Below are positions 1 to 64,000 of a DNA stretch of 64,000 nt, one piece after another. The number at the start of each line of letters is the position of its first letter. Position 1 is the first letter of the stretch. The position numbers were made by a program, and so were the translations under genes. The stretch spans positions 124,001 through 188,000 of the forward strand of contig JADHUC010000001.1 of NCBI GenBank assembly GCA_016784735.1, written 5' to 3'. The notes under the pieces are model-generated. The model was not told the DNA's origin. It saw nothing but the letters and a program-made list of their open reading frames with translations, and did not search any database. The DNA comes from Pirellulaceae bacterium (GTDB taxonomy: Bacteria; Planctomycetota; Planctomycetia; Pirellulales; Pirellulaceae).

Positions 1-131
1 CTACGGGCCGACGAAAGGCCCGTTTGTTTACGGCTGCATTGCCTATCACGTCGCCCGGCAGCGACTGAACCGATTCCGCGCGTTGCTCGCCGTCGGTTGC
101 CGACAGCCGCAAGACGGCTGGTTCGAAAACT

Positions 132-870
132 GTGCGGTTTTCGTCGAGCCGGGCCGGCCGGACATCCGCCCGGTTCAATCAGCAGTACTTCGATCGGCTG
201 CGGCAGCGTGTCGTCGTCGCTGGGGAGCGCGGCATTTACGTGTCCGTGATGTTGTTTCAAGGTTGGAGCGTCGAGAAGAAGGGCCAAGTCGGAAATCCCT
301 GGCGAGGGCATCCGTTCAACAAGGCGAATAACATCAATGGTATCGACGGGGATCGGAACGACGATGGCGAAGGCCCAGAGATCCACACACTGGAGTCGCA
401 AAAGAAGATTACGGAAATCCAGGAAAAGTACGTGCGGAAGATTATTGATACAGTCAACGATTTGAACAATGTGCTCTACGAAATAGGTAACGAGATGCAC
501 GTCGGATCCGTCCCATGGCAATACCACATGATCGAATTCATCCGTACGTACGAGAGAAGCAAACCTAGACAACATCCGATCGGGATGACGGGCGCCCCCA
601 TCGCGAACGCCGCGCTGTTTGACAGCCCGGCCGATTGGGTATCGCCGACGGGAAAGGACGGTTACCGATCCGACCCACCCCCGGCCGACGGGCGCAAAGT
701 CGTCATCGCCGACGTAGATCACATCTGGCCCAAGCAGCACCAACAATGGGTATGGAAGAGTTTCACTCGCGGACTGAACACGGCTTTCATGGATCTGTAC
801 GGCGAGACGAAGATCGGGCGGTTCATCCCGTCCGCGCACGTCGGCTGGCCTCGGGACTTTGTCCAGGAGC
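132..870 (+). pseudogene. Cellulase-like glycoside hydrolase, central fragment
   Basis: The frame reads as the middle of a TIM-barrel glycosidase of the kind common in planctomycetes (possibly the DUF6298-type family, from memory). A recognisable segment begins at FNQQYFDRLRQRV, with LYEIGNEMH carrying a likely catalytic Asn-Glu at about residues 120-121. Towards the end VWKSFTRGLNTAFMDLYG resembles the usual barrel exit. No signal peptide precedes it: the same frame has a stop near base 67, and bases 1-131 hold nothing I can place. After about base 865 the frame runs antisense into the next gene, so the C-terminus is missing. I treat it as truncated at both ends; a misassembly at the junction is also possible. 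Confidence 0.6.
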
Positions 871-3402
871 CTACCTGCGGAAGATCTCCACACCACACAG
901 TGCGATGTCCGACTGCGTCAGCTCGATATCAAGTAAGCCGTCGGCAACCGCGATGCGTTCGAATCTTCTGCTTGCGGCGTGCAGTCTTTCCAGGCCGTCG
1001 GTGCTGAGGCCTTGAAGAACGGTCTTTCTCTCGATCTTGATGTCGACGGTTGGCTGCCAGAGTCTGCCTTGGACGAGATGCGCAAAGTGCAACACCACAT
1101 CGTACGTGCCGTCCGGTACGGTGATGAGATAGTGTGTGAGCTGGGTGCGCCCGGTACGGTAGATCTCGTCGTTCTGCGTCTCGTGGATGTCAACATCGCC
1201 GAGAACCTGTCGTGGCCGGCCGAGCAGAGAATCGCCAATGTAACCGTATCCGCCACGCTCGAAGATCTGGTCGGGGAGCCACGTGTTCCCCTGGCGGTCG
1301 ATCGTCTCCTCCCAGGTATAGCCAACGTTAATGCGGATGGGTGAGCCTGCCGCCATCCGGTTCCGGTATTCCGGTTTCGCTGCGAGCGCGTCGGCGAGCG
1401 GCGAGCCCGGGCCTTGCCAGTCTTCGGGCAGGCCCAGCAAGGCCGGGGAACACGGGGCCATCGGAAGCGACGATTCGACGGCGGCGACCATTCGGCGCGG
1501 ATGCCAGGCTGCCAGGAGTGCCATGTCCTCGCCGGTCAGAAAGCCTTTCGCCACGAGGTCCTTCAGAAGGTCGTCGGTGACAAGTTCGGCCGGATCGGGA
1601 TGCACTCGATACTCCTCATCCCGGACCTTCTCAAGCGGACATGCTTCGACAAATCGAGAGTGTTGTCCGGCAGCGAGGAACTTGTCTGTGGGGCGGAGTA
1701 CGGCCCACATGCCTTCCAGATCCTGGGGACGCCAGTCGAGAATGAAGGGGCCTTCGGCGCGCGCGGTTTCGCCGGCATGCCACACGTTGCGCGCCCAGTA
1801 GAAATGCGGGCTCAACAGCGCGTCGTCGGTCCAGACGAAGCAGGCGTATCTGCAGTCGGCGAACACATTCCCAGCCAGAGCAAACCGGTCGATCGTATCC
1901 GTCCGGCCTTGCATGCGGCTCTTCATCACGCCGGTGGTCCCGCCCACGCGCCCGCCGGCGAACAGGTTGCCGATGATACGGCTGTGGCGCGAGATGGGGC
2001 CAATCCGAAAGCACCGATCTCCGCCGAAGACCGAATTGTAGGCGACTAGTATCTCTGCAATCGACATCTCGGAGAAGATGCCGATATTGCGGCAGTTCTG
2101 GAACCGGTTGCCAATCACCTTGATGTTGCGATCGTCGCTGCCGCCGTCGGCCCAATAGCCGCTGTCCGCGCAGTCTTGAATGACATTCTCGGCGATCAGC
2201 ACGTTATGAAAGTTGCCGGTGCCAATCCCTTTGCCTTTGCCATGAGCCCACCCGCCGCCCCAGACGTGCGGACCGATGTTTCGGATTGTGCAATAGCGTA
2301 CGCTCAACTGCTGCTGCGGGTCTCGTTTTCCCCAAGCGGAGATGCCGCAAGTCCTGCCGTTCTGAATCAGGCAACCGGTAATCTCACAGGAAGAGCTGTG
2401 AATCTGGACGCCGGTTCCGGAGCTGTAGATGTGCTCGTTGGGAGCCGAAGCGTAGTAGAATTTGCGCCCGCCGCCGAAACCTTCGACGATGAGATTCTGA
2501 AGCCGGATGCCGCGGCTGTCGCGGGCGACCGACACGCCAGTGAGTGCCCGGCGGACGCACAGACCTCGAAACGTCAAATGCAAACAGCCCGAGAGCGAGA
2601 TGCCGGTAGATCGCACCGTATAGGCTAATTCGACATCGCGCGGCGTTTGTCCCTCGGGTAATCGAACGAAAATCCGGTGTTGAAGCTCCGCCGGATGGAC
2701 GACCGGTTCGGCATCTTCATCCGAGCCGTCGGTGCGACCGTCGTCATACCAGATCCACTGGTTGGCCTTCAGGAACTTGGGACAGGAGGCAGTGATGTAG
2801 TCCTCCGATTGGGTCTCCTCGCTGTCGGCATGGGACAGATCGGCCATCAAACCGGCCCTTGGGTGGCTCGGCACGATCTGTAATCGTGCACCGTTCTTGA
2901 ACAACTGGCAGGTTCCCCAGCGAGCGCTGCCGCCGCGCGATCCGTCCCAGACGTACCAGCCAGGGTGAAGCTGGTACGGATAGCAGTTTTGCATCAGTTC
3001 GTTCCCTGTGCAGTCCTTGTCGGGATCATGGCGAGTCCACCAGATGTTGTGGATCTCGCCTACGCCGAATCGCTCGGAAGTGAACCGCCGCCAGCCGTCG
3101 GCCGGCACGACTCGGCTGCCGTCAATCACGACGGCTCCCGGCGGAGCATCCGGATCGGCGCGAACGACGATCGGTTGTTCGGCCGTCCCCTGTTTCCCTT
3201 CGACCAGCACTTCTTCCCGATAGACACCGGGCAAGATCGTCACGACATCGCCGGGTCGGGCATGGCTGATAGCCTGAGAAACCGACCGATGATCTCCGCC
3301 GCCATGCGTATCGACCACGATGTCTCGTCCGTCACAGGGAATCGCGATCGTCGCGAGAAGGACACCTAACCAAGTTCGTTGGATCATTTGCGCCATCGGC
3401 AT
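871..3402 (-). CDS. Secreted right-handed beta-helix protein with C-terminal malectin-like domain
   Basis: About 843 residues from the chosen ATG at 3402, which has GGAG six bases upstream; a longer start at 3447 lacks such a site. A short signal peptide (TWLGVLLATIAIPCDG) leads into a DUF1565-type N-terminus (SVSQAISHARPGDVVTILPGVY), then a long stretch of Asn- and Gly-rich parallel-helix coils such as RNIKVIGNRFQNCRNIGIF. The last 170 residues (INVGYTWEE...VEIFRR) look like a malectin or other carbohydrate-binding jelly roll. The family usually binds, isomerises or cleaves polysaccharides outside the cell; the substrate cannot be read. It directly follows a broken beta-helix gene on the same strand, and its 3' end abuts the broken cellulase-like gene. 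Confidence 0.85.
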   Translation of the reverse strand: MPMAQMIQRTWLGVLLATIAIPCDGRDIVVDTHGGGDHRSVSQAISHARPGDVVTILPGVYREEVLVEGKQGTAEQPIVVRADPDAPPGAVVIDGSRVVPADGWRRFTSERFGVGEIHNIWWTRHDPDKDCTGNELMQNCYPYQLHPGWYVWDGSRGGSARWGTCQLFKNGARLQIVPSHPRAGLMADLSHADSEETQSEDYITASCPKFLKANQWIWYDDGRTDGSDEDAEPVVHPAELQHRIFVRLPEGQTPRDVELAYTVRSTGISLSGCLHLTFRGLCVRRALTGVSVARDSRGIRLQNLIVEGFGGGRKFYYASAPNEHIYSSGTGVQIHSSSCEITGCLIQNGRTCGISAWGKRDPQQQLSVRYCTIRNIGPHVWGGGWAHGKGKGIGTGNFHNVLIAENVIQDCADSGYWADGGSDDRNIKVIGNRFQNCRNIGIFSEMSIAEILVAYNSVFGGDRCFRIGPISRHSRIIGNLFAGGRVGGTTGVMKSRMQGRTDTIDRFALAGNVFADCRYACFVWTDDALLSPHFYWARNVWHAGETARAEGPFILDWRPQDLEGMWAVLRPTDKFLAAGQHSRFVEACPLEKVRDEEYRVHPDPAELVTDDLLKDLVAKGFLTGEDMALLAAWHPRRMVAAVESSLPMAPCSPALLGLPEDWQGPGSPLADALAAKPEYRNRMAAGSPIRINVGYTWEETIDRQGNTWLPDQIFERGGYGYIGDSLLGRPRQVLGDVDIHETQNDEIYRTGRTQLTHYLITVPDGTYDVVLHFAHLVQGRLWQPTVDIKIERKTVLQGLSTDGLERLHAASRRFERIAVADGLLDIELTQSDIALCGVEIFRR

Positions 3403-3409
3403 TGGAGTC

Positions 3410-3923
3410 TCCGCTAAGAACGATGGTCTCGCCCGGGAAGGCGGCAAACGTAATCGGGGCTGACGGCGTCCCGGAGACCTGTGGGTCGATCACGTACCTG
3501 TGGCCCTGTCCATTGGCTCCGATAGCGTCCAGATGGTAGGTCGCGTCTCCCTTGCCGGAACACCACGTTGCCAGGCTTCTCGTAGCCGGCCGCCTGCAGA
3601 TCGAAAGAGTGGATCGCGCCCTTCCACTTCTCCCACTTCCCCTCGAGCACGAACGTGCCGTCGAGGATCGGCTGCTCGCCGGGATACGCCATGATCGTGA
3701 TCGGCTTCTCCCACGACTCGCCACCGGTCCTGGGCCGAATCGTGTTGCCCATGACGTGGTACACGCCGCCGCGAAGCAGCATCCGGTCGCCAGGTCTGAG
3801 CTTCAGCGAGGCCGCACGGAGGTTATCACCGGGCTTCACCGTGATGTCATCCGCCGTTGCGAGCAAGGCGGACACCATCACCAATGTCAGCATGAGTGGA
3901 GTGATGTGGACGGTTCCGATCAT
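3410..3923 (-). pseudogene. Beta-helix protein, N-terminal stump with frameshift
   Basis: A normal start at 3923 gives a signal peptide (MIGTVHITPLMLTLVMVSAL) and a beta-helix entry: VKPGDNLRAASLKLRPGDRM, then LLRGGVYHVMGN. Near 3555 the frame breaks after NVVFRQG, and the adjoining frame continues sensibly as KGDATYHLDAIG...APITFAAFPGETIVLSG. That second frame then runs out at the start of the next beta-helix gene. The first part of the fold is therefore present, interrupted by a one-base shift and cut before most coils. It may have recombined with the downstream beta-helix gene, whose start lies exactly where this one ends. Confidence 0.75.
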
Positions 3924-3959
3924 GGCTGTGTCCTTGTTTTGGTACGGAGATCGATCGGC

Positions 3960-5204
3960 TCACGAAGACAGCCTCAGGCCGAAACCGGGCGCGTCGGGGA
4001 CGACCACATTGCCGTCGTCGAACTGCCATGCCGAGTAGTCCATGCCGGTAGCCGTACCGGGGATTCCCTCGACAATCAGCACGTTGCCGACACCGGCGGC
4101 GAGGTGGGCGCAGTAGTAGGGCCGCGGCGTGCCGGCCCAAGTGTGGGGCGAGGCGGTCACGCCGGCTTTGACCAGCTCGTCCATAACGCGCCGCCATCGC
4201 GTGAAGCCCACCCCGGCCAGGTCCATGTTGAACACATCGACGAGCTGCTCGTCGGCCAAAGCGAACAGTTGCTCGATGTGCTTGCGGGAATAGGAGCCGT
4301 ACCGCCAAGGTCGCTCCGCCGGGCCGCCGCCGGACTCGCCTTCCATGATCAGGGCCTTGCAGCCGACTTTCGCCATGTGGTCTCGTAGCCGCCGAAGATC
4401 GTCGCGGTTCTCGGAGAACGGTTCTTCGATGATGTACAGCCCCGAGTCCTTGACGCCCGTGACGTAGGCCAGAAAGTCCTCGACCGAGTAGCTGTCGTTG
4501 GCGTCGACGACAATCTTGCATTCGCCGAATCGCTCACGAACGGCCAGGGTAATCTCGATGTCCCGACGTTGGCCCTCGCGCTTGGGCATGCAGTGGAGGC
4601 CCCGACCCAACTTGAGCTTGAAAGCACGGTAGCCGCTGTCGTAATCATCCTGGCACGAGGTGAGCAGCCGATCGATGCCTCGCAGCTTCCCGGTTTCCTC
4701 CAGATCGTCAAAGTAGATAGCCGCACTATAGATGGGGACCTTCCGCGTGCCATGGTTGCCCAGCAAATCGCAAACCGGCCGATTGAGGATGTGGCCGACG
4801 AGGTCATGGAGCGGGAGGTCGAGGGGAGCCGCCTCATCGGCTGTGCCGTGGGTCAGATCGAACAAGTCCGAGACTTTGGCCCCCACAAAGCGCCGTGCTT
4901 CGCTGTCGGGCAACCCGGACATAGCGCCGCCCTTGACGCCTTGGTCGGTAGTGAGTACGCGAATCTGCCGGCCGAACCCGCGGCCGACGCGTTTGCCAGT
5001 CCGGTTGCGGCCGATCGACCGGGCATAGCGATCGTTTGACCGTCTGGCCTCGATCTTGGCAATGCGGTGGGCCGCCAATTCGCGCGCGACGACGGCGGGA
5101 TCCAGCGCGGGTCGAGTCGTGGATGCCGTCAGATGCTCGTCGCCCTTACAGAAACCAGCGGCGCTACCGACTACAACTGATTTGAGAAAGGTCCTACGCT
5201 TCAT
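3960..5204 (-). CDS. Mandelate racemase/muconate lactonizing enzyme family protein, TAT-exported
   Basis: A 414-residue enolase-superfamily enzyme. I chose the ATG at 5204 because GAGGAG lies eight bases upstream and the protein then opens with a twin-arginine signal, MKRRTFLKSVVVGSAAGF. The barrel carries the K-x-K pair (FKLKLGRG, about K196/K198), metal-ligand candidates in VVDANDSY (D234), IIEEPFSE (E260/261) and IMEGESG (E288/290), and the Asp-His dyad typical of the mandelate racemase subgroup (FNMDLAG, D328; SPHTWAGT, H354). It should abstract a proton alpha to a carboxylate of a sugar acid or similar compound. Export of such an enzyme is typical of planctomycetes. Set among glycosidases, it could process sugar acids released outside the cytoplasm; the substrate is unknown. 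Confidence 0.88.
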   Translation of the reverse strand: MKRRTFLKSVVVGSAAGFCKGDEHLTASTTRPALDPAVVARELAAHRIAKIEARRSNDRYARSIGRNRTGKRVGRGFGRQIRVLTTDQGVKGGAMSGLPDSEARRFVGAKVSDLFDLTHGTADEAAPLDLPLHDLVGHILNRPVCDLLGNHGTRKVPIYSAAIYFDDLEETGKLRGIDRLLTSCQDDYDSGYRAFKLKLGRGLHCMPKREGQRRDIEITLAVRERFGECKIVVDANDSYSVEDFLAYVTGVKDSGLYIIEEPFSENRDDLRRLRDHMAKVGCKALIMEGESGGGPAERPWRYGSYSRKHIEQLFALADEQLVDVFNMDLAGVGFTRWRRVMDELVKAGVTASPHTWAGTPRPYYCAHLAAGVGNVLIVEGIPGTATGMDYSAWQFDDGNVVVPDAPGFGLRLSS

Positions 5205-5355
5205 GAATTGAACTCCTCGGGCCGTTTGCAATCGTTTTCTGGAATTCCCTGGTTTTCGTCCGAGGTGCCGGTTCTTGTTCATCGTCTCGCGCCTCCTGTG
5301 TCATTGTGCCTCATGCACGACTATCCCTTTACCCAACTGGATTGAGCACGGACCG

Positions 5356-7626
5356 TCATGGGAAGCTCAGGGGGTTCTGTGGATCGGTGCCGGCTTTCTT
5401 CTCGTCCGCATCGGTGTGGCCGTCGCCGTCATCATCTGTGTCGGCGTTGTCCCCGGTTCCATCGCCGTCGGTGTCGCGCCATTCTTTCGGATCGCGCGGA
5501 AAGGCGTCCCAGGGAATCGCCCCGGCATTGGGGAGACCGTCGCCGTCCCAGTCCTGCTCGTCGCAATCGGGCGTGCCGTTGTTGTTGCGGTCGTCGGCCT
5601 TGCCGTCGGCATCGAGGTCGGCGTCGAGGTTGTCGCCGATGCGGTCGGCGTCAGCGTCGGCCCACTCCTCGCGCTCCAGGGGCCAAGCGTCCCGGGCGTC
5701 GGGTACCCCATCGTTGTCATCGTCTGCGTCCAGGTGATTGGCGGTTCCGTCGCCGTCGGTATCAGGCAAATCACCGGCGGTGACAATCAGGGCCAGATCG
5801 ATGGAGAAGGGGGGAGCGGTAACTGTCCGGCGGCCTGCTTCCGCTGCAAAGGGCGCCACAATGGCGCCGTCCGTGGGTCGATACCAATAGCCGGTCGAGG
5901 AGGTGGGAACGTCGATTGTCACCCCCAAACCGTGGACTTGTCCTCGATCGTGGCTCCAAGTATGGCGTGCCCTGCCTTCCGTGTCGTCTGCCTTCCGGCA
6001 CTGCTGGCATGTGTGATGATGGAAGTATGCGGCCGCGCACCGATCGGAGCGGAGCCCGTATGCGCGGACGTCACCGGCCGTGGCGCCGGACAGCGGAACC
6101 TCAACCACACGCACATCGCGGTCCAGTAGCGAAGCAAAGTCCTGCATCACACGGATGTATTGCCGTTCTTGGGGCCCGATCCAGAGGTTTCGCACGTGCC
6201 CGTCTTTCGCGTAGGACGTCTCCCAGAAGATGAAGCTGATCTCATTGAACATCGCCGTCCAGCATCGTACCCGCATTCGCCTGGCGCTGCCGGGATCCGA
6301 CACGCCGCCCACGCCTTCGGCCGATCTGTCTTCGCGGCCACGGTAGTTGCCCTGTTCGCCGTAAACGACCGGCTTCCCGAACTTCTTCGTGCTTCGCACC
6401 CGGTCGGCGGTCATTTGATCCGATACGAGCTCCGGTTCGTTGCCGTACCAGTGCGGGGCGTTGACTTCGATACCCGGTAACTCCGGACGCTCCCAACTCG
6501 TGGTGATGGGATGGTCATACGGGTCGATCGATTCGAGGTAGGGGATGACGATCTCGTACCAGCGGGCGTCCGCGTGTTGTTCGTTGAGAAACTGCCAGAG
6601 GTCGACGTAAGCCCCCCAGCGATCGACACTGTACTTGATGATCCGTCGGACCTTGTCCATCCCCTCGCGGTTGTCGGGCTGGTCGTTGAAGACCTTGGTA
6701 TAGCCGAAGATGCCGTAGAAGTTCCTCAGCCCGTACTTCCGCGTCATCTGCAGCAGTTCGTCCACCATTTGGGCTTCCTTGTAATTGACACGGTCCAGGC
6801 CGGACTCCCAAGCGACCGGGCCGGTGTAGAGGACCTTCATGCCGGCGTTGTTGGGGCTGAAGCGCCACATGTTGAAGCCGGCACGGGCATATCGCCCGAT
6901 CTTCACGTCGCCGTTCTGGATTCCCATGGAAGGCCCGCGAGCGAACATTGCGCCTGCCGGCGGTCTGGGGCGCGTTCCCGCCGGGTCCGGACGGAACGGC
7001 CCGTCCATCGCCAAGCCGTCGAGAACAGATCCGTTCTGGTTGCCGTCGCCGATGCCGTGTTGGTAGCCAATCGGGAAGTACGCACTGCCATCCTCGAACA
7101 CGAATCGGTAGGGGTTGTCGCGGCTGATGCGCACCCATCCTCGCGGGCGCAGCCGACCCTCGACCACCGCGAACGTGCCACTACCGGTCGCTTCCGCACC
7201 GGCCTCGTTGCGGAAGACGTACTCGAACGACCACTGGCCCGTCTCGCTGGGCGCATACCGCGCCTTCCACAGGTCGGCCGGGTCGCAGGTCCAGATGGCC
7301 GGCGGCGTTCCGCGGACACCGGCGCGGGGCTCGACAGCGACCTTCTGTGGCTTGGAGGAGCCATAGAAGAACCCGCCAACCTTCGCCTTCTTTCCAGTCG
7401 GCGACGTGAACGTCAAGGCGATCGTCACGTCCCAAGCGGGGCTGGCGTACTTCCCGTCATGCTGAAAGGTCAGCTCGAACACCTGGTACGGCATGAGCTT
7501 GTCCGTGTTCCGCGTGACGTGGACATCGAGTGCCTTGGCCGGTGCCGCGGTCGCCGGGATGAACCAGCAGAAAAGCAGCAGGGGTGGACACGCGCTAAAT
7601 ACCAGGCAGCGTTTCAGTTTTCTCAT
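5356..7626 (-). CDS. DUF5060-type glycoside hydrolase with C-terminal thrombospondin type 3 repeats
   Basis: About 756 residues from ATG 7626; the longer GTG at 7665 is less likely because it precedes the signal peptide (MRKLKRCLVFSACPPLLLFCWF). Residues 35-155 resemble a DUF5060 beta-sandwich (YQVFELTF, TGQWSFEYVFRN). The TIM barrel follows, with a likely acid/base in QFLNEQHAD (N348-E349) and nucleophile in VVYGEQGNYRG (E424). From about residue 635 the tail is a run of Asp-rich calcium-binding repeats (DTDGDGTANHLDADDDNDG and similar), ending GTDPQNPLSFP. Such tails are usual on secreted planctomycete enzymes. It probably cleaves a polysaccharide at the cell surface. It is the largest intact enzyme in this part of the window and shares its strand with the neighbouring genes. 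Confidence 0.85.
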   Translation of the reverse strand: MRKLKRCLVFSACPPLLLFCWFIPATAAPAKALDVHVTRNTDKLMPYQVFELTFQHDGKYASPAWDVTIALTFTSPTGKKAKVGGFFYGSSKPQKVAVEPRAGVRGTPPAIWTCDPADLWKARYAPSETGQWSFEYVFRNEAGAEATGSGTFAVVEGRLRPRGWVRISRDNPYRFVFEDGSAYFPIGYQHGIGDGNQNGSVLDGLAMDGPFRPDPAGTRPRPPAGAMFARGPSMGIQNGDVKIGRYARAGFNMWRFSPNNAGMKVLYTGPVAWESGLDRVNYKEAQMVDELLQMTRKYGLRNFYGIFGYTKVFNDQPDNREGMDKVRRIIKYSVDRWGAYVDLWQFLNEQHADARWYEIVIPYLESIDPYDHPITTSWERPELPGIEVNAPHWYGNEPELVSDQMTADRVRSTKKFGKPVVYGEQGNYRGREDRSAEGVGGVSDPGSARRMRVRCWTAMFNEISFIFWETSYAKDGHVRNLWIGPQERQYIRVMQDFASLLDRDVRVVEVPLSGATAGDVRAYGLRSDRCAAAYFHHHTCQQCRKADDTEGRARHTWSHDRGQVHGLGVTIDVPTSSTGYWYRPTDGAIVAPFAAEAGRRTVTAPPFSIDLALIVTAGDLPDTDGDGTANHLDADDDNDGVPDARDAWPLEREEWADADADRIGDNLDADLDADGKADDRNNNGTPDCDEQDWDGDGLPNAGAIPWDAFPRDPKEWRDTDGDGTGDNADTDDDGDGHTDADEKKAGTDPQNPLSFP

Positions 7627-7708
7627 GGTGTCGGTCGCCTTTTCTCGGGTGGATCGGTAAAGCACTGCTCGGCTGTGGTTGTCGATCTTTTGACACGTTC
7701 ACCGTTCT

Positions 7709-9256
7709 TCATTCGGTTGCGACGGTAAACTTGACTAGGAAGGCACCGGACGGCCTCGACTGCGCGGCGCGAAGCAAGGGCAGGTCTTTTGACCCGGTCT
7801 CTCCGATGATGCACACGAACTTCCCGTCGGGATGGACGCCGATGTGGCGGCCATGGTCGGTGTCCGAGCCTCCGAAGTAGCTTCCGTAGAGCAATCGCTG
7901 ACCGTCCGGGCTGAATGCCACCAGCACGGCATCTTGGCTTGCCATTGCCCCGGCCTTGTGTTCTTGAAATGCGTTGGCGGTGACCGGACAGTCGATCGAT
8001 CGGAATCTCCCCGTGCAGTAAACGTTGCCCTGCGGGTCCACGACCGGACCGAAGAACCCTTCGTTTCCCACGGTGGTTCCTCCGTAAAGTGTGGCGAACG
8101 CTAGACTGCCATCGTTGTTGATCTTAGCGACCCAGCCATCACCGTCCCAAACACCTTGACCGCCGCCTTTCAGTTGCCGCTGAAAGGCGTCGGGCGTCGT
8201 CGGGAAATCACTCGATGCCGTGCAGCCGGCCACGTAGAAGTTGCCGGCAGCATCGGAGACGCCTTCCGTTTCGATCTCGTCGTTGCCGCACCCGCCGAGC
8301 CAGGAAAAGTAAACCAGCCGCTTGCCATCGGAGGACAGTTTGGCGACGTAGGCTTCTCCGGCGGGCGGCGGGCTACCGCGGGTCTTCTGAAAGGCGTCGG
8401 GAGTTGGCGTCATGTCACTGCCATGCGTGGTGCCACCGATCCAGATATTGCCGGCAGCGTCGACGCCCAGGGCGCGAATCGTCTCGTCCCCGCGACGCTG
8501 ACGGTCGTCGTTGGGTCCAAAATAAGTGCAGAAGTCCACGCGGCTGCCGTCGGCCGAGAGCATCGCGACCCAACTGTCCTTATTGCCCCCGCGCCGCGGC
8601 TTGAGCACAGGCCCCGGAATCGTGCCGCGATCGGTAGGCAAATTGCTCGACACGGTGTTCCCTCCGCCGACGAGCAGCTTGCCCGAGGGCAGCAGATGGA
8701 TCGCACGCCCGTTCTCATCCCCGTCGCCACCAATGTACGTGCTGTAGACCAGTTCGCCGTCCGGCGAGAGCTTCACGACAAAGGCATCAGTCGGACTGTG
8801 CGGTCCGCCGCCCCGGCCTCCGTTAAACGTCCGGTCGAAGGCGCCCGGCGTAGTGGGGAACCCCTCGCCCGCACGCCCGGAGACGAACAGTTCCCCCTTC
8901 ACACTGGCGGCCGATACATAGGCGTAGTCCTCCGAGGGGCCGCCCAGCAGTGTGGACCACAGGAGCTTGCCCGATGGATCGAACTTGACGATGGCCACGT
9001 CACTGCTGCCGCCAGCATGGCTCGCACCGGTTGTTGTCGGCCAGTCGCGGCTGGGCGTACCCCCGCACATGTAGACATTACCGGCGCGATCCACGGACAC
9101 GGTTCGATTCGCTGCGCCCCCGGCGCCCCAGTACGTCGACCAAGCCAGCTTGGGCACGGGACGCGTTCGAGCGTCTGGAGTTTCAGCCTGCACCTGCCAG
9201 ACGCACACCCCAGCGATGAGCATCGCCAGATAGGTCTTGTGGTATCTGCGGATCAT
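7709..9256 (-). CDS. SBBP-repeat beta-propeller secreted protein
   Basis: 515 residues; ATG at 9256 with AGGAGA seven bases upstream. A signal peptide (YLAMLIAGVCVWQVQA) is followed by repeated SBBP blades of about 55 residues, each with a D-x-x-GN-x-Y strand and an aromatic S-T-Y/L-x-GG turn: WSTYWGAGG, DRAGNVYMCGGT, WSTLLGGPSEDYAY, YSTYIGGDGDENGR, DAAGNIWIGGT and more, with DFPTTPDAF-type loops. Such propellers have no known catalysis and are found in extracellular or surface proteins. The gene at 23524-25065 is its paralog, with the same blade style and nearly the same length. Downstream of the remnant at 9375-9674 it may be read from its own promoter. Confidence 0.88.
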   Translation of the reverse strand: MIRRYHKTYLAMLIAGVCVWQVQAETPDARTRPVPKLAWSTYWGAGGAANRTVSVDRAGNVYMCGGTPSRDWPTTTGASHAGGSSDVAIVKFDPSGKLLWSTLLGGPSEDYAYVSAASVKGELFVSGRAGEGFPTTPGAFDRTFNGGRGGGPHSPTDAFVVKLSPDGELVYSTYIGGDGDENGRAIHLLPSGKLLVGGGNTVSSNLPTDRGTIPGPVLKPRRGGNKDSWVAMLSADGSRVDFCTYFGPNDDRQRRGDETIRALGVDAAGNIWIGGTTHGSDMTPTPDAFQKTRGSPPPAGEAYVAKLSSDGKRLVYFSWLGGCGNDEIETEGVSDAAGNFYVAGCTASSDFPTTPDAFQRQLKGGGQGVWDGDGWVAKINNDGSLAFATLYGGTTVGNEGFFGPVVDPQGNVYCTGRFRSIDCPVTANAFQEHKAGAMASQDAVLVAFSPDGQRLLYGSYFGGSDTDHGRHIGVHPDGKFVCIIGETGSKDLPLLRAAQSRPSGAFLVKFTVATE

Positions 9257-9374
9257 TGTCGGTTCTCCTGTATAAGGCGACCTGTGCCGCTTCGATCAGT
9301 TCAGAAGGCGTCGCGCCGACATTGGCGGGAACACCGTTCGGCTCTTCTGCGTAACATGTGCAATCTCCGTGAGT

Positions 9375-9674
9375 CTACCGGCCGAGGAAGTCGAGCAGCA
9401 CCCGCTCAGCCACGGGATCGTAGGTGGGTTGCGACCGGTCCAATCGTTGTTGGAGGTCGAGTTGTTCACAAGAGTACCCTTAGATGTTGGTGAGTTTGCG
9501 TTGCCCCTTGGCGTCGGTCACAATCTTCACGTCCGATCCTGCTGGTGGCCGTAAGACACTCCAGGCAAACGACAGCTTGCCGCCCTCCAGGTCGAATCCT
9601 CCGCCGTGAAAATGGGTGTTGTCGTGCGGCAGGGTATCGGCGAGACTCAAGGTTGACAGGTCGATGGCCTTTTT
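9375..9674 (-). pseudogene. Remnant of a PKD-like domain and an unknown C-terminus
   Basis: Reading from 9674 the frame gives HGGGFDLEGGKLSFAWSV, LRPPAGSD and then RKLTNI before a TAA at 9480-9482. This matches the third-strand core of the PKD-like domains in the two GH30-like genes at 19-23 kb (RGGAFDLEGDKLSFKWSV, CKVTNIAIPG). The same frame continues past the stop as EQLDLQQRLDRSQPTYDP and AERVLLDFLGR to a TAG at 9375, which looks like the end of another coding region I cannot name. Neither start nor signal is left. The high-G+C operon ends 30 bases upstream, so this scrap marks one border of that block. Confidence 0.6.
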
Positions 9675-9703
9675 TGAAGTCCTCCTTCGGTGTACTCTTC
9701 GCT

Positions 9704-10492
9704 TCACGCTACCCGCAACAGCCGCTTCAGCAGCAGGGTCGCGGTCATGGTCGCGAGCAGGTAGCCGGCCAGCCACGGCGCCAGCCCGATGCAAGCCACG
9801 CCTCCCACCACGCCAAAGAGTCGCCGCGGCTCCAGGTCCAGTTCCGTGACCCAGCCCTCCCCGTGAGCAAGTTGCGCGGGCGGGCTTGTCGTGAGGCCGG
9901 CGGAAAACGGGTGGCAAAAGGTGCGGCCGTGGCAGCGCGCCACCAGGTTGAACGCGGCGGCCGCCTCCGCCTCGACGCGCCACTCGGCCGCGGTCTGCGC
10001 GTCCGACGGTTCCATCCGCCGGATCCACCCCGTGGCCGCGCTCAGCTCTGGGGCCGGCACCACGTGGGCCAACCGGCCCGCGGCCGACGCCGGCCCGCGC
10101 AATCGCAGCACGATCTGCGCGCCGGGCCTGGGGGGAAGGTTGGGCAGGCGCTCGAACGCCCACGTGCCTAACACGGTCAGGGGCAACAGGATTGCCAGCA
10201 ACGGCAGGCCTTCGGCCCGCAGTGCTTTGAGCCCCAGATCCAGCGCGGTCTTGCGCATACGTTCCAGTGCCGCCGCGTCCCGTTCGCGGCGCGCCTCCCG
10301 GCGCCGTTCGGCCAACCGGCGGCGATCAGCCCGGATGCGCCACAGCAGGTCCTGATCGGCCGCCCAGCGGCGGGCCGCCACGATCACCAGGGCGCTGGCC
10401 AGCGACATCGCGGGCAGAACCCAGCCCTCGGGCAGACGGAGCATCCACCCGCAGGTGAGATCACCGAGCCGGATCAAGTGGTCAATCCACAC
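9704..10492 (-). CDS. EMC3/DUF106-like (YidC-superfamily-like) membrane protein
   Basis: About 262 residues from a GTG at 10492 that overlaps the previous stop by 11 bases and has AGGGGA six bases upstream. The layout is an N-terminal membrane segment (GWVLPAMSLASALVIVAARRW, about 25-40), a long charged helix likely to form a coiled coil (residues 46-91, rich in Arg and Glu, e.g. RRRLAERRREARRERD), a second membrane segment (LPLLAILLPLTVLGTWAF, 96-112), a soluble loop of about 110 residues, and one or two C-terminal membrane segments (226-254). A coiled coil between the first two membrane helices is the hallmark of EMC3/TMCO1/DUF106 proteins, relatives of YidC insertases. The assignment rests on this layout, with no sequence search. 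The large loop before the last helix is not typical. Last gene of the operon. Confidence 0.6.
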   Translation of the reverse strand: MWIDHLIRLGDLTCGWMLRLPEGWVLPAMSLASALVIVAARRWAADQDLLWRIRADRRRLAERRREARRERDAAALERMRKTALDLGLKALRAEGLPLLAILLPLTVLGTWAFERLPNLPPRPGAQIVLRLRGPASAAGRLAHVVPAPELSAATGWIRRMEPSDAQTAAEWRVEAEAAAAFNLVARCHGRTFCHPFSAGLTTSPPAQLAHGEGWVTELDLEPRRLFGVVGGVACIGLAPWLAGYLLATMTATLLLKRLLRVA

Positions 10493-11537
10493 GGGCGTCC
10501 CCTTCCATGCGCTCGACGGTCCCCCGCGCGCCGTCCACGCGGACCGCGGTGCCGGTCGGCAAGAGATCGATCGCGCCCGGCAAGACCACCGCCGGGATCG
10601 CGCAGTCGCGCGCCACGATAGCGCCGTGCGACAGCACGCCACCCCGCTCCATGACCAGGGCCCGCGCCCCGGCAAACAGCGGCATCCAGCCCGGATCCGT
10701 GGTCGGGCAAATCAGGACGTACCCGCTTTCCAGGCCCGACGCTTCCCCGGGGTCGTGCACCACCCAGGCCGTGCCTGCGGCCAGGCCCGGGGCTACGGCC
10801 ACGCCCTGCAGGCAGGCACCGTCCGCCGCGTCGTTTGATGCGCGACGGGCCGGGCAGGTCGCGAGATCGTCCAGCCGGTCCGAGTCGATCACGTCCGGCA
10901 GTCCCAGCCTCCGCCAGACCCGGTGCAGGCGCGTGCGGTCGCGGATACGGTCGCCCAGCACTTCGCGTTCGCCCTCGAAGCGATCCAGTTCCTCCCATCG
11001 CAGGAAGAAGACGTCGTCGCAGTCGGGCCGGTTCGGGTCCGCGGTGAAGGCGATGCCGGAAACCTCCGACGGGAACATCTCCTGCACCGTGACCGCCGTG
11101 CCGGAGAGACCCGTCAATCCGTTGTGACGGCGGTACGCCTCGGCCCGATCCGAGTGCCAGGAATCGAACACCGTCCCGATCGCACTCAGCAACTGTGCCC
11201 AGGGCTCGTGCGGAAACGGCTGCCCGGTGTGCTCTTCGTAAACCTCCTCGCAGGCCGAAGCCAGGCGTTGGGCCTGTTGCGGGGCCAGGGACGACGGATC
11301 CGGCGACGGCAGACCAACCCGCTCGGCCGCTTCCAAAAGCCGCCGCGCCGGCACCCCCGCCGACGCACAAAACGACGAGACGAACCCCGCAGGGACCGGC
11401 AGGCCCGTGCTGCTCATCCGGATGAGGCCCGCCGCCTTGCCACCGACCCGTTCGGGCACCGCGTCTTCGGTGCGGGCCCGGTCGCGGCCGCCAAAAAAGA
11501 CGAGCCTTTCCCGCGAGCGATCCTGCGTCGGTTTCAC
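10482..11537 (-). CDS. Miniature PEP-utilising protein (PEP synthase/PPDK-like) with swivel His domain
   Basis: 351 residues, GTG start at 11537 overlapping the previous stop (GTGA). Residues 31-58 match the N-terminal loop of the PPDK/PEP-synthase ATP-grasp (VGGKAAGLIRMSSTGLPVPAG), and residues 121-168 match a later part (IGTVFDSWHSDRAEAYRR, then QEMFPSEVSGIAFTADPN). Residues 245-345 are a complete swivelling phosphohistidine domain with ERGGVLSHGAIVAR, catalytic His about 304. Absent are the VRSSA-x-E-D segment, the distal half of the ATP-grasp and the C-terminal PEP/pyruvate barrel, so the protein is under half the length of rifampin phosphotransferase or PEP synthase. It may accept a phosphate from another partner or act as a sensor. 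Fourth of five operon genes, coupled to both neighbours. Confidence 0.8.
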   Translation of the reverse strand: MKPTQDRSRERLVFFGGRDRARTEDAVPERVGGKAAGLIRMSSTGLPVPAGFVSSFCASAGVPARRLLEAAERVGLPSPDPSSLAPQQAQRLASACEEVYEEHTGQPFPHEPWAQLLSAIGTVFDSWHSDRAEAYRRHNGLTGLSGTAVTVQEMFPSEVSGIAFTADPNRPDCDDVFFLRWEELDRFEGEREVLGDRIRDRTRLHRVWRRLGLPDVIDSDRLDDLATCPARRASNDAADGACLQGVAVAPGLAAGTAWVVHDPGEASGLESGYVLICPTTDPGWMPLFAGARALVMERGGVLSHGAIVARDCAIPAVVLPGAIDLLPTGTAVRVDGARGTVERMEGDARVD

Positions 11538-14182
11538 GGCACATTCCCCCTGACGCTGGCCGCGCGCTGGCCCGCGCGGACGATCCCGGTTGCGGTCCCG
11601 AAATACACATCACCGCCCGCCGCGACGAGCGGGGTGAAGATCCTTTCGTCCCCGGACAACCGCAGGAACGTCCTCCCCGTGGTCACGGTGTCCAAGGACG
11701 TGCGCACCACGCCGCGGCCGCGGTACACGAACAGGGAATCGCCGGCAAGCAGAGGCGGGAAACGCCCCCCGAGACCGGGATACGATTTCAGGACCCGCCC
11801 GGCATCGGCGTCCAGCAGGATCATCCGCTCGTCACCGGTGACTGCCGCCGCGAACGCCCCCTGGCCTACCAGGGGTGCGACCACACCCGCCGGGTCCGTG
11901 CAGCGCCAGGTTTCCGCGCCGTCGCACAGGGACAAGGCAATCACGCCGCCTTCCGTTCCTAGGAGAATTCGCTCCCCCTGCAGGATCGGGCCCGTGGTCG
12001 GCACGACATCCAGGCGGCGAGCCCAAAGCTCCGCCCCGGTCTCTGCGTCCAAGACGACCAACAACGCCGGGTCAGCGAATGCTGCGATCACCCGCGCGTC
12101 GGCCTCCAGGGGCATGCCAACGCCCGCGCCCGCACCAAACCGCCAAAGCCGATTGGGCGCGCGATCCCCGTCCAGTGCGAGGCATTCCACCGCGCCGCCC
12201 TTCCCCGAGGCGGCCAGCAGCCTGCCTTGGCCCAGCGCGAACGTGCCGTCCGCCTCCGCGGCTACAGGCCAGGACCAGGCCGGCGTCCCGTCATTGACCC
12301 GGAACGCCAGCAGTTCTCGCTCGCTCTCCCCGGCACGTCCGGTGAGCGCATACACACAGCATCCGTCCACGGCAAGGGGCTGCGAGATCGCCAGCGCCGT
12401 ACCCCGGAACCAATCCACCAACGGAGCACCGTCCGGGTCTTCGGAAAGGATCCACTTCGAGAGTCCCACGCTCCCGGCCATCTCGCACGGCGCGTACAGG
12501 GCACCGTCGAGAATCCCAATCGGAGCGGTTGGCCGGCACGCAGTGGCACTGTCCGAAGACGTCCAGGTCGCCTCCGCCCGGCCGGGGAGCGGAACGCGGT
12601 CGGTGTCGCCGCTGCGGCCCGGCCCGCCCAGGAGCCCGGCCCACACGCGCGGCGGGGGCTGTCCGGGTCCACCCGCGCACACGAGCCCGTTTGATGTGCC
12701 GACGAACACGCGGCCGGCTGCCACGGCGGGCGAGCCCAGGAAGTACTCGCCCTCGTCGGGCGGCAAGAGCGGCATCTCCCACACAACGTCGAGCGTGAGC
12801 GCGTCCAGCGCGTACAGAATCCCCCCGGACGTGACCGCGTACACCCGATCGCCGGCCAGTGCCGGCGACGCCAGGAGGGGCACCGAGACGTTCCAGGTGC
12901 CGAGGCTCCCGCCGTCTGTGTTCAGGCTGTACAAGCGGCCGTCGCGGGATCCGAAAAACAGCCGCTCATCCCCCGCCGCCACGGCGCCCAGCACCCCGCG
13001 CTCGGTCCGGAACTCCCAGAGGGTTTTGCCCGTGGCTGCGTCGAGGCAGCGGACCGCGCCGCCGGGGACACCTTCGGACCGGGCGCGTTCGATCTCTTCG
13101 GGATCGGCGCCGCGGCGCCGGAGATCGGTCAGCATCCCGTCCAGGACCTTCTCCGCCGTGTTCACATAATCGCCGTTTCCCATGCTCACGACGATCCGGC
13201 CCCTGACCACGGCCGGCGCGCCCCACACGGGGAAAGGCGTGGGCGAGCGCCAGAGTTCGGTACCTGTTTGCGCGTCCAGACAACACACTGCGCGACCGCC
13301 TTTGCCCAAGCCGATATAGATCCGGCCACCCCACGCAAGCGGCGACGATTCGGCGTCCGGGTAATCCGTGCCCCCCGCGTGCCAAACCACTCGCGGCTCG
13401 CCTGGCGGATTGGGCTTCAGTTCCAGGCAGTAGATGCCATCGTCGCCGGCGCCCACGTAGACCCGCCCGTCGCAGATGCAGGGCGAACTCTCCACGTGCG
13501 AAGCGGTCCGGAACTCCCACAGGGTCCGACCCGTGACGCGATCCAGACACACGATCCTCGCGTCGTCCGTGTCGTGCAGGCCCTCCCCGGACACGAGGAA
13601 GTCCCCGGAAATCGCGGGTGACGAAAACGTGGCGCGGTACCCCTTCAGGCAATCGGACCACACCAGGCCACCGGTCGCGGCGTCCAGGCACAGGATGCGG
13701 CCTGCGTCGCGGAACAGGCCCTTGTCCGCGGTGGTCAGGTATACGTATCGGCCATCCGATACCGGCGACGAGTACACGGCTCCGGAATCCCCGTGCGTCC
13801 AGTTCCACGCCCGCGCAGCCGGCCCCGGAACCTCGTCGAACCATCCCCGACGGTCCGGCCCGCCGCGGAACATGGCCGCACTGCACTCGTTTCCTGCGGC
13901 CGCCGTGGCGCGGCCGGTCTCGCGCAGCAGGGCCGTCGCACGCACCGCGCCGAACGCTGCGACCGCGATCATCGCGACCACCCACTTCTGGGCCCAGAGC
14001 AGGCGCAGGAGGGCCACGACGGTCCGGGGCCGGAACAGCGCCAGCAGGGTGCTGGCGATCGCGCCGGCCAGCACTCCGAGAACCACCAGCAGCGCCTGGA
14101 GCGGGCCGACCAGCACCGGCACCACCGCGACCGGTGGTTGGGAAAGGAATTCCAGGGTTGTCGCGCTCACCGGGAAAGGCAT
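11534..14182 (-). CDS. Membrane-anchored double PQQ-type beta-propeller protein
   Basis: 882 residues; ATG at 14182 begins two bases after the preceding stop. The N-terminus is not a cleavable signal: it has two hydrophobic stretches (VAVVPVLVGPLQALLVVLGV at about 18-50 and WVVAMIAVAAFGAVRATALL at about 65-86), so the propellers are held in the membrane. Then comes the usual entry (AMFRGGPDRRGW) and at least twelve PQQ-like blades with D-x-x-T-G-x-x-x-W turns (CLDAATGGLVWSDCLKG, CLDRVTGRTLWEF, CLDAQTGTELWRS, CLDAATGKTLWEF, VLDAETGAELWARR). This is enough for two propellers. Such domains often serve as binding platforms or assembly factors (as in BamB); I see no quinoprotein catalytic signature. 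Third operon gene. Confidence 0.85.
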   Translation of the reverse strand: MPFPVSATTLEFLSQPPVAVVPVLVGPLQALLVVLGVLAGAIASTLLALFRPRTVVALLRLLWAQKWVVAMIAVAAFGAVRATALLRETGRATAAAGNECSAAMFRGGPDRRGWFDEVPGPAARAWNWTHGDSGAVYSSPVSDGRYVYLTTADKGLFRDAGRILCLDAATGGLVWSDCLKGYRATFSSPAISGDFLVSGEGLHDTDDARIVCLDRVTGRTLWEFRTASHVESSPCICDGRVYVGAGDDGIYCLELKPNPPGEPRVVWHAGGTDYPDAESSPLAWGGRIYIGLGKGGRAVCCLDAQTGTELWRSPTPFPVWGAPAVVRGRIVVSMGNGDYVNTAEKVLDGMLTDLRRRGADPEEIERARSEGVPGGAVRCLDAATGKTLWEFRTERGVLGAVAAGDERLFFGSRDGRLYSLNTDGGSLGTWNVSVPLLASPALAGDRVYAVTSGGILYALDALTLDVVWEMPLLPPDEGEYFLGSPAVAAGRVFVGTSNGLVCAGGPGQPPPRVWAGLLGGPGRSGDTDRVPLPGRAEATWTSSDSATACRPTAPIGILDGALYAPCEMAGSVGLSKWILSEDPDGAPLVDWFRGTALAISQPLAVDGCCVYALTGRAGESERELLAFRVNDGTPAWSWPVAAEADGTFALGQGRLLAASGKGGAVECLALDGDRAPNRLWRFGAGAGVGMPLEADARVIAAFADPALLVVLDAETGAELWARRLDVVPTTGPILQGERILLGTEGGVIALSLCDGAETWRCTDPAGVVAPLVGQGAFAAAVTGDERMILLDADAGRVLKSYPGLGGRFPPLLAGDSLFVYRGRGVVRTSLDTVTTGRTFLRLSGDERIFTPLVAAGGDVYFGTATGIVRAGQRAASVRGNVP

Positions 14183-14184
14183 GG

Positions 14185-16008
14185 CTACTCGATTGCGATG
14201 TTGGGCGGCGTGCCCTCGACGCTCAGGGTGCGAATCTGCTCGGGCTTGCCGGGCAGACGCCACTTCAGCGTGACTTCGCCCGGCTTAAGCAGGCTGATAA
14301 ACGTCGAGGCGTTCGCGCCCACCGGCCAAGCGCCCGTGCACACGGGAACGACCTCGCCCTGCCACGCGCGCACGGTGACCGGGCCGCGGACCCCGGGAGC
14401 CAGACGCACGTGTATGCCTGGCGCGTCTACCAGGTCGTTGTAAAAGCAGGAAAAGCTCCCGTCCGTGAACGCGGCCACCATGTCCTCGGACCCGTCGCCG
14501 TTGAAGTCCATCGACGCGCAGGCGACCACGCCCGGGGCCGCGCCATCGGTCTGCTCGACCAGTCCCGTGAGACGCAGGTCGCCTTCCTCGCCCAGGCAGC
14601 GGAAGCCGCGGTTGAAGTGATACACAATGTCCGCGTCCGTGTAGGCCAGCAGCAGGTCGGTCCGGCCGTCGTGGTTGAAGTCCACCGCACGCGCGTCCGA
14701 CGCGCCGGTCGCACCCTTATAGGCGAGGCTGCCAGTGCTCTCCAGCACGTCGCGGAACCGGCCGTGCCCATCGTTCACCCAGAGGTGGTTCGCGTCGCGA
14801 TCGCTTTGGAAAACGTCCAGGAACCCGTCGGCGTCGAAATCCCCCAACGCCGGGGCCGTCGCCCGCTTGCCCACTCGCATATCGGTTCGAACGGCCGGGC
14901 GAAAACCGTCCGCGGCACCCTTCCAAAACAGCGCCCCGCCGCTTCGCGGTTGGAGCACTTCCGGGTAGCCGTCGTTGTCCAGGTCCGCCGAGATGCACGG
15001 AAAAACAACTTCCCCGGCGATGCCCGCCACCGCTCCCGGAAGGTCCGCGGCTTTCCACCCGTCCCGCCACTCCAGCAGGACCGGCCGCCCCGGTGTGCTG
15101 GCCACGATCCGGACCGCGCCGTCCCCGGCCGCCCCAGCCGGTGCCAGCCCGATGCAGGACGCGACCATGTCGAGGGCCCCAGCCGGTTCGGCCACCAGGC
15201 GGCCCGTCTTGCCAAGGTGGAAACAGAGCAACCGCGGTCCGTTGGCGCACACTAGGTCCATTCGGCCGTCCCGGTCCAAGTCGACCCACGCGAAGCAGGA
15301 CGAGGACGACGCGAGGTCGAAACGCTCGGTGGCGTCCTCGAACTTCTCGTCGTTGCGCACTCCCAGGAAAATCCGGTCACCCTCCACCGACGCGGCGAAG
15401 AGGTAGCGTTCCTTTCCCGGCAGCGGTTCCACCACCGCAAGTCCCGCGACGGACCGCCCCGACGGGGCGATCCCGATCTGATACGACCATGCCGTGCCCA
15501 CGTTGACGGGAACCGCCCCCTCCGGGTCCGCAAGGATGTAGCGGGTCATGCGGATCAGCATGTCGGTGCCCCCTGCGTAGGTCCCCGACATCTTCTGGTT
15601 CACGCCCGTCACGGCCCACGCCTTACCCCGGACCTCGCGAGCCGAAAGCCACAACCCGCCCACATTCAGGTAGCCCAGGCGGCCGGCCGAATATGTGCCT
15701 ATAAACAGCACGGCCGGCCTTGACGAGGCGGCCTGGAGAGCGCTGCGGATCGTCGGTTTCTGCTCCGCGGGACACCCCTCGATCCCGAATTCCACCCTTT
15801 CGCCTGCCGGGCCCTTGAGGGCGTCGGGCGTTGGGAAGCACCAGTGCTCCGGCGTGCCAGCCGCCAAAAGGGTTCCGACCAGGATCCGCTCGGACTGTCG
15901 CGCGAGATGGACGGGCGTGAAATCCGGATCGATGAATCCCCACGCCGAAGACGCGGCCAGCACCACGGCGGCCGCGCACGCCAGATAGAGTCCCGATAGC
16001 CTCACCAC
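14185..16008 (-). CDS. FG-GAP/VCBS-repeat secreted protein
   Basis: About 607 residues. The start is one of two adjacent GTG codons (16008 or 16005) placed 5-8 bases after a strong GGAGG; the longer reading to 16113 lacks this. A signal peptide (LSGLYLACAAAVVLAASSAWG) is followed by an N-terminal domain of unknown type and, from about residue 230, five or more calcium-binding FG-GAP/VCBS units: WVDLDRDGRMDLVCAN, ADLDNDGYPEVLQ, GDFDADGFLDVFQSD, VDFNHDGRTDLLLA, MDFNGDGSEDMVAAF. The C-terminal 70 residues resemble an ASPIC/UnbV-like sandwich (VTVRAWQGEVVPV). These proteins are extracellular and usually bind ligands or matrix. Two bases separate it from the next gene; 35 bases separate it from the previous one. 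Confidence 0.85.
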   Translation of the reverse strand: MVRLSGLYLACAAAVVLAASSAWGFIDPDFTPVHLARQSERILVGTLLAAGTPEHWCFPTPDALKGPAGERVEFGIEGCPAEQKPTIRSALQAASSRPAVLFIGTYSAGRLGYLNVGGLWLSAREVRGKAWAVTGVNQKMSGTYAGGTDMLIRMTRYILADPEGAVPVNVGTAWSYQIGIAPSGRSVAGLAVVEPLPGKERYLFAASVEGDRIFLGVRNDEKFEDATERFDLASSSSCFAWVDLDRDGRMDLVCANGPRLLCFHLGKTGRLVAEPAGALDMVASCIGLAPAGAAGDGAVRIVASTPGRPVLLEWRDGWKAADLPGAVAGIAGEVVFPCISADLDNDGYPEVLQPRSGGALFWKGAADGFRPAVRTDMRVGKRATAPALGDFDADGFLDVFQSDRDANHLWVNDGHGRFRDVLESTGSLAYKGATGASDARAVDFNHDGRTDLLLAYTDADIVYHFNRGFRCLGEEGDLRLTGLVEQTDGAAPGVVACASMDFNGDGSEDMVAAFTDGSFSCFYNDLVDAPGIHVRLAPGVRGPVTVRAWQGEVVPVCTGAWPVGANASTFISLLKPGEVTLKWRLPGKPEQIRTLSVEGTPPNIAIE

Positions 16009-16043
16009 TCGAACCTCCTTTTTGCTGCATCGTGATCCGGCCT

Positions 16044-18890
16044 TCACCGGACGCCCGTGGCTCGTTCTACTTCGGCCGCCAGCCGGTACCGCTCCCGCGC
16101 ACGTTCCTGCCAACCGAAAGAATACCGCTCCATGGAGTGGATCACCGAGTTACCCTGGAAGAAGCTTAATTCTTGAGAATCCCGCGCCAGCGCGGTGCGG
16201 ACCGATGCGGCCAGCTCGCCCGAGATCTTGTTCCGGTCAAGGGCCTGCTCGAGAAATATCCGGGCCTCGGCATCCTGAATCCCCTCGATCAACGCCTCGA
16301 ACCGGACGCTGGATTCCGCGCCCTTGTCCCCGGGCCACAGCAGGAACAAGACAGGCAGCCCCGTCAGCCACTTGGGAATTTCCGCGCCGCTGTAGTGGGT
16401 GTCCGCCCACTCGTCCGCCCCCACCCGCAAGAAACCTCCGCGACCCATGGCCAACGCCTTTTCAGGCATGACCCGGAAACCGAAAGGGTAGGACAACGTC
16501 CGGAGAGCGAAGCAAGTGCCGCCCGCGCGCGGGTTGGCCAAGTGCAGGATGGGGCTCTTCCAGCCCATATCATCCCGGAATTTCGGCCACCCGCCCTGCC
16601 AGCGGATGTCGGCGATGATCCTGTAGAAGCGGTCGTCCCGGGCCCACTTGGCATTGGCCATGATCTCGTGGGGCCCGGCGGCCCAGAACACGCCCGGCGC
16701 GCAAGCGGCCAGGAAGTGCTTCAAGCCGGGGTCGGCCTCGGTCTCCAACGGGAACCCCCAGACCAGGGTCTGTTCCAGGCCGCGCCCTTTCATGTGGGCC
16801 GTCAGCGAAGCGGCGAACGCCTTCCAGGCCTCCTTCTGCGCATCGTCCAGCGGGGGCGGCGGGCCCTTCACCGGGCCCTGGGCCAAGGCCGGCCCGACCA
16901 CGAACGGCGTCCGTCGGCCCGAACGCTCGTCGGTCACCATCACTTTTGGCGGCGCGGGAGGCGTAGATGAACTTCGCATGCCCTGCATCACGACGAACTG
17001 GATCGCGCGCGGCATGCCCCAGTGCTTCACAGCCAGATCGACGTAGCGGTCCATGACGTCGTAGTCGAACGCGTAACTCCCGTCGCGCTTTCGCGTCCAC
17101 CCGATCATGGAATCGTCGCCGTTGCCGAACTCGGTGTTCGCAAGGACCGGCACGTTGAGCCAGGTGTTGCCTGCCCGGGCGAGTTCGCGGAAGCTCGCCT
17201 CCAGGAGTTCGAAATGCTCGGCGGACCAGAGCTTGACGCCGTACTGGCGGGCCACGGCGTACGGGTTCTGCTCGCAGCCGACGAAGGTCTGGAATTCCGT
17301 CGGATCCGGCAGGGCCCAGTCCAGCACCTCGAGTTCCGCCTCCAGCCGGATCGGTTCGGCTTCGTCGGCCGTCACCTCCACCGTGCCGAGGTACACGCCG
17401 GCCGCCGCGTTTTTCGGCACGCGCACTGAGACCCAGAACGGCCGCGACGTGTCCGCCGCCATTGAAACCTCTCCCGGGGGCGCGATCCGATCGTACAGGC
17501 AGACGTCCTCGGGCGACGCGATCCGGCCGAATTTCGCCAGTTCCGTGCACTTGGGAAAGGAACCGCCCAATCCACGCTCGTCCCCGAGCCGTTCGGTCTT
17601 CCACTCGCTGACCGGGTACGGCTCCATGGGAGCAATCAGGACGGTGTCCGCGGCAAGCGCGGCGCCCACCGCGTTCTTCCACGTACCGGTTCGCGCTCCC
17701 ACGCTGCCCAGCGCGCGGTCCGTGCCCACCACCACCTGGGCGGAGCACGTGCCGTTTCGGGCCGCGACCAGTCGGATTCGATTCGCGAGTTCTGACCCGG
17801 CCCGGAGTTCCGAGGACAGCACGCGCCTGTGCATGTCCTCCGCCCAGGCCTGGACTCCCGCGGGGCGGCGCGTCAGCGAGGGCACGGCCGCGGACGCGGG
17901 CCCCAGTTCCAGACGGAAGAGCCTGGCGTGCGGGAACGGCCGCTGCGGCCCGCCCCAGTTGGGCTGGATCGGGTTCGTAAGCACCACGGGGTGGAACCGG
18001 CTGGCCCGGATTTCGATCGCCAGCACGTTCGAACCGTTGCGCAGCGACGTGGCGGGAATCTTGACCCCAAGGGTCCGCGCTGCGGCTTCGGATCCCGGCT
18101 GGTAGGCGCTCTCGGAGTAGTCCGAACCGGCCGCGTCCGGCCCCAGAGGGCCGTCCGGCAGGTTTGCCCGCGCGACCTCGACGCCGTTGACCAGGGCGCG
18201 CACTCCGCCGCTGTAAACCACGCTCAGGGAAAGCACGCCCGCCCGGCCCGGGTCGTCCACCTGGAATCGCGTCCGGTAGAACGCCGACTGCAGGCGCAGG
18301 TCCACGCTCTCGTCGTACTGGCCCAGGTTGAGCGTGGTCATGCGGGCGAGGCTCCCGCCTTGGAACGGCGCGCGTTCAAGCACCCAGCCGCTGTCGTCGA
18401 AATCCACGCTCGCCCAGTCGTCCGGCGGGAATGGTCCCGGCACCGGGTCCAGGGCGCGGTGGCCGTTCAAGGTTATGAAGACCCGGTCGCGCCAATCCCC
18501 ACCCTGGCCAATCTGCTTCTTCTGGACTTGGCGCATGACCTTCTGGTAACGCGATTCGCCCAGCACCTGCCGGCCGACCGATTTCATCAGGTCCGGCGAG
18601 ACCTGGCTGGCCTCGAACCGATAGATGCGGCGCCAGCAGGCGGTTTCGTCCAGCACGGGATCGGCCGCGACAAGCGCCCCGGTCGAGGTGACGCCTATCG
18701 GCGGGTGACCGGCGGCATTTGTCGTTTCGGGAACCGTCCCGGCGACACGGGCGCTATTGAAGTTGGCTGCAGCGGGAGCTTCCGCCGCAGGGACTGGTTG
18801 TGCCGTTGTTCCGGCCGGCTCTTCATGGCTGCAGGCGGCGACGCACAGCATGATCACGGACAATGGGTAGAATCTGCAATTCTTTCTCAC
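16044..18890 (-). CDS. GH123/DUF4091-like lipoprotein
   Basis: About 948 residues from GTG 18890, which follows GGAG by eight bases and gives a compact lipoprotein signal ending in CVAACS (lipobox VAAC). An alternative ATG at 18986 overlaps the stop of the upstream gene (ATGA) but adds 32 residues before the signal. Residues about 130-350 contain a galactose-binding-like sandwich (VFITLNGHRALD, WASVDFDDSGWV, FYRTRFQVDD). The rest is a GH123-type architecture: sandwich, barrel and C-terminal DUF4091 (FLLWPGDKGAESSVRFEALI). The place where GH123 enzymes carry catalytic Asp-Glu reads WGFPLETEAD here, so activity is uncertain. First gene of the high-G+C five-gene operon; anchored in a membrane by lipid. 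Confidence 0.78.
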   Translation of the reverse strand: MRKNCRFYPLSVIMLCVAACSHEEPAGTTAQPVPAAEAPAAANFNSARVAGTVPETTNAAGHPPIGVTSTGALVAADPVLDETACWRRIYRFEASQVSPDLMKSVGRQVLGESRYQKVMRQVQKKQIGQGGDWRDRVFITLNGHRALDPVPGPFPPDDWASVDFDDSGWVLERAPFQGGSLARMTTLNLGQYDESVDLRLQSAFYRTRFQVDDPGRAGVLSLSVVYSGGVRALVNGVEVARANLPDGPLGPDAAGSDYSESAYQPGSEAAARTLGVKIPATSLRNGSNVLAIEIRASRFHPVVLTNPIQPNWGGPQRPFPHARLFRLELGPASAAVPSLTRRPAGVQAWAEDMHRRVLSSELRAGSELANRIRLVAARNGTCSAQVVVGTDRALGSVGARTGTWKNAVGAALAADTVLIAPMEPYPVSEWKTERLGDERGLGGSFPKCTELAKFGRIASPEDVCLYDRIAPPGEVSMAADTSRPFWVSVRVPKNAAAGVYLGTVEVTADEAEPIRLEAELEVLDWALPDPTEFQTFVGCEQNPYAVARQYGVKLWSAEHFELLEASFRELARAGNTWLNVPVLANTEFGNGDDSMIGWTRKRDGSYAFDYDVMDRYVDLAVKHWGMPRAIQFVVMQGMRSSSTPPAPPKVMVTDERSGRRTPFVVGPALAQGPVKGPPPPLDDAQKEAWKAFAASLTAHMKGRGLEQTLVWGFPLETEADPGLKHFLAACAPGVFWAAGPHEIMANAKWARDDRFYRIIADIRWQGGWPKFRDDMGWKSPILHLANPRAGGTCFALRTLSYPFGFRVMPEKALAMGRGGFLRVGADEWADTHYSGAEIPKWLTGLPVLFLLWPGDKGAESSVRFEALIEGIQDAEARIFLEQALDRNKISGELAASVRTALARDSQELSFFQGNSVIHSMERYSFGWQERARERYRLAAEVERATGVR

Positions 18891-18982
18891 GGAATGCGCT
18901 CCAGCGTTATGAGTCGATAGCGTCCAACGGGACGGAGTGACCTGCGGCACGATACTCATCAGATGGACAGCACAACGTATCG

Positions 18983-21493
18983 TCATATTTCTTCAATCCG
19001 AATGTGATCGTTCACGTACCACTTGACCGTCACGCGGTCTCCGACGCGAAGGCGGGAAATCGCGTCGACGATCCTTTTCTCGGGACCGCCCCCATCACTC
19101 GGATTCCCACCGATCCAACGAGGAATGTAGCCGGCTGTCTTGCCCGAGTCCGATCGGATGATCACAAACGCTCTCCCTTTTTCCACGACAGTACCCACCA
19201 CGGTTCCACGGGCAACGATTCGTCGTTCGTCCTTCGCCCATTCTTCGGGCGGATCGGTAAATTCCCCGGCCGGTGCAGCCGCGGACGCCTTCGCGGCAAC
19301 GGTAACGATCACATCCTTCCGGGCAAACTTGGTGCGATCGACGACGGTAAGCTCAAACGCGTAGATGCCCTCGACGGTAAGTCCGTCTACCTCTGTGTCC
19401 GGGCTGCCCTGTTTAGCGAATGCCGGTTTGGCTCCAGGCGGCTTGCTTCTGACTCTCCACCAATGGCTGATCACGTCTCCGTCCGGGTCGTTTGTCGTTG
19501 CTGACAACAGCGTGCTGTCCTCGGGCAGCCTCAAGATTTCAGGCGTGGCTTTCGTCGCCGAAATGACGGGTGGGGGATTGGTGGGATAGACCGGCACGGT
19601 CAGCTCTTCCGAGACTGCGGTTGTGCCGTCACTGGCCTCGAACTTGAATACATGGTCGCCGGGGATGGCGATGTTGGTCACCTTGCAGGCCGTTTCGTGG
19701 GGCGACTCCAATCGCGCGGCAGAACCTGACGGCTGTTTCACAACGCTCCACTTGAACGACAGTTTATCACCCTCCAGGTCGAAGGCTCCGCCTCGTAGCA
19801 GCGTCTCGCTGTGCGGCAGCGTAACCAACACGGGAATACGATTGTGAACGTCGATGAGCGTGGGTGGCTGGTTGCCTTCGTAGACGTTCAGCAACACGTC
19901 GCGTTTCACTTCGTTGGTCCCGTCGGAAATGGTGACGGTGAACGCGTACTGTCCAGCCGCGGCAAGCCCATTCGCCTCGGTCGTCGCCGATTGGGGATTG
20001 GCGATCGCTGCGGTAGCTCCTTGCGGCTGACGTGTGACGGTCCACGAAAACACAAGTTGGTCCAACTCCGGATCCTGTGCGGCGGCAGACAGCGTGATTC
20101 TGCTGTTAGGTGATTTCAAAAACGTCGGGTTCGCCTCCCAACGCACGGCAACAGGAGCGAGGTTCCTGGCCGGATGGGGATAGACGGTCAGCACGGAGTT
20201 GCCGGGCACGTTCACGCTCAGCCGTCCGTCCGTTCCCACCGCCGTGACGCCCAGTTCTTCACACGGCTTGGAATTGACACACTGGGACAAACCGTAGTTG
20301 CCCGGAGGTAGACCGCGGAGCGTCAGCAGCCGTGGCGCGGCTGGCGGCTTTGTGTTGATCAGGACCGCGGTGATGCGGTCGTTGTGCAAGAAGGCCAGCG
20401 GCCGCAGGGACGGCTCGTCGCCCTCCACCTGGATCCGCACTGCGCCGGGGCGCACATAGTGCATGACCTGACGGAAGTTCCAGAACTGTGCGCCGCGACG
20501 AAACGAGGTGTCATCCGGCCGGAGCCAGAAGTTCTGGCCGCCGGGGCCGGGGCCGCCCAGTCCGTAGATCGACCAATATGATACGCCGCCGATGGTTAGG
20601 TCGTCGTACAGGTGGTCGATCTTCAGGTGCATGAACTCCGATTGCGCCGTATCGAGATCCTTTTCGTCGGCAAACTCGCGGATCTTCGCCATCCACTGTT
20701 GGTTTTGCCCGCCGTACCAGTGGTAGCTCAGCACGTCGACGTACTTCCATACGTCCGGATCGTCTTTGGCGTGTTGAATGTAATTCCACGTGACGCGAGC
20801 GTTGACCCCGTCGGAGAACTGACCCGTTGTCGGCAGACCGAGTCTTTCCATTCGCTCACCCAGCACCTTGGTCATCTCTGCGACGACCGCCGGTTTGAAG
20901 ACGTTATTGTTTCCCGCTTCATTGCAGATGGCGTAGTGGTTCGTCGTGACGCCGTACTTGTCGCGCAGATACGTGATGAACGAGGTAGCATACTCGGCGT
21001 ACTCGCCGGGACTTTCCAGCAGGAACGCCGGCACACTGCCCGTGCTGCCGCCGTCGAAGAACGACGGACTCAACCACAGCTCAAACGGATCGCCGCCCGC
21101 TTCGACACGTCGTTTGAACGGCAACACGTAGCCCTCGACAAACTTGTCTGCGTCGGAGGTATTGAATCTGGACAGATCCGCTTGATCGGGATCGTCGTTG
21201 TCGTTTTCCAGCTCCCATCGCGTCACGTTGCTGCGATTGCCGTTGGGCTGCTGCCACCGCACCCGTGTGATGCCCAGACTGTCGACCGCCTCGTCGATGA
21301 CTTGCTCCCGCTGCTGTTGGCTGCCTCCCAAGTAGTGCGGATTGCAGCTCCAGCCGCGGATCGTCTGGTACTTGACGTTGGCATTGACCGTGACGACTAC
21401 GTCATTGGCTCGCGACATCCGGGCATCGCCAGCGGAAAGCAAAGCGAGGGCGACGACGATGAGGACAACGGTCAAGGGTTTGGTGCAATTCAT
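18983..21493 (-). CDS. GH30-like secreted glycosidase with three PKD-like domains and a C-terminal OB-like domain
   Basis: 836 residues; ATG at 21493 after GGAGGAGAAAGTCC, overlapping the upstream stop (ATGA). Signal peptide, then a GH-A clan barrel related to GH30/COG5520: IRGWSCNPHYLGG, HYAICNEAGNNN (acid/base E192) and AQSEFMHL (nucleophile E286), then a beta-sandwich (LTVYPHPARN). Three PKD/Ig-like domains follow (from about 450, 550 and 645), with the repeated core FDLEGDKLSFKWSVVKQP. The last 90 residues (ARGTVVGTVVEKGRAF, IPRWIGGNPSDGGGP, VGDRVTVKWYV) form a planctomycete-type C-terminal domain that I recall from other secreted proteins but cannot name. Probably cleaves a beta-linked polysaccharide outside the cell. 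Paralog of the gene directly upstream. Confidence 0.85.
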   Translation of the reverse strand: MNCTKPLTVVLIVVALALLSAGDARMSRANDVVVTVNANVKYQTIRGWSCNPHYLGGSQQQREQVIDEAVDSLGITRVRWQQPNGNRSNVTRWELENDNDDPDQADLSRFNTSDADKFVEGYVLPFKRRVEAGGDPFELWLSPSFFDGGSTGSVPAFLLESPGEYAEYATSFITYLRDKYGVTTNHYAICNEAGNNNVFKPAVVAEMTKVLGERMERLGLPTTGQFSDGVNARVTWNYIQHAKDDPDVWKYVDVLSYHWYGGQNQQWMAKIREFADEKDLDTAQSEFMHLKIDHLYDDLTIGGVSYWSIYGLGGPGPGGQNFWLRPDDTSFRRGAQFWNFRQVMHYVRPGAVRIQVEGDEPSLRPLAFLHNDRITAVLINTKPPAAPRLLTLRGLPPGNYGLSQCVNSKPCEELGVTAVGTDGRLSVNVPGNSVLTVYPHPARNLAPVAVRWEANPTFLKSPNSRITLSAAAQDPELDQLVFSWTVTRQPQGATAAIANPQSATTEANGLAAAGQYAFTVTISDGTNEVKRDVLLNVYEGNQPPTLIDVHNRIPVLVTLPHSETLLRGGAFDLEGDKLSFKWSVVKQPSGSAARLESPHETACKVTNIAIPGDHVFKFEASDGTTAVSEELTVPVYPTNPPPVISATKATPEILRLPEDSTLLSATTNDPDGDVISHWWRVRSKPPGAKPAFAKQGSPDTEVDGLTVEGIYAFELTVVDRTKFARKDVIVTVAAKASAAAPAGEFTDPPEEWAKDERRIVARGTVVGTVVEKGRAFVIIRSDSGKTAGYIPRWIGGNPSDGGGPEKRIVDAISRLRVGDRVTVKWYVNDHIRIEEI

Positions 21494-23445
21494 GGACTTT
21501 CTCCTCCATTACGTTGCTCGCTTGCGGGATAAACGCGTACGGTGAGCGTCTCGGCAACCGTGTTCTCACCATCGCTTACCTCGAATCGGAACACGTGTTC
21601 GCCGGGCGTGGTGATATTGGCCACCTTGCATTTTGCCTGGCCGGGCGATTCGAGCCGGACGGCAGAACCCGCCGGCTGGCTCACGACGGACCACCGGAAC
21701 GTCAGCTCGTCCCCTTCCAGGTCCAAGCCGCCGCCACGCAGCTCGGTCGTATCTTGTGGCAACGTGACCACGACAGGCAGGCGGTTGTGGACGTCGATGG
21801 GCGCGGGCGGTTGATTGCCGGCGAAAACGTTCACCGGAGCTTCGCGTCGAACGCGGCTGTGGCCGTCGGTGGCAACCACTTCAAACACATACCGGCCGGG
21901 CGACGTCAGGCCGGTTGCCGAGGTGGTCGCCGAGTGGGGGGCAGCCAGCATGACCTTGGCTCCGGCCGGCTGACGTAGGATCGTCCACGAATAGGAGATT
22001 CGGTCAAGCTCCGCGTCTTGCGCCGCCGCCGACAAGACGAGTTCGCTGGCCGGCGTCTTGAGAAAACTGGGCTGCGCCTCCCAACCGGTGACTGTCGGCG
22101 GCAAGTTTTCGTCCGGATGAGGATAGACGGTCAGCACGGCGCCGGCAGGTACTTTCACGCGGAGAACACCGTCGGCTTCCACCTTCTTAAGGCCCAATTC
22201 TTCGTACGGTCTGGCGTCGACGGACTGGCAGATGCCGTAGTCCCCCGGCTGCAGACCACGGATCGTGACCGAGTGCGACTCCGCCAGCGGCGCGGTATTG
22301 AACAACACCGCGACGGTTCGGCCATTGCCGGAAAACGCCAGCGGTCGAATCGCCGGTGCATCGCTGCTCGCGTCGATTCGAACGGCCCCGGGCCGGACGT
22401 AGTGCATGATCTGGCGGCAGGGCCAGAACAGCCCGCCGCGGCTGAACGAAGTGCCGTCGAGGTGGAAGTGGTAATTCCGCCCGCCCGGTCCGGGGCCACC
22501 CAAAGCGGAGATGGACCAGTACGATACGCCGCCGACGGTCAGGTCGTCGTACAGCGTGTCGATGCTCAATTGATCCGACCCGGCGTGACCCGTCGGGAGC
22601 CCCTTGGCAGCGGCAAACCTGCGGATGTTGCCCCGATCCGAATTGTGCGCCTCGTCGCCGTAAACATGGTAGCCAAGCATGCCAACAAACGGCCAGAAAT
22701 CGGCGTCGTCCTTGGCCGCTTGAATGTACCTCCAACTGGTATTCGCGTCGTGACACTCGGGGAACAAGATGGAAGTGCGCAGTCCCGCAGCGCGCAATCG
22801 TGGGCCAACGGCTTTGGTCATCCGCGTCACGACTTCCACGCTGAACGGATTGTCGCCGGGAGTCCCCGCGTCTTTGCAGATCACGTAGTAGTCCGCCTCG
22901 ACGCCGTGTTTCTTCTTCAAATGCAGCAACAGCGACACGGCATACTCGGCGAATTCCTCGGGGTCCTCGATCAACCACTGCGGTACGGGACCCGTGCTGC
23001 CGCCATTGTGAAACGCCTGCGTGATCGCCAGACCGAAGCGATCACCCCGGGCCTCGACGCGCTGTTTGAACGGTAACACCCATGTCGTGACAGAACGATC
23101 GACGGACTCCGTGCCAAACGCCGACCAATTGATGTGGTGAGGGTCGCCATCGTCGTTGGCCCGTTCCCAGCATCGGACATTGCTGCGGTTACCGCTGGGC
23201 ACGGTCCAATGCACCCAAGTCAGCCCGAGTTCTTGGATCACTTCATCGAGGACTTGATCGCTGACTTCGGGCGAGATCCCGAGGTACCAGGGCATCGCAC
23301 TCCAGCCCAGAATCGTTTGGTAGTGGACGTCGGAATCGACGTTCACCGTCACGTCGTTGCCGCTAACGATGTCGGCATACAACGCAACTACGAAGAGAGC
23401 CGTTGCCAACGCCATTGGCCGCGGCTTCATTAGTCTCTCTGTCAT
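21490..23445 (-). CDS. GH30-like paralog lacking both catalytic carboxylates, with two PKD-like domains
   Basis: 651 residues; ATG at 23445 with GGAGG five bases upstream; its stop overlaps the next start by four bases. It aligns over its whole length with the following gene (LGWSAMPWYLGIS, FAEYAVSLLLHL, DDLTVGGVSYWSISALGGPG, MHYVRPGAVRI). At the acid/base site YAICNEAG becomes YVICKDAG (K191-D192), and at the nucleophile site the Glu becomes Gly (GHAGSDQL, G289). The frame is otherwise clean, with signal peptide, beta-sandwich and two PKD-like domains, so it looks like a maintained binding protein or inactive partner. It lacks the third PKD-like domain and the C-terminal OB-like domain of its paralog. 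Confidence 0.83.
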   Translation of the reverse strand: MTERLMKPRPMALATALFVVALYADIVSGNDVTVNVDSDVHYQTILGWSAMPWYLGISPEVSDQVLDEVIQELGLTWVHWTVPSGNRSNVRCWERANDDGDPHHINWSAFGTESVDRSVTTWVLPFKQRVEARGDRFGLAITQAFHNGGSTGPVPQWLIEDPEEFAEYAVSLLLHLKKKHGVEADYYVICKDAGTPGDNPFSVEVVTRMTKAVGPRLRAAGLRTSILFPECHDANTSWRYIQAAKDDADFWPFVGMLGYHVYGDEAHNSDRGNIRRFAAAKGLPTGHAGSDQLSIDTLYDDLTVGGVSYWSISALGGPGPGGRNYHFHLDGTSFSRGGLFWPCRQIMHYVRPGAVRIDASSDAPAIRPLAFSGNGRTVAVLFNTAPLAESHSVTIRGLQPGDYGICQSVDARPYEELGLKKVEADGVLRVKVPAGAVLTVYPHPDENLPPTVTGWEAQPSFLKTPASELVLSAAAQDAELDRISYSWTILRQPAGAKVMLAAPHSATTSATGLTSPGRYVFEVVATDGHSRVRREAPVNVFAGNQPPAPIDVHNRLPVVVTLPQDTTELRGGGLDLEGDELTFRWSVVSQPAGSAVRLESPGQAKCKVANITTPGEHVFRFEVSDGENTVAETLTVRVYPASEQRNGGESP

Positions 23446-23523
23446 TGATTCCTCCCTTTCGTCAAGCAGTCGCGTCCCATGAAACAGAGCCTCAGAAACA
23501 CACTCAGTGGATTGCGAACTCGG

Positions 23524-25065
23524 CTATCGGTTGCGATCGAGAGTTGACGGCGGGATATCGATTCTTACCAAGATCCCGTTCTTGGTCCCCGATAGGTCGT
23601 TGTCCACGGCGTCACCCGTTGGGAAGTCCGATGATTTCGTCTCGCCCGCTAAGTACAACGCGCCGTCTGACTCAGCGGGTGTCGTCAAACCGAGATCCCA
23701 GTTACTGCCGCCGATGCATGTGCCAAAGATAAGCTTCGAGAGGTCCGCCGAGAATTTGGCCACAAATGCGTCCGGACGGCCGGAGCCGATACTATTTGGC
23801 CCGAAGAGTGAACCTGCAACAGGCAGGTTAGTGGAGTATGTGCCGCCGCTTACATAGATGTTTCCCTCTGAATCCACACCGACGCCTTCCAGGCCTTCCC
23901 CCGAGGAGCCGCCGTAGAACGTTGCTGCCAGGAGTCGGCTGCCGTCCGGGGACAATCTGGCAATGAATCCGTCTCCCAGTTGGCTATACTGACCGCCGTT
24001 ACCGCCGTGGAGTGACTGAAATGAGCCAGAAGTTACGGGGAAGTCGGCGGATTTTGTGGTGGCCGCCACGATGATATCTCCATTGGCATCCAAAGCGAGG
24101 TTATGCGTATCACCATACTCGATATCCGAGCCACCGAGGTATGTGGCAAATACAAGATCCGAGCCGTCCGGGAGGAACTTGGCGATATGCATGTCGCTGT
24201 TGCCATTCTTGACTCGATCATAGGCGCCGGATGTGGTGGGCATGCTGGCAGATGCGGTGTGACTGGCGACGACAACGTACCCCTGGTCATCCACACGGAT
24301 CGATGGCGTGCCGAACGAATACCCGCCATCCTGTCCTCCCAGGTAACTAGCCCAGATGACGTCCGTGCCGTCGGAGGAGATCTTGGTCACTATGCCGAAT
24401 GATGGAGAAGACGGGCGATTCGTGAAATATGCGCCCAGAGTGATGTGCGGGTTGACCACCGAGTTGGCGCAGAGTGCGCCATACACGTTTCCCATGTCGT
24501 CGATGTCGATATCGCGGAAGAATCCCCGATCATTTCCACCGAAGAAAGTGGACCAGACGACCTGAGTCCCGTCAGGCGACAGTTTCGTGACAAAACCGTC
24601 CTGCAGGCCGTAAAGCGCATTCGGATTGGAATCTCCACCAAACTGCGGTTGCACCGCGTTGGGAGTTGTAGGATATCCCGGCCCCGCGCGACCGCCTAGA
24701 TAGACGTAGCCTTGCTCGTCCACCTCGACAGCATACGCTCGGTCGTAATTGGGCCCGCCGAGCAAGCGGGACCAGATCAGTTGGCCTCTCTTGTCGTATT
24801 TCACCACGAACACATCATAGGAGCCTTGATGCGCTTGTCCCACGGTACGAGGGAAGTCGGCCGAACTCGTGCCACCGCTGATGTAGACGTTGCCATGCTG
24901 GTCGACGGTAACATCTCTTACCTGACCTTCTCCCGAGCCACCAATATACGTGGAGAATCCCAACTCATATGACTCGGCAAGCGATGCGACCAACGTTGAA
25001 GTAAGGACGGCAACTGCGACTAGAACCCGACCAAGCGTGATCATACTGTGGCGATCAAGGATCAT
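23524..25065 (-). CDS. SBBP-repeat beta-propeller secreted protein, second copy
   Basis: About 513 residues from ATG 25065 (AGGAAA twelve bases upstream; an ATG at 25044 is the alternative). The signal peptide reads MITLGRVLVAVAVLTSTLVASLA. Then come SBBP blades: GFSTYIGGSGEGQVRDV, DQHGNVYISGGTSSADFP, WSRLLGGPNYDRAYAVEV, DEQGYVYLGGRAGPGYPT, WSTFFGGNDRGFFRD, ATYLGGSDIEYGD, and a closing FGTCIGGSNWDLG. It matches the SBBP gene at 7709-9256 in length and in blade order, so the two are paralogs. Extracellular, no catalytic motif. A stump of another SBBP-like sequence lies immediately upstream. Confidence 0.88.
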   Translation of the reverse strand: MILDRHSMITLGRVLVAVAVLTSTLVASLAESYELGFSTYIGGSGEGQVRDVTVDQHGNVYISGGTSSADFPRTVGQAHQGSYDVFVVKYDKRGQLIWSRLLGGPNYDRAYAVEVDEQGYVYLGGRAGPGYPTTPNAVQPQFGGDSNPNALYGLQDGFVTKLSPDGTQVVWSTFFGGNDRGFFRDIDIDDMGNVYGALCANSVVNPHITLGAYFTNRPSSPSFGIVTKISSDGTDVIWASYLGGQDGGYSFGTPSIRVDDQGYVVVASHTASASMPTTSGAYDRVKNGNSDMHIAKFLPDGSDLVFATYLGGSDIEYGDTHNLALDANGDIIVAATTKSADFPVTSGSFQSLHGGNGGQYSQLGDGFIARLSPDGSRLLAATFYGGSSGEGLEGVGVDSEGNIYVSGGTYSTNLPVAGSLFGPNSIGSGRPDAFVAKFSADLSKLIFGTCIGGSNWDLGLTTPAESDGALYLAGETKSSDFPTGDAVDNDLSGTKNGILVRIDIPPSTLDRNR

Positions 25066-25078
25066 AGTATTGGGTTTC

Positions 25079-25315
25079 CTATAACGACTTTGTAGGATTT
25101 CTCGAACCCGTCGCCACGCCGCCGCAGTTACGTGGATGGACGGGGCCATGTTTGTGGATCGGCACAGCATGGAAGCCGTCCGGATCGATATTGCCCTCCA
25201 CGCGAAAGACAATATTGCCTTCGGAATCGATGTCCACAGCCCGGGTCGTGTTGAACGTACTGCCTTGCGTTCCGTAGAAAGTGGAAAGTCGATCGACACC
25301 GTCGGCTCGCTACGC
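25079..25315 (-). pseudogene. SBBP-like stump
   Basis: A minus-strand frame bounded by TAG codons at both ends reads DRLSTFYGTQGSTFNTTR, AVDIDSEGNIVF, then FHAVPIHKHGPVHPRN. The first half is a single SBBP-type blade (S-T-F-Y-G-T and D-S-E-G-N-I), but there is no start codon or signal and only one blade. It sits just upstream of an intact SBBP gene, so it may be a leftover of a duplicated or recombined propeller gene. Confidence 0.5.
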
Positions 25316-25350
25316 GATTGCCGTGATGGTGAATCCCCACGCTATCGCCC

Positions 25351-26145
25351 TTAACTTCCCAGGACCCATGTCGGCAGGAACTCTGCCATCCACGCGTCGA
25401 CGTCTTGTGGAGCCGTTAGCCAGCCAACCCCCATCTCCCACGCCAGACCGTCGCGGCTCGGTCGCCAATCGCCTTTCGCCGGGTTGAGGAGCATCGGATC
25501 GCCCTCCCGGGTGTTCCGGTCGAACCCAGTTGCGCCAGCGAACGGCACCAATTCCGCGAACTCCTGGTGTTTGGACCGCCAGGGCACGCCGTACAGCGCG
25601 ATCTTCTGACCCGGCTTCGCCTGGTAGAGGTTCCTGTCGATGAGGTGGTCCGTCTTCGTCGGATCGAAGACCTTCTTGGGGTCAAGTTGCGCGGCGTAGG
25701 CCTCTTCATCCCGGTACTTCCGCTTGTCTTGCGGGTGCATCCCGAAGAGTCCAGTGTCGTACCAGAGGCCGAGCTGGTAGCCGTCGTTGTCGGCGCACAC
25801 GTTGGCCGTGATCACATTGCCGCGGCAGTGATAGAGGATGTCCCCGTAATCCTCGGTCTGCATGGGGCGTCCTTGACCCTCGCGCATGGTGATGCCGTCC
25901 TTGTTGCCGATGCACGTGTTGTAGGCCACGACGCAGTTCATGCTCTCGCCGATCTTGATGCCGGCGTCGCCCCAGTGGTTCGTTCCTGGAGCATTTCCGT
26001 TCCCGATGAACAGGTTTCGCAGCACATAAATGTCGCGGCTGATCTCGATGAACAGACCGGTTCTCCAGTTGTGGTCGAACACGCATTCGGTGATGAGGCC
26101 GAGCGCGATGGAACATAGCCACGACAGCCAAAGAGGTTTCAGCAC
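25351..26145 (-). CDS. Shortened right-handed beta-helix protein with fused signal peptide
   Basis: 264 residues from GTG 26145, with GGAGA six bases upstream. The signal peptide (MLKPLWLSWLCSIALG) runs straight into the middle of a beta-helix (ITECVFDHNWRTGLFIEISR, NLFIGNGNAPG, VVAYNTCIGNKDGI, NVITANVCADNDGYQLG), with no DUF1565 entry module or first coils. The family is normally two to three times longer. The C-terminal part (LDPKKVFDPTKTDHLIDRN, GFDRNTREGDPML) looks complete. This suggests an in-frame internal deletion that joined a signal peptide to the C-terminal half. A secreted short protein is still possible. Confidence 0.65.
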   Translation of the reverse strand: MLKPLWLSWLCSIALGLITECVFDHNWRTGLFIEISRDIYVLRNLFIGNGNAPGTNHWGDAGIKIGESMNCVVAYNTCIGNKDGITMREGQGRPMQTEDYGDILYHCRGNVITANVCADNDGYQLGLWYDTGLFGMHPQDKRKYRDEEAYAAQLDPKKVFDPTKTDHLIDRNLYQAKPGQKIALYGVPWRSKHQEFAELVPFAGATGFDRNTREGDPMLLNPAKGDWRPSRDGLAWEMGVGWLTAPQDVDAWMAEFLPTWVLGS

Positions 26146-26723
26146 TGCAAATCTCCTTCAGGAAACCGCCTTGCGGTGAAGGATGTGAAGCGACCGTCCG
26201 GGAAGCTTCCATGCCATTCTGCCGAGTTCGGATGCATCCACTGCACGCAACAGCAGGTCCATTGTGCCATGTCCGGATCCGAAATGCCAATACACCGTAC
26301 AAGTGGTGACAGATGAGACCGCTGGCAAGACATCCGCGAGGGATGTCTCGATCAATCGAGCGCAGTTTTGACAATGCCCACGTCGCGTCTTCATCACACG
26401 ACAATCTACCCCATCACCCAAAAATCCTCGTATACCCAGTTGCGATCCTGCTGGCGGGACAGCCGGCGGTCGATTCGAAGGTGCGGGACTGCAGGTGCGG
26501 GTTGACCAATCGTTTCATAGACATAATGATGCCTGGTTTGGCGTCTTCCGCGGTCACGCGTCGCGAGCCCGCAACAACCGTGAGAATCGTCGCGCAGCAA
26601 ACGACGTGCAAACGGAGGCAAGAGTCCGATTCTCTCACGGGTCTCCATAATGAGCAAGAATGGCGAAGACTCGTAGTGGTTTTGGAGGAGTCCACGACAG
26701 CAATCCGCATTGGTGGTGATCCG
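26146..26723. other. Gap without a supported gene
   Basis: Open frames exist on both strands but none has a start site, composition or motif I trust. A minus-strand frame ending at 26158 (LGRMAWKLPGRSLHILHRKA) could be the tail of a lost gene. The two flanking genes diverge, so promoters for both would be expected here; I could not pick a clear one. Confidence 0.4.
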
Positions 26724-26906
26724 ATGGCTCTGAATTTGCTCCAACCCACCATCGCCCTAATCGGTCTGCTGGCCCTGCCGCTCGCCGTGTTGGCCGCTGG
26801 ATCCGATTCCGGTGCACTCCGGATTCCGGTGCGGCATCCGTACCTGATGGTCACGACTGAGGAGATCGAGACCGCTCGTGCACGAGCAGTGACAAATAGA
26901 CCATGA
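26724..26906 (+). pseudogene. N-terminal stump of a heparinase/alginate-lyase-type protein
   Basis: Sixty residues from ATG 26724: a signal peptide (LIGLLALPLAVLAAG) and then IRIP-like VRHPYLMVTTEEIETARAR, which resembles the HP-x-L-x-x-x-x-EI-x-x-AR opening of secreted heparinase II/III and alginate-lyase-like proteins. A stop follows at once (VTNRP) and neither other frame continues the family. Only the first 60 of an expected 600 or more residues remain. It is 73 bases upstream of the sialidase-like gene. Confidence 0.5.
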
Positions 26907-26979
26907 TGCAGGTTGAGATTCCGGGACTGCGTCGGCCGGGCGTCCTACCTCCCCAACCACCGGCCGCTGGGAGTATCCG

Positions 26980-28971
26980 ATGACCCGATTGACAATCCTG
27001 TTCTTTGTTTGCATGGCAGGCGCTGCTTACGGCGCCGAGAAGCTCATTGTGGGCTTTGAATTACCCGAGATGGAGCGGAAGACGGGTGGGGCTCTCGGGC
27101 GGGGACGCGGCGTGGACAGATGCCTGATAACGGACCGCAGCGCGAGCGGCTTCCGTTTCTCAGCGCCCTTTGAGGCGCCGACGACAACAAGCCTCGCTTG
27201 GACGTGGCATATCACGCGAGGTGATGCCACCGAGGGGCAATATGCATTGGCGCAAACAGTATCGGGTCTGGGTCCGCGCCAACAAGAGAGTGATACGTAT
27301 GAGAGGACTCCGTACTGGACATACTATTATCCCAATCTGAAGACATCGACCAACCCCGAAGCGGCGATTGTCATGAACACGTTTCTGTGGCTGACAAACA
27401 ATCCCGCTTTGCGAGACTGGTCCGGCTATGACAAGCTGTTGATCGACATGAAGGTTAGCACAGCGATGAGGGTGCAGGTTGCCCTGGAAGATGAAATGGT
27501 AACGCCTGCGGTCATGAGGGCGTTCGAGATGAGTAGCGGCGAATGGTTTACCCTGGAGATTGACCTGAAGCAGGCGGTAAAAGAACGGCAAATTGATCTG
27601 CAACGCATCGCGAATTTCTGGATACTCGGTTTCGCGAACGGCAGGGTATCTGTCGACAATATACGCCTTGCCCAGGCAGATGACTCTCCATCGTTGCCTC
27701 TTTTGCAGGATCGCCGTTCCATGGCATTACCCGATCCGCCAAGCCATATCGATGTTCCTGAATTGCAGGCAGTGCCGGACCGGAGCCCGATAACCCTGGT
27801 GCGGCGCAAAAAGGTGTGCCCGGGCACGGTAACGCCGTTCGGGTTTATAGGTGCTTTCGACAATAACCATATTGTTGTCGGCTATAACAAAGGCGTGTAT
27901 GGCGGGGCTTCGGGCTCCAGAGGTTCGGCATTCTTTCGCTTCACTACCGATGGTGGCGAAACTTGGTCGTCCGAAAAGACGATAGGCAGGGGTTTGTATA
28001 ACCTGGACCATGGTGCCAACCGGGGCAACGCCGTTGATGATCGTGGAAATGCCGTATTCATAACCAGCAGTGCCGGCTGCGCCGGCATAGGCCAACCCAA
28101 TGCGCGTCAGCACCTTTTCAAAGTCAGTTTTAACGGCAGCGGCTGGGATGATCCGTCCAGTTTGGCTACCTCGATCCTGGACGGAGACACCCGCCACTGC
28201 GCGCATACGACGCAGTTCGTGATACGCCAACGATATGGCAGGAACGCGGGCCGATTGTGGTGCAGTTGGGGTCAGCACGGCAGGCTGCACGGCCCCGAGG
28301 TTGTCGTTGCCTACTCCGATGACGACGGCAAGACATGGTATTTCCCAAAGCACGGTAAGGCGTGTGTTCCCGGTTCGCGGCATCCGGCCTGGACGGATGA
28401 CACTTACCAGATGCCGGAGACGGCCATTACCCAATACGGAGAACACGTGGCTGTTTTCTGGGAAAACGACCGAGGGCTCTTGTGGTCTGTGTTTGACGGT
28501 CAGGACTGGTCGGCGGTAAGAAGAATACACGATCAGGGCAGGCTCGCCTTGGCACGAGGGCCGTCTCTATCGGCCGTGACCGCCGGGATGAATGAAGTGT
28601 ATGTTACGTCGGGACGGACCCAGGGCATCATGCGCCTTCAGCAAGACGGTAAGACATGGGACAACGAACTGAAAGGAGAATCTGGAGGCGGCTGTCTTAC
28701 CGTGTGCGGGACGACCACGGACGTTGAGGATGATGCGGTTATGTATTTTACGGCAGGCCTGGGCGGCTCGGCGCCTGTATTGTGTTGCCGCAGGAAGCCC
28801 GACGGTTCATGGGCTTCTCCCTTGAATCTCACCCACGGCAAGATCACCGTTTGGGAATATCGCCGCTGGGTCAACTTAGTGGTCCCGCCCTATTCGCCCC
28901 CAAACTTCGCTCCTGTTGCCTGGGGTAACATCAACCAAGTGTATATGGCCAAGGTGCCGGTCCTCGAGTAG
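26980..28971 (+). CDS. BNR/sialidase-like propeller with N-terminal CBM-like domain, secreted
   Basis: 663 residues; ATG at 26980 with GGAG six bases before it. Signal peptide MTRLTILFFVCMAGAAYG. Residues 20-240 look like a CBM11-type beta-sandwich (VGFELPEM, LLIDMKVSTAMRVQVALEDE, WFTLEIDLKQAV, VSVDNIRLAQ). Residues 260-660 form a BNR-repeat propeller with Asp boxes: FTTDGGETWSSEKTIG, YSDDDGKTWYFPKHG, and conserved HGANRGNAVDDRGN and GDTRHCAHTTQFV. Sialidase-fold proteins of this type act on, or bind, glycan chains; I cannot read the substrate. Codon use is more A/T-rich than in most neighbours, which may mean separate acquisition. Confidence 0.8.
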   Translation: MTRLTILFFVCMAGAAYGAEKLIVGFELPEMERKTGGALGRGRGVDRCLITDRSASGFRFSAPFEAPTTTSLAWTWHITRGDATEGQYALAQTVSGLGPRQQESDTYERTPYWTYYYPNLKTSTNPEAAIVMNTFLWLTNNPALRDWSGYDKLLIDMKVSTAMRVQVALEDEMVTPAVMRAFEMSSGEWFTLEIDLKQAVKERQIDLQRIANFWILGFANGRVSVDNIRLAQADDSPSLPLLQDRRSMALPDPPSHIDVPELQAVPDRSPITLVRRKKVCPGTVTPFGFIGAFDNNHIVVGYNKGVYGGASGSRGSAFFRFTTDGGETWSSEKTIGRGLYNLDHGANRGNAVDDRGNAVFITSSAGCAGIGQPNARQHLFKVSFNGSGWDDPSSLATSILDGDTRHCAHTTQFVIRQRYGRNAGRLWCSWGQHGRLHGPEVVVAYSDDDGKTWYFPKHGKACVPGSRHPAWTDDTYQMPETAITQYGEHVAVFWENDRGLLWSVFDGQDWSAVRRIHDQGRLALARGPSLSAVTAGMNEVYVTSGRTQGIMRLQQDGKTWDNELKGESGGGCLTVCGTTTDVEDDAVMYFTAGLGGSAPVLCCRRKPDGSWASPLNLTHGKITVWEYRRWVNLVVPPYSPPNFAPVAWGNINQVYMAKVPVLE

Positions 28972-29097
28972 ATTTCCACGGCTCCACCAAGGAAGGGCTA
29001 GACGAGGGAATGACGCGGGGAGTGTTGGGAGCTTCAGCTACGACGATCGAAGGAGGAAGGGCGAGTGGACGGCGCAATCCGCGTCGCCTGTTCGCAC

Positions 29098-29340
29098 TCA
29101 TCGAAATGCAACGCTGCAGAGAGAATACTGATGTGTAAATCGAAGCCGCGTGAAAACCATTCTTGAACGGTTCTGTTTCTGCTGGTACCAACGTCTGTCG
29201 CCCTTGGTGGCGAAGAGATGTCGCTTTTTTTTTGTGCTCGCGGAAAGGACCGCGGCGCCGCCGGACACTACCGCAGTGCACAATCCGCCGGCGACGGCCG
29301 CCGCGCTTTTGACAAACCCTCGTCGCGTAGTTTTGTTCAT
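29098..29340 (-). pseudogene. TAT-signal stump
   Basis: From ATG 29340 the frame begins with a twin-arginine signal, MNKTTRRGFVKSAAAVAGG, and continues to about residue 36 (AVLSASTKKK) before losing protein character. Its start overlaps the preceding stop by four bases (ATGA) and has GGAG five bases upstream, so it was once the second gene of an operon. Only the export signal is left. Confidence 0.6.
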
Positions 29341-29837
29341 GAGCTCTCCTCAGCGGCTGATGAGCTCCGGCGATGACGGTCCGTCGCCCACACTCCCAGC
29401 AGCGGCGAAAACGTGAAGCGGGTGATCGTCTTCTTCGCTTCGTCGAACACGAACATCGTCAGCCAACCGGAACCGTTGCGTGTCGTTTCGTCCAGACCGT
29501 CATACCCGGACGGCGTGTAAATCGGCCAACCGTAGCTCGCCGCCCAACCGCCGCGAAACTGCAGCTCAACGAGCTTATCAAGTGTGGCGCGGGCGAGATC
29601 CATCTCCTGCAACAGACGGGCCTCGTCCAGGTCGCAGTCCACCGGCTCGGGTGCGCCCTCCAATCGCGACGCGACCGTGTCATCTTGTACGCGCAACTCG
29701 TCCAAATTGCAGTCGGATGCCAGCACGTCGTCGCCCGGAAACCCCGCGAGTTCCGAATACTGATAGCACAGCAACGAGTTGATGTCAGGCAAGGTCAGCT
29801 TATCTGAGCCGTTCTTCACCGTAAGCGTCATCTTCAC
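29337..29837 (-). CDS. C-terminal part of an unrecognised protein
   Basis: From GTG 29837 or ATG 29831 the frame reads VKMTLTVKNGSDKLTLPDIN and then strongly coding-like sequence: LLCYQYSELAGFPGDDVL, GGWAASYGWPIYTPSGYDGL, WLTMFVFDEAKKTITRFTF. The stop overlaps the next (TAT stump) start. The opening TLTVKNGSD looks like an internal strand of a larger beta-sandwich protein, and there is no signal peptide, so I think the N-terminus was lost. Just upstream another frame ends METVTLEGTA with a stop that overlaps the GTG, possibly one more scrap. Function unknown. Confidence 0.55.
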   Translation of the reverse strand: MKMTLTVKNGSDKLTLPDINSLLCYQYSELAGFPGDDVLASDCNLDELRVQDDTVASRLEGAPEPVDCDLDEARLLQEMDLARATLDKLVELQFRGGWAASYGWPIYTPSGYDGLDETTRNGSGWLTMFVFDEAKKTITRFTFSPLLGVWATDRHRRSSSAAEESS

Positions 29838-29907
29838 GCGGTCCCTTCGAGCGTGACCGTCTCCATGTCTATGCCAACAGTCGATGGCCGGCCGAAGGCG
29901 GCTGGCT

Positions 29908-31467
29908 TCAATCCTCCGGGGCCGTGAAGCCCTCGGGCGGGTAGAAGGCCGACGCGGGGATGGGCTCCTTCTTCGTTGACGGACTCTCCCAGAAGAGTCT
30001 GCCCCGCCAGTCTTGGGGGCCTCTCTGATCGACAGGCGACTTGAAGAGCTCGAGCTTGATGGGGTACTTCCTGCCCGCGTCCAGCTTCCCGACGCTCGCA
30101 CTCTTCGTGAGAACCTTGTTGCCCGCCGGCTGCCCGCGAAGGTCGATCACGAGCCTGCCGTCGAACCAAACGGCGCCGCCTTCGCAGACTTCGTAGGTGA
30201 GCTTGTACTCCTCCGACTTCGTCGGCTGCACAAAGCCCGTCCATCGCGCCGAGTAGTCGGTGCCCCTGCTGTTGCCGAGCATCGGCCACAGGTAGCGGCC
30301 GGAGTAGCCCTTCCGCTGGTGATTGATGTTCTCGCGCCACCAAGCCACGACGTGCGGCTCGCTCTGGAACTTCGTCCCGCCGTAGAAGTCCACCCGGAGG
30401 CCCTCGCCGCTCCCGGCCGACCTCCCCACCGTGATGCGGTGCTCGGTGAGGTGGGTGACGCCCTTGTCGTCGGTGACGCTGAGCTCGACCGCGTACTCGC
30501 CTTCCTTCGCGTAGGCGTGAGACGCGGTTTCGCCGGCCGCCGTCTTCCCGTCGCCGAAGTGCCAGGCGTACCTGAGCGGCGAGCCGTCTGGATCGGAGCT
30601 GCGCGACGCGTCGAACTTCGCCGTCATGGAACCCCAGTCGCGCGAGTGCCTGAAGCGCGCACGTGGCGGCCGGTTGACCGGCTGCTCGCGGGTCCCGATG
30701 TACTCGGTGCTGATAACGAGGTCGTCGATCCAGTGCGTCTGGTCCTTGGGCGAGCCGGGGTGGAAGTAGTTCGAGATGAAGAAGAGCTTGAGCGGGAGGT
30801 CCGGCTCCCTGTGGCTCCGCAGCGGGATGCCGACGTGCTCGGTGACCAGCTTGCCGTTCACCCACAACCTGATCTCGCCGTCGTCGGTGTCCGGTGAGGC
30901 CATCTGGAGCATCATCTCGACGCAGTGCCACTGCATGGGCTCGATCTTGTCGGGCTTCGACCTGTTGTAGCGAGGGCAGCGCGCCTTGCGCACCCAGGAC
31001 GGGTCGTGCTTGCCGCAACTGATTCGCAGGATGGTGTCGGCCTTCTGGGTGAAGTCGAGGTGTGTATAGAAGTCCGCGCTGGTCGGACCGCCCTTGAGAC
31101 GCGGACCCTTGAAGGCGTAGACCGAGCTGTCGTGAGGGCCGTAGCCCTCGGGCCACTCCCACTCCTTCTCGAACATCCTGTAGTAGCGGATGTAGAGCCG
31201 CCTGGAGGGCTTGAAGAATCGCATCAGTCCGCCGGACGACTTCTCCCCCTTCGTCAGGTTGAACTGGAGGCATCGCTTTCCGGAGATCGCGACCTTGTCG
31301 GTGATCTCGAGCCCCTTGCTGGGGCCGACTTCGGCGCCGAACCAGCTGCCCTGCTCCATCCAGCCGAGGATCCTGGGAGTCTCCTCGAAGTCCTCCTTCA
31401 GGAGGATCTCCCCGCTCGCGCCGGCGGCGACCAGCATGAAGACGGACACAGCTACGATCGGTTTCAT
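29908..31467 (-). CDS. Secreted LamG-like/PKD/PA14 protein
   Basis: 519 residues; ATG at 31467 after AAAGGAG. Signal peptide MKPIVAVSVFMLVAAGASG. Residues 20-265 form a concanavalin-like jelly roll (LLKEDFEETPRILGW, RLYIRYYRMFEKEWEW, LWVNGKLVTEHVG, WIDDLVISTEYIG). Residues 275-360 are a PKD domain (ASRSSDPDGSPLRYAWHFGD, AVELSVTDDKG). Residues 365-510 are a PA14 domain (GLRVDFYGGTKF, YSARWTGFVQPTKSEEY, VWFDGRLVIDLRG). All three are glycan- or matrix-binding folds. No catalytic residues are evident. The tail meets an unidentified gene piece, and a second concanavalin-fold gene lies directly upstream on the same strand. Confidence 0.85.
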   Translation of the reverse strand: MKPIVAVSVFMLVAAGASGEILLKEDFEETPRILGWMEQGSWFGAEVGPSKGLEITDKVAISGKRCLQFNLTKGEKSSGGLMRFFKPSRRLYIRYYRMFEKEWEWPEGYGPHDSSVYAFKGPRLKGGPTSADFYTHLDFTQKADTILRISCGKHDPSWVRKARCPRYNRSKPDKIEPMQWHCVEMMLQMASPDTDDGEIRLWVNGKLVTEHVGIPLRSHREPDLPLKLFFISNYFHPGSPKDQTHWIDDLVISTEYIGTREQPVNRPPRARFRHSRDWGSMTAKFDASRSSDPDGSPLRYAWHFGDGKTAAGETASHAYAKEGEYAVELSVTDDKGVTHLTEHRITVGRSAGSGEGLRVDFYGGTKFQSEPHVVAWWRENINHQRKGYSGRYLWPMLGNSRGTDYSARWTGFVQPTKSEEYKLTYEVCEGGAVWFDGRLVIDLRGQPAGNKVLTKSASVGKLDAGRKYPIKLELFKSPVDQRGPQDWRGRLFWESPSTKKEPIPASAFYPPEGFTAPED

Positions 31468-31567
31468 CGTGTGGCTCCTTTCGTTCCGAATCCCTGCTCA
31501 GGATTCCCCGTTCGAATGGTGTTACCCAACACACCCTATCGTCCCCCGCCGCAAAAGAGCCACCGAA

Positions 31568-33262
31568 TCACTTCCCGACGACATCCGGAACGACATCCGG
31601 ATTCCAGCCCCAGCCGTCCTCGAAGGACGTGGTGCCATAGGAGACGTCGTCGCAATAGACCACCAGCGGTTTCGGGTTATCGAGGTGGTCGCTGATCCCG
31701 TAGTGATAGCAGTAGGACTTCCACAGGTAGTCGTCATCGACGCCGTCGGCCTTCAGGATTTCCTTCCCGTCCAAGAGGATCGACCACTTGTGATCGCGCG
31801 AACCGCGCACCTCGCAGCGATACCACTTGCCGGGCTCGAGGGTGATTTCCTTGTTGACGTCGAGCACCTCAGGGAGTCCGGCCTGGCGGCCCCCCTTCGC
31901 CTGTCTGAGCAGGGTGGGATGGTTTTCGGAGTCCACGCCCAAGGCGATGTAATTGCAGCGACCCCCTCCAGCGCGCATCATCCCGGAGAGCGCCGCACCC
32001 TTGGGAGCGGGGAACGATTCCGGGTCCAGGCACATCCACACGTTGAGGGCCGCGGCCTGACCCTTGCCCGGCATGTTCTGGATGCCGTCGAAGCCGCTGC
32101 CGGAGAACTGACGGTCTTGGAGGGTTTTGGCGGCCAGCGCCTTGTCGTTTCCGGCGGGCACGCGGGCGGCGTAGGGCGACTTGGTCCCGTTGTGTGCGGG
32201 CGAGCTGACCAGGGTGAAGGGCGAGGAACACTGGGACCAGCCAGCTTCGAAGTTGCCCGCCGAGATCCCGTCGCTGCCGGAGCGGATGTGCACGCCCTTG
32301 GCGTCGAAGGCGAACCATTCCTTGTAGAGATTGGTCTTGTAGGGACTATAGGGGTCGGGGGTACCAAGGTCCTTGGGTTCGTCGGGCGCCGGACCGATGA
32401 GCTTGCCGTTGTTGTCGCCGGCCAGGATGACCAGGTTGTCACGGTATTCGGTGATGGGCTTGCCGAAGTAGAGCTGTCCGCCGGTGCGGAAGTAGTGGTT
32501 GAAGAGCAGCTCACTGACGCGGTAATCGGGGTTGTCGTTGCCCCGGTAGTTCAACTCGTAGTAGCCCATCACCTGCACGTCGTCGATCCACAGCTCGAAC
32601 ACCCCGTCCGACTCCCCCCGGTCGTCGAACTTACCGTTGCCGTTCTTGTCCCGGCACGCCCCGATCGTGTTCAGCTTCAGGTGCAGTTCCAGGCGGTACC
32701 ACTTCCCGTTGTGCATCACCCGGTCCTTCAGCTTCCCCATGTTGCACCGCAGACCGAACCGCATGATCACCGGGCCCCACGGCCCCAGGTCGAGTCCAGC
32801 GGCCATCCTGGAGACGGTCTTGGCCCCAGTGGCCCAGAAGGCCAGACAGTGGTCGGAAGGCTGGGCCCCCCAGTGCCAATATTCGTTGAAAAAGACGTAG
32901 AAGCGCATGCGTATTTCTTCCAGGTCCTTGCGCTGGAAGGTGACAGACTGATACCCGGGGACCACCATGTCGCCGAAGGCGAACTTCATGGAGTGTTTGC
33001 CCCCCAGCGCTTTCTCGTCGCTGACCATGAGGCGGGCGTTGGAGGGCTGGTGTCCCCAGCGGGACCAGTCGCCGGTCTCGAAGTCGTCGGCGAAAATCCA
33101 GTTGGGATGGAGCTGCTGCCAGTTGTCACACTCGCTCTTGACGGCGGCTGTGGCGGGTTCGTCGGCCCCCTGGGTCCACCGCCCCAGCGACATCACCACG
33201 ATCGCCGCTACCCCACAGATCATCAGTCCCGCTGCCGCCGACTTCGATACCCGTCTCGACAT
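31568..33262 (-). CDS. Secreted concanavalin-like (polysaccharide-lyase-like) protein
   Basis: 564 residues; ATG at 33262. The signal peptide (SAAAGLMICGVAAIVVMSLG) leads to a concanavalin-fold domain at about residues 50-270 (WIFADDFETGDWSRWGHQP, MRFYVFFNEYWHWGAQP, YRLELHLKLNTIG, LWIDDVQVMGYYEL). A second jelly-roll-like domain follows at about 330-550 (GISAGNFEAGWSQCSSPF, LNVWMCLDPESFPAPKG, WYRCEVRGSRDHKWSILLDG). A probable EF-hand-like loop, DKNGNGKFDDRGESDG, lies between strands. It is either a polysaccharide lyase relative or a binding protein. Downstream, 100 bases on, lies the LamG/PKD/PA14 gene on the same strand, so the two may be co-transcribed. Confidence 0.8.
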   Translation of the reverse strand: MSRRVSKSAAAGLMICGVAAIVVMSLGRWTQGADEPATAAVKSECDNWQQLHPNWIFADDFETGDWSRWGHQPSNARLMVSDEKALGGKHSMKFAFGDMVVPGYQSVTFQRKDLEEIRMRFYVFFNEYWHWGAQPSDHCLAFWATGAKTVSRMAAGLDLGPWGPVIMRFGLRCNMGKLKDRVMHNGKWYRLELHLKLNTIGACRDKNGNGKFDDRGESDGVFELWIDDVQVMGYYELNYRGNDNPDYRVSELLFNHYFRTGGQLYFGKPITEYRDNLVILAGDNNGKLIGPAPDEPKDLGTPDPYSPYKTNLYKEWFAFDAKGVHIRSGSDGISAGNFEAGWSQCSSPFTLVSSPAHNGTKSPYAARVPAGNDKALAAKTLQDRQFSGSGFDGIQNMPGKGQAAALNVWMCLDPESFPAPKGAALSGMMRAGGGRCNYIALGVDSENHPTLLRQAKGGRQAGLPEVLDVNKEITLEPGKWYRCEVRGSRDHKWSILLDGKEILKADGVDDDYLWKSYCYHYGISDHLDNPKPLVVYCDDVSYGTTSFEDGWGWNPDVVPDVVGK

Positions 33263-33326
33263 GGCCCATCCCTTTCTGCTCTGTGACGTGGCGCTTAGCC
33301 AAACCGCTTCGTCTCGGGCGCCCTGA

Positions 33327-33755
33327 TCAACAGGGACTGTTCGTGTGCGGAAAAAAGCGCCGCAAGCTTACACGGAAGCAGGTGTCCCGGCAATTGGTGC
33401 TTCCGTCTCCAACTGTTGGCGGCTTGCCTCCGGCATAGGTGAGCTTGAGGCAACCCTTGCCGGAGGTGGCGTTTTCGGGGGACTGCTCGATCTTCACCGG
33501 GGGCACACCGACCACCTCCGGGACGCGCAGGAGCTTGGCGCCCGGGTCCTTGGCGGCGGTCGCTTTGTTGTCCTCCTGGACTTGTTTGGCGAGGGCCTCG
33601 CTGAGGTTGACGTTCGACCATTTGGCCAGGTCGACGGGGGTCATTGCAGACGGCTGGCTTTGCCCGGTCCCCGTGGGTGGCGATTCGGAGGGGAAGGCCG
33701 GCCGGGTGTCGCCGCTAGCCGACGTAGCGGGCCGGGTGGGCAGGCAATATTTCAC
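33327..33755 (-). pseudogene. Degraded secreted-protein remnant
   Basis: A minus-strand frame with coding-like central part: MTPVDLAKWSNVNLSEAL, KDPGAKLLRVPEVVGVPP and SGKGCLKLTYAGGKPPT. The last segment resembles a beta-strand pair of carbohydrate-binding sandwiches. There is no signal peptide, the first 35 residues are Pro/Ser-rich and the end (RRFFPHTNSPC) loses character. I read it as the interior of a lost concanavalin-type gene and not as a functional product. Confidence 0.45.
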
Positions 33756-33984
33756 GGCGTCGGAGTGTGCCTACTACTCATTCTGCCGAGGCGAGTTTCC
33801 ACGGGCTGATTCCTCGCGTTTGCCGGGAAAGTGTTGATCCTTTTGGCCTCAGTTATTCTACTACGGGTTAAGGTCGACAGGTGGCAGAAGTCGTGAGACT
33901 TCTGGCTGCCAAACTCTCACGATTTCAGCGACGTCGCTAGCGCCTCCATTCGAAGATTGACAGATCACTAATGGAGAGCAACTA

Positions 33985-35250
33985 ATGATGACCAAGCCGA
34001 ACATGACCTTTTGTCTCACCGTCGCCTTCCTGATCACCGGCGGTGGTCTCAGCCGGGCCCAGCGCCCGTCGTCGACAAATGAAGAACCGCTGCAGTACCG
34101 GACGTGGACCGACTCGGCCGGCAAATATCAAACGGAAGCCGCCATGGTCGATTATCAGGACGGGGCGGTGCATCTTCGGAAGAAACACGGAAAAACCGCG
34201 ATCGCGCCCCTTGGCAGGTTGAGCCGGGAGGATCAGCGTTACTTGCGCGAAGAACTCGCACGGAGAAGGGCCCGCGAGAAAGAGAGCCGCCCGGGACCTG
34301 ACCGCCCGACGACGCCTGGTGCCGGTGCGGAGTGGCCGGGCAGGCGCGGTCCGCAGCGAGATGGAAGACTGCCCGAGGGTAACGCCGGCATCGCCGCGAA
34401 GTATCCTGGCGACAAAGGCATCGACAAAGACCCCGCGGTGTTGTTCGCCGACGATTTCGAGCGGAGCTTATCCGTCGCGGACCTGCGGAAGAGGTGGGAA
34501 GTGCTGACGAACAAAGCGAATCTCAGCATTGCCGCAGGGGCAGGCCAGAAACACGGCGGGGAGAAATCCCTGCTGATGACCCTCCCCAGGCAGAATGCTC
34601 CGCTCGCCACCGGCGTCGCCAAATTGCTCACCGATACACAGGACATCCTCTTCTTGCGCTGGTATATGAAGTTCGACGGCGGATGGTCGGTGCCGGGGGG
34701 GTCGGTCCACAACGGCGCATCCATTTCATCCAAGTACTTCGACCGGGGTCGCGCGACGCCCGGGATACGGGCCGACGGGCGCAACAAGTTCTTGGTCAGC
34801 TTCGAAAACGAGAACTCGACCGGCGACGCTCCCGGCCATATGAATGTCTATATCTACTGGCCGGAGCAAGGCGACAAGTGGGGCGATCACTTCTTCCCTT
34901 CGGGCACGGTACTGCCGTTCTCCGTTAAGCGATCGGGTGCGGCCACCTTCGGCAAGCAATTCGAGGCCCGGCCGGATTTTTCGCCTCAAACCGATCGCTG
35001 GTATTGCTACGAGTATATGGTGAAAGCCAACACGCCGGGCAAACGCGACGGACGTATCGCCCTGTGGGTCGATGGCAGACTCATCGCGGACTTCCCCAAT
35101 CTGAGATTACGAGATGTCGACGACCTCGAGATAGACCGCTTCGGACTCGGCCTCTATATTGCCAATAACAGGAACCGCGCGAACCGGAAGTGGCACGACG
35201 ACGTGGTCGCGGCCACCTCGTATATTGGCCCGATGGCTAGCTCAGAGTAG
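33985..35250 (+). CDS. SHD1-domain and concanavalin-like secreted protein
   Basis: 421 residues; first ATG at 33985 with GGAG eight bases upstream. A signal peptide (FCLTVAFLITGGGLSRA) is followed by an SHD1 domain (RTWTDSAGKYQTEAAMVDY, AIAPLGRLSREDQRYL), a small fold very common in planctomycete exported proteins. A Pro/Arg-rich linker of about 50 residues connects it to a concanavalin-fold domain at about 150-415 (LFADDFERSLSVADLRKRW, LFLRWYMKFDGGW, WYCYEYMVKANTPGKRDG, LWVDGRLIADFPNLRL, WHDDVVAATSYIG). This resembles the two concanavalin proteins at 29.9-33.3 kb. It probably binds or cleaves a polysaccharide. It is divergent from its left-hand neighbours. Confidence 0.83.
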   Translation: MMTKPNMTFCLTVAFLITGGGLSRAQRPSSTNEEPLQYRTWTDSAGKYQTEAAMVDYQDGAVHLRKKHGKTAIAPLGRLSREDQRYLREELARRRAREKESRPGPDRPTTPGAGAEWPGRRGPQRDGRLPEGNAGIAAKYPGDKGIDKDPAVLFADDFERSLSVADLRKRWEVLTNKANLSIAAGAGQKHGGEKSLLMTLPRQNAPLATGVAKLLTDTQDILFLRWYMKFDGGWSVPGGSVHNGASISSKYFDRGRATPGIRADGRNKFLVSFENENSTGDAPGHMNVYIYWPEQGDKWGDHFFPSGTVLPFSVKRSGAATFGKQFEARPDFSPQTDRWYCYEYMVKANTPGKRDGRIALWVDGRLIADFPNLRLRDVDDLEIDRFGLGLYIANNRNRANRKWHDDVVAATSYIGPMASSE

Positions 35251-35299
35251 ATGGACGCATAAGAAGAATGGAAGTTTCTTGTCACCCGCGTCATCATGC

Positions 35300-35533
35300 T
35301 CATGGATTTCTCACTAGAGATTGGACGTCACTGCTCACCCGCCTGAGGATCTGCAGGAGAAGCACCCCTTCCTGAACGGAGGCGTTGAAGTCGGTGCCGG
35401 CAGCGAGCTTCTCGCTCCCCAGCATGACGGAGGCGGGGGCGGCCGCTCGCCAGCCCTTGACCTTGAAGACTGGTTCCATTCGGGCAGTCTCTGCACCGTG
35501 GATGGTGAAGCGTGTTAACGTCCATGCGTTCAT
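35300..35533 (-). pseudogene. Short coding remnant
   Basis: The frame MEPVFKVKGWRAAAPASVML, then TDFNASVQEGVLLLQILRRV reads like two or three strands from the C-terminus of a secreted protein. It lacks a start site of any quality and a signal peptide. I cannot name the family. Confidence 0.4.
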
Positions 35534-36642
35534 CTCCTAACTTCGCGCTGCTCAGGGAACAACATCTTGCAGAACATCCGAAGCATCCAGTCCTGAAGAT
35601 GATAGCAGGAACCTCGTAGCCACCGTATCCCTCGACGTACTGATTTCTTTTGGGGCAAGACGCACTCTTGGCGTCTGTGGAATGTGGGACATTTCCCAAA
35701 AGGACCGAAAGACATGACTGGTTGGACCAGCGAGGTTGCCGGTCGAGCCAGAGTGATGTATCGGTGACTCAGGCTGTCAGATCCGGCTTGTTGCGCACGT
35801 CGGTCAGTGTGCCGTGAAAGGCTTGTTGATTCCAGCGAGTGCGAATCCCGCCCGGTAACTGGTCGCTCCAACCGGTGCCACCTGGAGCGGTTCAAGGAGG
35901 TAACGAATTGGACTGAAACACTCCTGGAAGAGGTTCCCTTGGGGAGTCAGCAATCACGCAGGTCATAACGTGAGTGAACGCCGAGCAGACCTCGAAACGC
36001 GCACTGCGGGAGCCGACCTGCATGACCGGTGACTGACCCACTGGCACGTCAATGATCTCAGCCCGGCTGTAACTTGCTTCAGACCAGGTGGCCCCGGGTC
36101 GTTACCGACCCGCGGCTCCCACAGACCCGTACGTTCGTCGGTCGTTTTCACCGACGCAGGTAACTGCAACCTGCCAAGTACAGCGGTGTGTCGACATGTG
36201 CGATGAGCAGAGTATCGCTTGCGCGCTCAGGACACGCCCACCTTATGCACTTCGGAGCTGGCACGTCAGGCAGCGGATGTGATCATTTCGACGACGCTTT
36301 TCGCCTCCGTGCACCGCGGTCTTCGCGTGAGGTCGAATCTGCGTAGGCGTGTCGGACCCAAGCAGGTTCGGGCTCGCTCGCCTCAGAGGCAAGATGCGGA
36401 TCGGGCTCGGGTGGGCTGACCACAGTCAGTACCCTACTCATGTCCCATTTTCACGAGGTCTTGGGACCTTGACGACCGAGACGGCAGTTCGCCACTCGTG
36501 GGCCTGTAGCTACGTTTGAAAGCGGTCTGGGGGAACGTTCCCCTGCGGCAAGGAATGGTCTCGCGAGTCACAGTGCTGCGCTCTTTCGGCTGAACACCGG
36601 AGGCGCCAAGCACGTTCCCTGGGTCTTCTCATAGAAGCAATG
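35534..36642. other. Gap without a supported gene
   Basis: About 1.1 kb with lower G+C than the flanks. I found no frame with a plausible start, domain or signal on either strand and no convincing RNA fold. It probably holds decayed coding sequence plus the upstream part of the blaI control region. It is the longest gene-free stretch in the window. Confidence 0.6.
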
Positions 36643-36656
36643 GCGAATTAATTCGC
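36643..36656. promoter_or_regulatory. BlaI-type operator dyad 1
   Basis: A perfect 14-base palindrome, GCGAATTAATTCGC, centred 30 bases upstream of the second dyad. It lies just before the -35 box. Confidence 0.65.
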
Positions 36657-36664
36657 TTTTTGCA

Positions 36665-36692
36665 TTGACTTAGCGAACATATTCGCCATAAT
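36665..36692 (+). promoter_or_regulatory. Promoter of the blaI-blaR1 operon
   Basis: TTGACT (36665-36670) and CATAAT (36687-36692) are separated by 16 bases, a good sigma70-type match 65 bases before the blaI ATG. The spacer is filled by operator dyad 2, so repressor and polymerase should compete. Confidence 0.65.
36673..36686. promoter_or_regulatory. BlaI-type operator dyad 2, in the promoter spacer
   Basis: GCGAACATATTCGC forms an inverted repeat (GCGAA...TTCGC) that occupies the spacer between the -35 and -10 boxes. It shares its GCGAA/TTCGC arms with dyad 1 and is the expected site of autorepression. Confidence 0.7.
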
Positions 36693-36701
36693 CGATTTGC
36701 G

Positions 36702-36715
36702 GTGAACGTGTTCGC
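36702..36715. promoter_or_regulatory. BlaI-type operator dyad 3
   Basis: GTGAACGTGTTCGC is a slightly imperfect copy of the same dyad, centred 29 bases after dyad 2 and lying near or just after the expected transcription start. The three centres fall about 30 bases apart, close to three helical turns. Confidence 0.6.
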
Positions 36716-36756
36716 TGCTGCTTACTGTTGTTGAACTCAAAAGAGATCGGCACGCC

Positions 36757-37146
36757 ATGCCCCGAACGCCCTCCTCGCAGCCGACGGAGGTCGAGCTGCA
36801 GATTCTTCGCATTCTCTGGAAACAGGGTCCCTCCACAGCGCGGCAAATCCATAATCAGCTTGCCGAAGTTCGTGACACCAACTATTCCACTACCGTCAAA
36901 ATGCTGTCGGTCATGCTGGAGAAGGACCTTGTTCGGCGCGACGAATCGGTGCGCCCTCAGGTGTTTCGGCCGGCTGCCACGCAACAGCGCACTCAGCAGC
37001 GGATGCTAAAGGAGTTGATCCAGAAGGTCTACGATGGTTCCATGGGTAGCTTGGTACTTCAGGCGCTCGCTTCACAAAAGGCCACACCGGAAGAGCTGGC
37101 CGAGATTCGCCGAATTCTGGATGAACTGGGGGAAAGCGAACAATGA
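36757..37146 (+). CDS. blaI: BlaI/MecI/CopY-family repressor
   Basis: 129 residues, the usual family length. The N-terminal winged helix is clear: TEVELQILRILWKQGPSTAR, then NYSTTVKMLSVMLEKDLVRR and the wing DESVRPQVFRP. The C-terminal half is the dimerisation helix set (LIQKVYDGSMGSLVLQAL, EELAEIRRILDELGE). In known systems such repressors bind dyads in their own promoter and are removed by proteolysis when the membrane sensor is triggered. Three dyads sit in the promoter here. The next gene overlaps by four bases (ATGA) and encodes the M56 sensor-protease partner. The ribosome binding site is weak (AGAGA). Confidence 0.92.
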   Translation: MPRTPSSQPTEVELQILRILWKQGPSTARQIHNQLAEVRDTNYSTTVKMLSVMLEKDLVRRDESVRPQVFRPAATQQRTQQRMLKELIQKVYDGSMGSLVLQALASQKATPEELAEIRRILDELGESEQ

Positions 37147-39893
37147 ACGCCTTTGCCGTGTTTCTTCAAGCCGAATGGGCCGAACGAGCAGGCTGGACAT
37201 TGCTGCATTCGTTGTGGCAGATCGCGGTAGTGGCGGCCGCCTACGCGATCACCGCCTGCTTGCTGCGGAATCGTTCGGCGGATTGTCGGTACGTTCTTGG
37301 CTGCGTTGCGATTCTTGCCATGCTAGGGCTTCCCGTGGGGACCTACGTGCTGCAGCCGCATGATCTGCCCTCGGCAGCCGAATTGGCGACACCACACAGC
37401 AACTCGACTGAGCCAGCCATCGTTGCGGCCGGCCCATCACCTCCGAGCATGCACAGCGATTCTTCCCTAGCCGAGGGAGTGACCCCGGAGACGACCATAG
37501 CCAAGACGACCACAACCGAAGCGCCGGTTGCCGCCCAACCAATCACGACCGATCTCTTATCGGAATTGCGCCGCTTTCTCCCCTGGATAACCGCCGCCTG
37601 GCTGACGGGAGTCCTGCTACTGTCGCTTCGGCCGCTGTGGGGGTGGTTTCACGTTCGCCGTCTTATGCGGCGCGGCCTGTCTCCGTTGTCCGATGCCCTG
37701 CGACATGCGGCACAGCGGGTGAAGCAGCGTCTCCGGGTGAATCGAGCCGTTCGGTTTGCCCAGTCGGCGCTGGTCGAGGTCCCAACGGTTGTCGGTTGTC
37801 TTCGGCCCATGATTCTGTTGCCCGCTTCCGCGATTTCCGGTCTCAGCACGGCCCAGATCGAGTTGATTCTGGCCCACGAATTGGCCCATGTAAGACGCCA
37901 CGATTGGTTGATCAACTTCGCCCAAACCGTGATTGAAGCCTTGCTCTTTTATCATCCTGCCATGTGGTGGGTATCGAATCAGATCCGCAAGGAGCGCGAG
38001 AACTGTTGCGATGACATGGCCGTAGCCGCCAGCAATGATCGGACAGGTTACGTCCAGGCGCTTGCTTGTCTCGAAGAACGACGTTCGGCAGTTCCGGCAT
38101 CGGTTCTCGGCGCCACGGGCGGATCGCTTCTGGGGCGAGTCCGCCGATTGATGGGCAAACCGACTAATGATTTGGGTTCTACCGCTGCGGGGGTAGGGTC
38201 TTTGGCACTCGCGTTCCTGCTGGCCGCTGTGTTGTTGATTACGAGTTATGTGCGAGCGCGGGACGAGGCGGAAAGCTCGTCCCAACGGGAGTCTCTTTCC
38301 GCGACAGACGACATAGCCGAGAACACGAGCAGCGCCCAGGGCAGCGAACTGCCAACGGAACCGATGATCGGAAAGGAAGAACTCGAACCGGGTAACAGAA
38401 CCAGTCATCGGTTCGAAATGAAACCGGCGCCGGAAATCCGCTTCACCGTGCTCACACCTCAAGGCAAACCGGCCGAAGGCGTGGGCTACAAGTACCTCAG
38501 CCGGGAAGCTCTGCGTAACCCACCGAAAAGGGCGACGCGTTCCGACAGCAATGGCCGCTTGGTTGTGGCTTATCCCGCCGAAGGTGATCTGGTCCCAATA
38601 GGCCTCACACACGAGTCGGGAGAGGCCGTGATTGCTGTGAGGGACCTACCGGAGCCGATCACCGTCACGGAAGGCGGCACGAGTCGAGATGTCATTCAGT
38701 GCGAAGTCCGGCTGTCGGACAATGAAGCAATCCAGGCCGTACTGTTACCCGGCGAGTTCAAATATGGAGAGCAGAGGCTGACCGTCCATGCGGCCAATGA
38801 TTCGAACATGACAAGGTTCTTTGCGCCGGGAGACTATCCCCATGAAATTCTCGTCGATGGCATTTCGTATCGAATGGCGCGATTCAACGTCGGTTGGTAT
38901 GCCATCAGGCCCCGACCGATCGCACCTCGATCGCGAGACCGCGGAAGCGTATTCTCATTGCCAAAGATATCGGCGAACAATGAGAAAGTGGAGCCGCTTC
39001 AACTCACGGGAAGCGTATTCACCTGGCCAAAAGTATGGATGAACAACGAGAACAGAAAGCCGCTTCAACTAACGCCGGACAGGCACACCGTCCAGGCGGT
39101 CTTCTACCTCCTGGACCCGGAGACGGGCCGCCGTGGCCGCCGAGTGCTGAGCAACGCGATCGAAATCGGCCCCGATGGTCGTGCGGTCGACATCGACATC
39201 AAGCGTCCTGCGGCGAATTTCCGCAATGTCAAGATTCGCATGCTTGGTGGTGAAGCAAGGAAGCCGCTCGCTGGGCTGGAGTTATCTGTCTCCTCCGGGG
39301 GCACGGAGAGTTACACCGCGACGACGGAACAGAATGGTGTCGCCTCGTTACGCCTGCCTTACGGTTACCACCGCGTTAGCCTCACATCGCCAAAAGACTT
39401 GCCCTACCTGCCTATCGGGGTGGACCCACTCTACGGATTGGGCGATTCTCGATCCATCCGTGTGGAAAGAGCACTGGGTGAACAGGCCATCGAACTGGTT
39501 CTCGCAGACCCGTGCGAATTGGTCCTTCGCGCAGTCGACGCGGACACGGGCAAAGGCATTCCCGACGTAAGGTTTGCCCTAGAATGCGTGTACATGGAAG
39601 TGTGGGCGCAACCGATCGTCGATGGCACCATCCGAGCTCGGTCGAACGACCGACGTGCTCCGCAAATCGCCCCCAATGACCAGGCCATGGACACCGACGA
39701 GCAAGGCTACTTCCGCCGCTACGTCGGCCCTCGCCATGACGAGTGGAGCTATTGGGTCGAGGTGTCCCCGGACGGCTATCGACTCGTTTCCCCACGCGGC
39801 GATGTGAAAATCGACACGTCGCTAGGCAAGAAAAAGGCCGAACAGACGTTCCTGTTCCGCCGGATGGACGCGAACGCGACAAAAGTCGACTAG
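37143..39893 (+). CDS. BlaR1/MecR1-like M56 membrane metallopeptidase with a large non-PBP C-terminal region
   Basis: 916 residues. Membrane segments lie at about 20-42, 49-70, 145-165 and 345-369. The zinc protease motif LAHELAHVRRHDW (HELAH, residues 245-249) and the downstream RKERENCCDDMAV (about 282-294) are intact. In BlaR1 this protease, once triggered by an outside domain, leads to cleavage of BlaI. Here the outside part (370-916) has no SxxK penicilloyl-serine domain. It is a series of beta-sandwich segments resembling carboxypeptidase-regulatory/Ig-like domains (IRFTVLTPQGKPAEGVGYKY, CELVLRAVDADTGKGIPDVR). The trigger is therefore unlikely to be a beta-lactam. A Thr/Pro-rich loop (80-135) lies between membrane segments two and three. 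Confidence 0.87.
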   Translation: MNAFAVFLQAEWAERAGWTLLHSLWQIAVVAAAYAITACLLRNRSADCRYVLGCVAILAMLGLPVGTYVLQPHDLPSAAELATPHSNSTEPAIVAAGPSPPSMHSDSSLAEGVTPETTIAKTTTTEAPVAAQPITTDLLSELRRFLPWITAAWLTGVLLLSLRPLWGWFHVRRLMRRGLSPLSDALRHAAQRVKQRLRVNRAVRFAQSALVEVPTVVGCLRPMILLPASAISGLSTAQIELILAHELAHVRRHDWLINFAQTVIEALLFYHPAMWWVSNQIRKERENCCDDMAVAASNDRTGYVQALACLEERRSAVPASVLGATGGSLLGRVRRLMGKPTNDLGSTAAGVGSLALAFLLAAVLLITSYVRARDEAESSSQRESLSATDDIAENTSSAQGSELPTEPMIGKEELEPGNRTSHRFEMKPAPEIRFTVLTPQGKPAEGVGYKYLSREALRNPPKRATRSDSNGRLVVAYPAEGDLVPIGLTHESGEAVIAVRDLPEPITVTEGGTSRDVIQCEVRLSDNEAIQAVLLPGEFKYGEQRLTVHAANDSNMTRFFAPGDYPHEILVDGISYRMARFNVGWYAIRPRPIAPRSRDRGSVFSLPKISANNEKVEPLQLTGSVFTWPKVWMNNENRKPLQLTPDRHTVQAVFYLLDPETGRRGRRVLSNAIEIGPDGRAVDIDIKRPAANFRNVKIRMLGGEARKPLAGLELSVSSGGTESYTATTEQNGVASLRLPYGYHRVSLTSPKDLPYLPIGVDPLYGLGDSRSIRVERALGEQAIELVLADPCELVLRAVDADTGKGIPDVRFALECVYMEVWAQPIVDGTIRARSNDRRAPQIAPNDQAMDTDEQGYFRRYVGPRHDEWSYWVEVSPDGYRLVSPRGDVKIDTSLGKKKAEQTFLFRRMDANATKVD

Positions 39894-39938
39894 GATCCCA
39901 CATAGACCTCTTGTTGTACAAAGGTAGGAGATGACAAC

Positions 39939-40799
39939 ATGCTCGCGAAGACCGCGTTAACCGTTGCCCTCTTTCTATCCATCGGCGCTGCGACCGTCGC
40001 CGAACAAAAGGAGTGTGGCCTGAGGTTGCGAGTACCCGTCGAAATCACCAACAGCATCGGTATGAAGCTGAGACTGATTCCGGATGGTGAGTTCATGATG
40101 GGCAGCGCCAAGTCGCCGCAGGAATTCGTGCGTAGGTACGATTTGTCCGACGCGAATTTGAAGCGATTTACCAGAGAGCATCCTCAGCACAAGGTGAGGA
40201 TCACGCGTCCGTTCTACCTTGGCGTGACGGAGGTAACTCAGGGGCAGTGGAAATCGGTGATGGGAACGGAGCCGTGGAGTGGGGAGGAGGGTGTGAAAGT
40301 GGGCCCGGACTATGCCGCCAATTACGTGGACTGGGAGGACGCGACGGAGTTCTGCAAGACATTATCGGCCAAGGAAGGGGAGACCTACCGGCTGCCGACC
40401 GAAGCGGAATGGGAATATGCTTGCCGCGCGGGCACGAGCAGCCTGTACCCTTTCGGCGACGATGAATCACAGCTTTGGGGATATGCCGAGTTCTACCGGG
40501 AAGTGGGCGAGAGGTCCTCTCTTCGCGTGGGACAGAAGAAACCGAATCCGTGGGGCCTGAAGGGCATGCACGGCAACGTGTGGGAGTGGTGCCAGGACTG
40601 GTACGGTGAGGACTACTATGGTGCGTCGCCGGAGAGCGACCCGACGGGGCCGACGGAGGGCGTGACCCGGGTCTGCCGTAGCGGCGGCTGGGCCTATCTC
40701 AGCGGGAGCTACCGGCCGGCCCAGCGCGGCGACTTTAAGCCCGACGTGCGGTGGGGCCGCGCAGGCTTTCGCGTGGCCCGAAATCTGTCGAGCGAGTAG
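39939..40799 (+). CDS. FGE/SUMF1-like (formylglycine-generating enzyme family) secreted protein
   Basis: 286 residues; ATG at 39939 with GGAG eight bases upstream, 45 bases after the blaR1-like gene. Signal peptide MLAKTALTVALFLSIGAATV. The FGE-sulfatase fold is complete: IGMKLRLIPDGEFMMGS, HKVRITRPFYLGVTEVTQGQW, YRLPTEAEWEYACRAGT, WGLKGMHGNVWEWCQDWYG, GWAYLSGSYRPAQR, WGRAGFRVAR. The active-site cysteine pair of true formylglycine-generating enzymes would fall around SGGWAYLSGSYRPAQR, which has none, so sulfatase activation is unlikely. Many planctomycete members of the family share this. Its place after a BlaI/BlaR1 pair suggests that it could be an output gene of that switch. Confidence 0.85.
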   Translation: MLAKTALTVALFLSIGAATVAEQKECGLRLRVPVEITNSIGMKLRLIPDGEFMMGSAKSPQEFVRRYDLSDANLKRFTREHPQHKVRITRPFYLGVTEVTQGQWKSVMGTEPWSGEEGVKVGPDYAANYVDWEDATEFCKTLSAKEGETYRLPTEAEWEYACRAGTSSLYPFGDDESQLWGYAEFYREVGERSSLRVGQKKPNPWGLKGMHGNVWEWCQDWYGEDYYGASPESDPTGPTEGVTRVCRSGGWAYLSGSYRPAQRGDFKPDVRWGRAGFRVARNLSSE

Positions 40800-41267
40800 G
40801 TCCGGTCAAGTCCAGCCGAGTTGGTTTGAGAGCCGGGCAAGCCGGCTTGCACGTCAGAAACTCGTCGCGAGTGAAACACGCCAAGAAACCACCGATCTAT
40901 CGGAGTGATCTGTCCGCATTGCTGCCCAGCTGCAGCCTGTGCAGGTCGCCCCGCCGAAGAGAGGAAGAGAGAGTTGCCAACTGTTCCAGGCCGCCTCCAC
41001 CCGTGTATCGAACCGCACCTCGCTAACTGACATAGGTCACATCGACCGACCGCAGTTTCCGCCGCCGAGAGCGGCCAATCGGCGTCATTAGATTGACGGC
41101 GCGGCATGGCGGTTCTTGGCCTCCGACCTGGCTGGCCGTAACCTTCACCGGCGAGGGTTACGGCGGGAAGACGTACCGAGCCGATTTCACCAACCGTGAC
41201 GAGCCGCTAGAGTAATCGGAAGGGAAGAAACGGAACCGGCCGAGAAGCATAGCCGGGAGGAGTAACC
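40800..41267. other. Gap without a supported gene
   Basis: I see no coding frame with a start and no clear hairpin-plus-T terminator after the FGE-like gene. The last 20 bases hold the strong GGGAGGAG site of the next ORF. Confidence 0.5.
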
Positions 41268-41405
41268 ATGAGACGACGGACGTTCTTGAAGACGATGGCT
41301 GCCGGTGGAGTGTGGACCATCGGCGCGGTGCAGTCGCAACGGGCCATGGGTGCACCGTCCCGCGGCCAAGCGTACCCCCGTTGTCGTGAGGCGAGTGAAA
41401 CATGA
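41268..41405 (+). CDS. TAT-signal mini-ORF, coupled leader or gene stump
   Basis: 45 residues. GGGAGGAG lies just upstream of ATG 41268, one of the best ribosome binding sites in the window. The product opens with a twin-arginine signal, MRRRTFLKTMAAGGVWTIGA, and then has only about 20 more residues (GAPSRGQAYPRCREASET). Its stop overlaps the start of the beta-helix gene (ATGA). It looks like a TAT-exported protein whose body was deleted in a way that left the start site and the coupling to the next gene. It may now serve only to deliver ribosomes to that gene. Confidence 0.6.
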   Translation: MRRRTFLKTMAAGGVWTIGAVQSQRAMGAPSRGQAYPRCREASET

Positions 41406-43543
41406 GATGTCGGTTCAGTGTAGGTTGCCTGCTGCTGGTCTCCGCGGCTTACGGGGCCGAGTACTACGTAGATGTGGAATCGCGTGGAGGACCCTCGAGC
41501 GACGCGAACCCAGGCACCCTGGAGAAGCCCTGGCGCACCTTGAGCCGGGCCACGGGGGAAACGGACCCTCGTCCACAGGCCGGCGACACGATCTGGGTCC
41601 GCAAGGGCGTCTATCCGGAAACAGTCATCTTTCGAACCGGAGGCACGGCGGATCGACCTTTGACGATCAAAGCCTTCCCGGGAGAGCAGCCGGTGATCGA
41701 CGGGGAAGGTCGGCGTGGCAGCGGAATCGTTCTAGCGCGCGACGGGAGCGCTGATCATGTCGTCATTGAAGAGTTGACATTGAAGAACTTCCGCGCCGGT
41801 GGCACAGGGATCTCCATTGACGAAAGAACGGACGTGATTCTCAAGGGCGTCGATATCTCCGGTGCGAGGATCGGGGTCTCGTTCAACGCTTGTTCGCGGT
41901 GCCGACTCGAAGAGAGTGAAGTACATCACTGTCGAGAAGGGAATGTCCTGGTGTCATCCAGGTGTTCCGACATTGTCCTGGCCGATAATCATATCCATCA
42001 CAGCTTCGAGGGACACAGTCTCAGCATCTACGCACCCGGTGATGCGGTTCGCGGGGAAGGTGCCGTGGTGTCCGTCGAACCACAGGGATCCGGTTTGGCC
42101 CGGTTCACCACCAAAACTCTCGAACTCCACAAGGTCCGGGAAGGCACTCTCACGGGGCAAGATGCAGCCGGTTCGGTGACGAACCCAGGCTTGATTCTAC
42201 TGTTTCCCGACCCAAATCCGGCTCCCGACGGCCGCCCCCTTCCCGGAGGAACCGTTCGCCTGGAAGACGGTCGTCGCTGGTTCGTACTCCGCAACAACCC
42301 CGAGTGGGATGATAAACCCTATTCGGCCGATGGGAAGACCGGCCTATTCGAGGTCGGTCAGGCGGACCTGGATGCATTGACCCGGGCGAAGCATGTGTAT
42401 GTGGCCTACACCTTCAGTCCGGACGTGGCCAACCGGGATATCCAGATCCTGCGAAACGAAGTGGACCATGGCGCCGTCCAGGGCATCTGGGTGCAACGGG
42501 CGGAGGGGGTGCTGATCCAGGGAAACCGTACCCATCACAATGGCGCGACGGGGATTCAGATTGAAAGCCTTTGCCGCCGCGTCTGGCTCGACGGCAACGT
42601 CAGCTTTGCCAACTGCATGGCCTACAGCCATGAGACGGGCATCTGGCTGGATGAAACCATCGACGCCGTCGTACAGAACAACACTTTGTACGAGAACCAA
42701 AAAGGGCTTGGAGTTACTCAATGCCAATGGGTCCTGGCGCGGCGAAACGTGATCTGCAACAACCGAGCCCAGCACGTGACCGAGAACACCGATGGCTGCC
42801 GAAGCAATGCCGGAGGTTTTTGGTTTTCGGGCGGACGGCATACGCACATGGGTGCTCCGCCGGGAGCAGAGCACAACGCCTTCGTGCACAATACGCTCTA
42901 TGGCAACGGAACACCAACCAGCGCGTGGGGCGGGATTCAGCACGGCCTTTCCGGCTATCCCCGGATCGGCTGTAATCGCGTGCTCAACAACCTGGTGCAA
43001 AACACGTTGGGCGCTCACCCGGTCTACGTTGGATGCGCGCCGGCGGTCTTGGACGGAAACATCTACCACAGCACGGGGCCTTTTCAGGTGCTCTGGCACG
43101 AGAAGGGCCGCAAGGCCAGCTACAATATCTCCGACGCCCAGGGGCTGGCCGAGTATCGGCAGGCTACGGGCCAGGATGTTCGTTCTCTGGTAGCCCCGGT
43201 CGATGGTGTACGTCTTCAACAGGGTGATTTCCGTTTGACTCCGGGCAGCGTGGCGATGGACCGGGCTCAACCTCTGACTTGGACGACCGTTGCGGGGACG
43301 GGAACGAAGGTACCCGTCGAGGACGTGAGTTGCTTCTCGGCCGGTCTCAAGACCCGATCGGAGAAAGTCTTGGTCCCTGGAGATGAGATCATGATCGCCG
43401 ACGTCAGGGCCAGAATTCTGGCTTTGGACCGAAGAGCCTCGCAATTGATCGTGGATCGGAACCTCCAGTGGCGGGAAGCGACGCCGGTCACGTACACTTA
43501 CCGGGGAGAAGGTCCCGATGTCGGCGCTCTTGAGGGAGAGTGA
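41402..43543 (+). CDS. Secreted right-handed beta-helix protein
   Basis: 713 residues; its ATG overlaps the mini-ORF stop. Signal peptide MRCRFSVGCLLLVSAAYG, then a complete DUF1565-type entry: GPSSDANPGTLEKPWRTL, AGDTIWVRKGVYPETVIF, PLTIKAFPGEQPVIDGEG. About fourteen helix coils follow (IVLADNHIHHSFEGHSLSIY, ILRNEVDHGAVQGIWVQ, VLIQGNRTHHNGATGIQIES, AVVQNNTLYENQKGL, NAFVHNTLYGNG). An inserted beta-sandwich at about 220-330 (GLILLFPDPNPAPDGRPL) breaks the stack. The end (VPGDEIMIADVRARILALDR) is a small beta domain shared with the beta-helix gene at 59-61 kb. Probably a polysaccharide lyase, epimerase or binder. Confidence 0.86.
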   Translation: MRCRFSVGCLLLVSAAYGAEYYVDVESRGGPSSDANPGTLEKPWRTLSRATGETDPRPQAGDTIWVRKGVYPETVIFRTGGTADRPLTIKAFPGEQPVIDGEGRRGSGIVLARDGSADHVVIEELTLKNFRAGGTGISIDERTDVILKGVDISGARIGVSFNACSRCRLEESEVHHCREGNVLVSSRCSDIVLADNHIHHSFEGHSLSIYAPGDAVRGEGAVVSVEPQGSGLARFTTKTLELHKVREGTLTGQDAAGSVTNPGLILLFPDPNPAPDGRPLPGGTVRLEDGRRWFVLRNNPEWDDKPYSADGKTGLFEVGQADLDALTRAKHVYVAYTFSPDVANRDIQILRNEVDHGAVQGIWVQRAEGVLIQGNRTHHNGATGIQIESLCRRVWLDGNVSFANCMAYSHETGIWLDETIDAVVQNNTLYENQKGLGVTQCQWVLARRNVICNNRAQHVTENTDGCRSNAGGFWFSGGRHTHMGAPPGAEHNAFVHNTLYGNGTPTSAWGGIQHGLSGYPRIGCNRVLNNLVQNTLGAHPVYVGCAPAVLDGNIYHSTGPFQVLWHEKGRKASYNISDAQGLAEYRQATGQDVRSLVAPVDGVRLQQGDFRLTPGSVAMDRAQPLTWTTVAGTGTKVPVEDVSCFSAGLKTRSEKVLVPGDEIMIADVRARILALDRRASQLIVDRNLQWREATPVTYTYRGEGPDVGALEGE

Positions 43544-44032
43544 TTGGCGAAGGCTAATCGTGGATCAGTCGGAGCCGAAGGAGCGCATACACGGTTCCAT
43601 TTCCTCTTCCGAATTCCCCGGTGCTCGGCCAATAGTGTGGCCAGTGAAGAACCACCGGGAAAACCACGTCCGCCTCGAGACAGAGCACCGTCAATCGCAT
43701 TCCAGTTCTCTCCGGGGGCTGCATGTGAATCGCCTGTTTTCACCTTAGGCCAATTCCCGGTTGTCTTACCCGTGTGTCGTCTTGATTCGATGGCTTTGTG
43801 CAGCACGGGTCAGGTCCTGACTTAGAATTTGGCCGCCGCGCGCTCTGTGAGGAGAATCGCGGGAATTCGATGGTGCCTCGTCTTACGTCTTAAGTCGAGA
43901 CGTACATCCGATTTCGATTAGTACCCTGGTGTCGCCCAAGGGACGATGCCGCAGTGTGTTATCGGTCGCGATGTGGTGTATAATGACGAGGTGCGGTAAA
44001 ACGACCGAACACCTCTACGAACAAAGGCTGCC
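43544..44032. other. Gap with a possible -10 element
   Basis: No supported gene. A perfect TATAAT lies at 43979-43984, about 50 bases before the next start, and would suit transcription of the DUF5678-like/retropepsin-like pair; no good -35 box stands 16-18 bases upstream. Confidence 0.4.
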
Positions 44033-44338
44033 ATGTCTGCTGAAACACCACGCGCCACCGCGCAGTACGATGAAGAGACAGGCGGTAGGGACGATCCGGT
44101 TCCGCCGATGATCGCTCGCTCCCTCGAAGCGTTCCGTCGCGACCTGCCCGCGCTGCTTGAAACGCATTACCGCCAGTGGGTTGTCTACCATGGTGAAGAA
44201 CAACTCGGCTTTGGCCGAACGGAAACCGAGCTTCACCAGAAGTGCTTGCGCCGCGGGCTGAAACGCGACGAGTTTCTCGTTTGCAGCATCGAGCCTGAAA
44301 TCCCGGATGACGAGATCAGTTGGTCATCTGGCGTGTGA
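44033..44338 (+). CDS. Small DUF5678-like protein
   Basis: 101 residues from ATG 44033. The centre, THYRQWVVYHGEEQLGFGRT, followed by ELHQKCLRRGLKRDEFLVC and SIEPE, resembles the DUF5678 pattern: a Y-x-x-x-WV strand, GE-x-L-x-x-G turn, helix and closing strand. There is no signal or membrane segment, so it is cytoplasmic. It ends 15 bases before a retropepsin-like gene, a neighbour that I recall seeing with this kind of protein in cyanobacteria and planctomycetes. Role unknown; the pair could form a protease-partner or toxin-antitoxin-like unit. Confidence 0.65.
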   Translation: MSAETPRATAQYDEETGGRDDPVPPMIARSLEAFRRDLPALLETHYRQWVVYHGEEQLGFGRTETELHQKCLRRGLKRDEFLVCSIEPEIPDDEISWSSGV

Positions 44339-44353
44339 CGACGGGAACCGCAC

Positions 44354-44902
44354 GTGCCGAGCATCATCCGGAACCTTCCACTCGAGCGAGCACGCACCGA
44401 CGTCCCGATCGGTGGACGATCCGTTTCCGTGTTGCCGTTTCAGGCAGTCGTCTGGGTGAGCATCGTGTCCAAGGGGCCGGAACCGTTCGACCCGCGCACA
44501 CCTAGCATCCCCGCGGTTGTGGATCTTGGATTCAATGGCACGTTTGCCATTCGGGAGGAGCAGCTCCGCGAGTGGGCTGGCCTCGATCCTCGTCTGTTTT
44601 ATCGAGTGCGCACGTCGCGGTTACGAGGTGCAGTCGCAGACGAGCGGGCGGCCAACCTGTGGCTGCACTCCAACGTCCCCAATTCTCGGTCCCCGTCCGG
44701 ACAGCCGCCGCTTCGAATGGAACTGTTCAAGGGGATGTTCGTGTTGCGCAGGCCCGAACAGAGCGACCGGCGAGACGACCGTCCGCGGCTGCCGCTGCTC
44801 GGATTCCGGGCGCTGCATCGTGCAGATCTGAAAGTGGTGGTCGACTGCAAGAATTGCCGTTTGACCATTCGTGCGCCACGGGGCTTGTGGTTCTTGGGCT
44901 GA
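44354..44902 (+). CDS. Retropepsin-like aspartic protease family protein
   Basis: 182 residues from GTG 44354. The single-lobe retropepsin signature is VVDLGFNGTFAI at residues 55-66, where the usual D-T/S-G reads D57-L-G59, followed by a helix (REEQLREWAGLD) as in bacterial members. Hydrophobic strands at 25-40 (SVLPFQAVVWVSIVS) fit the first sheet. The flap and the second G motif are less clear: LPLLGFRALHRADLKVVVDC near the end is the expected L-LG-x-x-L segment. No signal peptide. Retropepsins work as dimers with one Asp from each chain; the Leu in place of Thr/Ser may lower activity. It follows the DUF5678-like gene closely. Confidence 0.7.
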   Translation: MPSIIRNLPLERARTDVPIGGRSVSVLPFQAVVWVSIVSKGPEPFDPRTPSIPAVVDLGFNGTFAIREEQLREWAGLDPRLFYRVRTSRLRGAVADERAANLWLHSNVPNSRSPSGQPPLRMELFKGMFVLRRPEQSDRRDDRPRLPLLGFRALHRADLKVVVDCKNCRLTIRAPRGLWFLG

Positions 44903-45087
44903 TGAAGTCACCCTAGACCATCCCGGAGTTGGGCCACAGCGTGTTGACCTGCCCCTGCTTGCAGGTCTGGGCGCCGAGGATCGCGGACTGTTGAACAGAC
45001 GTACCAGCGCATTTGGGGTCACAGCTTCATTAGCCAAACGCTACGTGCGATAGCTGGATGATACCCCATCACCAAAGCAGTTGCTGA

Positions 45088-45345
45088 CTATGGTCGGGCC
45101 AGTTGCTCGCGCACGAACTTCTCGGCTTGTTTGGTTACTTGGGAAGCGGCACCGGCAACACCGTGATTGGCCCCTTCGATGACGACCAGTTCCGTATTGA
45201 CTCCGGCAGTCTTCAGCCGTTCGTGCAAGTTGCGGGCATGTTCGATCGGCACGGTTGTATCGTTGTCGCCGGGCACTTGCATGACGGGTGGATCATCTTG
45301 ACTGACGCAACTGATCAGCGAAACGTCCTTCGAGCCGATCAACAC
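45088..45345 (-). pseudogene. C-terminal stump of an alpha/beta hydrolase
   Basis: From about 45345 to the TAG at 45088 the frame reads VSLISCVSQDDPPVMQVPGD, then NDTTVPIEHARNLHERL, VVIEGANHGVAG and AEKFVREQLARP. These are the acid and histidine segments of a prolyl-oligopeptidase-type hydrolase (Asp in GDNDTTVP, His in NHG). The nucleophile half and the signal are absent. It meets an oppositely oriented scrap at about 45345. Confidence 0.7.
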
Positions 45346-45535
45346 CAACGGCTCGCAACGCGGCTGGCGCCCCATCATCCACCTGCTCCCGCACCGGGTG
45401 CGCGACGTCAAGATCCTCGAAGGCGCCCACCTCCGCCCGCTGATAACCGACAACTTCATCCTCATCCCCAACCCGCGGAAGTGCGACGCAGAGCGGGCTT
45501 ACCGCGTTCGGTTTCAGGCGGCCGAGATGGAGTGA
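45338..45535 (+). pseudogene. C-terminal scrap of an unknown gene
   Basis: A plus-strand frame ending at TGA 45533-45535 reads GWRPIIHLLPHRVRDVKILE and PLITDNFILIPNPRKCDAER, then YRVRFQAAEME. It has clear coding character but no start, and it begins where the hydrolase stump on the other strand is cut. Family unknown. Confidence 0.45.
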
Positions 45536-45758
45536 GATGCGATCCAGCGGCGGGGCCTGACGCCAAGCGACGCGTTCCTGCAGTGCGAGGTATTGCATTC
45601 CGTCCGACGCCATGAGAACATCGACGCCGCAAGCTCAGGTCTCGCTAAACGCGTGGCTGTGTTGCGGAGTGCGGATCATCAGCAAGTCGCTGCGAGAGAT
45701 TTGTAGAGGCGCGACGAAAGTGAAAAATCGGCAAGACGTGAAGAACTGGAAAAACGCC

Positions 45759-47705
45759 ATGTTGCGGGTTACGGTGTTCATGCTCATCCCGGCTTCCTCT
45801 TTGCTGGCCGGAGGCCTGCTGAACGGTGATTTCGAGACGCTCGACAGCAGTGGCTTTGCAGCGAACTGGCTCGACACCCACCATCAGCCGGGCGCCGCGT
45901 CGGTGAGTCACGGAAACGGATTTGACAGCTACTACTGCCTCAGAATCAATGATACCCAGTCCTCCAAGGGCGCGGGGATCGTCTCGGATAAGTTCGATGT
46001 CACCCCGGATAGGGACATCAGGATGAGGGTCCGTTATTTCATCGACTCCTCCACCGTACCCGATCCCCTTGAGATCTACCTGAAGTTCTACAATTCCGTC
46101 GGAATCAACATCGAAAACAGATTTGTGACGTGCACTGAAAAGAACAAGTGGGCCACGGCCGAGGTATCTGTCCACACGCGCGGGGACGCAGTCAAAGCCG
46201 AGGCGCTTTTCTATAGCCGGGGAGCGAACGTGGGCGTCACATATTTTGACAGAGTGGTCTTGGGGGACGAGATCATTGCCGTCGGGAAACTCAGGCAGCT
46301 TTTCATCGACGATTATATCATCGAGGGGATCGTGAACGGGGAAAAGCGGCTCCACCGGGCGCGGAAGACCGGGCCCATCATGAAAGGAGTGAAACCGTGG
46401 GAGCTGGACGGAATACAGATAAACGGGACGGTTATCAAGGAAGGCCCGTGTCATTTCAAGATGTGGTACTGGACCTGGGACGGCAACAGCGACAAGGAGT
46501 TCTTCTGCTACGCTACTTCAACTGACGGCGTGAACTGGAAAAGGCCAAATGTCGGCGTGTGCGATTACGGTGGCTCATTCGGGCGCGATAACAATATCCT
46601 GAACGAGGGATTCAATGAAGGGGATTTCTGCGCCAATGCGGGCCAGCTATCGGTTATCAAGAACCCGGACGGATCCGGGTACTACGCCTACGTGGTCGGC
46701 AAATATAACGTCGGGCAGAAAAGCGAGATCTGGTTCTCCGAAAATGGGATAAGCGGCTGGAACTATGTTTCCACGCATATAAACCAGTCTGTCATAGACG
46801 CTTGCTACTCTCATCCTGTCTACAACAGGAGGTTTGGCGACATGGGATATATGGTGTACGACGATATCAACAAGAAGTACATACTATCCCATAAGATCGT
46901 GGACTGGCACGGCTCGCTGGGTGGAGGAAAGGAACGCGAATTCTATACGGTCGCGTCATCTTCCCTGAAAAAGTTTCCACTCAGCACGAGGCAAGGATCG
47001 CTCGGCGACGCCATCGACGAGGCGCAGTGGGGATGGTTGAGGGCCGAGCCGTACGGGATCTCCATCTTTCCCTATCAAGGCGCGTACGTCGGTTTCGACT
47101 GGATACTAGGAGTCACCGACCTTTCTGGGAACCAGGACGGGCATATCAATACCCACTTGGTCTTCTCAAGGGACCTTGCCAAGCAGTGGAAGAGGCCGTT
47201 AAGGGACCAGAACCCGATCATCCCCAACGGGCCTGACGGATCATTTGATGACGGTTTAATCGGTGTTTCGACCTCGCCGATCGTTGTGGGTGACGAGTTC
47301 TGGCTGTACTACAACGGCAATACCGGACTGCATCAGCACCCCGGCGATGCCTCGATCGGGATCGCCAAGTGGCGGCTCGACGGGTTCGTCTCCATAGACA
47401 GTCTTCCGCGACAGGAAGCGGTCATAACCACCAAGCCGCTTACCACTGACGGAAGGTACCTGCAGCTCAACGTGGATGCGGCGGGCGGATCCGTCAGGGT
47501 ACGGATAGAGGACATGGGAGGCAATGAGCTGAAAGGGTACTCGGATACGATCACTTCGGACGGCGTGGCCCGTACCGTCACATGGAATGGGGACGGAGAT
47601 CTCGACTCGATCCTTGCCGAACCGGTCGTGGTCAGGATCTACGCCCGCGGTGCGAAAGTGTACGCTCTGCAGTTCACTGGGGAGGACGGCAGCAGCGACG
47701 GGTAG
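45759..47705 (+). CDS. GH43/GH32-like beta-propeller protein with N-terminal CBM-like domain, secreted
   Basis: About 648 residues from ATG 45759; a GTG at 45720 is an alternative. Signal peptide MLRVTVFMLIPASSLLAGG. Residues 20-175 resemble a CBM4/9-type sandwich (LLNGDFETLDSSGFAANW, IRMRVRYFIDSS). From about residue 180 a five-bladed-propeller family starts with LRQLFIDDYIIEGIVNGEKR and continues with FKMWYWTWDGN, YATSTDGVNWKRPNVGV, DMGYMVYDDINKKYILSH and GSFDDGLIGVSTSPIVVGDEF. The last 110 residues are a small sandwich (YLQLNVDAAGGSVRVRIED). The gene at 52280-53836 is a paralog of the propeller part. G+C is visibly lower than nearby (26 of 60 bases at 46741-46800). Presumably acts on a polysaccharide. 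Confidence 0.8.
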   Translation: MLRVTVFMLIPASSLLAGGLLNGDFETLDSSGFAANWLDTHHQPGAASVSHGNGFDSYYCLRINDTQSSKGAGIVSDKFDVTPDRDIRMRVRYFIDSSTVPDPLEIYLKFYNSVGINIENRFVTCTEKNKWATAEVSVHTRGDAVKAEALFYSRGANVGVTYFDRVVLGDEIIAVGKLRQLFIDDYIIEGIVNGEKRLHRARKTGPIMKGVKPWELDGIQINGTVIKEGPCHFKMWYWTWDGNSDKEFFCYATSTDGVNWKRPNVGVCDYGGSFGRDNNILNEGFNEGDFCANAGQLSVIKNPDGSGYYAYVVGKYNVGQKSEIWFSENGISGWNYVSTHINQSVIDACYSHPVYNRRFGDMGYMVYDDINKKYILSHKIVDWHGSLGGGKEREFYTVASSSLKKFPLSTRQGSLGDAIDEAQWGWLRAEPYGISIFPYQGAYVGFDWILGVTDLSGNQDGHINTHLVFSRDLAKQWKRPLRDQNPIIPNGPDGSFDDGLIGVSTSPIVVGDEFWLYYNGNTGLHQHPGDASIGIAKWRLDGFVSIDSLPRQEAVITTKPLTTDGRYLQLNVDAAGGSVRVRIEDMGGNELKGYSDTITSDGVARTVTWNGDGDLDSILAEPVVVRIYARGAKVYALQFTGEDGSSDG

Positions 47706-47846
47706 ACCAACATCGGGTTACTCGAATGGCGAGGCGGCAATGTAGATGGCGCGCCGCGATTCGATTGGTTCGCCCTCTCGCCGAGCGACTATTTGGTAAA
47801 ACAGCCCAGGAGTCCACCGCCGCCGATCATGTCAATGCCCGGCCAT

Positions 47847-50240
47847 TCAGGGCCGGTAGGCTTCGATCGCTGTGACAAGGTTCTGAATCGTAAACAGATC
47901 TCCGCGGAAGCGTGTGGCGTCTACATAGCGAGAAAACTCCTTGCCGCGTTTTCCGAGAATCCACGCGTGGGCGGGCACATTGCCGCTTTGATGCCACAAC
48001 GGGCACAAATGGTGCTCCGTAGCGCTTTGCTTGGGTGCTTCGCTCAAGTACCAGTAGGGCGCGGCGTGGTCGAGGTAATTCAGGTAGACTTCGCATTGGG
48101 GGCGGGCGTAGTCAGCCAGCAGGCGGCCGACTTCCGGAACCAAGTCGATGAACGGCGGAAACTCCTGGTCCTCCGCGACGCCCGTCGTGAGCGGCCCCCA
48201 GCGCACCACCGTGCAACGCTCGTCCACGTGCGAGACAGCCCGATAATCGCCCTCTGGGTTGCCGCGTACCAGTCCCATGCGATGCATTTCCGCCACGTAG
48301 CGCGCCTGGCCAACGCGGGCCAGAGCCAGTTTGGCGACCAGACAGTATGCCAGGCGCTCTTCCTCCCGCCAGCCATGCTTGCGCGCCAGCCGTGCGTAGC
48401 CAATGGCGCCGGCCAGCCAGCCGTTGTAGGCCGCCGAGCCTTGGAGCGTGGTGAAACGGATTTCCTGCGAGCTGCGGAGTTCCTGGAGACGGACTGGACC
48501 CAGGATCGCCCAGTCCAGGCGACCGCTCAGATCTGCGGCCAGCGCGGCGGCGCGCTCGCGTAACTTGCCATCCTCGGGCAGACCTCCGATGACCGAGGTC
48601 GCCGTTTCGATGCGATACAGGTCCAACCAGAAATTCCGCCTGCGGTACCATTCATCCCGCCTGCGCACCACATCCGACCGCTGCTCCGTCTTCTCGACGG
48701 TGTACGGTTCGCGCGGCGACCCTTGCGTATAATAGCGTCCATCCAGTTCCAACGGCGCGTATTCCCGCCACTCCGCGCGGACGTACTCGCGCACGCGAGC
48801 CTGCAGTTCCGTCGACAAGTAGGGCATCGCCCGGGCCAGGGCATAGGCGGTCTCCGGCGTCCCGACCCAATACCAACTGGCATTCCACGAGCCCGGACCA
48901 CCGTGCAGGATAAACAACGGGCGGAGATGGCCCGCCGATACCATGTCGGCCACGTGGTTTTCCAGCCGAGCCTGAAGTGGGCGGGCCTCGGCTGCGACGG
49001 CCGCAGCATCGGGAGAGCGCCAGAGTAAATCGCCCAGTCCCGTGAGCCGGTACTCATAGCTTTCCGCGCCCTCGACGACCATCATCTTCCCGGCGAAATC
49101 CATCAGATTGCCGTCAGCCGGTCGGACCGATTTTCCGTCGGCCAGCAAGCTCACGGGCACGCCGCCTCCCAGGGCCAGGGCCAGCATGGGGGACAGCGGC
49201 GCGGCCTTCACCGGCGGCGTCCCCCACTCGTCTTCGAGAGAGATCCACTGGAAGGCTTGCCTACCCAGAAGAGCATCGCCACCCTCTTCGATCTCAAAGC
49301 TCTCAGCCACCGTTAGCGGGAAATCCCGCAGCCACCGCGACCACAGCCGGCATTGCTGAATCACCTGCTCGGGCAATTCGCGGTGCCAGGATTCCGTTTC
49401 TTCGGGCAACCAGGCGCGGCGGCCGAAAACCGGCATCACCGCCACCTTTCCGGCCGCTGTGGCGAACTCGAAAACGATCTGGTCGCCCTCCACACAGATG
49501 GCCGAAGGGCGATGCTCCAAACGCAGCAGCAGGGGGACATCCAGCAGGCATTGAGGTTGTCCGATCAACGCCTTCTGCGGCCCGGCCTTGGAATCGACAT
49601 CACAGATCTCGGCATGGCCTCGAGCCGCGGTATCCGTGCCGAACCACGCCAGCACCCACGGTTCGTCCAATTGCAGCGGCGCGGTCGGTCCGAGGTCGGA
49701 CGACTTGCGAACCACCGCGCGGCCAGCCTCGGCCCAGGCGAAATAGCGAGGCAGCTTGCCCTGGACGCCCGCCGTTGGATCGCTTCGGCGTGCGCCTGGC
49801 AAGGTCGCTCGGCGCGGGCTTTCCGGCCCGGCCGCAGCCAGCCGGAGCGTCTTTTCGGGGATGTCGAAAAGAACGGCGGGCGAGAGGCGGCTAACGATCA
49901 CGCGTGCCGCATCGGGCGAACTCCCGTACCGGTAATCTTGATGTACCCACGAGCCCTCGGCCTGTCGCACTTCGCCCTCGCCGAGCGCCACGGCCAACAG
50001 GGGATCGGCGGCACCGGTGTAAACGCCCGGCAGCCCGCGGGTGGGAGTAATCAGGTCTTGCGGGCGGCGCAGCGTGACTCGCCCCGGCTCGATTTCAACA
50101 CGAAGCGCCAACCCCGTTCGAGCGCGCGGGGCACTTGCCATGCGGTCTCGTGAGTTCTTGGCCGACCGCTCCGCCGATGGCGCCGACGCTGTCACTATCA
50201 CGAGCAACAAAACCGTTGGTGTCGTGACTGTCATTCGCAT
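47847..50240 (-). CDS. Secreted protein with an alpha/alpha-barrel-like region, function unknown
   Basis: 797 residues; ATG at 50240, six bases after the stop of the PQQ gene, so the two form an operon. Signal peptide VTTPTVLLLVIVTASAPSA. The N-terminal 400 residues are beta-rich. The C-terminal half is helical with paired aromatic helices as in (alpha/alpha)6 barrels: ASWYWVGTPETAYALARAMP, AYNGWLAGAIGYARLARKHG, RLAYCLVAKLALARVGQARY. Families with such barrels include glucoamylase-like hydrolases and polysaccharide lyases. I cannot assign catalytic residues, and a non-catalytic role is possible. Confidence 0.7.
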   Translation of the reverse strand: MRMTVTTPTVLLLVIVTASAPSAERSAKNSRDRMASAPRARTGLALRVEIEPGRVTLRRPQDLITPTRGLPGVYTGAADPLLAVALGEGEVRQAEGSWVHQDYRYGSSPDAARVIVSRLSPAVLFDIPEKTLRLAAAGPESPRRATLPGARRSDPTAGVQGKLPRYFAWAEAGRAVVRKSSDLGPTAPLQLDEPWVLAWFGTDTAARGHAEICDVDSKAGPQKALIGQPQCLLDVPLLLRLEHRPSAICVEGDQIVFEFATAAGKVAVMPVFGRRAWLPEETESWHRELPEQVIQQCRLWSRWLRDFPLTVAESFEIEEGGDALLGRQAFQWISLEDEWGTPPVKAAPLSPMLALALGGGVPVSLLADGKSVRPADGNLMDFAGKMMVVEGAESYEYRLTGLGDLLWRSPDAAAVAAEARPLQARLENHVADMVSAGHLRPLFILHGGPGSWNASWYWVGTPETAYALARAMPYLSTELQARVREYVRAEWREYAPLELDGRYYTQGSPREPYTVEKTEQRSDVVRRRDEWYRRRNFWLDLYRIETATSVIGGLPEDGKLRERAAALAADLSGRLDWAILGPVRLQELRSSQEIRFTTLQGSAAYNGWLAGAIGYARLARKHGWREEERLAYCLVAKLALARVGQARYVAEMHRMGLVRGNPEGDYRAVSHVDERCTVVRWGPLTTGVAEDQEFPPFIDLVPEVGRLLADYARPQCEVYLNYLDHAAPYWYLSEAPKQSATEHHLCPLWHQSGNVPAHAWILGKRGKEFSRYVDATRFRGDLFTIQNLVTAIEAYRP

Positions 50241-50246
50241 AATTCC

Positions 50247-51722
50247 TCACTCCTGTCCTGCAAACGCGAAGACCACGCTACGGGGCGACTTGTGAAACAA
50301 TTGCGCGCCAGCGATCGCGACCGGCGAGCAAGTGCTATGGAAGCCGCCACCAAAGAGTCCCTTGCCGCCGAGTCGGCGTTGGTCCATCAGGTCGCCGGCC
50401 ACGTAGCCCCCTTCGCCCGAAACGATATGATGCCAATTGTGGAATGGGGCCTCGAAAGGCCAGGAAGGATCGCGCACCGGAAAGGCAATCTTCCCGCCCA
50501 CGCTCACCGCCCAGGATTGGTCCATCACGCAGAACCCGCAATAGAAATCCCCTTTGCCGCGCGGCCACTCGAGGCCGGGACGGAACGTGTGCCCGGGAAA
50601 ACCGAGCAACTGCGAGGGCCCGGCGAAGCGGTCCTTCAGCAACGGCTCCATGCGACCTGTGTCCAGATCCAAGCGGCCGAAGAACGCGTTGCCCGAGGCG
50701 CTCAAGTGAATGTTGGCGTACACGAAGTAGGCCCAACCCTGCGGGTCCACGGCCGGCGGGATCGCCGTGCCTCCACCGCCTTCGACCGGCACCAGCGGGA
50801 CGATGAACTTCTGCTGGCCTGTGCGCGCATCGAGCACGAAGATCGACTGTTCCTCGGGATGTTCTTCAAACCGCTTGGCCAACATCGGGAACACGTCATC
50901 CTCAATCAGTACCGGATCGTTCTTGTGCGCCTCGATGAATGGCTCCATCACCGCTCGCTGAATCTCACGCCAACGGGCCCGGAACGACATGGCGTGCTCG
51001 ACCGCGGCGATCACCACGCCCTGCGCGGCAACCAGCCAGTATTCCCGCATGGCGGACCCGGGAAGTTGGTCCGATTGCCAGATCCGCCGCCCGCTAGCGC
51101 CATCCAGCGCGTACACGCGCATGTCGCCCACGCCCACGTACAGCGTGCCCTCGGAGTAGGCGGGCGTACACATCACCAGGTTCGGCAATGGGCTGCGCCA
51201 CAATTCGGTCCCGTTGCGAGCATCGAGGGCATAGACAAAACCATCTCGGCCGCCAACGAACACCTTGTCGTCCGCGATCACCGGCGCTGCCCAAAGCGGC
51301 GCGCCAGTCTCGAAAGTCCAAAGCCGTGAGCCGTCGGCATCGCGGACGGCATGGCAGCAGTGGTCCAATGAATTGACGTACACAATCCCCCTAGCCCACG
51401 CTGGCGTGCCAAAAATTGGCGCGGCCGTATGGTATGTCCAGAGAGTCTTGCCATCCGCGCGACCCAGTGCATGCAGGTTCCCGTGGCCCGTCCCGACAAA
51501 CAGCTTGTCGCCGGCGACGATCGGCTGGGCGGCCGATTGGGTCGGCTCTTCCAGATCCCGGAACCAACACAGACGATACGCGGGTTTCGGCTCGTCCGCC
51601 GTATAGCCTGTATGCGCAGGATTGCCCTGAAGCTGCGGCCAGTCGGCCGCACGGGCCTGGATCGAGAGCACCGCGCTGGCGATCAGGCCACATCCGATAC
51701 AGAGCCGTATGTGTACATTCAT
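50247..51722 (-). CDS. PQQ-like beta-propeller secreted protein
   Basis: 491 residues; ATG at 51722 with a purine-rich AAGGGGGA upstream. Signal peptide CIGCGLIASAVLSIQARA, then the standard planctomycete opening ADWPQLQGNPAHTGYT. Blades show the usual turns: LGRADGKTLWTYHTAAP, VRDADGSRLWTFETGAPLW, LDARNGTELWRSPLP, LDGASGRRIWQSDQLPG, LDARTGQQKFIVP, DLDTGRMEPLLK. Together they make one seven- or eight-bladed propeller. An insertion of about 60 residues (residues 235-295, MSFRARWREIQRAVMEPF) interrupts the blades. A cluster of His and Trp near the end (FHNWHHIVSGEGG) is notable. Likely a binding scaffold for its operon partner. Confidence 0.86.
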   Translation of the reverse strand: MNVHIRLCIGCGLIASAVLSIQARAADWPQLQGNPAHTGYTADEPKPAYRLCWFRDLEEPTQSAAQPIVAGDKLFVGTGHGNLHALGRADGKTLWTYHTAAPIFGTPAWARGIVYVNSLDHCCHAVRDADGSRLWTFETGAPLWAAPVIADDKVFVGGRDGFVYALDARNGTELWRSPLPNLVMCTPAYSEGTLYVGVGDMRVYALDGASGRRIWQSDQLPGSAMREYWLVAAQGVVIAAVEHAMSFRARWREIQRAVMEPFIEAHKNDPVLIEDDVFPMLAKRFEEHPEEQSIFVLDARTGQQKFIVPLVPVEGGGGTAIPPAVDPQGWAYFVYANIHLSASGNAFFGRLDLDTGRMEPLLKDRFAGPSQLLGFPGHTFRPGLEWPRGKGDFYCGFCVMDQSWAVSVGGKIAFPVRDPSWPFEAPFHNWHHIVSGEGGYVAGDLMDQRRLGGKGLFGGGFHSTCSPVAIAGAQLFHKSPRSVVFAFAGQE

Positions 51723-51738
51723 GACGGCGATCCCCCTT

Positions 51739-51945
51739 TCAGCGTGTACTCACTCGCGCTCGGTTGTTGACCTCGGTGATCTCCTTGTCGGAGCCATGCA
51801 CGGTGATGTCGAATGGTCCGGATGATGGCAGGTCGTTAAAGGTCAGAGCAACCCTCTTCTCCTTCAGATCTGCGACGCCATCGAGCCCCCCCGGAAATCG
51901 AATCCGCCACGGCTTCTCGAAGTCTCGTCTTGCGAGACCGCAGTT
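51739..51945 (-). pseudogene. C-terminal stump of an unknown secreted protein
   Basis: The frame reads RRDFEKPWRIRFPGGLDG, KEKRVALTFNDLPSSGPFDI and TVHGSDKEITEVNNRARVST to a stop at 51739. It has coding character but no start, and upstream frames between 51945 and 52279 are unconvincing. Family not recognised; it sits 16 bases upstream of the PQQ gene on the same strand. Confidence 0.4.
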
Positions 51946-52279
51946 TTGGACAGCTCCGACGCAAGTTGCCTGCTGAAAGAGGTTACAGCGAATCGTCCGA
52001 GCAAGTCGAGTTTGAGTAGTCGAATCCGTCAATGTCGCTTCGATGCTTCGGTCGATGTGACCGGTGCAGGTTGGCAATTGCCATTCTTGGGGCGACCTCC
52101 GCGCGCTGCGGAGATCCGCCTGACGCCTGGGGCGATGCCACCGACGCGGCTTGGCTGGCCCAGAACTCGCCAATGATGTTCGTCCGCGAAAACGGTCGTT
52201 TTTCGAGTCGCCCGACAATACCCGCCGAATGATTACCTTCAATCGTCTCATGTCCGATTCATCCAAAGTTTCTTCGAAC

Positions 52280-53836
52280 TCAGGCGTCGGGAGTGAAATC
52301 AAGTGAATAGAGCGCAGCGTCCTTAACTCTGAACTCCAGGATCACTTCTTTGCCGGCACAGTTGCCTATATCATCTTCTCCGCCCCACCGGACAACATGT
52401 TTCTGATGGTCGCCGGTGACGGCATCGGACCAGCCTTTCAGATCGGCGCCGGCTTCGGCGGGTCTAAACTTCACCTTGATATATCCATTCGACTCTACAT
52501 CGGCATTCAGGGTGAGCTGATTTCCGCTGAACCGAATCGCTCTGCTGATGATCGTGTCTTCCTCTCCGTCTGTATCTTCCAGCGCGGCAAAGCCGTCAAT
52601 GCGCCACTTGGCAATCCCGAATCTGTGGTCCCTTTCTCCGCTGGAAGGATTGCGGTTGTGCAGATGATTGGCTCCGCCGTAATACATCCACACTTGGTCG
52701 GTAGTAGCGCCACTTGTTTCAGCCCTGGGAACTTCCACCGGCGTGTTTGCCGTATGGACCATCCCTCCATCCCATGAACCGGCAGGGCCGCGGGGCAGGA
52801 TCGGCGTTGTGGTTGGCCGCAGCCATGGCCCGTCGATGTCGCGCGAGTACACGAGCATTACATTGATGGGACCATAATGCCAGAAGCCGTCACTCGTGCC
52901 GTCGCCGCCCACACTCACCAGGCCGTTATGGCCGTCAATGCTGAAGAGCCAACTGAAACCAATGACACTGCCGTCTTCCTGCGGGTACATCCCCATGCCA
53001 TAGTTCTCCGCTCGCAGTGTTCCCGGTTCAAGGGCTTCGTCCGTCTTGTCCGCAAGCTCATGGTGGGGTCTAACAAGGGGAAAGAGTGTGTCCTGAATCC
53101 TGGCCAGGCTGCCAGAATAACGATGCTGACAGAATTTCCGCTGCCAGTCGTTGGGGCCAAAGAGCTTCTCCTTGTGGGCGACCTTGAAATGAAAGATATA
53201 GTCTTTCTGGTACTGGTCATAGACCCCGAGACAGATATCGTAGTTGTGAGAGGCGGGGGCATAAGTGCCCGATTGCACAATGCGAGCGTGATCGGCGTGC
53301 AGTCCGCGACTGGCTTTCCTCCAATTGTGGATTCCGTCCGGCGAATGATAGATCACATAGCGAACATCGCCTTCGATGCAATAAAGGTAATATCCATCGT
53401 CTTCCTTGAACACACTTGGGGTATCGACAAAAGTTTCTGAGCCGATCAACACGATATTATTGTTGCCGCCATTATGCGGATAAATGCCGAGCTTCGGTTT
53501 GGTCCAGGTGACGCCATCCTTGGAGGTGGCATAACAGATGGCCCTTTCGCCCGAAGGGGTGCCGGCGCGGTACCATATTTTCCAAGAATTCACGCCCTCT
53601 CTCCTCACGGTCGGGTAAGCAAGGGATCGCCGCCTCTCCCAAGCCGTGCTTGCAGACAGCAGGGGCCCCGTCTTGACCGCCTGTTTAAAGACGCGTTTGG
53701 CGCTGCCTAGGGAGCCGATTATGCGATTATCAACAAAGAGTTGTTTTGCCCCTCCGATATTTTCGGCTCCCCGGGAAAGACCTGAGCTGATTACGAGCAA
53801 ACCGGCGATGAGAGCATGGAATCTTTTGGGCAACAT
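52280..53836 (-). CDS. GH43/GH32-like beta-propeller protein, secreted
   Basis: About 518 residues from ATG 53836 (weak ribosome binding site; a GTG at 53896 adds 20 residues). Signal peptide RFHALIAGLLVISSGLSRG. The propeller opens with KQLFVDNRIIGSLGSAKRVF and follows the order of the 45759-47705 gene: ICYATSKDGVTWTKPKLGIY, NNIVLIGSETFVDTPSVFKE, MGMYPQEDGSVIGFSWLFS, DGGMVHTANTPVEVPRAE, FGIAKWRIDGFAALED. It ends in the same small sandwich (LTLNADVESNGYIKVKF). It lacks the N-terminal CBM-like domain of its paralog. Likely acts on or binds a polysaccharide; acidic catalytic residues cannot be assigned by eye. Confidence 0.8.
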   Translation of the reverse strand: MLPKRFHALIAGLLVISSGLSRGAENIGGAKQLFVDNRIIGSLGSAKRVFKQAVKTGPLLSASTAWERRRSLAYPTVRREGVNSWKIWYRAGTPSGERAICYATSKDGVTWTKPKLGIYPHNGGNNNIVLIGSETFVDTPSVFKEDDGYYLYCIEGDVRYVIYHSPDGIHNWRKASRGLHADHARIVQSGTYAPASHNYDICLGVYDQYQKDYIFHFKVAHKEKLFGPNDWQRKFCQHRYSGSLARIQDTLFPLVRPHHELADKTDEALEPGTLRAENYGMGMYPQEDGSVIGFSWLFSIDGHNGLVSVGGDGTSDGFWHYGPINVMLVYSRDIDGPWLRPTTTPILPRGPAGSWDGGMVHTANTPVEVPRAETSGATTDQVWMYYGGANHLHNRNPSSGERDHRFGIAKWRIDGFAALEDTDGEEDTIISRAIRFSGNQLTLNADVESNGYIKVKFRPAEAGADLKGWSDAVTGDHQKHVVRWGGEDDIGNCAGKEVILEFRVKDAALYSLDFTPDA

Positions 53837-54279
53837 ATGGTTCTGGTTCTTTTCGCGGTGACTTGTTTCGTTGGCAAACCCCTGCTTAGCCAACACTATA
53901 CGGAACGCCAGGCAGTCTGCAAATCAATGCAAGGATTGGCCCGGCGGGGGTGGTGGCCCCGGCCGTTCCAAAACCGGTCGTTTCTTGCAGCGTCTCGGAA
54001 TACCTATGAGTTGATGAGACAGAACCCCGAATACGTGGGTCATGTAGCTGCCGCATCAGTCCTCATCGATGCTCCTGAACGTCGTCTGAGATTCATGCTA
54101 TGGGTGAGCGTGAAGTCCGTATTTTCAAGGGGTCTCGATGTGGGCCAAGTATTTTGACCGCACGCGGGCGTCGCAGAACACGCGCCCGCTCGGACTGCCC
54201 AAGAGCGTCTCTCCCGCTGATTGCGTCGAGCGGTCCACGAACCGGCCAAGAGGCCGAGACAGCCAGCGGACCTGACGGG
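53837..54279. other. Gap without a supported gene
   Basis: About 440 bases. Open frames on both strands are Arg-rich shadows. No terminator hairpin or promoter that I trust. Confidence 0.5.
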
Positions 54280-57200
54280 TTACGGACGGGATTCCGCCAC
54301 GGAAACATAGGTCGTAACCTGGGACTCGTTGGCGCCGTTATCCGTGACGGTCAGGGTGACCGTATATGCGCCGGCTGAATTGTACGTATGTGAAACGCTG
54401 GCTCCGGTACCGCTGTTCGTATCCCCGAAGTCCCAGACATACGATACGATGCCGCCGTCCGGATCAGAAGATCCGGCAGCATCGAAGTTGACGGTCATGG
54501 GCGCATGGCCGGTGACCTGATCCACGTCCACGTAGGCGACCGGGGCGGTCAAGGAGGGTTCGTGTGTGAGCCGGGGGGTCCATTCCTCAGCCGTCAGCCT
54601 GTCGTATACATTGACTTCGCTCAGCATGAGGCCCTTGCCGGTTGTCTGGGTTACCAGGAACTTGACATACCGGGCGGAGACAGGAGCGCCGAACGGCACG
54701 AATATGTAGTTGCCGCGCAACCCGTAGTCCGGGAATACGTCCCAGTCCGGCGAGTCGTGCCGCGGGTAGAGCGGCCAGTCCACATTCCAGTTGTTGTGAG
54801 CATAGCGGGCCCCCTTGTGCCGATCAGTTCCCCGGGAGGTGAAGGTTGTCCCATCGATGGACGTTTGTACCTCGACGGAGTAAGGAAAACGCACATCAGA
54901 AGGGCTGTAGGCATAGGCATCCACTCGTGCACCGCCCACGGATTGAGCCGAGCCGAGGTCCACGGTGATATCGAGAGTTCCTACGCCGTTGGGCCAATGG
55001 GCCAGTTCGGTGGCCGGCCATGAGCCTTCAACCTGCGGAAAGCGGATCAGGCCATCGGTCAACTCGCCAGCCTCGGCGCCGTAGGTGGCCGAAGCCGGGT
55101 TGGTCGATTGCGTGTACGGCTTGCCGATTGAAAGTACCTGAGAGTAGTCGAAACGTTCCTGGGGAATTGCATACCTGTCGCCATGGTCGGTAGCGTCTGA
55201 ATAGCCCCGTGTCACCGTTTCCGGCGATGACCCTTCGAGATTGACCCGTATCCAATTCATCCGTGGCTGTATGTCCCCTCCACAGTTCACGTTGTACTTG
55301 TGCGGCAGGCACGTAACACGTTCGGTATGCGTTCGGGTAGTACCGCCGCTATTCGGGTCGGCCGGCAGAGGTTCGTAGTACTCGGTCCAGTTGTAGGTGA
55401 CCTCAATCGGTTTGAAGGTTGTGTCAGCGGCTTCGTTGTCGACTTCCATCCGCAGGAGGGATGAGCCGGCCCAACTGTTGGCCCCGCGAAAGAGGAATCG
55501 AAACTGCACGCCGGTCACGTTCGGCGTGGTGATATCGAACTGCTCGTAGTGTGTCTGATGGCGACGCTTCTGTGTCGGCGTGTCCTGAGTATCGCGATTG
55601 TATTGGCCCACGTCGGTCCACGTACTACTCCAACTGCCGTCATACAGCTTGTATTGGAATTTGACATAGTTGGTGGCGGCGCCGCCCCAGTTGGATACCC
55701 ATATGTCACCGCCCATGCGTGCGCGCGAAATTGCGCGCGGGGCGTCGAGTTGGAACGTGACCCACGCTTCCCGAGCAGGATCATCGCGACCGATCACGGG
55801 TCGACTCGACGACTGGTCGGCCAGACACGCGATGTTGCTCGAGTCGATTACGTAGTCAAGATATTGATCGTTCTTGAGCATGGGCCTGAGGGTCTTGGTC
55901 TCGATCTGGCGGTTCGTGTCAATGTCCACCGTGATGAGGTTTTCGCCCAGCCTGAGCGTGGGAAGCGACTGTCGGTTTACCGTGGTCCTGGTCTTGATGG
56001 TGATGCTGTTCAGACCGCAATCGGTCACGGAGTCCTTGGCCATGATACGCACACGCACGTAGTAGTCGAGGATCATGCGGAGGTTGTCGGCCGCGTAGGT
56101 GCCTTTGAGCGTGTCGGTTGCATTCAGATCGACGTTTACCGTGCCGGTGGAGCCGTTGTTCCACACTTCCAGCCAACTGCCGCCCGCGTCAGCGGACACT
56201 TCGATGACGGCCGTATCATTGGCGTCCCGACGATAAAGTTCCGCCTCGATCGTACAGGCCGTTAGCAGGTTGGCGCACTCGACTTTGAATACGGCTACAG
56301 CCTCGGTTCCCATGGCCGACGGATGGATGGCAGGCGTGCCTCGTTGGAAGTCGGTAATGGACTCAAACTGATTGTCATCGGAAAGGTCCGGAGTAAACAC
56401 CCATTCACCGTTGCCTTGGGCCTTGTGATTCTTGTCGGGATAGCCGCCGGTGCTGGTGGGATAGAAGTAATCCATGTCGGAATGCGTGGGGTCCAGGCAC
56501 TTCCAGTAGCGAGTGTAGTGCTGATTGTCCTTCAGGTTGAGAACGTACCGGTAGATCGAGTGTGTCCCACCCGTGTGGTATGTGACCAATTTCGGATCCC
56601 TTCCCGAATCAGGCAGGGTCAGCCAATTCTCCGTCATGGTATCTTCATTTGGATTTCCCCAGATGCGGGAGCAAACCGTACCTGAACCGGGGCGACCAGT
56701 GATCCAGGCCATGATCGGCGTGTGGTCATCGCTGCCGTCCCGATTGGGTAGATAGCCGTCCGTGTCGCGGCAGATTGCACCAGGTGTATGATAAAAGAGG
56801 TTGTGATAGCGCCGGTTCGGCCAGATACCGCACGAACCGGCAACATCATCCATTTCCACGATGGAGAGGATCTTGCCGTCACAGTCCAGACCGTAGAATT
56901 TGGTCGAACCGTCGATGTAGTGGCGTCCACCATCGTATTCGATCTCGGGGACGGTGTGGTGGACGGTCGGTGCCGGGCCTCCGCTCAGTTCATAATGGCG
57001 GCCGACCCAGCCCATGCCTCCTTCGGCAACGGCGATGAACGCGGCGGTCCAGTGGGCGCAGAAGCCCGGATTGGGAAGGTTGTTGAATGTGAGAATCGGC
57101 TCGATCGGCTCCCAGTCATGATTGGAGGAGGCCTGATCGCCGAGGGCAAACATCCAGTACGAAAGGACCCGGGCCTTTTCGTCGTTGGTAGTCCAATTGT

Positions 57201-57351
57201 CAGTGGCACTGGCGGCAAAACTCGGCAGATCGGTCAAATCCGGCGTGTTGTCGCTCAGTACCTTGATGTTGAATACGTCGGCTTCAAGCACGCTTCCACT
57301 ACCCAACAGCAAAACGACGATCACGAAACGCAACAAGTTCCCCCGCGTCAT
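54280..57351 (-). CDS. Transglutaminase-like multidomain secreted protein with discoidin-like and PKD domains
   Basis: 1023 residues from ATG 57351, with GGGGGA eight bases upstream. Signal peptide TRGNLLRFVIVVLLLGSGSV. Residues 40-180 hold a transglutaminase-like core: PGFCAHWTAAFIAVAEGG (Cys about 98), TVHHTVPEIEYDGGRHYIDG (His 131/132, Asp about 147). Beta-sandwich segments cover 330-700. A discoidin-like F5/8 C domain lies at about 770-920 (SVGGARVDAYAYSPSDVRFP, ARYVKFLVTQTTGKGLMLSE). A PKD domain closes the protein (AAGSSDPDGGIVSYVWDFGD, AYTVTLTVTDNGANESQV). In bacteria the fold is usually a protease or amidase; with glycan-binding domains it might trim a glycoprotein or peptidoglycan-linked substrate. 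It stands alone, with no close operon partner. Confidence 0.8.
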   Translation of the reverse strand: MTRGNLLRFVIVVLLLGSGSVLEADVFNIKVLSDNTPDLTDLPSFAASATDNWTTNDEKARVLSYWMFALGDQASSNHDWEPIEPILTFNNLPNPGFCAHWTAAFIAVAEGGMGWVGRHYELSGGPAPTVHHTVPEIEYDGGRHYIDGSTKFYGLDCDGKILSIVEMDDVAGSCGIWPNRRYHNLFYHTPGAICRDTDGYLPNRDGSDDHTPIMAWITGRPGSGTVCSRIWGNPNEDTMTENWLTLPDSGRDPKLVTYHTGGTHSIYRYVLNLKDNQHYTRYWKCLDPTHSDMDYFYPTSTGGYPDKNHKAQGNGEWVFTPDLSDDNQFESITDFQRGTPAIHPSAMGTEAVAVFKVECANLLTACTIEAELYRRDANDTAVIEVSADAGGSWLEVWNNGSTGTVNVDLNATDTLKGTYAADNLRMILDYYVRVRIMAKDSVTDCGLNSITIKTRTTVNRQSLPTLRLGENLITVDIDTNRQIETKTLRPMLKNDQYLDYVIDSSNIACLADQSSSRPVIGRDDPAREAWVTFQLDAPRAISRARMGGDIWVSNWGGAATNYVKFQYKLYDGSWSSTWTDVGQYNRDTQDTPTQKRRHQTHYEQFDITTPNVTGVQFRFLFRGANSWAGSSLLRMEVDNEAADTTFKPIEVTYNWTEYYEPLPADPNSGGTTRTHTERVTCLPHKYNVNCGGDIQPRMNWIRVNLEGSSPETVTRGYSDATDHGDRYAIPQERFDYSQVLSIGKPYTQSTNPASATYGAEAGELTDGLIRFPQVEGSWPATELAHWPNGVGTLDITVDLGSAQSVGGARVDAYAYSPSDVRFPYSVEVQTSIDGTTFTSRGTDRHKGARYAHNNWNVDWPLYPRHDSPDWDVFPDYGLRGNYIFVPFGAPVSARYVKFLVTQTTGKGLMLSEVNVYDRLTAEEWTPRLTHEPSLTAPVAYVDVDQVTGHAPMTVNFDAAGSSDPDGGIVSYVWDFGDTNSGTGASVSHTYNSAGAYTVTLTVTDNGANESQVTTYVSVAESRP

Positions 57352-57769
57352 GGTCAATCCCCCGTCACCTGCAAAACGTTCTAGTCGTCTGTAACGTCCT
57401 TACCGATGGACGCGAGAGGATCACGTCTACTCCGGCCGACTGATAGCGATTTCAATTCCACAGCGATCGCGACTCTACCATGGAAGGCGCTCGTGTTCCA
57501 CTGAGCCATACACCAGTCCCGGCAAAGGTTTGGATTCCGGTTCATCCTAGAAACTCGCGTTGCCATCAATCTAGCCCGGCGGTCCGCCAGGTGCAATTCT
57601 GCGCGAATCGGTTTTCCCGGCGAGGTAATGTCTTATGCGTCTGTTGAGGCATGGCCGCCATCTGTTGCGCAGCTTGGTGCTCGGCGGGATCCGAGGTAGG
57701 ATCCCCCTGTTCTGTCATCGACTGCCCCGCGCTCGTAGAACCGCCGAGGACGTGCTATGATTACGTGCG
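57352..57769. other. Gap between divergent genes
   Basis: About 420 bases between two genes that point away from each other. A minus-strand frame of 71 codons (57381-57596) has no start site of quality. A tRNA-like stretch near 57480-57560 was examined and rejected. Promoters for both neighbours must lie here but none is clear. Confidence 0.5.
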
Positions 57770-58867
57770 ATGCAACGTCGAACCTTCCTTCAAAGCGGTC
57801 TTGGAACAGCCTTGGCGGCCCCGCTGATCTCCGCTGTCGAGCAGGATAAGCTGGACGCCGCAGCCGGAGTATTGACGAAAGCGGCGGCGGAAGGCCAAGT
57901 CTACGCGGCGGTCCTCTGTGTCCGTCAAGGCAAGGACGTTTTCGCCAAGTCCTTCGGCGCGTCCACATCAGCAGACGACATTTTCCTGCTGGCTTCGATC
58001 TCGAAGCCGATGTCCGCGGCGGCTCTGATGACGCTCAACGACCAAGGCAAGTTTCATCTCGATGACCCGGTCAAGAAGTTCATCCCGGAGTTCACCGGCG
58101 GTGTAAAGTACAGAATCACGATTCGGCAGTTGCTCACGCATGTTTCGGGCCTTCCGGATCAATTGCCCGGGAACCAATCTCTGCGAAGGCGCCACGCCAA
58201 GCTATCGGAGTTCGTCGACGAGGCCATCCGCACGCCGCTACTTTTCGAGCCGGGCTCCCGGTACAAGTACTCCAGCATGGGGATCCTCGTGGCTTCCGAA
58301 GTGGCGCACCGTATCAGTGGAACGGCATTCCTTGACTTCATCGACAAAACCGTCTTCCGCCCGTTAGAGATGGGCCATTCCGCCTTAGGGCTTGGACGGT
58401 TCAAACTCGAAGAAACAGTAAGCTGCCAAGTCCTGGATGCCGCGCCGGAATCCGGCGCTGGCGAGCCAACGGCCAAGGAGTGGGATTGGAACAGTGCATA
58501 CTGGCGCAAGCTCGGGGCGCCGTGGGGCGGTGCGCACGCCTCGGCGCCGGACGTCGCACGGTTCTTCGCCGAGTTTCTTCATCCGGCGGGCAAGGTTGTC
58601 AAGCCGGAAACCGCTCGCCTGATGGTGCGCAATCACAATCGCGAAGGTCTGACGCCCCGCGGGCTCGGCTTTGCCATCGGTGCCGAGGCCGGCAGTCCGG
58701 GCTGCTCGGAGAGAACCTTTGGCCACACCGGCGCGACAGGCACTCTCGCTTGGGCCGATCCCGCGACCCATACGATCTGCGTCGTGCTCACGACGTTGCC
58801 CGGGCGGGCCGCCAATCCACACCCTCGCAAGCTCGCCTCGGATCGCGTCGCCAAGGCCGTCGCCTGA
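57770..58867 (+). CDS. Serine hydrolase (class C beta-lactamase/DD-peptidase fold), exported
   Basis: 365 residues from ATG 57770. A TAT-like signal (MQRRTFLQSGLGTALAAP) is followed by a complete beta-lactamase-type fold: SxxK in LLASISKPM (S76, K79), the Tyr motif in RYKYSSMG (Y167-S-S169) and HTG in FGHTGATG (319-321). The region around ITIRQLLTHVSGLP is typical of the family, which includes esterases, D-amino-acid amidases and DD-peptidases as well as true beta-lactamases. I do not call it a resistance gene. Although blaI/blaR1-like genes are 17 kb away, no GCGAA/TTCGC dyad is visible in its upstream region. Monocistronic. Confidence 0.88.
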   Translation: MQRRTFLQSGLGTALAAPLISAVEQDKLDAAAGVLTKAAAEGQVYAAVLCVRQGKDVFAKSFGASTSADDIFLLASISKPMSAAALMTLNDQGKFHLDDPVKKFIPEFTGGVKYRITIRQLLTHVSGLPDQLPGNQSLRRRHAKLSEFVDEAIRTPLLFEPGSRYKYSSMGILVASEVAHRISGTAFLDFIDKTVFRPLEMGHSALGLGRFKLEETVSCQVLDAAPESGAGEPTAKEWDWNSAYWRKLGAPWGGAHASAPDVARFFAEFLHPAGKVVKPETARLMVRNHNREGLTPRGLGFAIGAEAGSPGCSERTFGHTGATGTLAWADPATHTICVVLTTLPGRAANPHPRKLASDRVAKAVA

Positions 58868-59148
58868 ACAATCGCCACGGGTCGAGGTTTACTTCACGCT
58901 TGCCAAGCTTGTTGGTTACGCCTCACACGATTCTGAGCCAGCGTCGCCGACTCGCAGCCCGGAAGTAACGTTACTGTGATCGCGCAGAGAAGCGTCATCA
59001 ATGGGTGGTTTGATGGGACAGTTCCAAAACTGGCGGTGAGACTGGCTGCGAACCTCGGAAGCCTGACGGACGCGGATCACGGGGCAACGCAACGTCCCCA
59101 TTCGTTTCAAAGCGGTCAAGGTGGCGATCCTGGTTCTAGAGCCCGTCG

Positions 59149-61020
59149 CTATTCGCCCGGATACGTGTAAACGGCGGAGACGCTCTTAGTCGGCTGCCTG
59201 GATGCAAATCGGCTGTATGCTGTGGCGGTTAGATGATACTCGGCTCCCCGTCTGGTTGGCGTCCAGTCACAGGTGAATGGCGCGGTCGCATCCGTGCCGA
59301 CGGGCAGGTTGTCCACGTAGAACGTGACAAATCGGACATTCTCCGGTTGCGCCACGGTTGCTGTGATTCGCCGTGTCCCACGGTCTGTGGCCGCGGGCGG
59401 CTCCAGCGCCACGTCGTAGGAGTAGTCCCTGCTGAACTCGAATGCCCCGATGTCCGGCAGGGCATCCTGGTAGGCCAGGACAACCGAATCTCCCTGCCGC
59501 CAGGTGATGGGAGGGCTGACGGTCAACGTGTTCGTGGCGTGGTCAACCTTTACCACGCGTGTCACGGCATCCGCCCCGACCCTGATCAGGTCGCCCAAGA
59601 CCAGATTATGCCCGTCGATGAAGAACCCGGCTTCCTCGACTGTGAACGACCTCCCGATGCCTGCCGCCGAAGCGACCACGGTCAGCGGCCTGCCCGCATC
59701 GATGGCGTGTGAGTTCTCTGCGAGGTACAGAACATCCCTTTCGTAGTCGGCGAAGTTGATGCCGGCCGTGACGACGCAGCTCGCGTGGCCGCCGGACTTC
59801 TCGCAGGCGTTGTTGCTCAGTTCGGCCTGGCAGCCCTCGCCCACCGAGATGATCCGGCCGAATTCAGGGCGGCAGACGGCGTAGAAGATCGTGTTCAGCA
59901 CGTAGTTTCCGACGCTGGGATTGTCGCCTTCGGTGTTGAAGCCGATCATGACCCAGCTTTTCTTGTCCGGCCTGGCGACGCACAGGTCTACCAGCGTGTT
60001 GTTGTAGAAGTGGACGTTGTCGATGGCGCCGAACTGGCAGGCGTAGCTGCCCATGCGCAGGGCGACGTTGCCGCGAATCACGAACTCCTTTTCCCCTGAG
60101 CGCGGCCGGGTTTCGTCACGGATTTGGTTGAAGTGCGAGTTGAGTTCCAGGTTGGCCGACGCCCAGTTGTATTCGAACACATTGTGGTCGGAAGGTTTCC
60201 CGGGAACGCCGTACGGCTGCCATATGTCGACGTGCGCCTTGTCTCCGCTGCCGTCCGGAAAGTCGGAATTCTTGAAATCGTGGAAGTAGTTGTTGCGTAT
60301 GATATTGAACGCGCCATTCGTATCCACGAAGTCCAGCACGTGTGAGATGTCGTTGTATTCGATCAAGGTGTGGTTGCACAGGAGGTTGATTGCGTTGTGG
60401 CCCCTGGCCTCTCCGGGCAGCCCCTGCGGATATCCGGTCCATGCAATCACGTTGCCGCAGATGACATTGTAGTCCGATGTGCCGTAGTAGGCGTTGTTGC
60501 GGATGGCTTGGCCAAGCGTGTGGTGGATGTAGTTGTTCAGGAACTCGCAATGATGCGAAGCATATACCTCGATCCCATGACGGTACTGCTTGCTGTTCTG
60601 CGTGATCTCAAAGCCGATGACCCGGATGTACTGCTTCCTGAGGAGACCGACATGCCGGATGATCGGCTTCGCGTCTCCGCCTCTGCCAACATAGGCGATC
60701 GGAGCCCCATCCGTGCCGCTGTTCCTCGGGGCGATCTCCTCCTCATACGTCCCCGCCCCGACGACCACCGTCTGCCCGGCGGTCAACGTCGCATTGGCCT
60801 TCCCGATCGTCTTCCACGGCAGGTCCGGCGAAGTCCCGGTATTCCCGTCACTGCTCTGCGGAATCCGTTGATCAATGTAAAACAAAGCCGGCTCGCCAGC
60901 GCCTCCAACAACGCCGGCCTGAGGCTGGGCGGCGCACACGCCAGCCACGGCAAACCATATAGCGAGCACCGCCCCAGCCAGGCGTGCTTTGCAGCATACT
61001 TGCAGAAATCCAGATGTCAT
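59149..61020 (-). CDS. Secreted right-handed beta-helix protein with C-terminal Ig-like domain
   Basis: About 623 residues; I chose the ATG at 61020 (GGAG eight bases upstream) over 61038. Signal peptide RLAGAVLAIWFAVAGVCA. DUF1565-type entry: DGNTGTSPDLPWKTIGKAN, GQTVVVGAGTYEEEIAPR. Helix coils at about 120-430 are well formed (YIRVIGFEITQNSKQYRHGI, CEFLNNYIHHTLGQAIRNNA, LIEYNDISHVLDFVDTNGAF, NVHFYNNTLVDLC). A small beta domain (FFIDGHNLVLGDLIRVG) matches the one in the 41.4-43.5 kb gene. The last 100 residues look like an Ig-like domain (VRFVTFYVDNLPVGTDATAP). Likely a pectate-lyase-fold enzyme or binder. Confidence 0.86.
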   Translation of the reverse strand: MTSGFLQVCCKARLAGAVLAIWFAVAGVCAAQPQAGVVGGAGEPALFYIDQRIPQSSDGNTGTSPDLPWKTIGKANATLTAGQTVVVGAGTYEEEIAPRNSGTDGAPIAYVGRGGDAKPIIRHVGLLRKQYIRVIGFEITQNSKQYRHGIEVYASHHCEFLNNYIHHTLGQAIRNNAYYGTSDYNVICGNVIAWTGYPQGLPGEARGHNAINLLCNHTLIEYNDISHVLDFVDTNGAFNIIRNNYFHDFKNSDFPDGSGDKAHVDIWQPYGVPGKPSDHNVFEYNWASANLELNSHFNQIRDETRPRSGEKEFVIRGNVALRMGSYACQFGAIDNVHFYNNTLVDLCVARPDKKSWVMIGFNTEGDNPSVGNYVLNTIFYAVCRPEFGRIISVGEGCQAELSNNACEKSGGHASCVVTAGINFADYERDVLYLAENSHAIDAGRPLTVVASAAGIGRSFTVEEAGFFIDGHNLVLGDLIRVGADAVTRVVKVDHATNTLTVSPPITWRQGDSVVLAYQDALPDIGAFEFSRDYSYDVALEPPAATDRGTRRITATVAQPENVRFVTFYVDNLPVGTDATAPFTCDWTPTRRGAEYHLTATAYSRFASRQPTKSVSAVYTYPGE

Positions 61021-61410
61021 TCCGGTCTCTCCAGCCATTCATTGACGTTCAGATAGACAATGCCGCTCTCGTGAACAATCTTTGTCGAATGGGCCAGGAT
61101 CCCGCTGGTCGCCTTCCCCCCAACCCGGACCCAATCCTGATCGTTCCATAGCCGCAGAGCTGACGTTTCGACAACTCCCTGTGCGCATCGGCCCGTCGAT
61201 TATTCGTCCGTCCCACAGACCTCGTGCCGCAAATGCGTGTCATCATTCTGATGTTCGAGGTCCCAAGAATCAATAAGCCGCGCGCCCCCGGGCACGCCGG
61301 ATGGCCGTGTGCCAATACCGGTCGTTTTTTGGGACTGCGGGGCCTGCCCGACACCGAGGGCGGCCGCGCAGCGGCTTGGACTGAACGCCATGATGGGGGA
61401 CCACGTGAGA
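61021..61410. other. Gap without a supported gene
   Basis: About 390 bases between two minus-strand genes. Frames are Arg/Pro-rich shadows. I see no terminator or insertion sequence end. Confidence 0.5.
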
Positions 61411-62037
61411 TCACGGGTCAATCACGAACGGTTGGTTCACCACTTCATACTGCGAATTGACGACGGATGCATTCAGGAATGCCGTTGATGTAGTATTGCG
61501 ACGGCCATGACTCGCGTGGTTATGCCCAAAGCAATGGATTGTCGGTTTGAGTTCATCGACACGTGCGAGAAGATGTGAGCAACCCGCATGGATTCTGGGA
61601 TTGGTCGGGCTGTCTAGAATGCGCCAGGGTGGCGTATGAGTGATAAGTACATCCGTGTTGTCCGGAATGAGCTTCCATTTCACTTTCAGTTCGGAATCCG
61701 ACAGGTAGTATGCCCATCCCTGAAGCTGCGGTACCCACGGCGCACCATAGAAGTGAACGCTGCGGAATACGAAGGGACTATCTTGAAGATACACGGCGTT
61801 TTGAAACACGTTGCGGCCGGCCGCGTGACGTCCTTGGGCGACGAAATCATGGTTTCCACCAGTGCAAAGGATCAGATCGAAAGGTTGACGTGCAAACCAG
61901 TCGTCTAAACAAACAAGATCGTCTTCGTCACCAGAGAATCCATTGCAGAAGTCGCCGCAGTGTATCAGAACCTCGCCTGAAAGCGGAGCAAGGTTTTCAT
62001 GCCTGCTGTGCGTGTCACTGACGATGACCAAACGCAT
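61411..62037 (-). CDS. Calcineurin-like metallophosphoesterase
   Basis: 208 residues from ATG 62037, with GGGAG eleven bases upstream. All five metal-site motifs are present: VIVSDTHSRH (D-x-H), LIHCGDFCNG (GD), CTGGNHDFVA (GNHD), LITHTPPW (H-x-x) and HCFGHNHASHG (GHxH). Length and motif spacing fit the small cytoplasmic group of phosphodiesterases acting on nucleotides or phosphoproteins; no signal is visible. The open frame continues upstream into a transposase remnant, making an apparent 500-residue fusion. I take this as chance read-through created by decay of the transposase, because the phosphoesterase is complete from its own ATG. Confidence 0.87.
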   Translation of the reverse strand: MRLVIVSDTHSRHENLAPLSGEVLIHCGDFCNGFSGDEDDLVCLDDWFARQPFDLILCTGGNHDFVAQGRHAAGRNVFQNAVYLQDSPFVFRSVHFYGAPWVPQLQGWAYYLSDSELKVKWKLIPDNTDVLITHTPPWRILDSPTNPRIHAGCSHLLARVDELKPTIHCFGHNHASHGRRNTTSTAFLNASVVNSQYEVVNQPFVIDP

Positions 62038-62084
62038 CGAGTACCGATCTCCCAACGGGTTCTCAGTCGTGGCAATGCCGGCGA

Positions 62085-62843
62085 GTCCGGCTACGCGATC
62101 AGTATGTGCTCCTGCGGCCGGGCGGCCATGGCCCTTATCATGTGTTTCGTGTCGACGGTGTGGCACATGCTCAAGATCGTCTAACTCTTCGACGAAGAAC
62201 TCTTGAAGCGCTTGATGCAACGTTGGCTGATTGTCTTTCACGGCCAACACGTAGTCGCCACCGCCGCGCTTGATCTTCTTGGCGATCTCCTTCTGGCAAC
62301 CCATCGCGTCGATCGTGACCACTGCGCCTTGGATGTCGATTTGGTCGATCAAGTCGGGAATTGCCGTGATTTCGTTCGATTTCTCCTCCGTCGCTATCTG
62401 TCCCAAGGCGATGCCTTGCTCACTCGCCCAGGCACTGACCAAGTGCAACGGGCCTAGGCCACCTGCGCCATCGTGCGAACGACGCATCGTCTTCCCATCG
62501 ATGGCAATCGTGCGATGCGAACCGTCCGCGTCGCCCGTAAGGCATTCGGCGATCCAACGTTGAAAGCACTCTTGAAACGCTTCGGGCTTCAGCGCCGAGA
62601 GAATGCGACGCAAACAGCCCCGAGATGGAATGCCATTGGGCAACTCAAGCAATTGTCCCAGTCTTTCTTGGCTTTGGCCCAACGCTCGATTGCCGTGAGT
62701 CCTTCGCAACCGACGATCACGCCACAGACGGCGATCACAATCACGTCCACCAAAAGATGGCGACGGTTGCGCGTATGCCGCGGATCGGGCAGCGACTCGA
62801 AATACTTGACAACAGAATCCAACGAAACGGTAGCACCAGCCAT
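62085..62843 (-). mobile_element. ISAs1-family (H-repeat type) transposase, frameshifted and truncated
   Basis: The start at 62843 gives VKYFESLPDPRHTRNRRHLL, then VIVIAVCGVIVGCEGLTAIE, the typical N-terminus of the family. Near 62625 the frame shifts. The second frame continues LGQLLELPNGIPSRGCLRRI, RTIAIDGKTMRRS (first catalytic Asp), VVTIDAMGCQKEIAKKI (second Asp), YVLAVKDNQPTLH and RRHETHDKGHGR, then fades after GLAGIATTENPLGDRYS. The C-terminal third with the catalytic Glu is absent. I could not find flanking inverted repeats or a target duplication. It is dead as a transposase but shows that an IS once sat here, between the phosphoesterase gene and a broken PQQ gene. Confidence 0.85.
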
Positions 62844-62951
62844 CGGTCATCCTCCATGCGATCGCAACCACGCGCGGCGCACCGCGCACCGCAAACTGGA
62901 TGATGTATAACACAATGAAAGTTGTCGCGCTAGCTCGCCTGGGTTGCCTAC

Positions 62952-63469
62952 CTATGCGCGCTGGCCCTGCAATTCACCGTCACCAAGATCGACCGGGGTC
63001 GAAGATGCTCGAGCTTGTCGGTTGAAGCCAAAGAGTGGGTTCTCGGCCGCCCAGATCTCCCGTCCGGTTCTTCGGTCAAGACAGAGCACGGCCGTATTGA
63101 GCGCCGGCGTCGTCAAATAGACCCGGTCGTCATCGATATGGGCAGCCGCTTTCCAAGGCCAACCAACCGGATATTGCCAAACCAGCTTACCGAGAGTGGG
63201 CCCCGGCTCTGTGGTTATTCCGGTGTGTGCAACATCTCCGCCCATCGACGGCCAATCCGCGCCAACGCAGGGCTCGACGCCGTCCGAATCTCGGGCTTCG
63301 GAGGGGCTTGCCGCCCCGGCCCGGCCAGCATCTGGGCAACCGAGTGCATCTTCGAGAGATCCCGCCCTTCGTTCAGCGCGAGCCAGTATCGTTCTTCCAG
63401 ACTTTGACCGGATGCCGAAGTTACTACCAACGCTACGAGAACGGGCAGGAGGTGAATCGACCGTTCCAT
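62952..63469 (-). pseudogene. PQQ-like beta-propeller protein, N-terminal part, frameshifted and truncated
   Basis: ATG 63469 (GGAG five bases upstream; ATG 63472 overlaps it) gives a signal peptide (ERSIHLLPVLVALVVTSASG) and EERYWLALNEGRDLSKMHSV. Around 63240 the frame must shift to reach the standard PQQ opening ADWPSMGGDVAHTGITT, followed by LGKLVWQYPVGWPWKAAAHI and LCLDRRTGREIWAAENP. It breaks off soon after (STPVDLGDGELQGQRA) beside the transposase remnant. Only about 170 of an expected 400-900 residues remain, so the IS insertion or a linked deletion probably removed the rest. Confidence 0.7.
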
Positions 63470-63585
63470 CATGTCTCCGTGTGTGTCTATCTTGCTAAAC
63501 GATTTTAGACGAAGCATGTATTACTCCAATTGGGCCTGACAATTATGCGGGAGTAGGCGGGCAAATGCAGACGGAGTGATCGTCT

Positions 63586-64000
63586 TCATCGCAGGCAAAG
63601 GACCTTGCCGTCCTGCAAAGTCATGAAGAAGCCCTGTTTGCTAATAGCGATTCCGTCCCAGACCGGCGGTGACGGAAGTTTGCAGAGCTCCGACGGAGTT
63701 CCGTCTTTTAGATCCAACCGCACAAGAACAGAACCTTCTTCGCCGCGAATTGATCTCAGGACAAACTCGGCGGAAGGATCCTCGCCGAGCGGCATGGGGA
63801 CGCCCGCGACGAACACGGCAGCGCCGGTCATCGCCATGGCTGCAACTCGAACATCGATCCCTTGCACCCATAAGTCTGGCGCCGATCGAGCGCGGGGTTG
63901 ATCACCTTTGCTCTTTCCCGCGCTGCGCTTTCTGGCGAAGATCGTGTATCGGTCTCGGCCGAGCTGGAAGAAATGGTTGTGAAGCAGCATACGAGAGTTT
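63586..64000 (-). CDS. PQQ-like beta-propeller protein, C-terminal part (runs off the window)
   Basis: The frame is open to the right edge. It reads SRMLLHNHFFQLGRDRYTIF, a linker, and then a closing blade set: VQGIDVRVAAMAMTGAAVFV, GEEGSVLVRLDLKDGTPSEL and PPVWDGIAISKQGFFMTLQD, ending GKVLCLR at 63586. This is the usual end of large planctomycete PQQ propellers, in which the VWDG-x-A strand closes the ring. The rest of the gene lies beyond base 64000. It is upstream of the broken PQQ gene on the same strand, so the two may be tandem paralogs. Confidence 0.78.
   Translation of the reverse strand, partial: NSRMLLHNHFFQLGRDRYTIFARKRSAGKSKGDQPRARSAPDLWVQGIDVRVAAMAMTGAAVFVAGVPMPLGEDPSAEFVLRSIRGEEGSVLVRLDLKDGTPSELCKLPSPPVWDGIAISKQGFFMTLQDGKVLCLR

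Follow-up and report, generated by a model that had tools for sequence, protein, structure and literature searches.

The five-gene unit and its surroundings

The window, by which we mean the whole stretch of 64,000 nucleotides analysed here, is part of contig C83 of an 11.7-Mb Pirellulaceae MAG and carries a run of five closely spaced genes, all on the minus strand. The run begins with a GH123-like lipoprotein gene (18890-16044), which has a GTG start and an alternative in-frame ATG at 18986, and whose product contains a GH123 catalytic domain (PF13320 GH123_cat, 2e-29) scoring well over the cut-off (103 vs 23.1 bits). It is followed after 35 bases by the gene of a secreted FG-GAP protein, an integrin-type propeller (16008-14185; PF13517 FG-GAP_3, 1e-23), and after a further gap of 2 bases by that of a double PQQ-type beta-propeller protein with an N-terminal membrane hairpin (14182-11534; PF13360 PQQ_2, 8e-54). 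A GTGA overlap joins the PQQ gene to the next one, encoding an internally deleted RPH-type dikinase of 351 aa (11537-10482; PEP-utilizers 3e-18, partial PPDK_N 5e-16), which in turn overlaps by 11 bases with the last gene. This gene (10492-9704, GTG start) encodes an EMC3/DUF106-type membrane protein of 262 aa, assigned by an AF2 model and family profile matches. All coordinates, gaps and overlaps given in the first-pass annotation were confirmed. A search for a sigma-70-like promoter inside the unit found none, which is a weak negative result.

The hydrophobic stretches of the PQQ protein lie at approximately residues 17-50 and 66-84. Residues 21-40 show a mean pairwise identity of 52% and are conserved like the first propeller, with approximately 25% for the second. 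The protein shares its PQQ-type propeller repeats with BamB, though it consists of two propellers and an N-terminal TM hairpin. Assignment as BamB was rejected, as the NCBIfam BamB score was 142.9 against a 285.2-bit cut-off and the TM hairpin takes the place of a lipobox.

Two overlapping tandem paralogs with 53% identity are located directly upstream of the unit (18983-21493 and 21490-23445, minus strand), in which PKD/Ig repeats follow a possible glycoside-hydrolase-like N-terminal part, the latter with only a weak GH30 C-domain match. Just behind the unit, a short fragment at 9483-9689 (minus strand) shares 51% identity with a PKD repeat in the 18983-21493 protein and is likely a pseudogene piece left by local duplication. 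The surrounding region (871-43543) is rich in polysaccharide-acting genes, including beta-helix, polysaccharide lyase-like, PKD/PA14, malectin and SBBP propeller types.

The dikinase and its membrane partner

In related cassettes, the dikinase is normally approximately 900 aa long, with PPDK_N and PEP-utilizers domains, a C-terminal swivel domain and all catalytic residues present. Pfam searches found no PEP/pyruvate-binding domain (PEP-utilizers_C) in the cassette enzymes, whose chain ends after the swivel domain. They thus share the ATP-grasp and swivel domains with PEP synthase and pyruvate phosphate dikinase but not the domain that handles PEP, and because of this no PEP use is expected, in contrast with the label "PEP-utilising" given at first pass. 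Rifampin phosphotransferase (RPH), which phosphorylates and inactivates rifampicin, was the sole solved structure that matched an intact enzyme over its full length (E 1e-35). Superposition on the intact paralog from the same genome, also modelled with AF2, gave a Z score of 34.7; it covered 714 residues with an rmsd of 11 A, a value that includes domain movement. RPH mutants have shown a need for Lys22, Arg117, Arg666, Glu667 and His825 (PMC4844700). The corresponding residues are aligned and conserved in the cassette dikinases, namely Lys36 (28/28), Arg106 (26/28), Arg734-Glu735 (31/31) and His887 (32/32; numbering of the paralog at locus L011). Intact cassette copies accordingly share with RPH and with the split dikinases HpeHI, CreHI and PpsAB both the architecture (ATP-grasp, central substrate domain and swivel His) and the Lys, Arg, Arg-Glu-x-x-Lys and His motifs, and they are classed as a variant of the RPH-type dikinases. 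They differ from these in the added membrane partner, the three-TM fusion and the propeller neighbours. The split relatives HpeH and HpeI function in trans (PMC12167813).

The window copy, described in the first-pass annotation as a truncated mini-protein, is atypical and not the enzyme of the system; it proved to be an internally deleted version of this full-length dikinase. In BLASTP against the 926-aa paralog of the same genome, it matched only residues 10-55, 139-261 and 760-925, and residues ~56-138 and 262-759 are missing, corresponding to two large in-frame deletions. From this alignment, the window copy has lost, without a change of frame, half of the ATP-grasp and all of the substrate domain, and compared to RPH it is left without its ATP-binding and substrate domains. 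The swivel His304 is kept, while the ATP-phosphate Arg, the GLGE loop, the E/Q/R motif and the Arg-Glu pair are gone. Over the remaining swivel part, identity to most intact relatives is approximately 44-50%. On a fixed tree, the swivel branch of the window copy was 0.91 of the combined PQQ and EMC3-like branch, with a median of about 0.6 across copies; the ratios of intact copies reach 2.25, and L053, L013 and L052, all of full length, evolve faster than the window copy. No sign of free decay was thus seen, in a test that averages over the time before the deletions and would also be compatible with a recent loss. The window cassette and the second cassette of the genome, on contig C170, are only 28-44% identical, compared to 46-71% between the C170 cassette and that of locus L073, and the tree places the window and C170 cassettes apart. 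The window copy therefore represents an old separate lineage and not a recent duplicate.

The EMC3-like sequence of the window, when searched alone, had no match in Pfam, NCBIfam or the PDB, and only family profiles linked it to DUF106/EMC3. A profile of 26 family members matched the archaeal protein MJ0480 (5c8j, DUF106 or 'archaeal YidC') at 3.4e-11 over TM1, the hairpin and TM2, with a weak collinear match over TM3. With a profile restricted to 14 cassette members, the match to MJ0480 was 2.1e-5, compared to 0.12 for the next best. PF01956 (EMC3_TMCO1) was matched by 17 of the 26 members at E <= 1, and one of them, L045, scored above the curated cut-off (34.6 vs 27.1 bits). An independent profile of a second EMC3-like group matched the window protein at 6.8e-5. 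The proposal that the last gene is of the EMC3/DUF106 type thus stood up to profile comparison. The AF2 model (pLDDT 95.5) comprises an amphipathic helix, TM1, a coiled-coil hairpin, TM2, an Ig-like domain (118-201) and TM3 (239-258), and the coiled coil between TM1 and TM2 is basic. The predicted arrangement is a core of three TM helices with the hairpin on the cytoplasmic side and an Ig-like domain inserted on the extracytoplasmic side, the sidedness being inferred. Foldseek and VIA matches to the model covered almost only the Ig domain and included no EMC3 structure, and viral structures searched with the same model yielded nothing significant. The three-TM core with its cytoplasmic coiled-coil hairpin and the profile match are what the protein has in common with MJ0480, EMC3 and TMCO1. 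In contrast to these, it is bacterial, occurs in a genome that also encodes two YidC proteins, carries the Ig-like insert between TM2 and TM3, and has a dikinase as its partner. The DUF106 family has been described as archaeal and as ancestral to EMC3 and GET1 (PMC8887752, PMC8675477).

The second bacterial EMC3-like group (L091:604-5924, L092:1739-7597, L094:4912-7849 and L093:7167-7997) has a similar three-TM and Ig layout, with an hhalign probability of 99.2 to the cassette family. In L091, L092 and L094 its genes are preceded by type I phosphodiesterase-like genes (for L091 confirmed as PF01663, for the others assigned by eye). Its profile matched 60 of 294 genomes of the phylum, approximately 42 of them strongly, and a comparison of a group-2 protein with viral contigs found no relative.

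Recurrence of the cassette and gene fusions

The order FG-GAP, PQQ double propeller, dikinase and EMC3-like gene is widespread in Planctomycetota and also occurs in two Firestonebacteria MAGs. The second cassette of the same genome (L011, contig C170) holds all five genes in the order of the window, and this complete order is also present in a Phycisphaerae MAG (L073) and in both Firestonebacteria MAGs (L074 and L075); these three were among 13 loci returned by a scan of named genomes with six close EMC3-like members. The conservation of order in these four loci supports the earlier view that the genes are coupled, and the cluster is more than chance. Protein identity among the recurring cassettes is roughly 30-50%, across families and two phyla, and overlapping start/stop pairs are common.

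A four-protein EMC3-like profile matched 31 of 392 genomes of the phylum; five of these matches lie outside the cassette (four of group 2, and G048), leaving 26. Gene order was scored by six-frame profile search in 45 loci, counts that include loci fetched via the dikinase as well as many short contigs and that are not population frequencies. The EMC3-like gene was present in 41 of the 45, and in 39 of these 41 the dikinase stood next to it in the same orientation or was fused to it, so that the two are indeed recurrent neighbours elsewhere. The exceptions were L012 (genome G019), with an EMC3-like gene alone, and L096, which lies at a contig end. The reciprocal search found the dikinase in 30 of the same 392 genomes, and in 27 of the 29 in which it was not cut by a contig edge an EMC3-like gene was also present. 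The two others, G323 and G120, have the PQQ and dikinase genes without an EMC3-like gene; given these and G019, the pairing is not absolute.

Besides the EMC3-like gene, the gene of the TM-anchored PQQ propeller is the other constant neighbour of the dikinase and lay within 1.3 kb of it in 38 of 43 dikinase loci. An FG-GAP gene, upstream of the PQQ gene in many cassettes, was found on the fetched stretch in 22. GH123 occurred on that stretch in 9 of the 43 loci and immediately in front of the unit in five (the window, L011, L073, L074 and L075). The five-gene set proposed at first pass therefore holds for its widely recurring core order, while GH123 is an occasional member.

Nine loci encode the dikinase and, behind it, the EMC3-like domain in a single reading frame. 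They belong to at least three families, as assigned to the parent genomes: f87 (L063, L064 and L095), f31 (L088, L089, L090, L107 and L108) and f26 (L103). At L053:6677-12931, the order is switched to PQQ, EMC3-like gene and dikinase, and the gene pairing therefore survives rearrangement. Genes of phosphatase type (PhoX, purple acid phosphatase and AP superfamily) flank several cassettes (L077:877-2292, L079:557-1936, L074:10840-11979, L085:11056-12666 and L075:10853-11842). Each part of the cassette belongs to a known family; no description of the gene combination was found in the open-access literature searched.

Possible function of the cassette

The reading we favour, somewhat more probable than its opposite in our judgement, is that the cassette genes specify a dikinase complex of the RPH type that is tethered to the membrane. 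It is supported by the position of the dikinase next to the EMC3-like gene, or its fusion with it, in 39 of 41 loci, the nine natural fusions and the reciprocal co-occurrence in 27 of 29 genomes, together with the RPH match, the conserved residues, the EMC3/DUF106 profile match and the predicted topology. The dikinase would bind to, or be carried by, the cytoplasmic coiled coil of the EMC3-like protein. ATP would phosphorylate the swivel histidine, yielding AMP and Pi, and the swivel domain would then shift to the central domain and hand the phosphate to a hydroxyl of the substrate. The EMC3-like protein may present this substrate, which would be hydroxylated and probably lipophilic or lipid-linked, at the membrane. 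On the far side, the Ig domain, the PQQ propeller and the FG-GAP and GH123 proteins could conceivably hold or process the product or a glycan. The first-pass suggestion that phosphotransfer takes place on the inside, with the propellers facing outward, fits the predicted topology. Precedents, though not evidence, are the binding of the ATPase GET3 by the coiled coil of GET1 (PMC8675477) for the tether and the scrambling of lipids by insertases (PMC10491306).

With a phospho-carrier domain and an ATP-grasp remnant only, the window dikinase should be unable to carry out such chemistry alone. It may act in trans as a phospho-acceptor for the intact C170 paralog, for which the two-protein working of HpeH/HpeI (PMC12167813) is again a precedent and not evidence, or a non-catalytic structural remnant. 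It might also be a pseudogene left open by chance in a decaying cassette, as could be expected from two large in-frame deletions that remove the ATP-binding and substrate residues, from the presence of an intact paralog, and from a swivel branch somewhat faster than most (0.91 vs a median near 0.6). Against this, the frame, the swivel His and the start/stop coupling are retained, the swivel part has kept its identity to most intact relatives, and L053, L013 and L052 evolve faster, which leaves decay of the window cassette a real but rather unlikely explanation.

For the cassette as a whole, the EMC3-like protein could scramble or flip a lipid phosphorylated by the dikinase, in the production of lipid phosphates or lipid-linked glycans. 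Insertases are able to scramble lipids (PMC10491306), the second EMC3-like group stands behind phosphodiesterase genes, and PhoX, purple acid phosphatase and AP-type genes flank several cassettes; these phosphatases are, however, not constant, and we consider this role unlikely. A role of the EMC3-like protein as dedicated insertase or chaperone of the PQQ hairpin, or of further cassette proteins, in which the dikinase would be a regulator or energy source, would agree with the insertase function of DUF106/EMC3 relatives and with the ability of the EMC to substitute for Oxa1 (PMC8887752), as well as with the PQQ gene being a constant neighbour whose first TM segment is conserved like the first propeller. 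Yet the genome also has two YidC proteins, and in the fusions found the EMC3-like domain is joined to the dikinase and never to the PQQ protein. To our knowledge, the known insertases of the Oxa1 superfamily need no dikinase, and we regard this role as improbable. Finally, neighbourhood alone is no proof of function, and the genes could be mere neighbours. Recurrence at roughly 30-50% identity across families and two phyla speaks against this, and because of the dikinase-EMC3-like fusions in at least three families such a coincidence is very improbable indeed.

The reviews and phylogenies consulted on the Oxa1 superfamily place the three-TM DUF106/EMC3 branch in archaea and eukaryotes and YidC in bacteria (PMC8887752, PMC8675477). 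It is conceivable, though we would stop short of calling it probable, that the membrane-tethered dikinase belongs to a bacterial transmembrane system not described before. In such a system, a dikinase of the histidine-swivel type would be permanently linked to an EMC3-type protein of the Oxa1 superfamily, to which it is repeatedly fused, and phosphoryl transfer would be tied to the insertion, flipping or presentation of a membrane substrate. The three-TM branch would thus extend beyond archaea and eukaryotes and have been recruited for bacterial phospho-chemistry. Such a bacterial branch, carrying an Ig domain and fused to a dikinase, offers a tractable way to ask what this fold may do apart from insertion, and the cassette suggests a membrane substrate for the RPH-type dikinases, a large family that is mostly uncharacterised.
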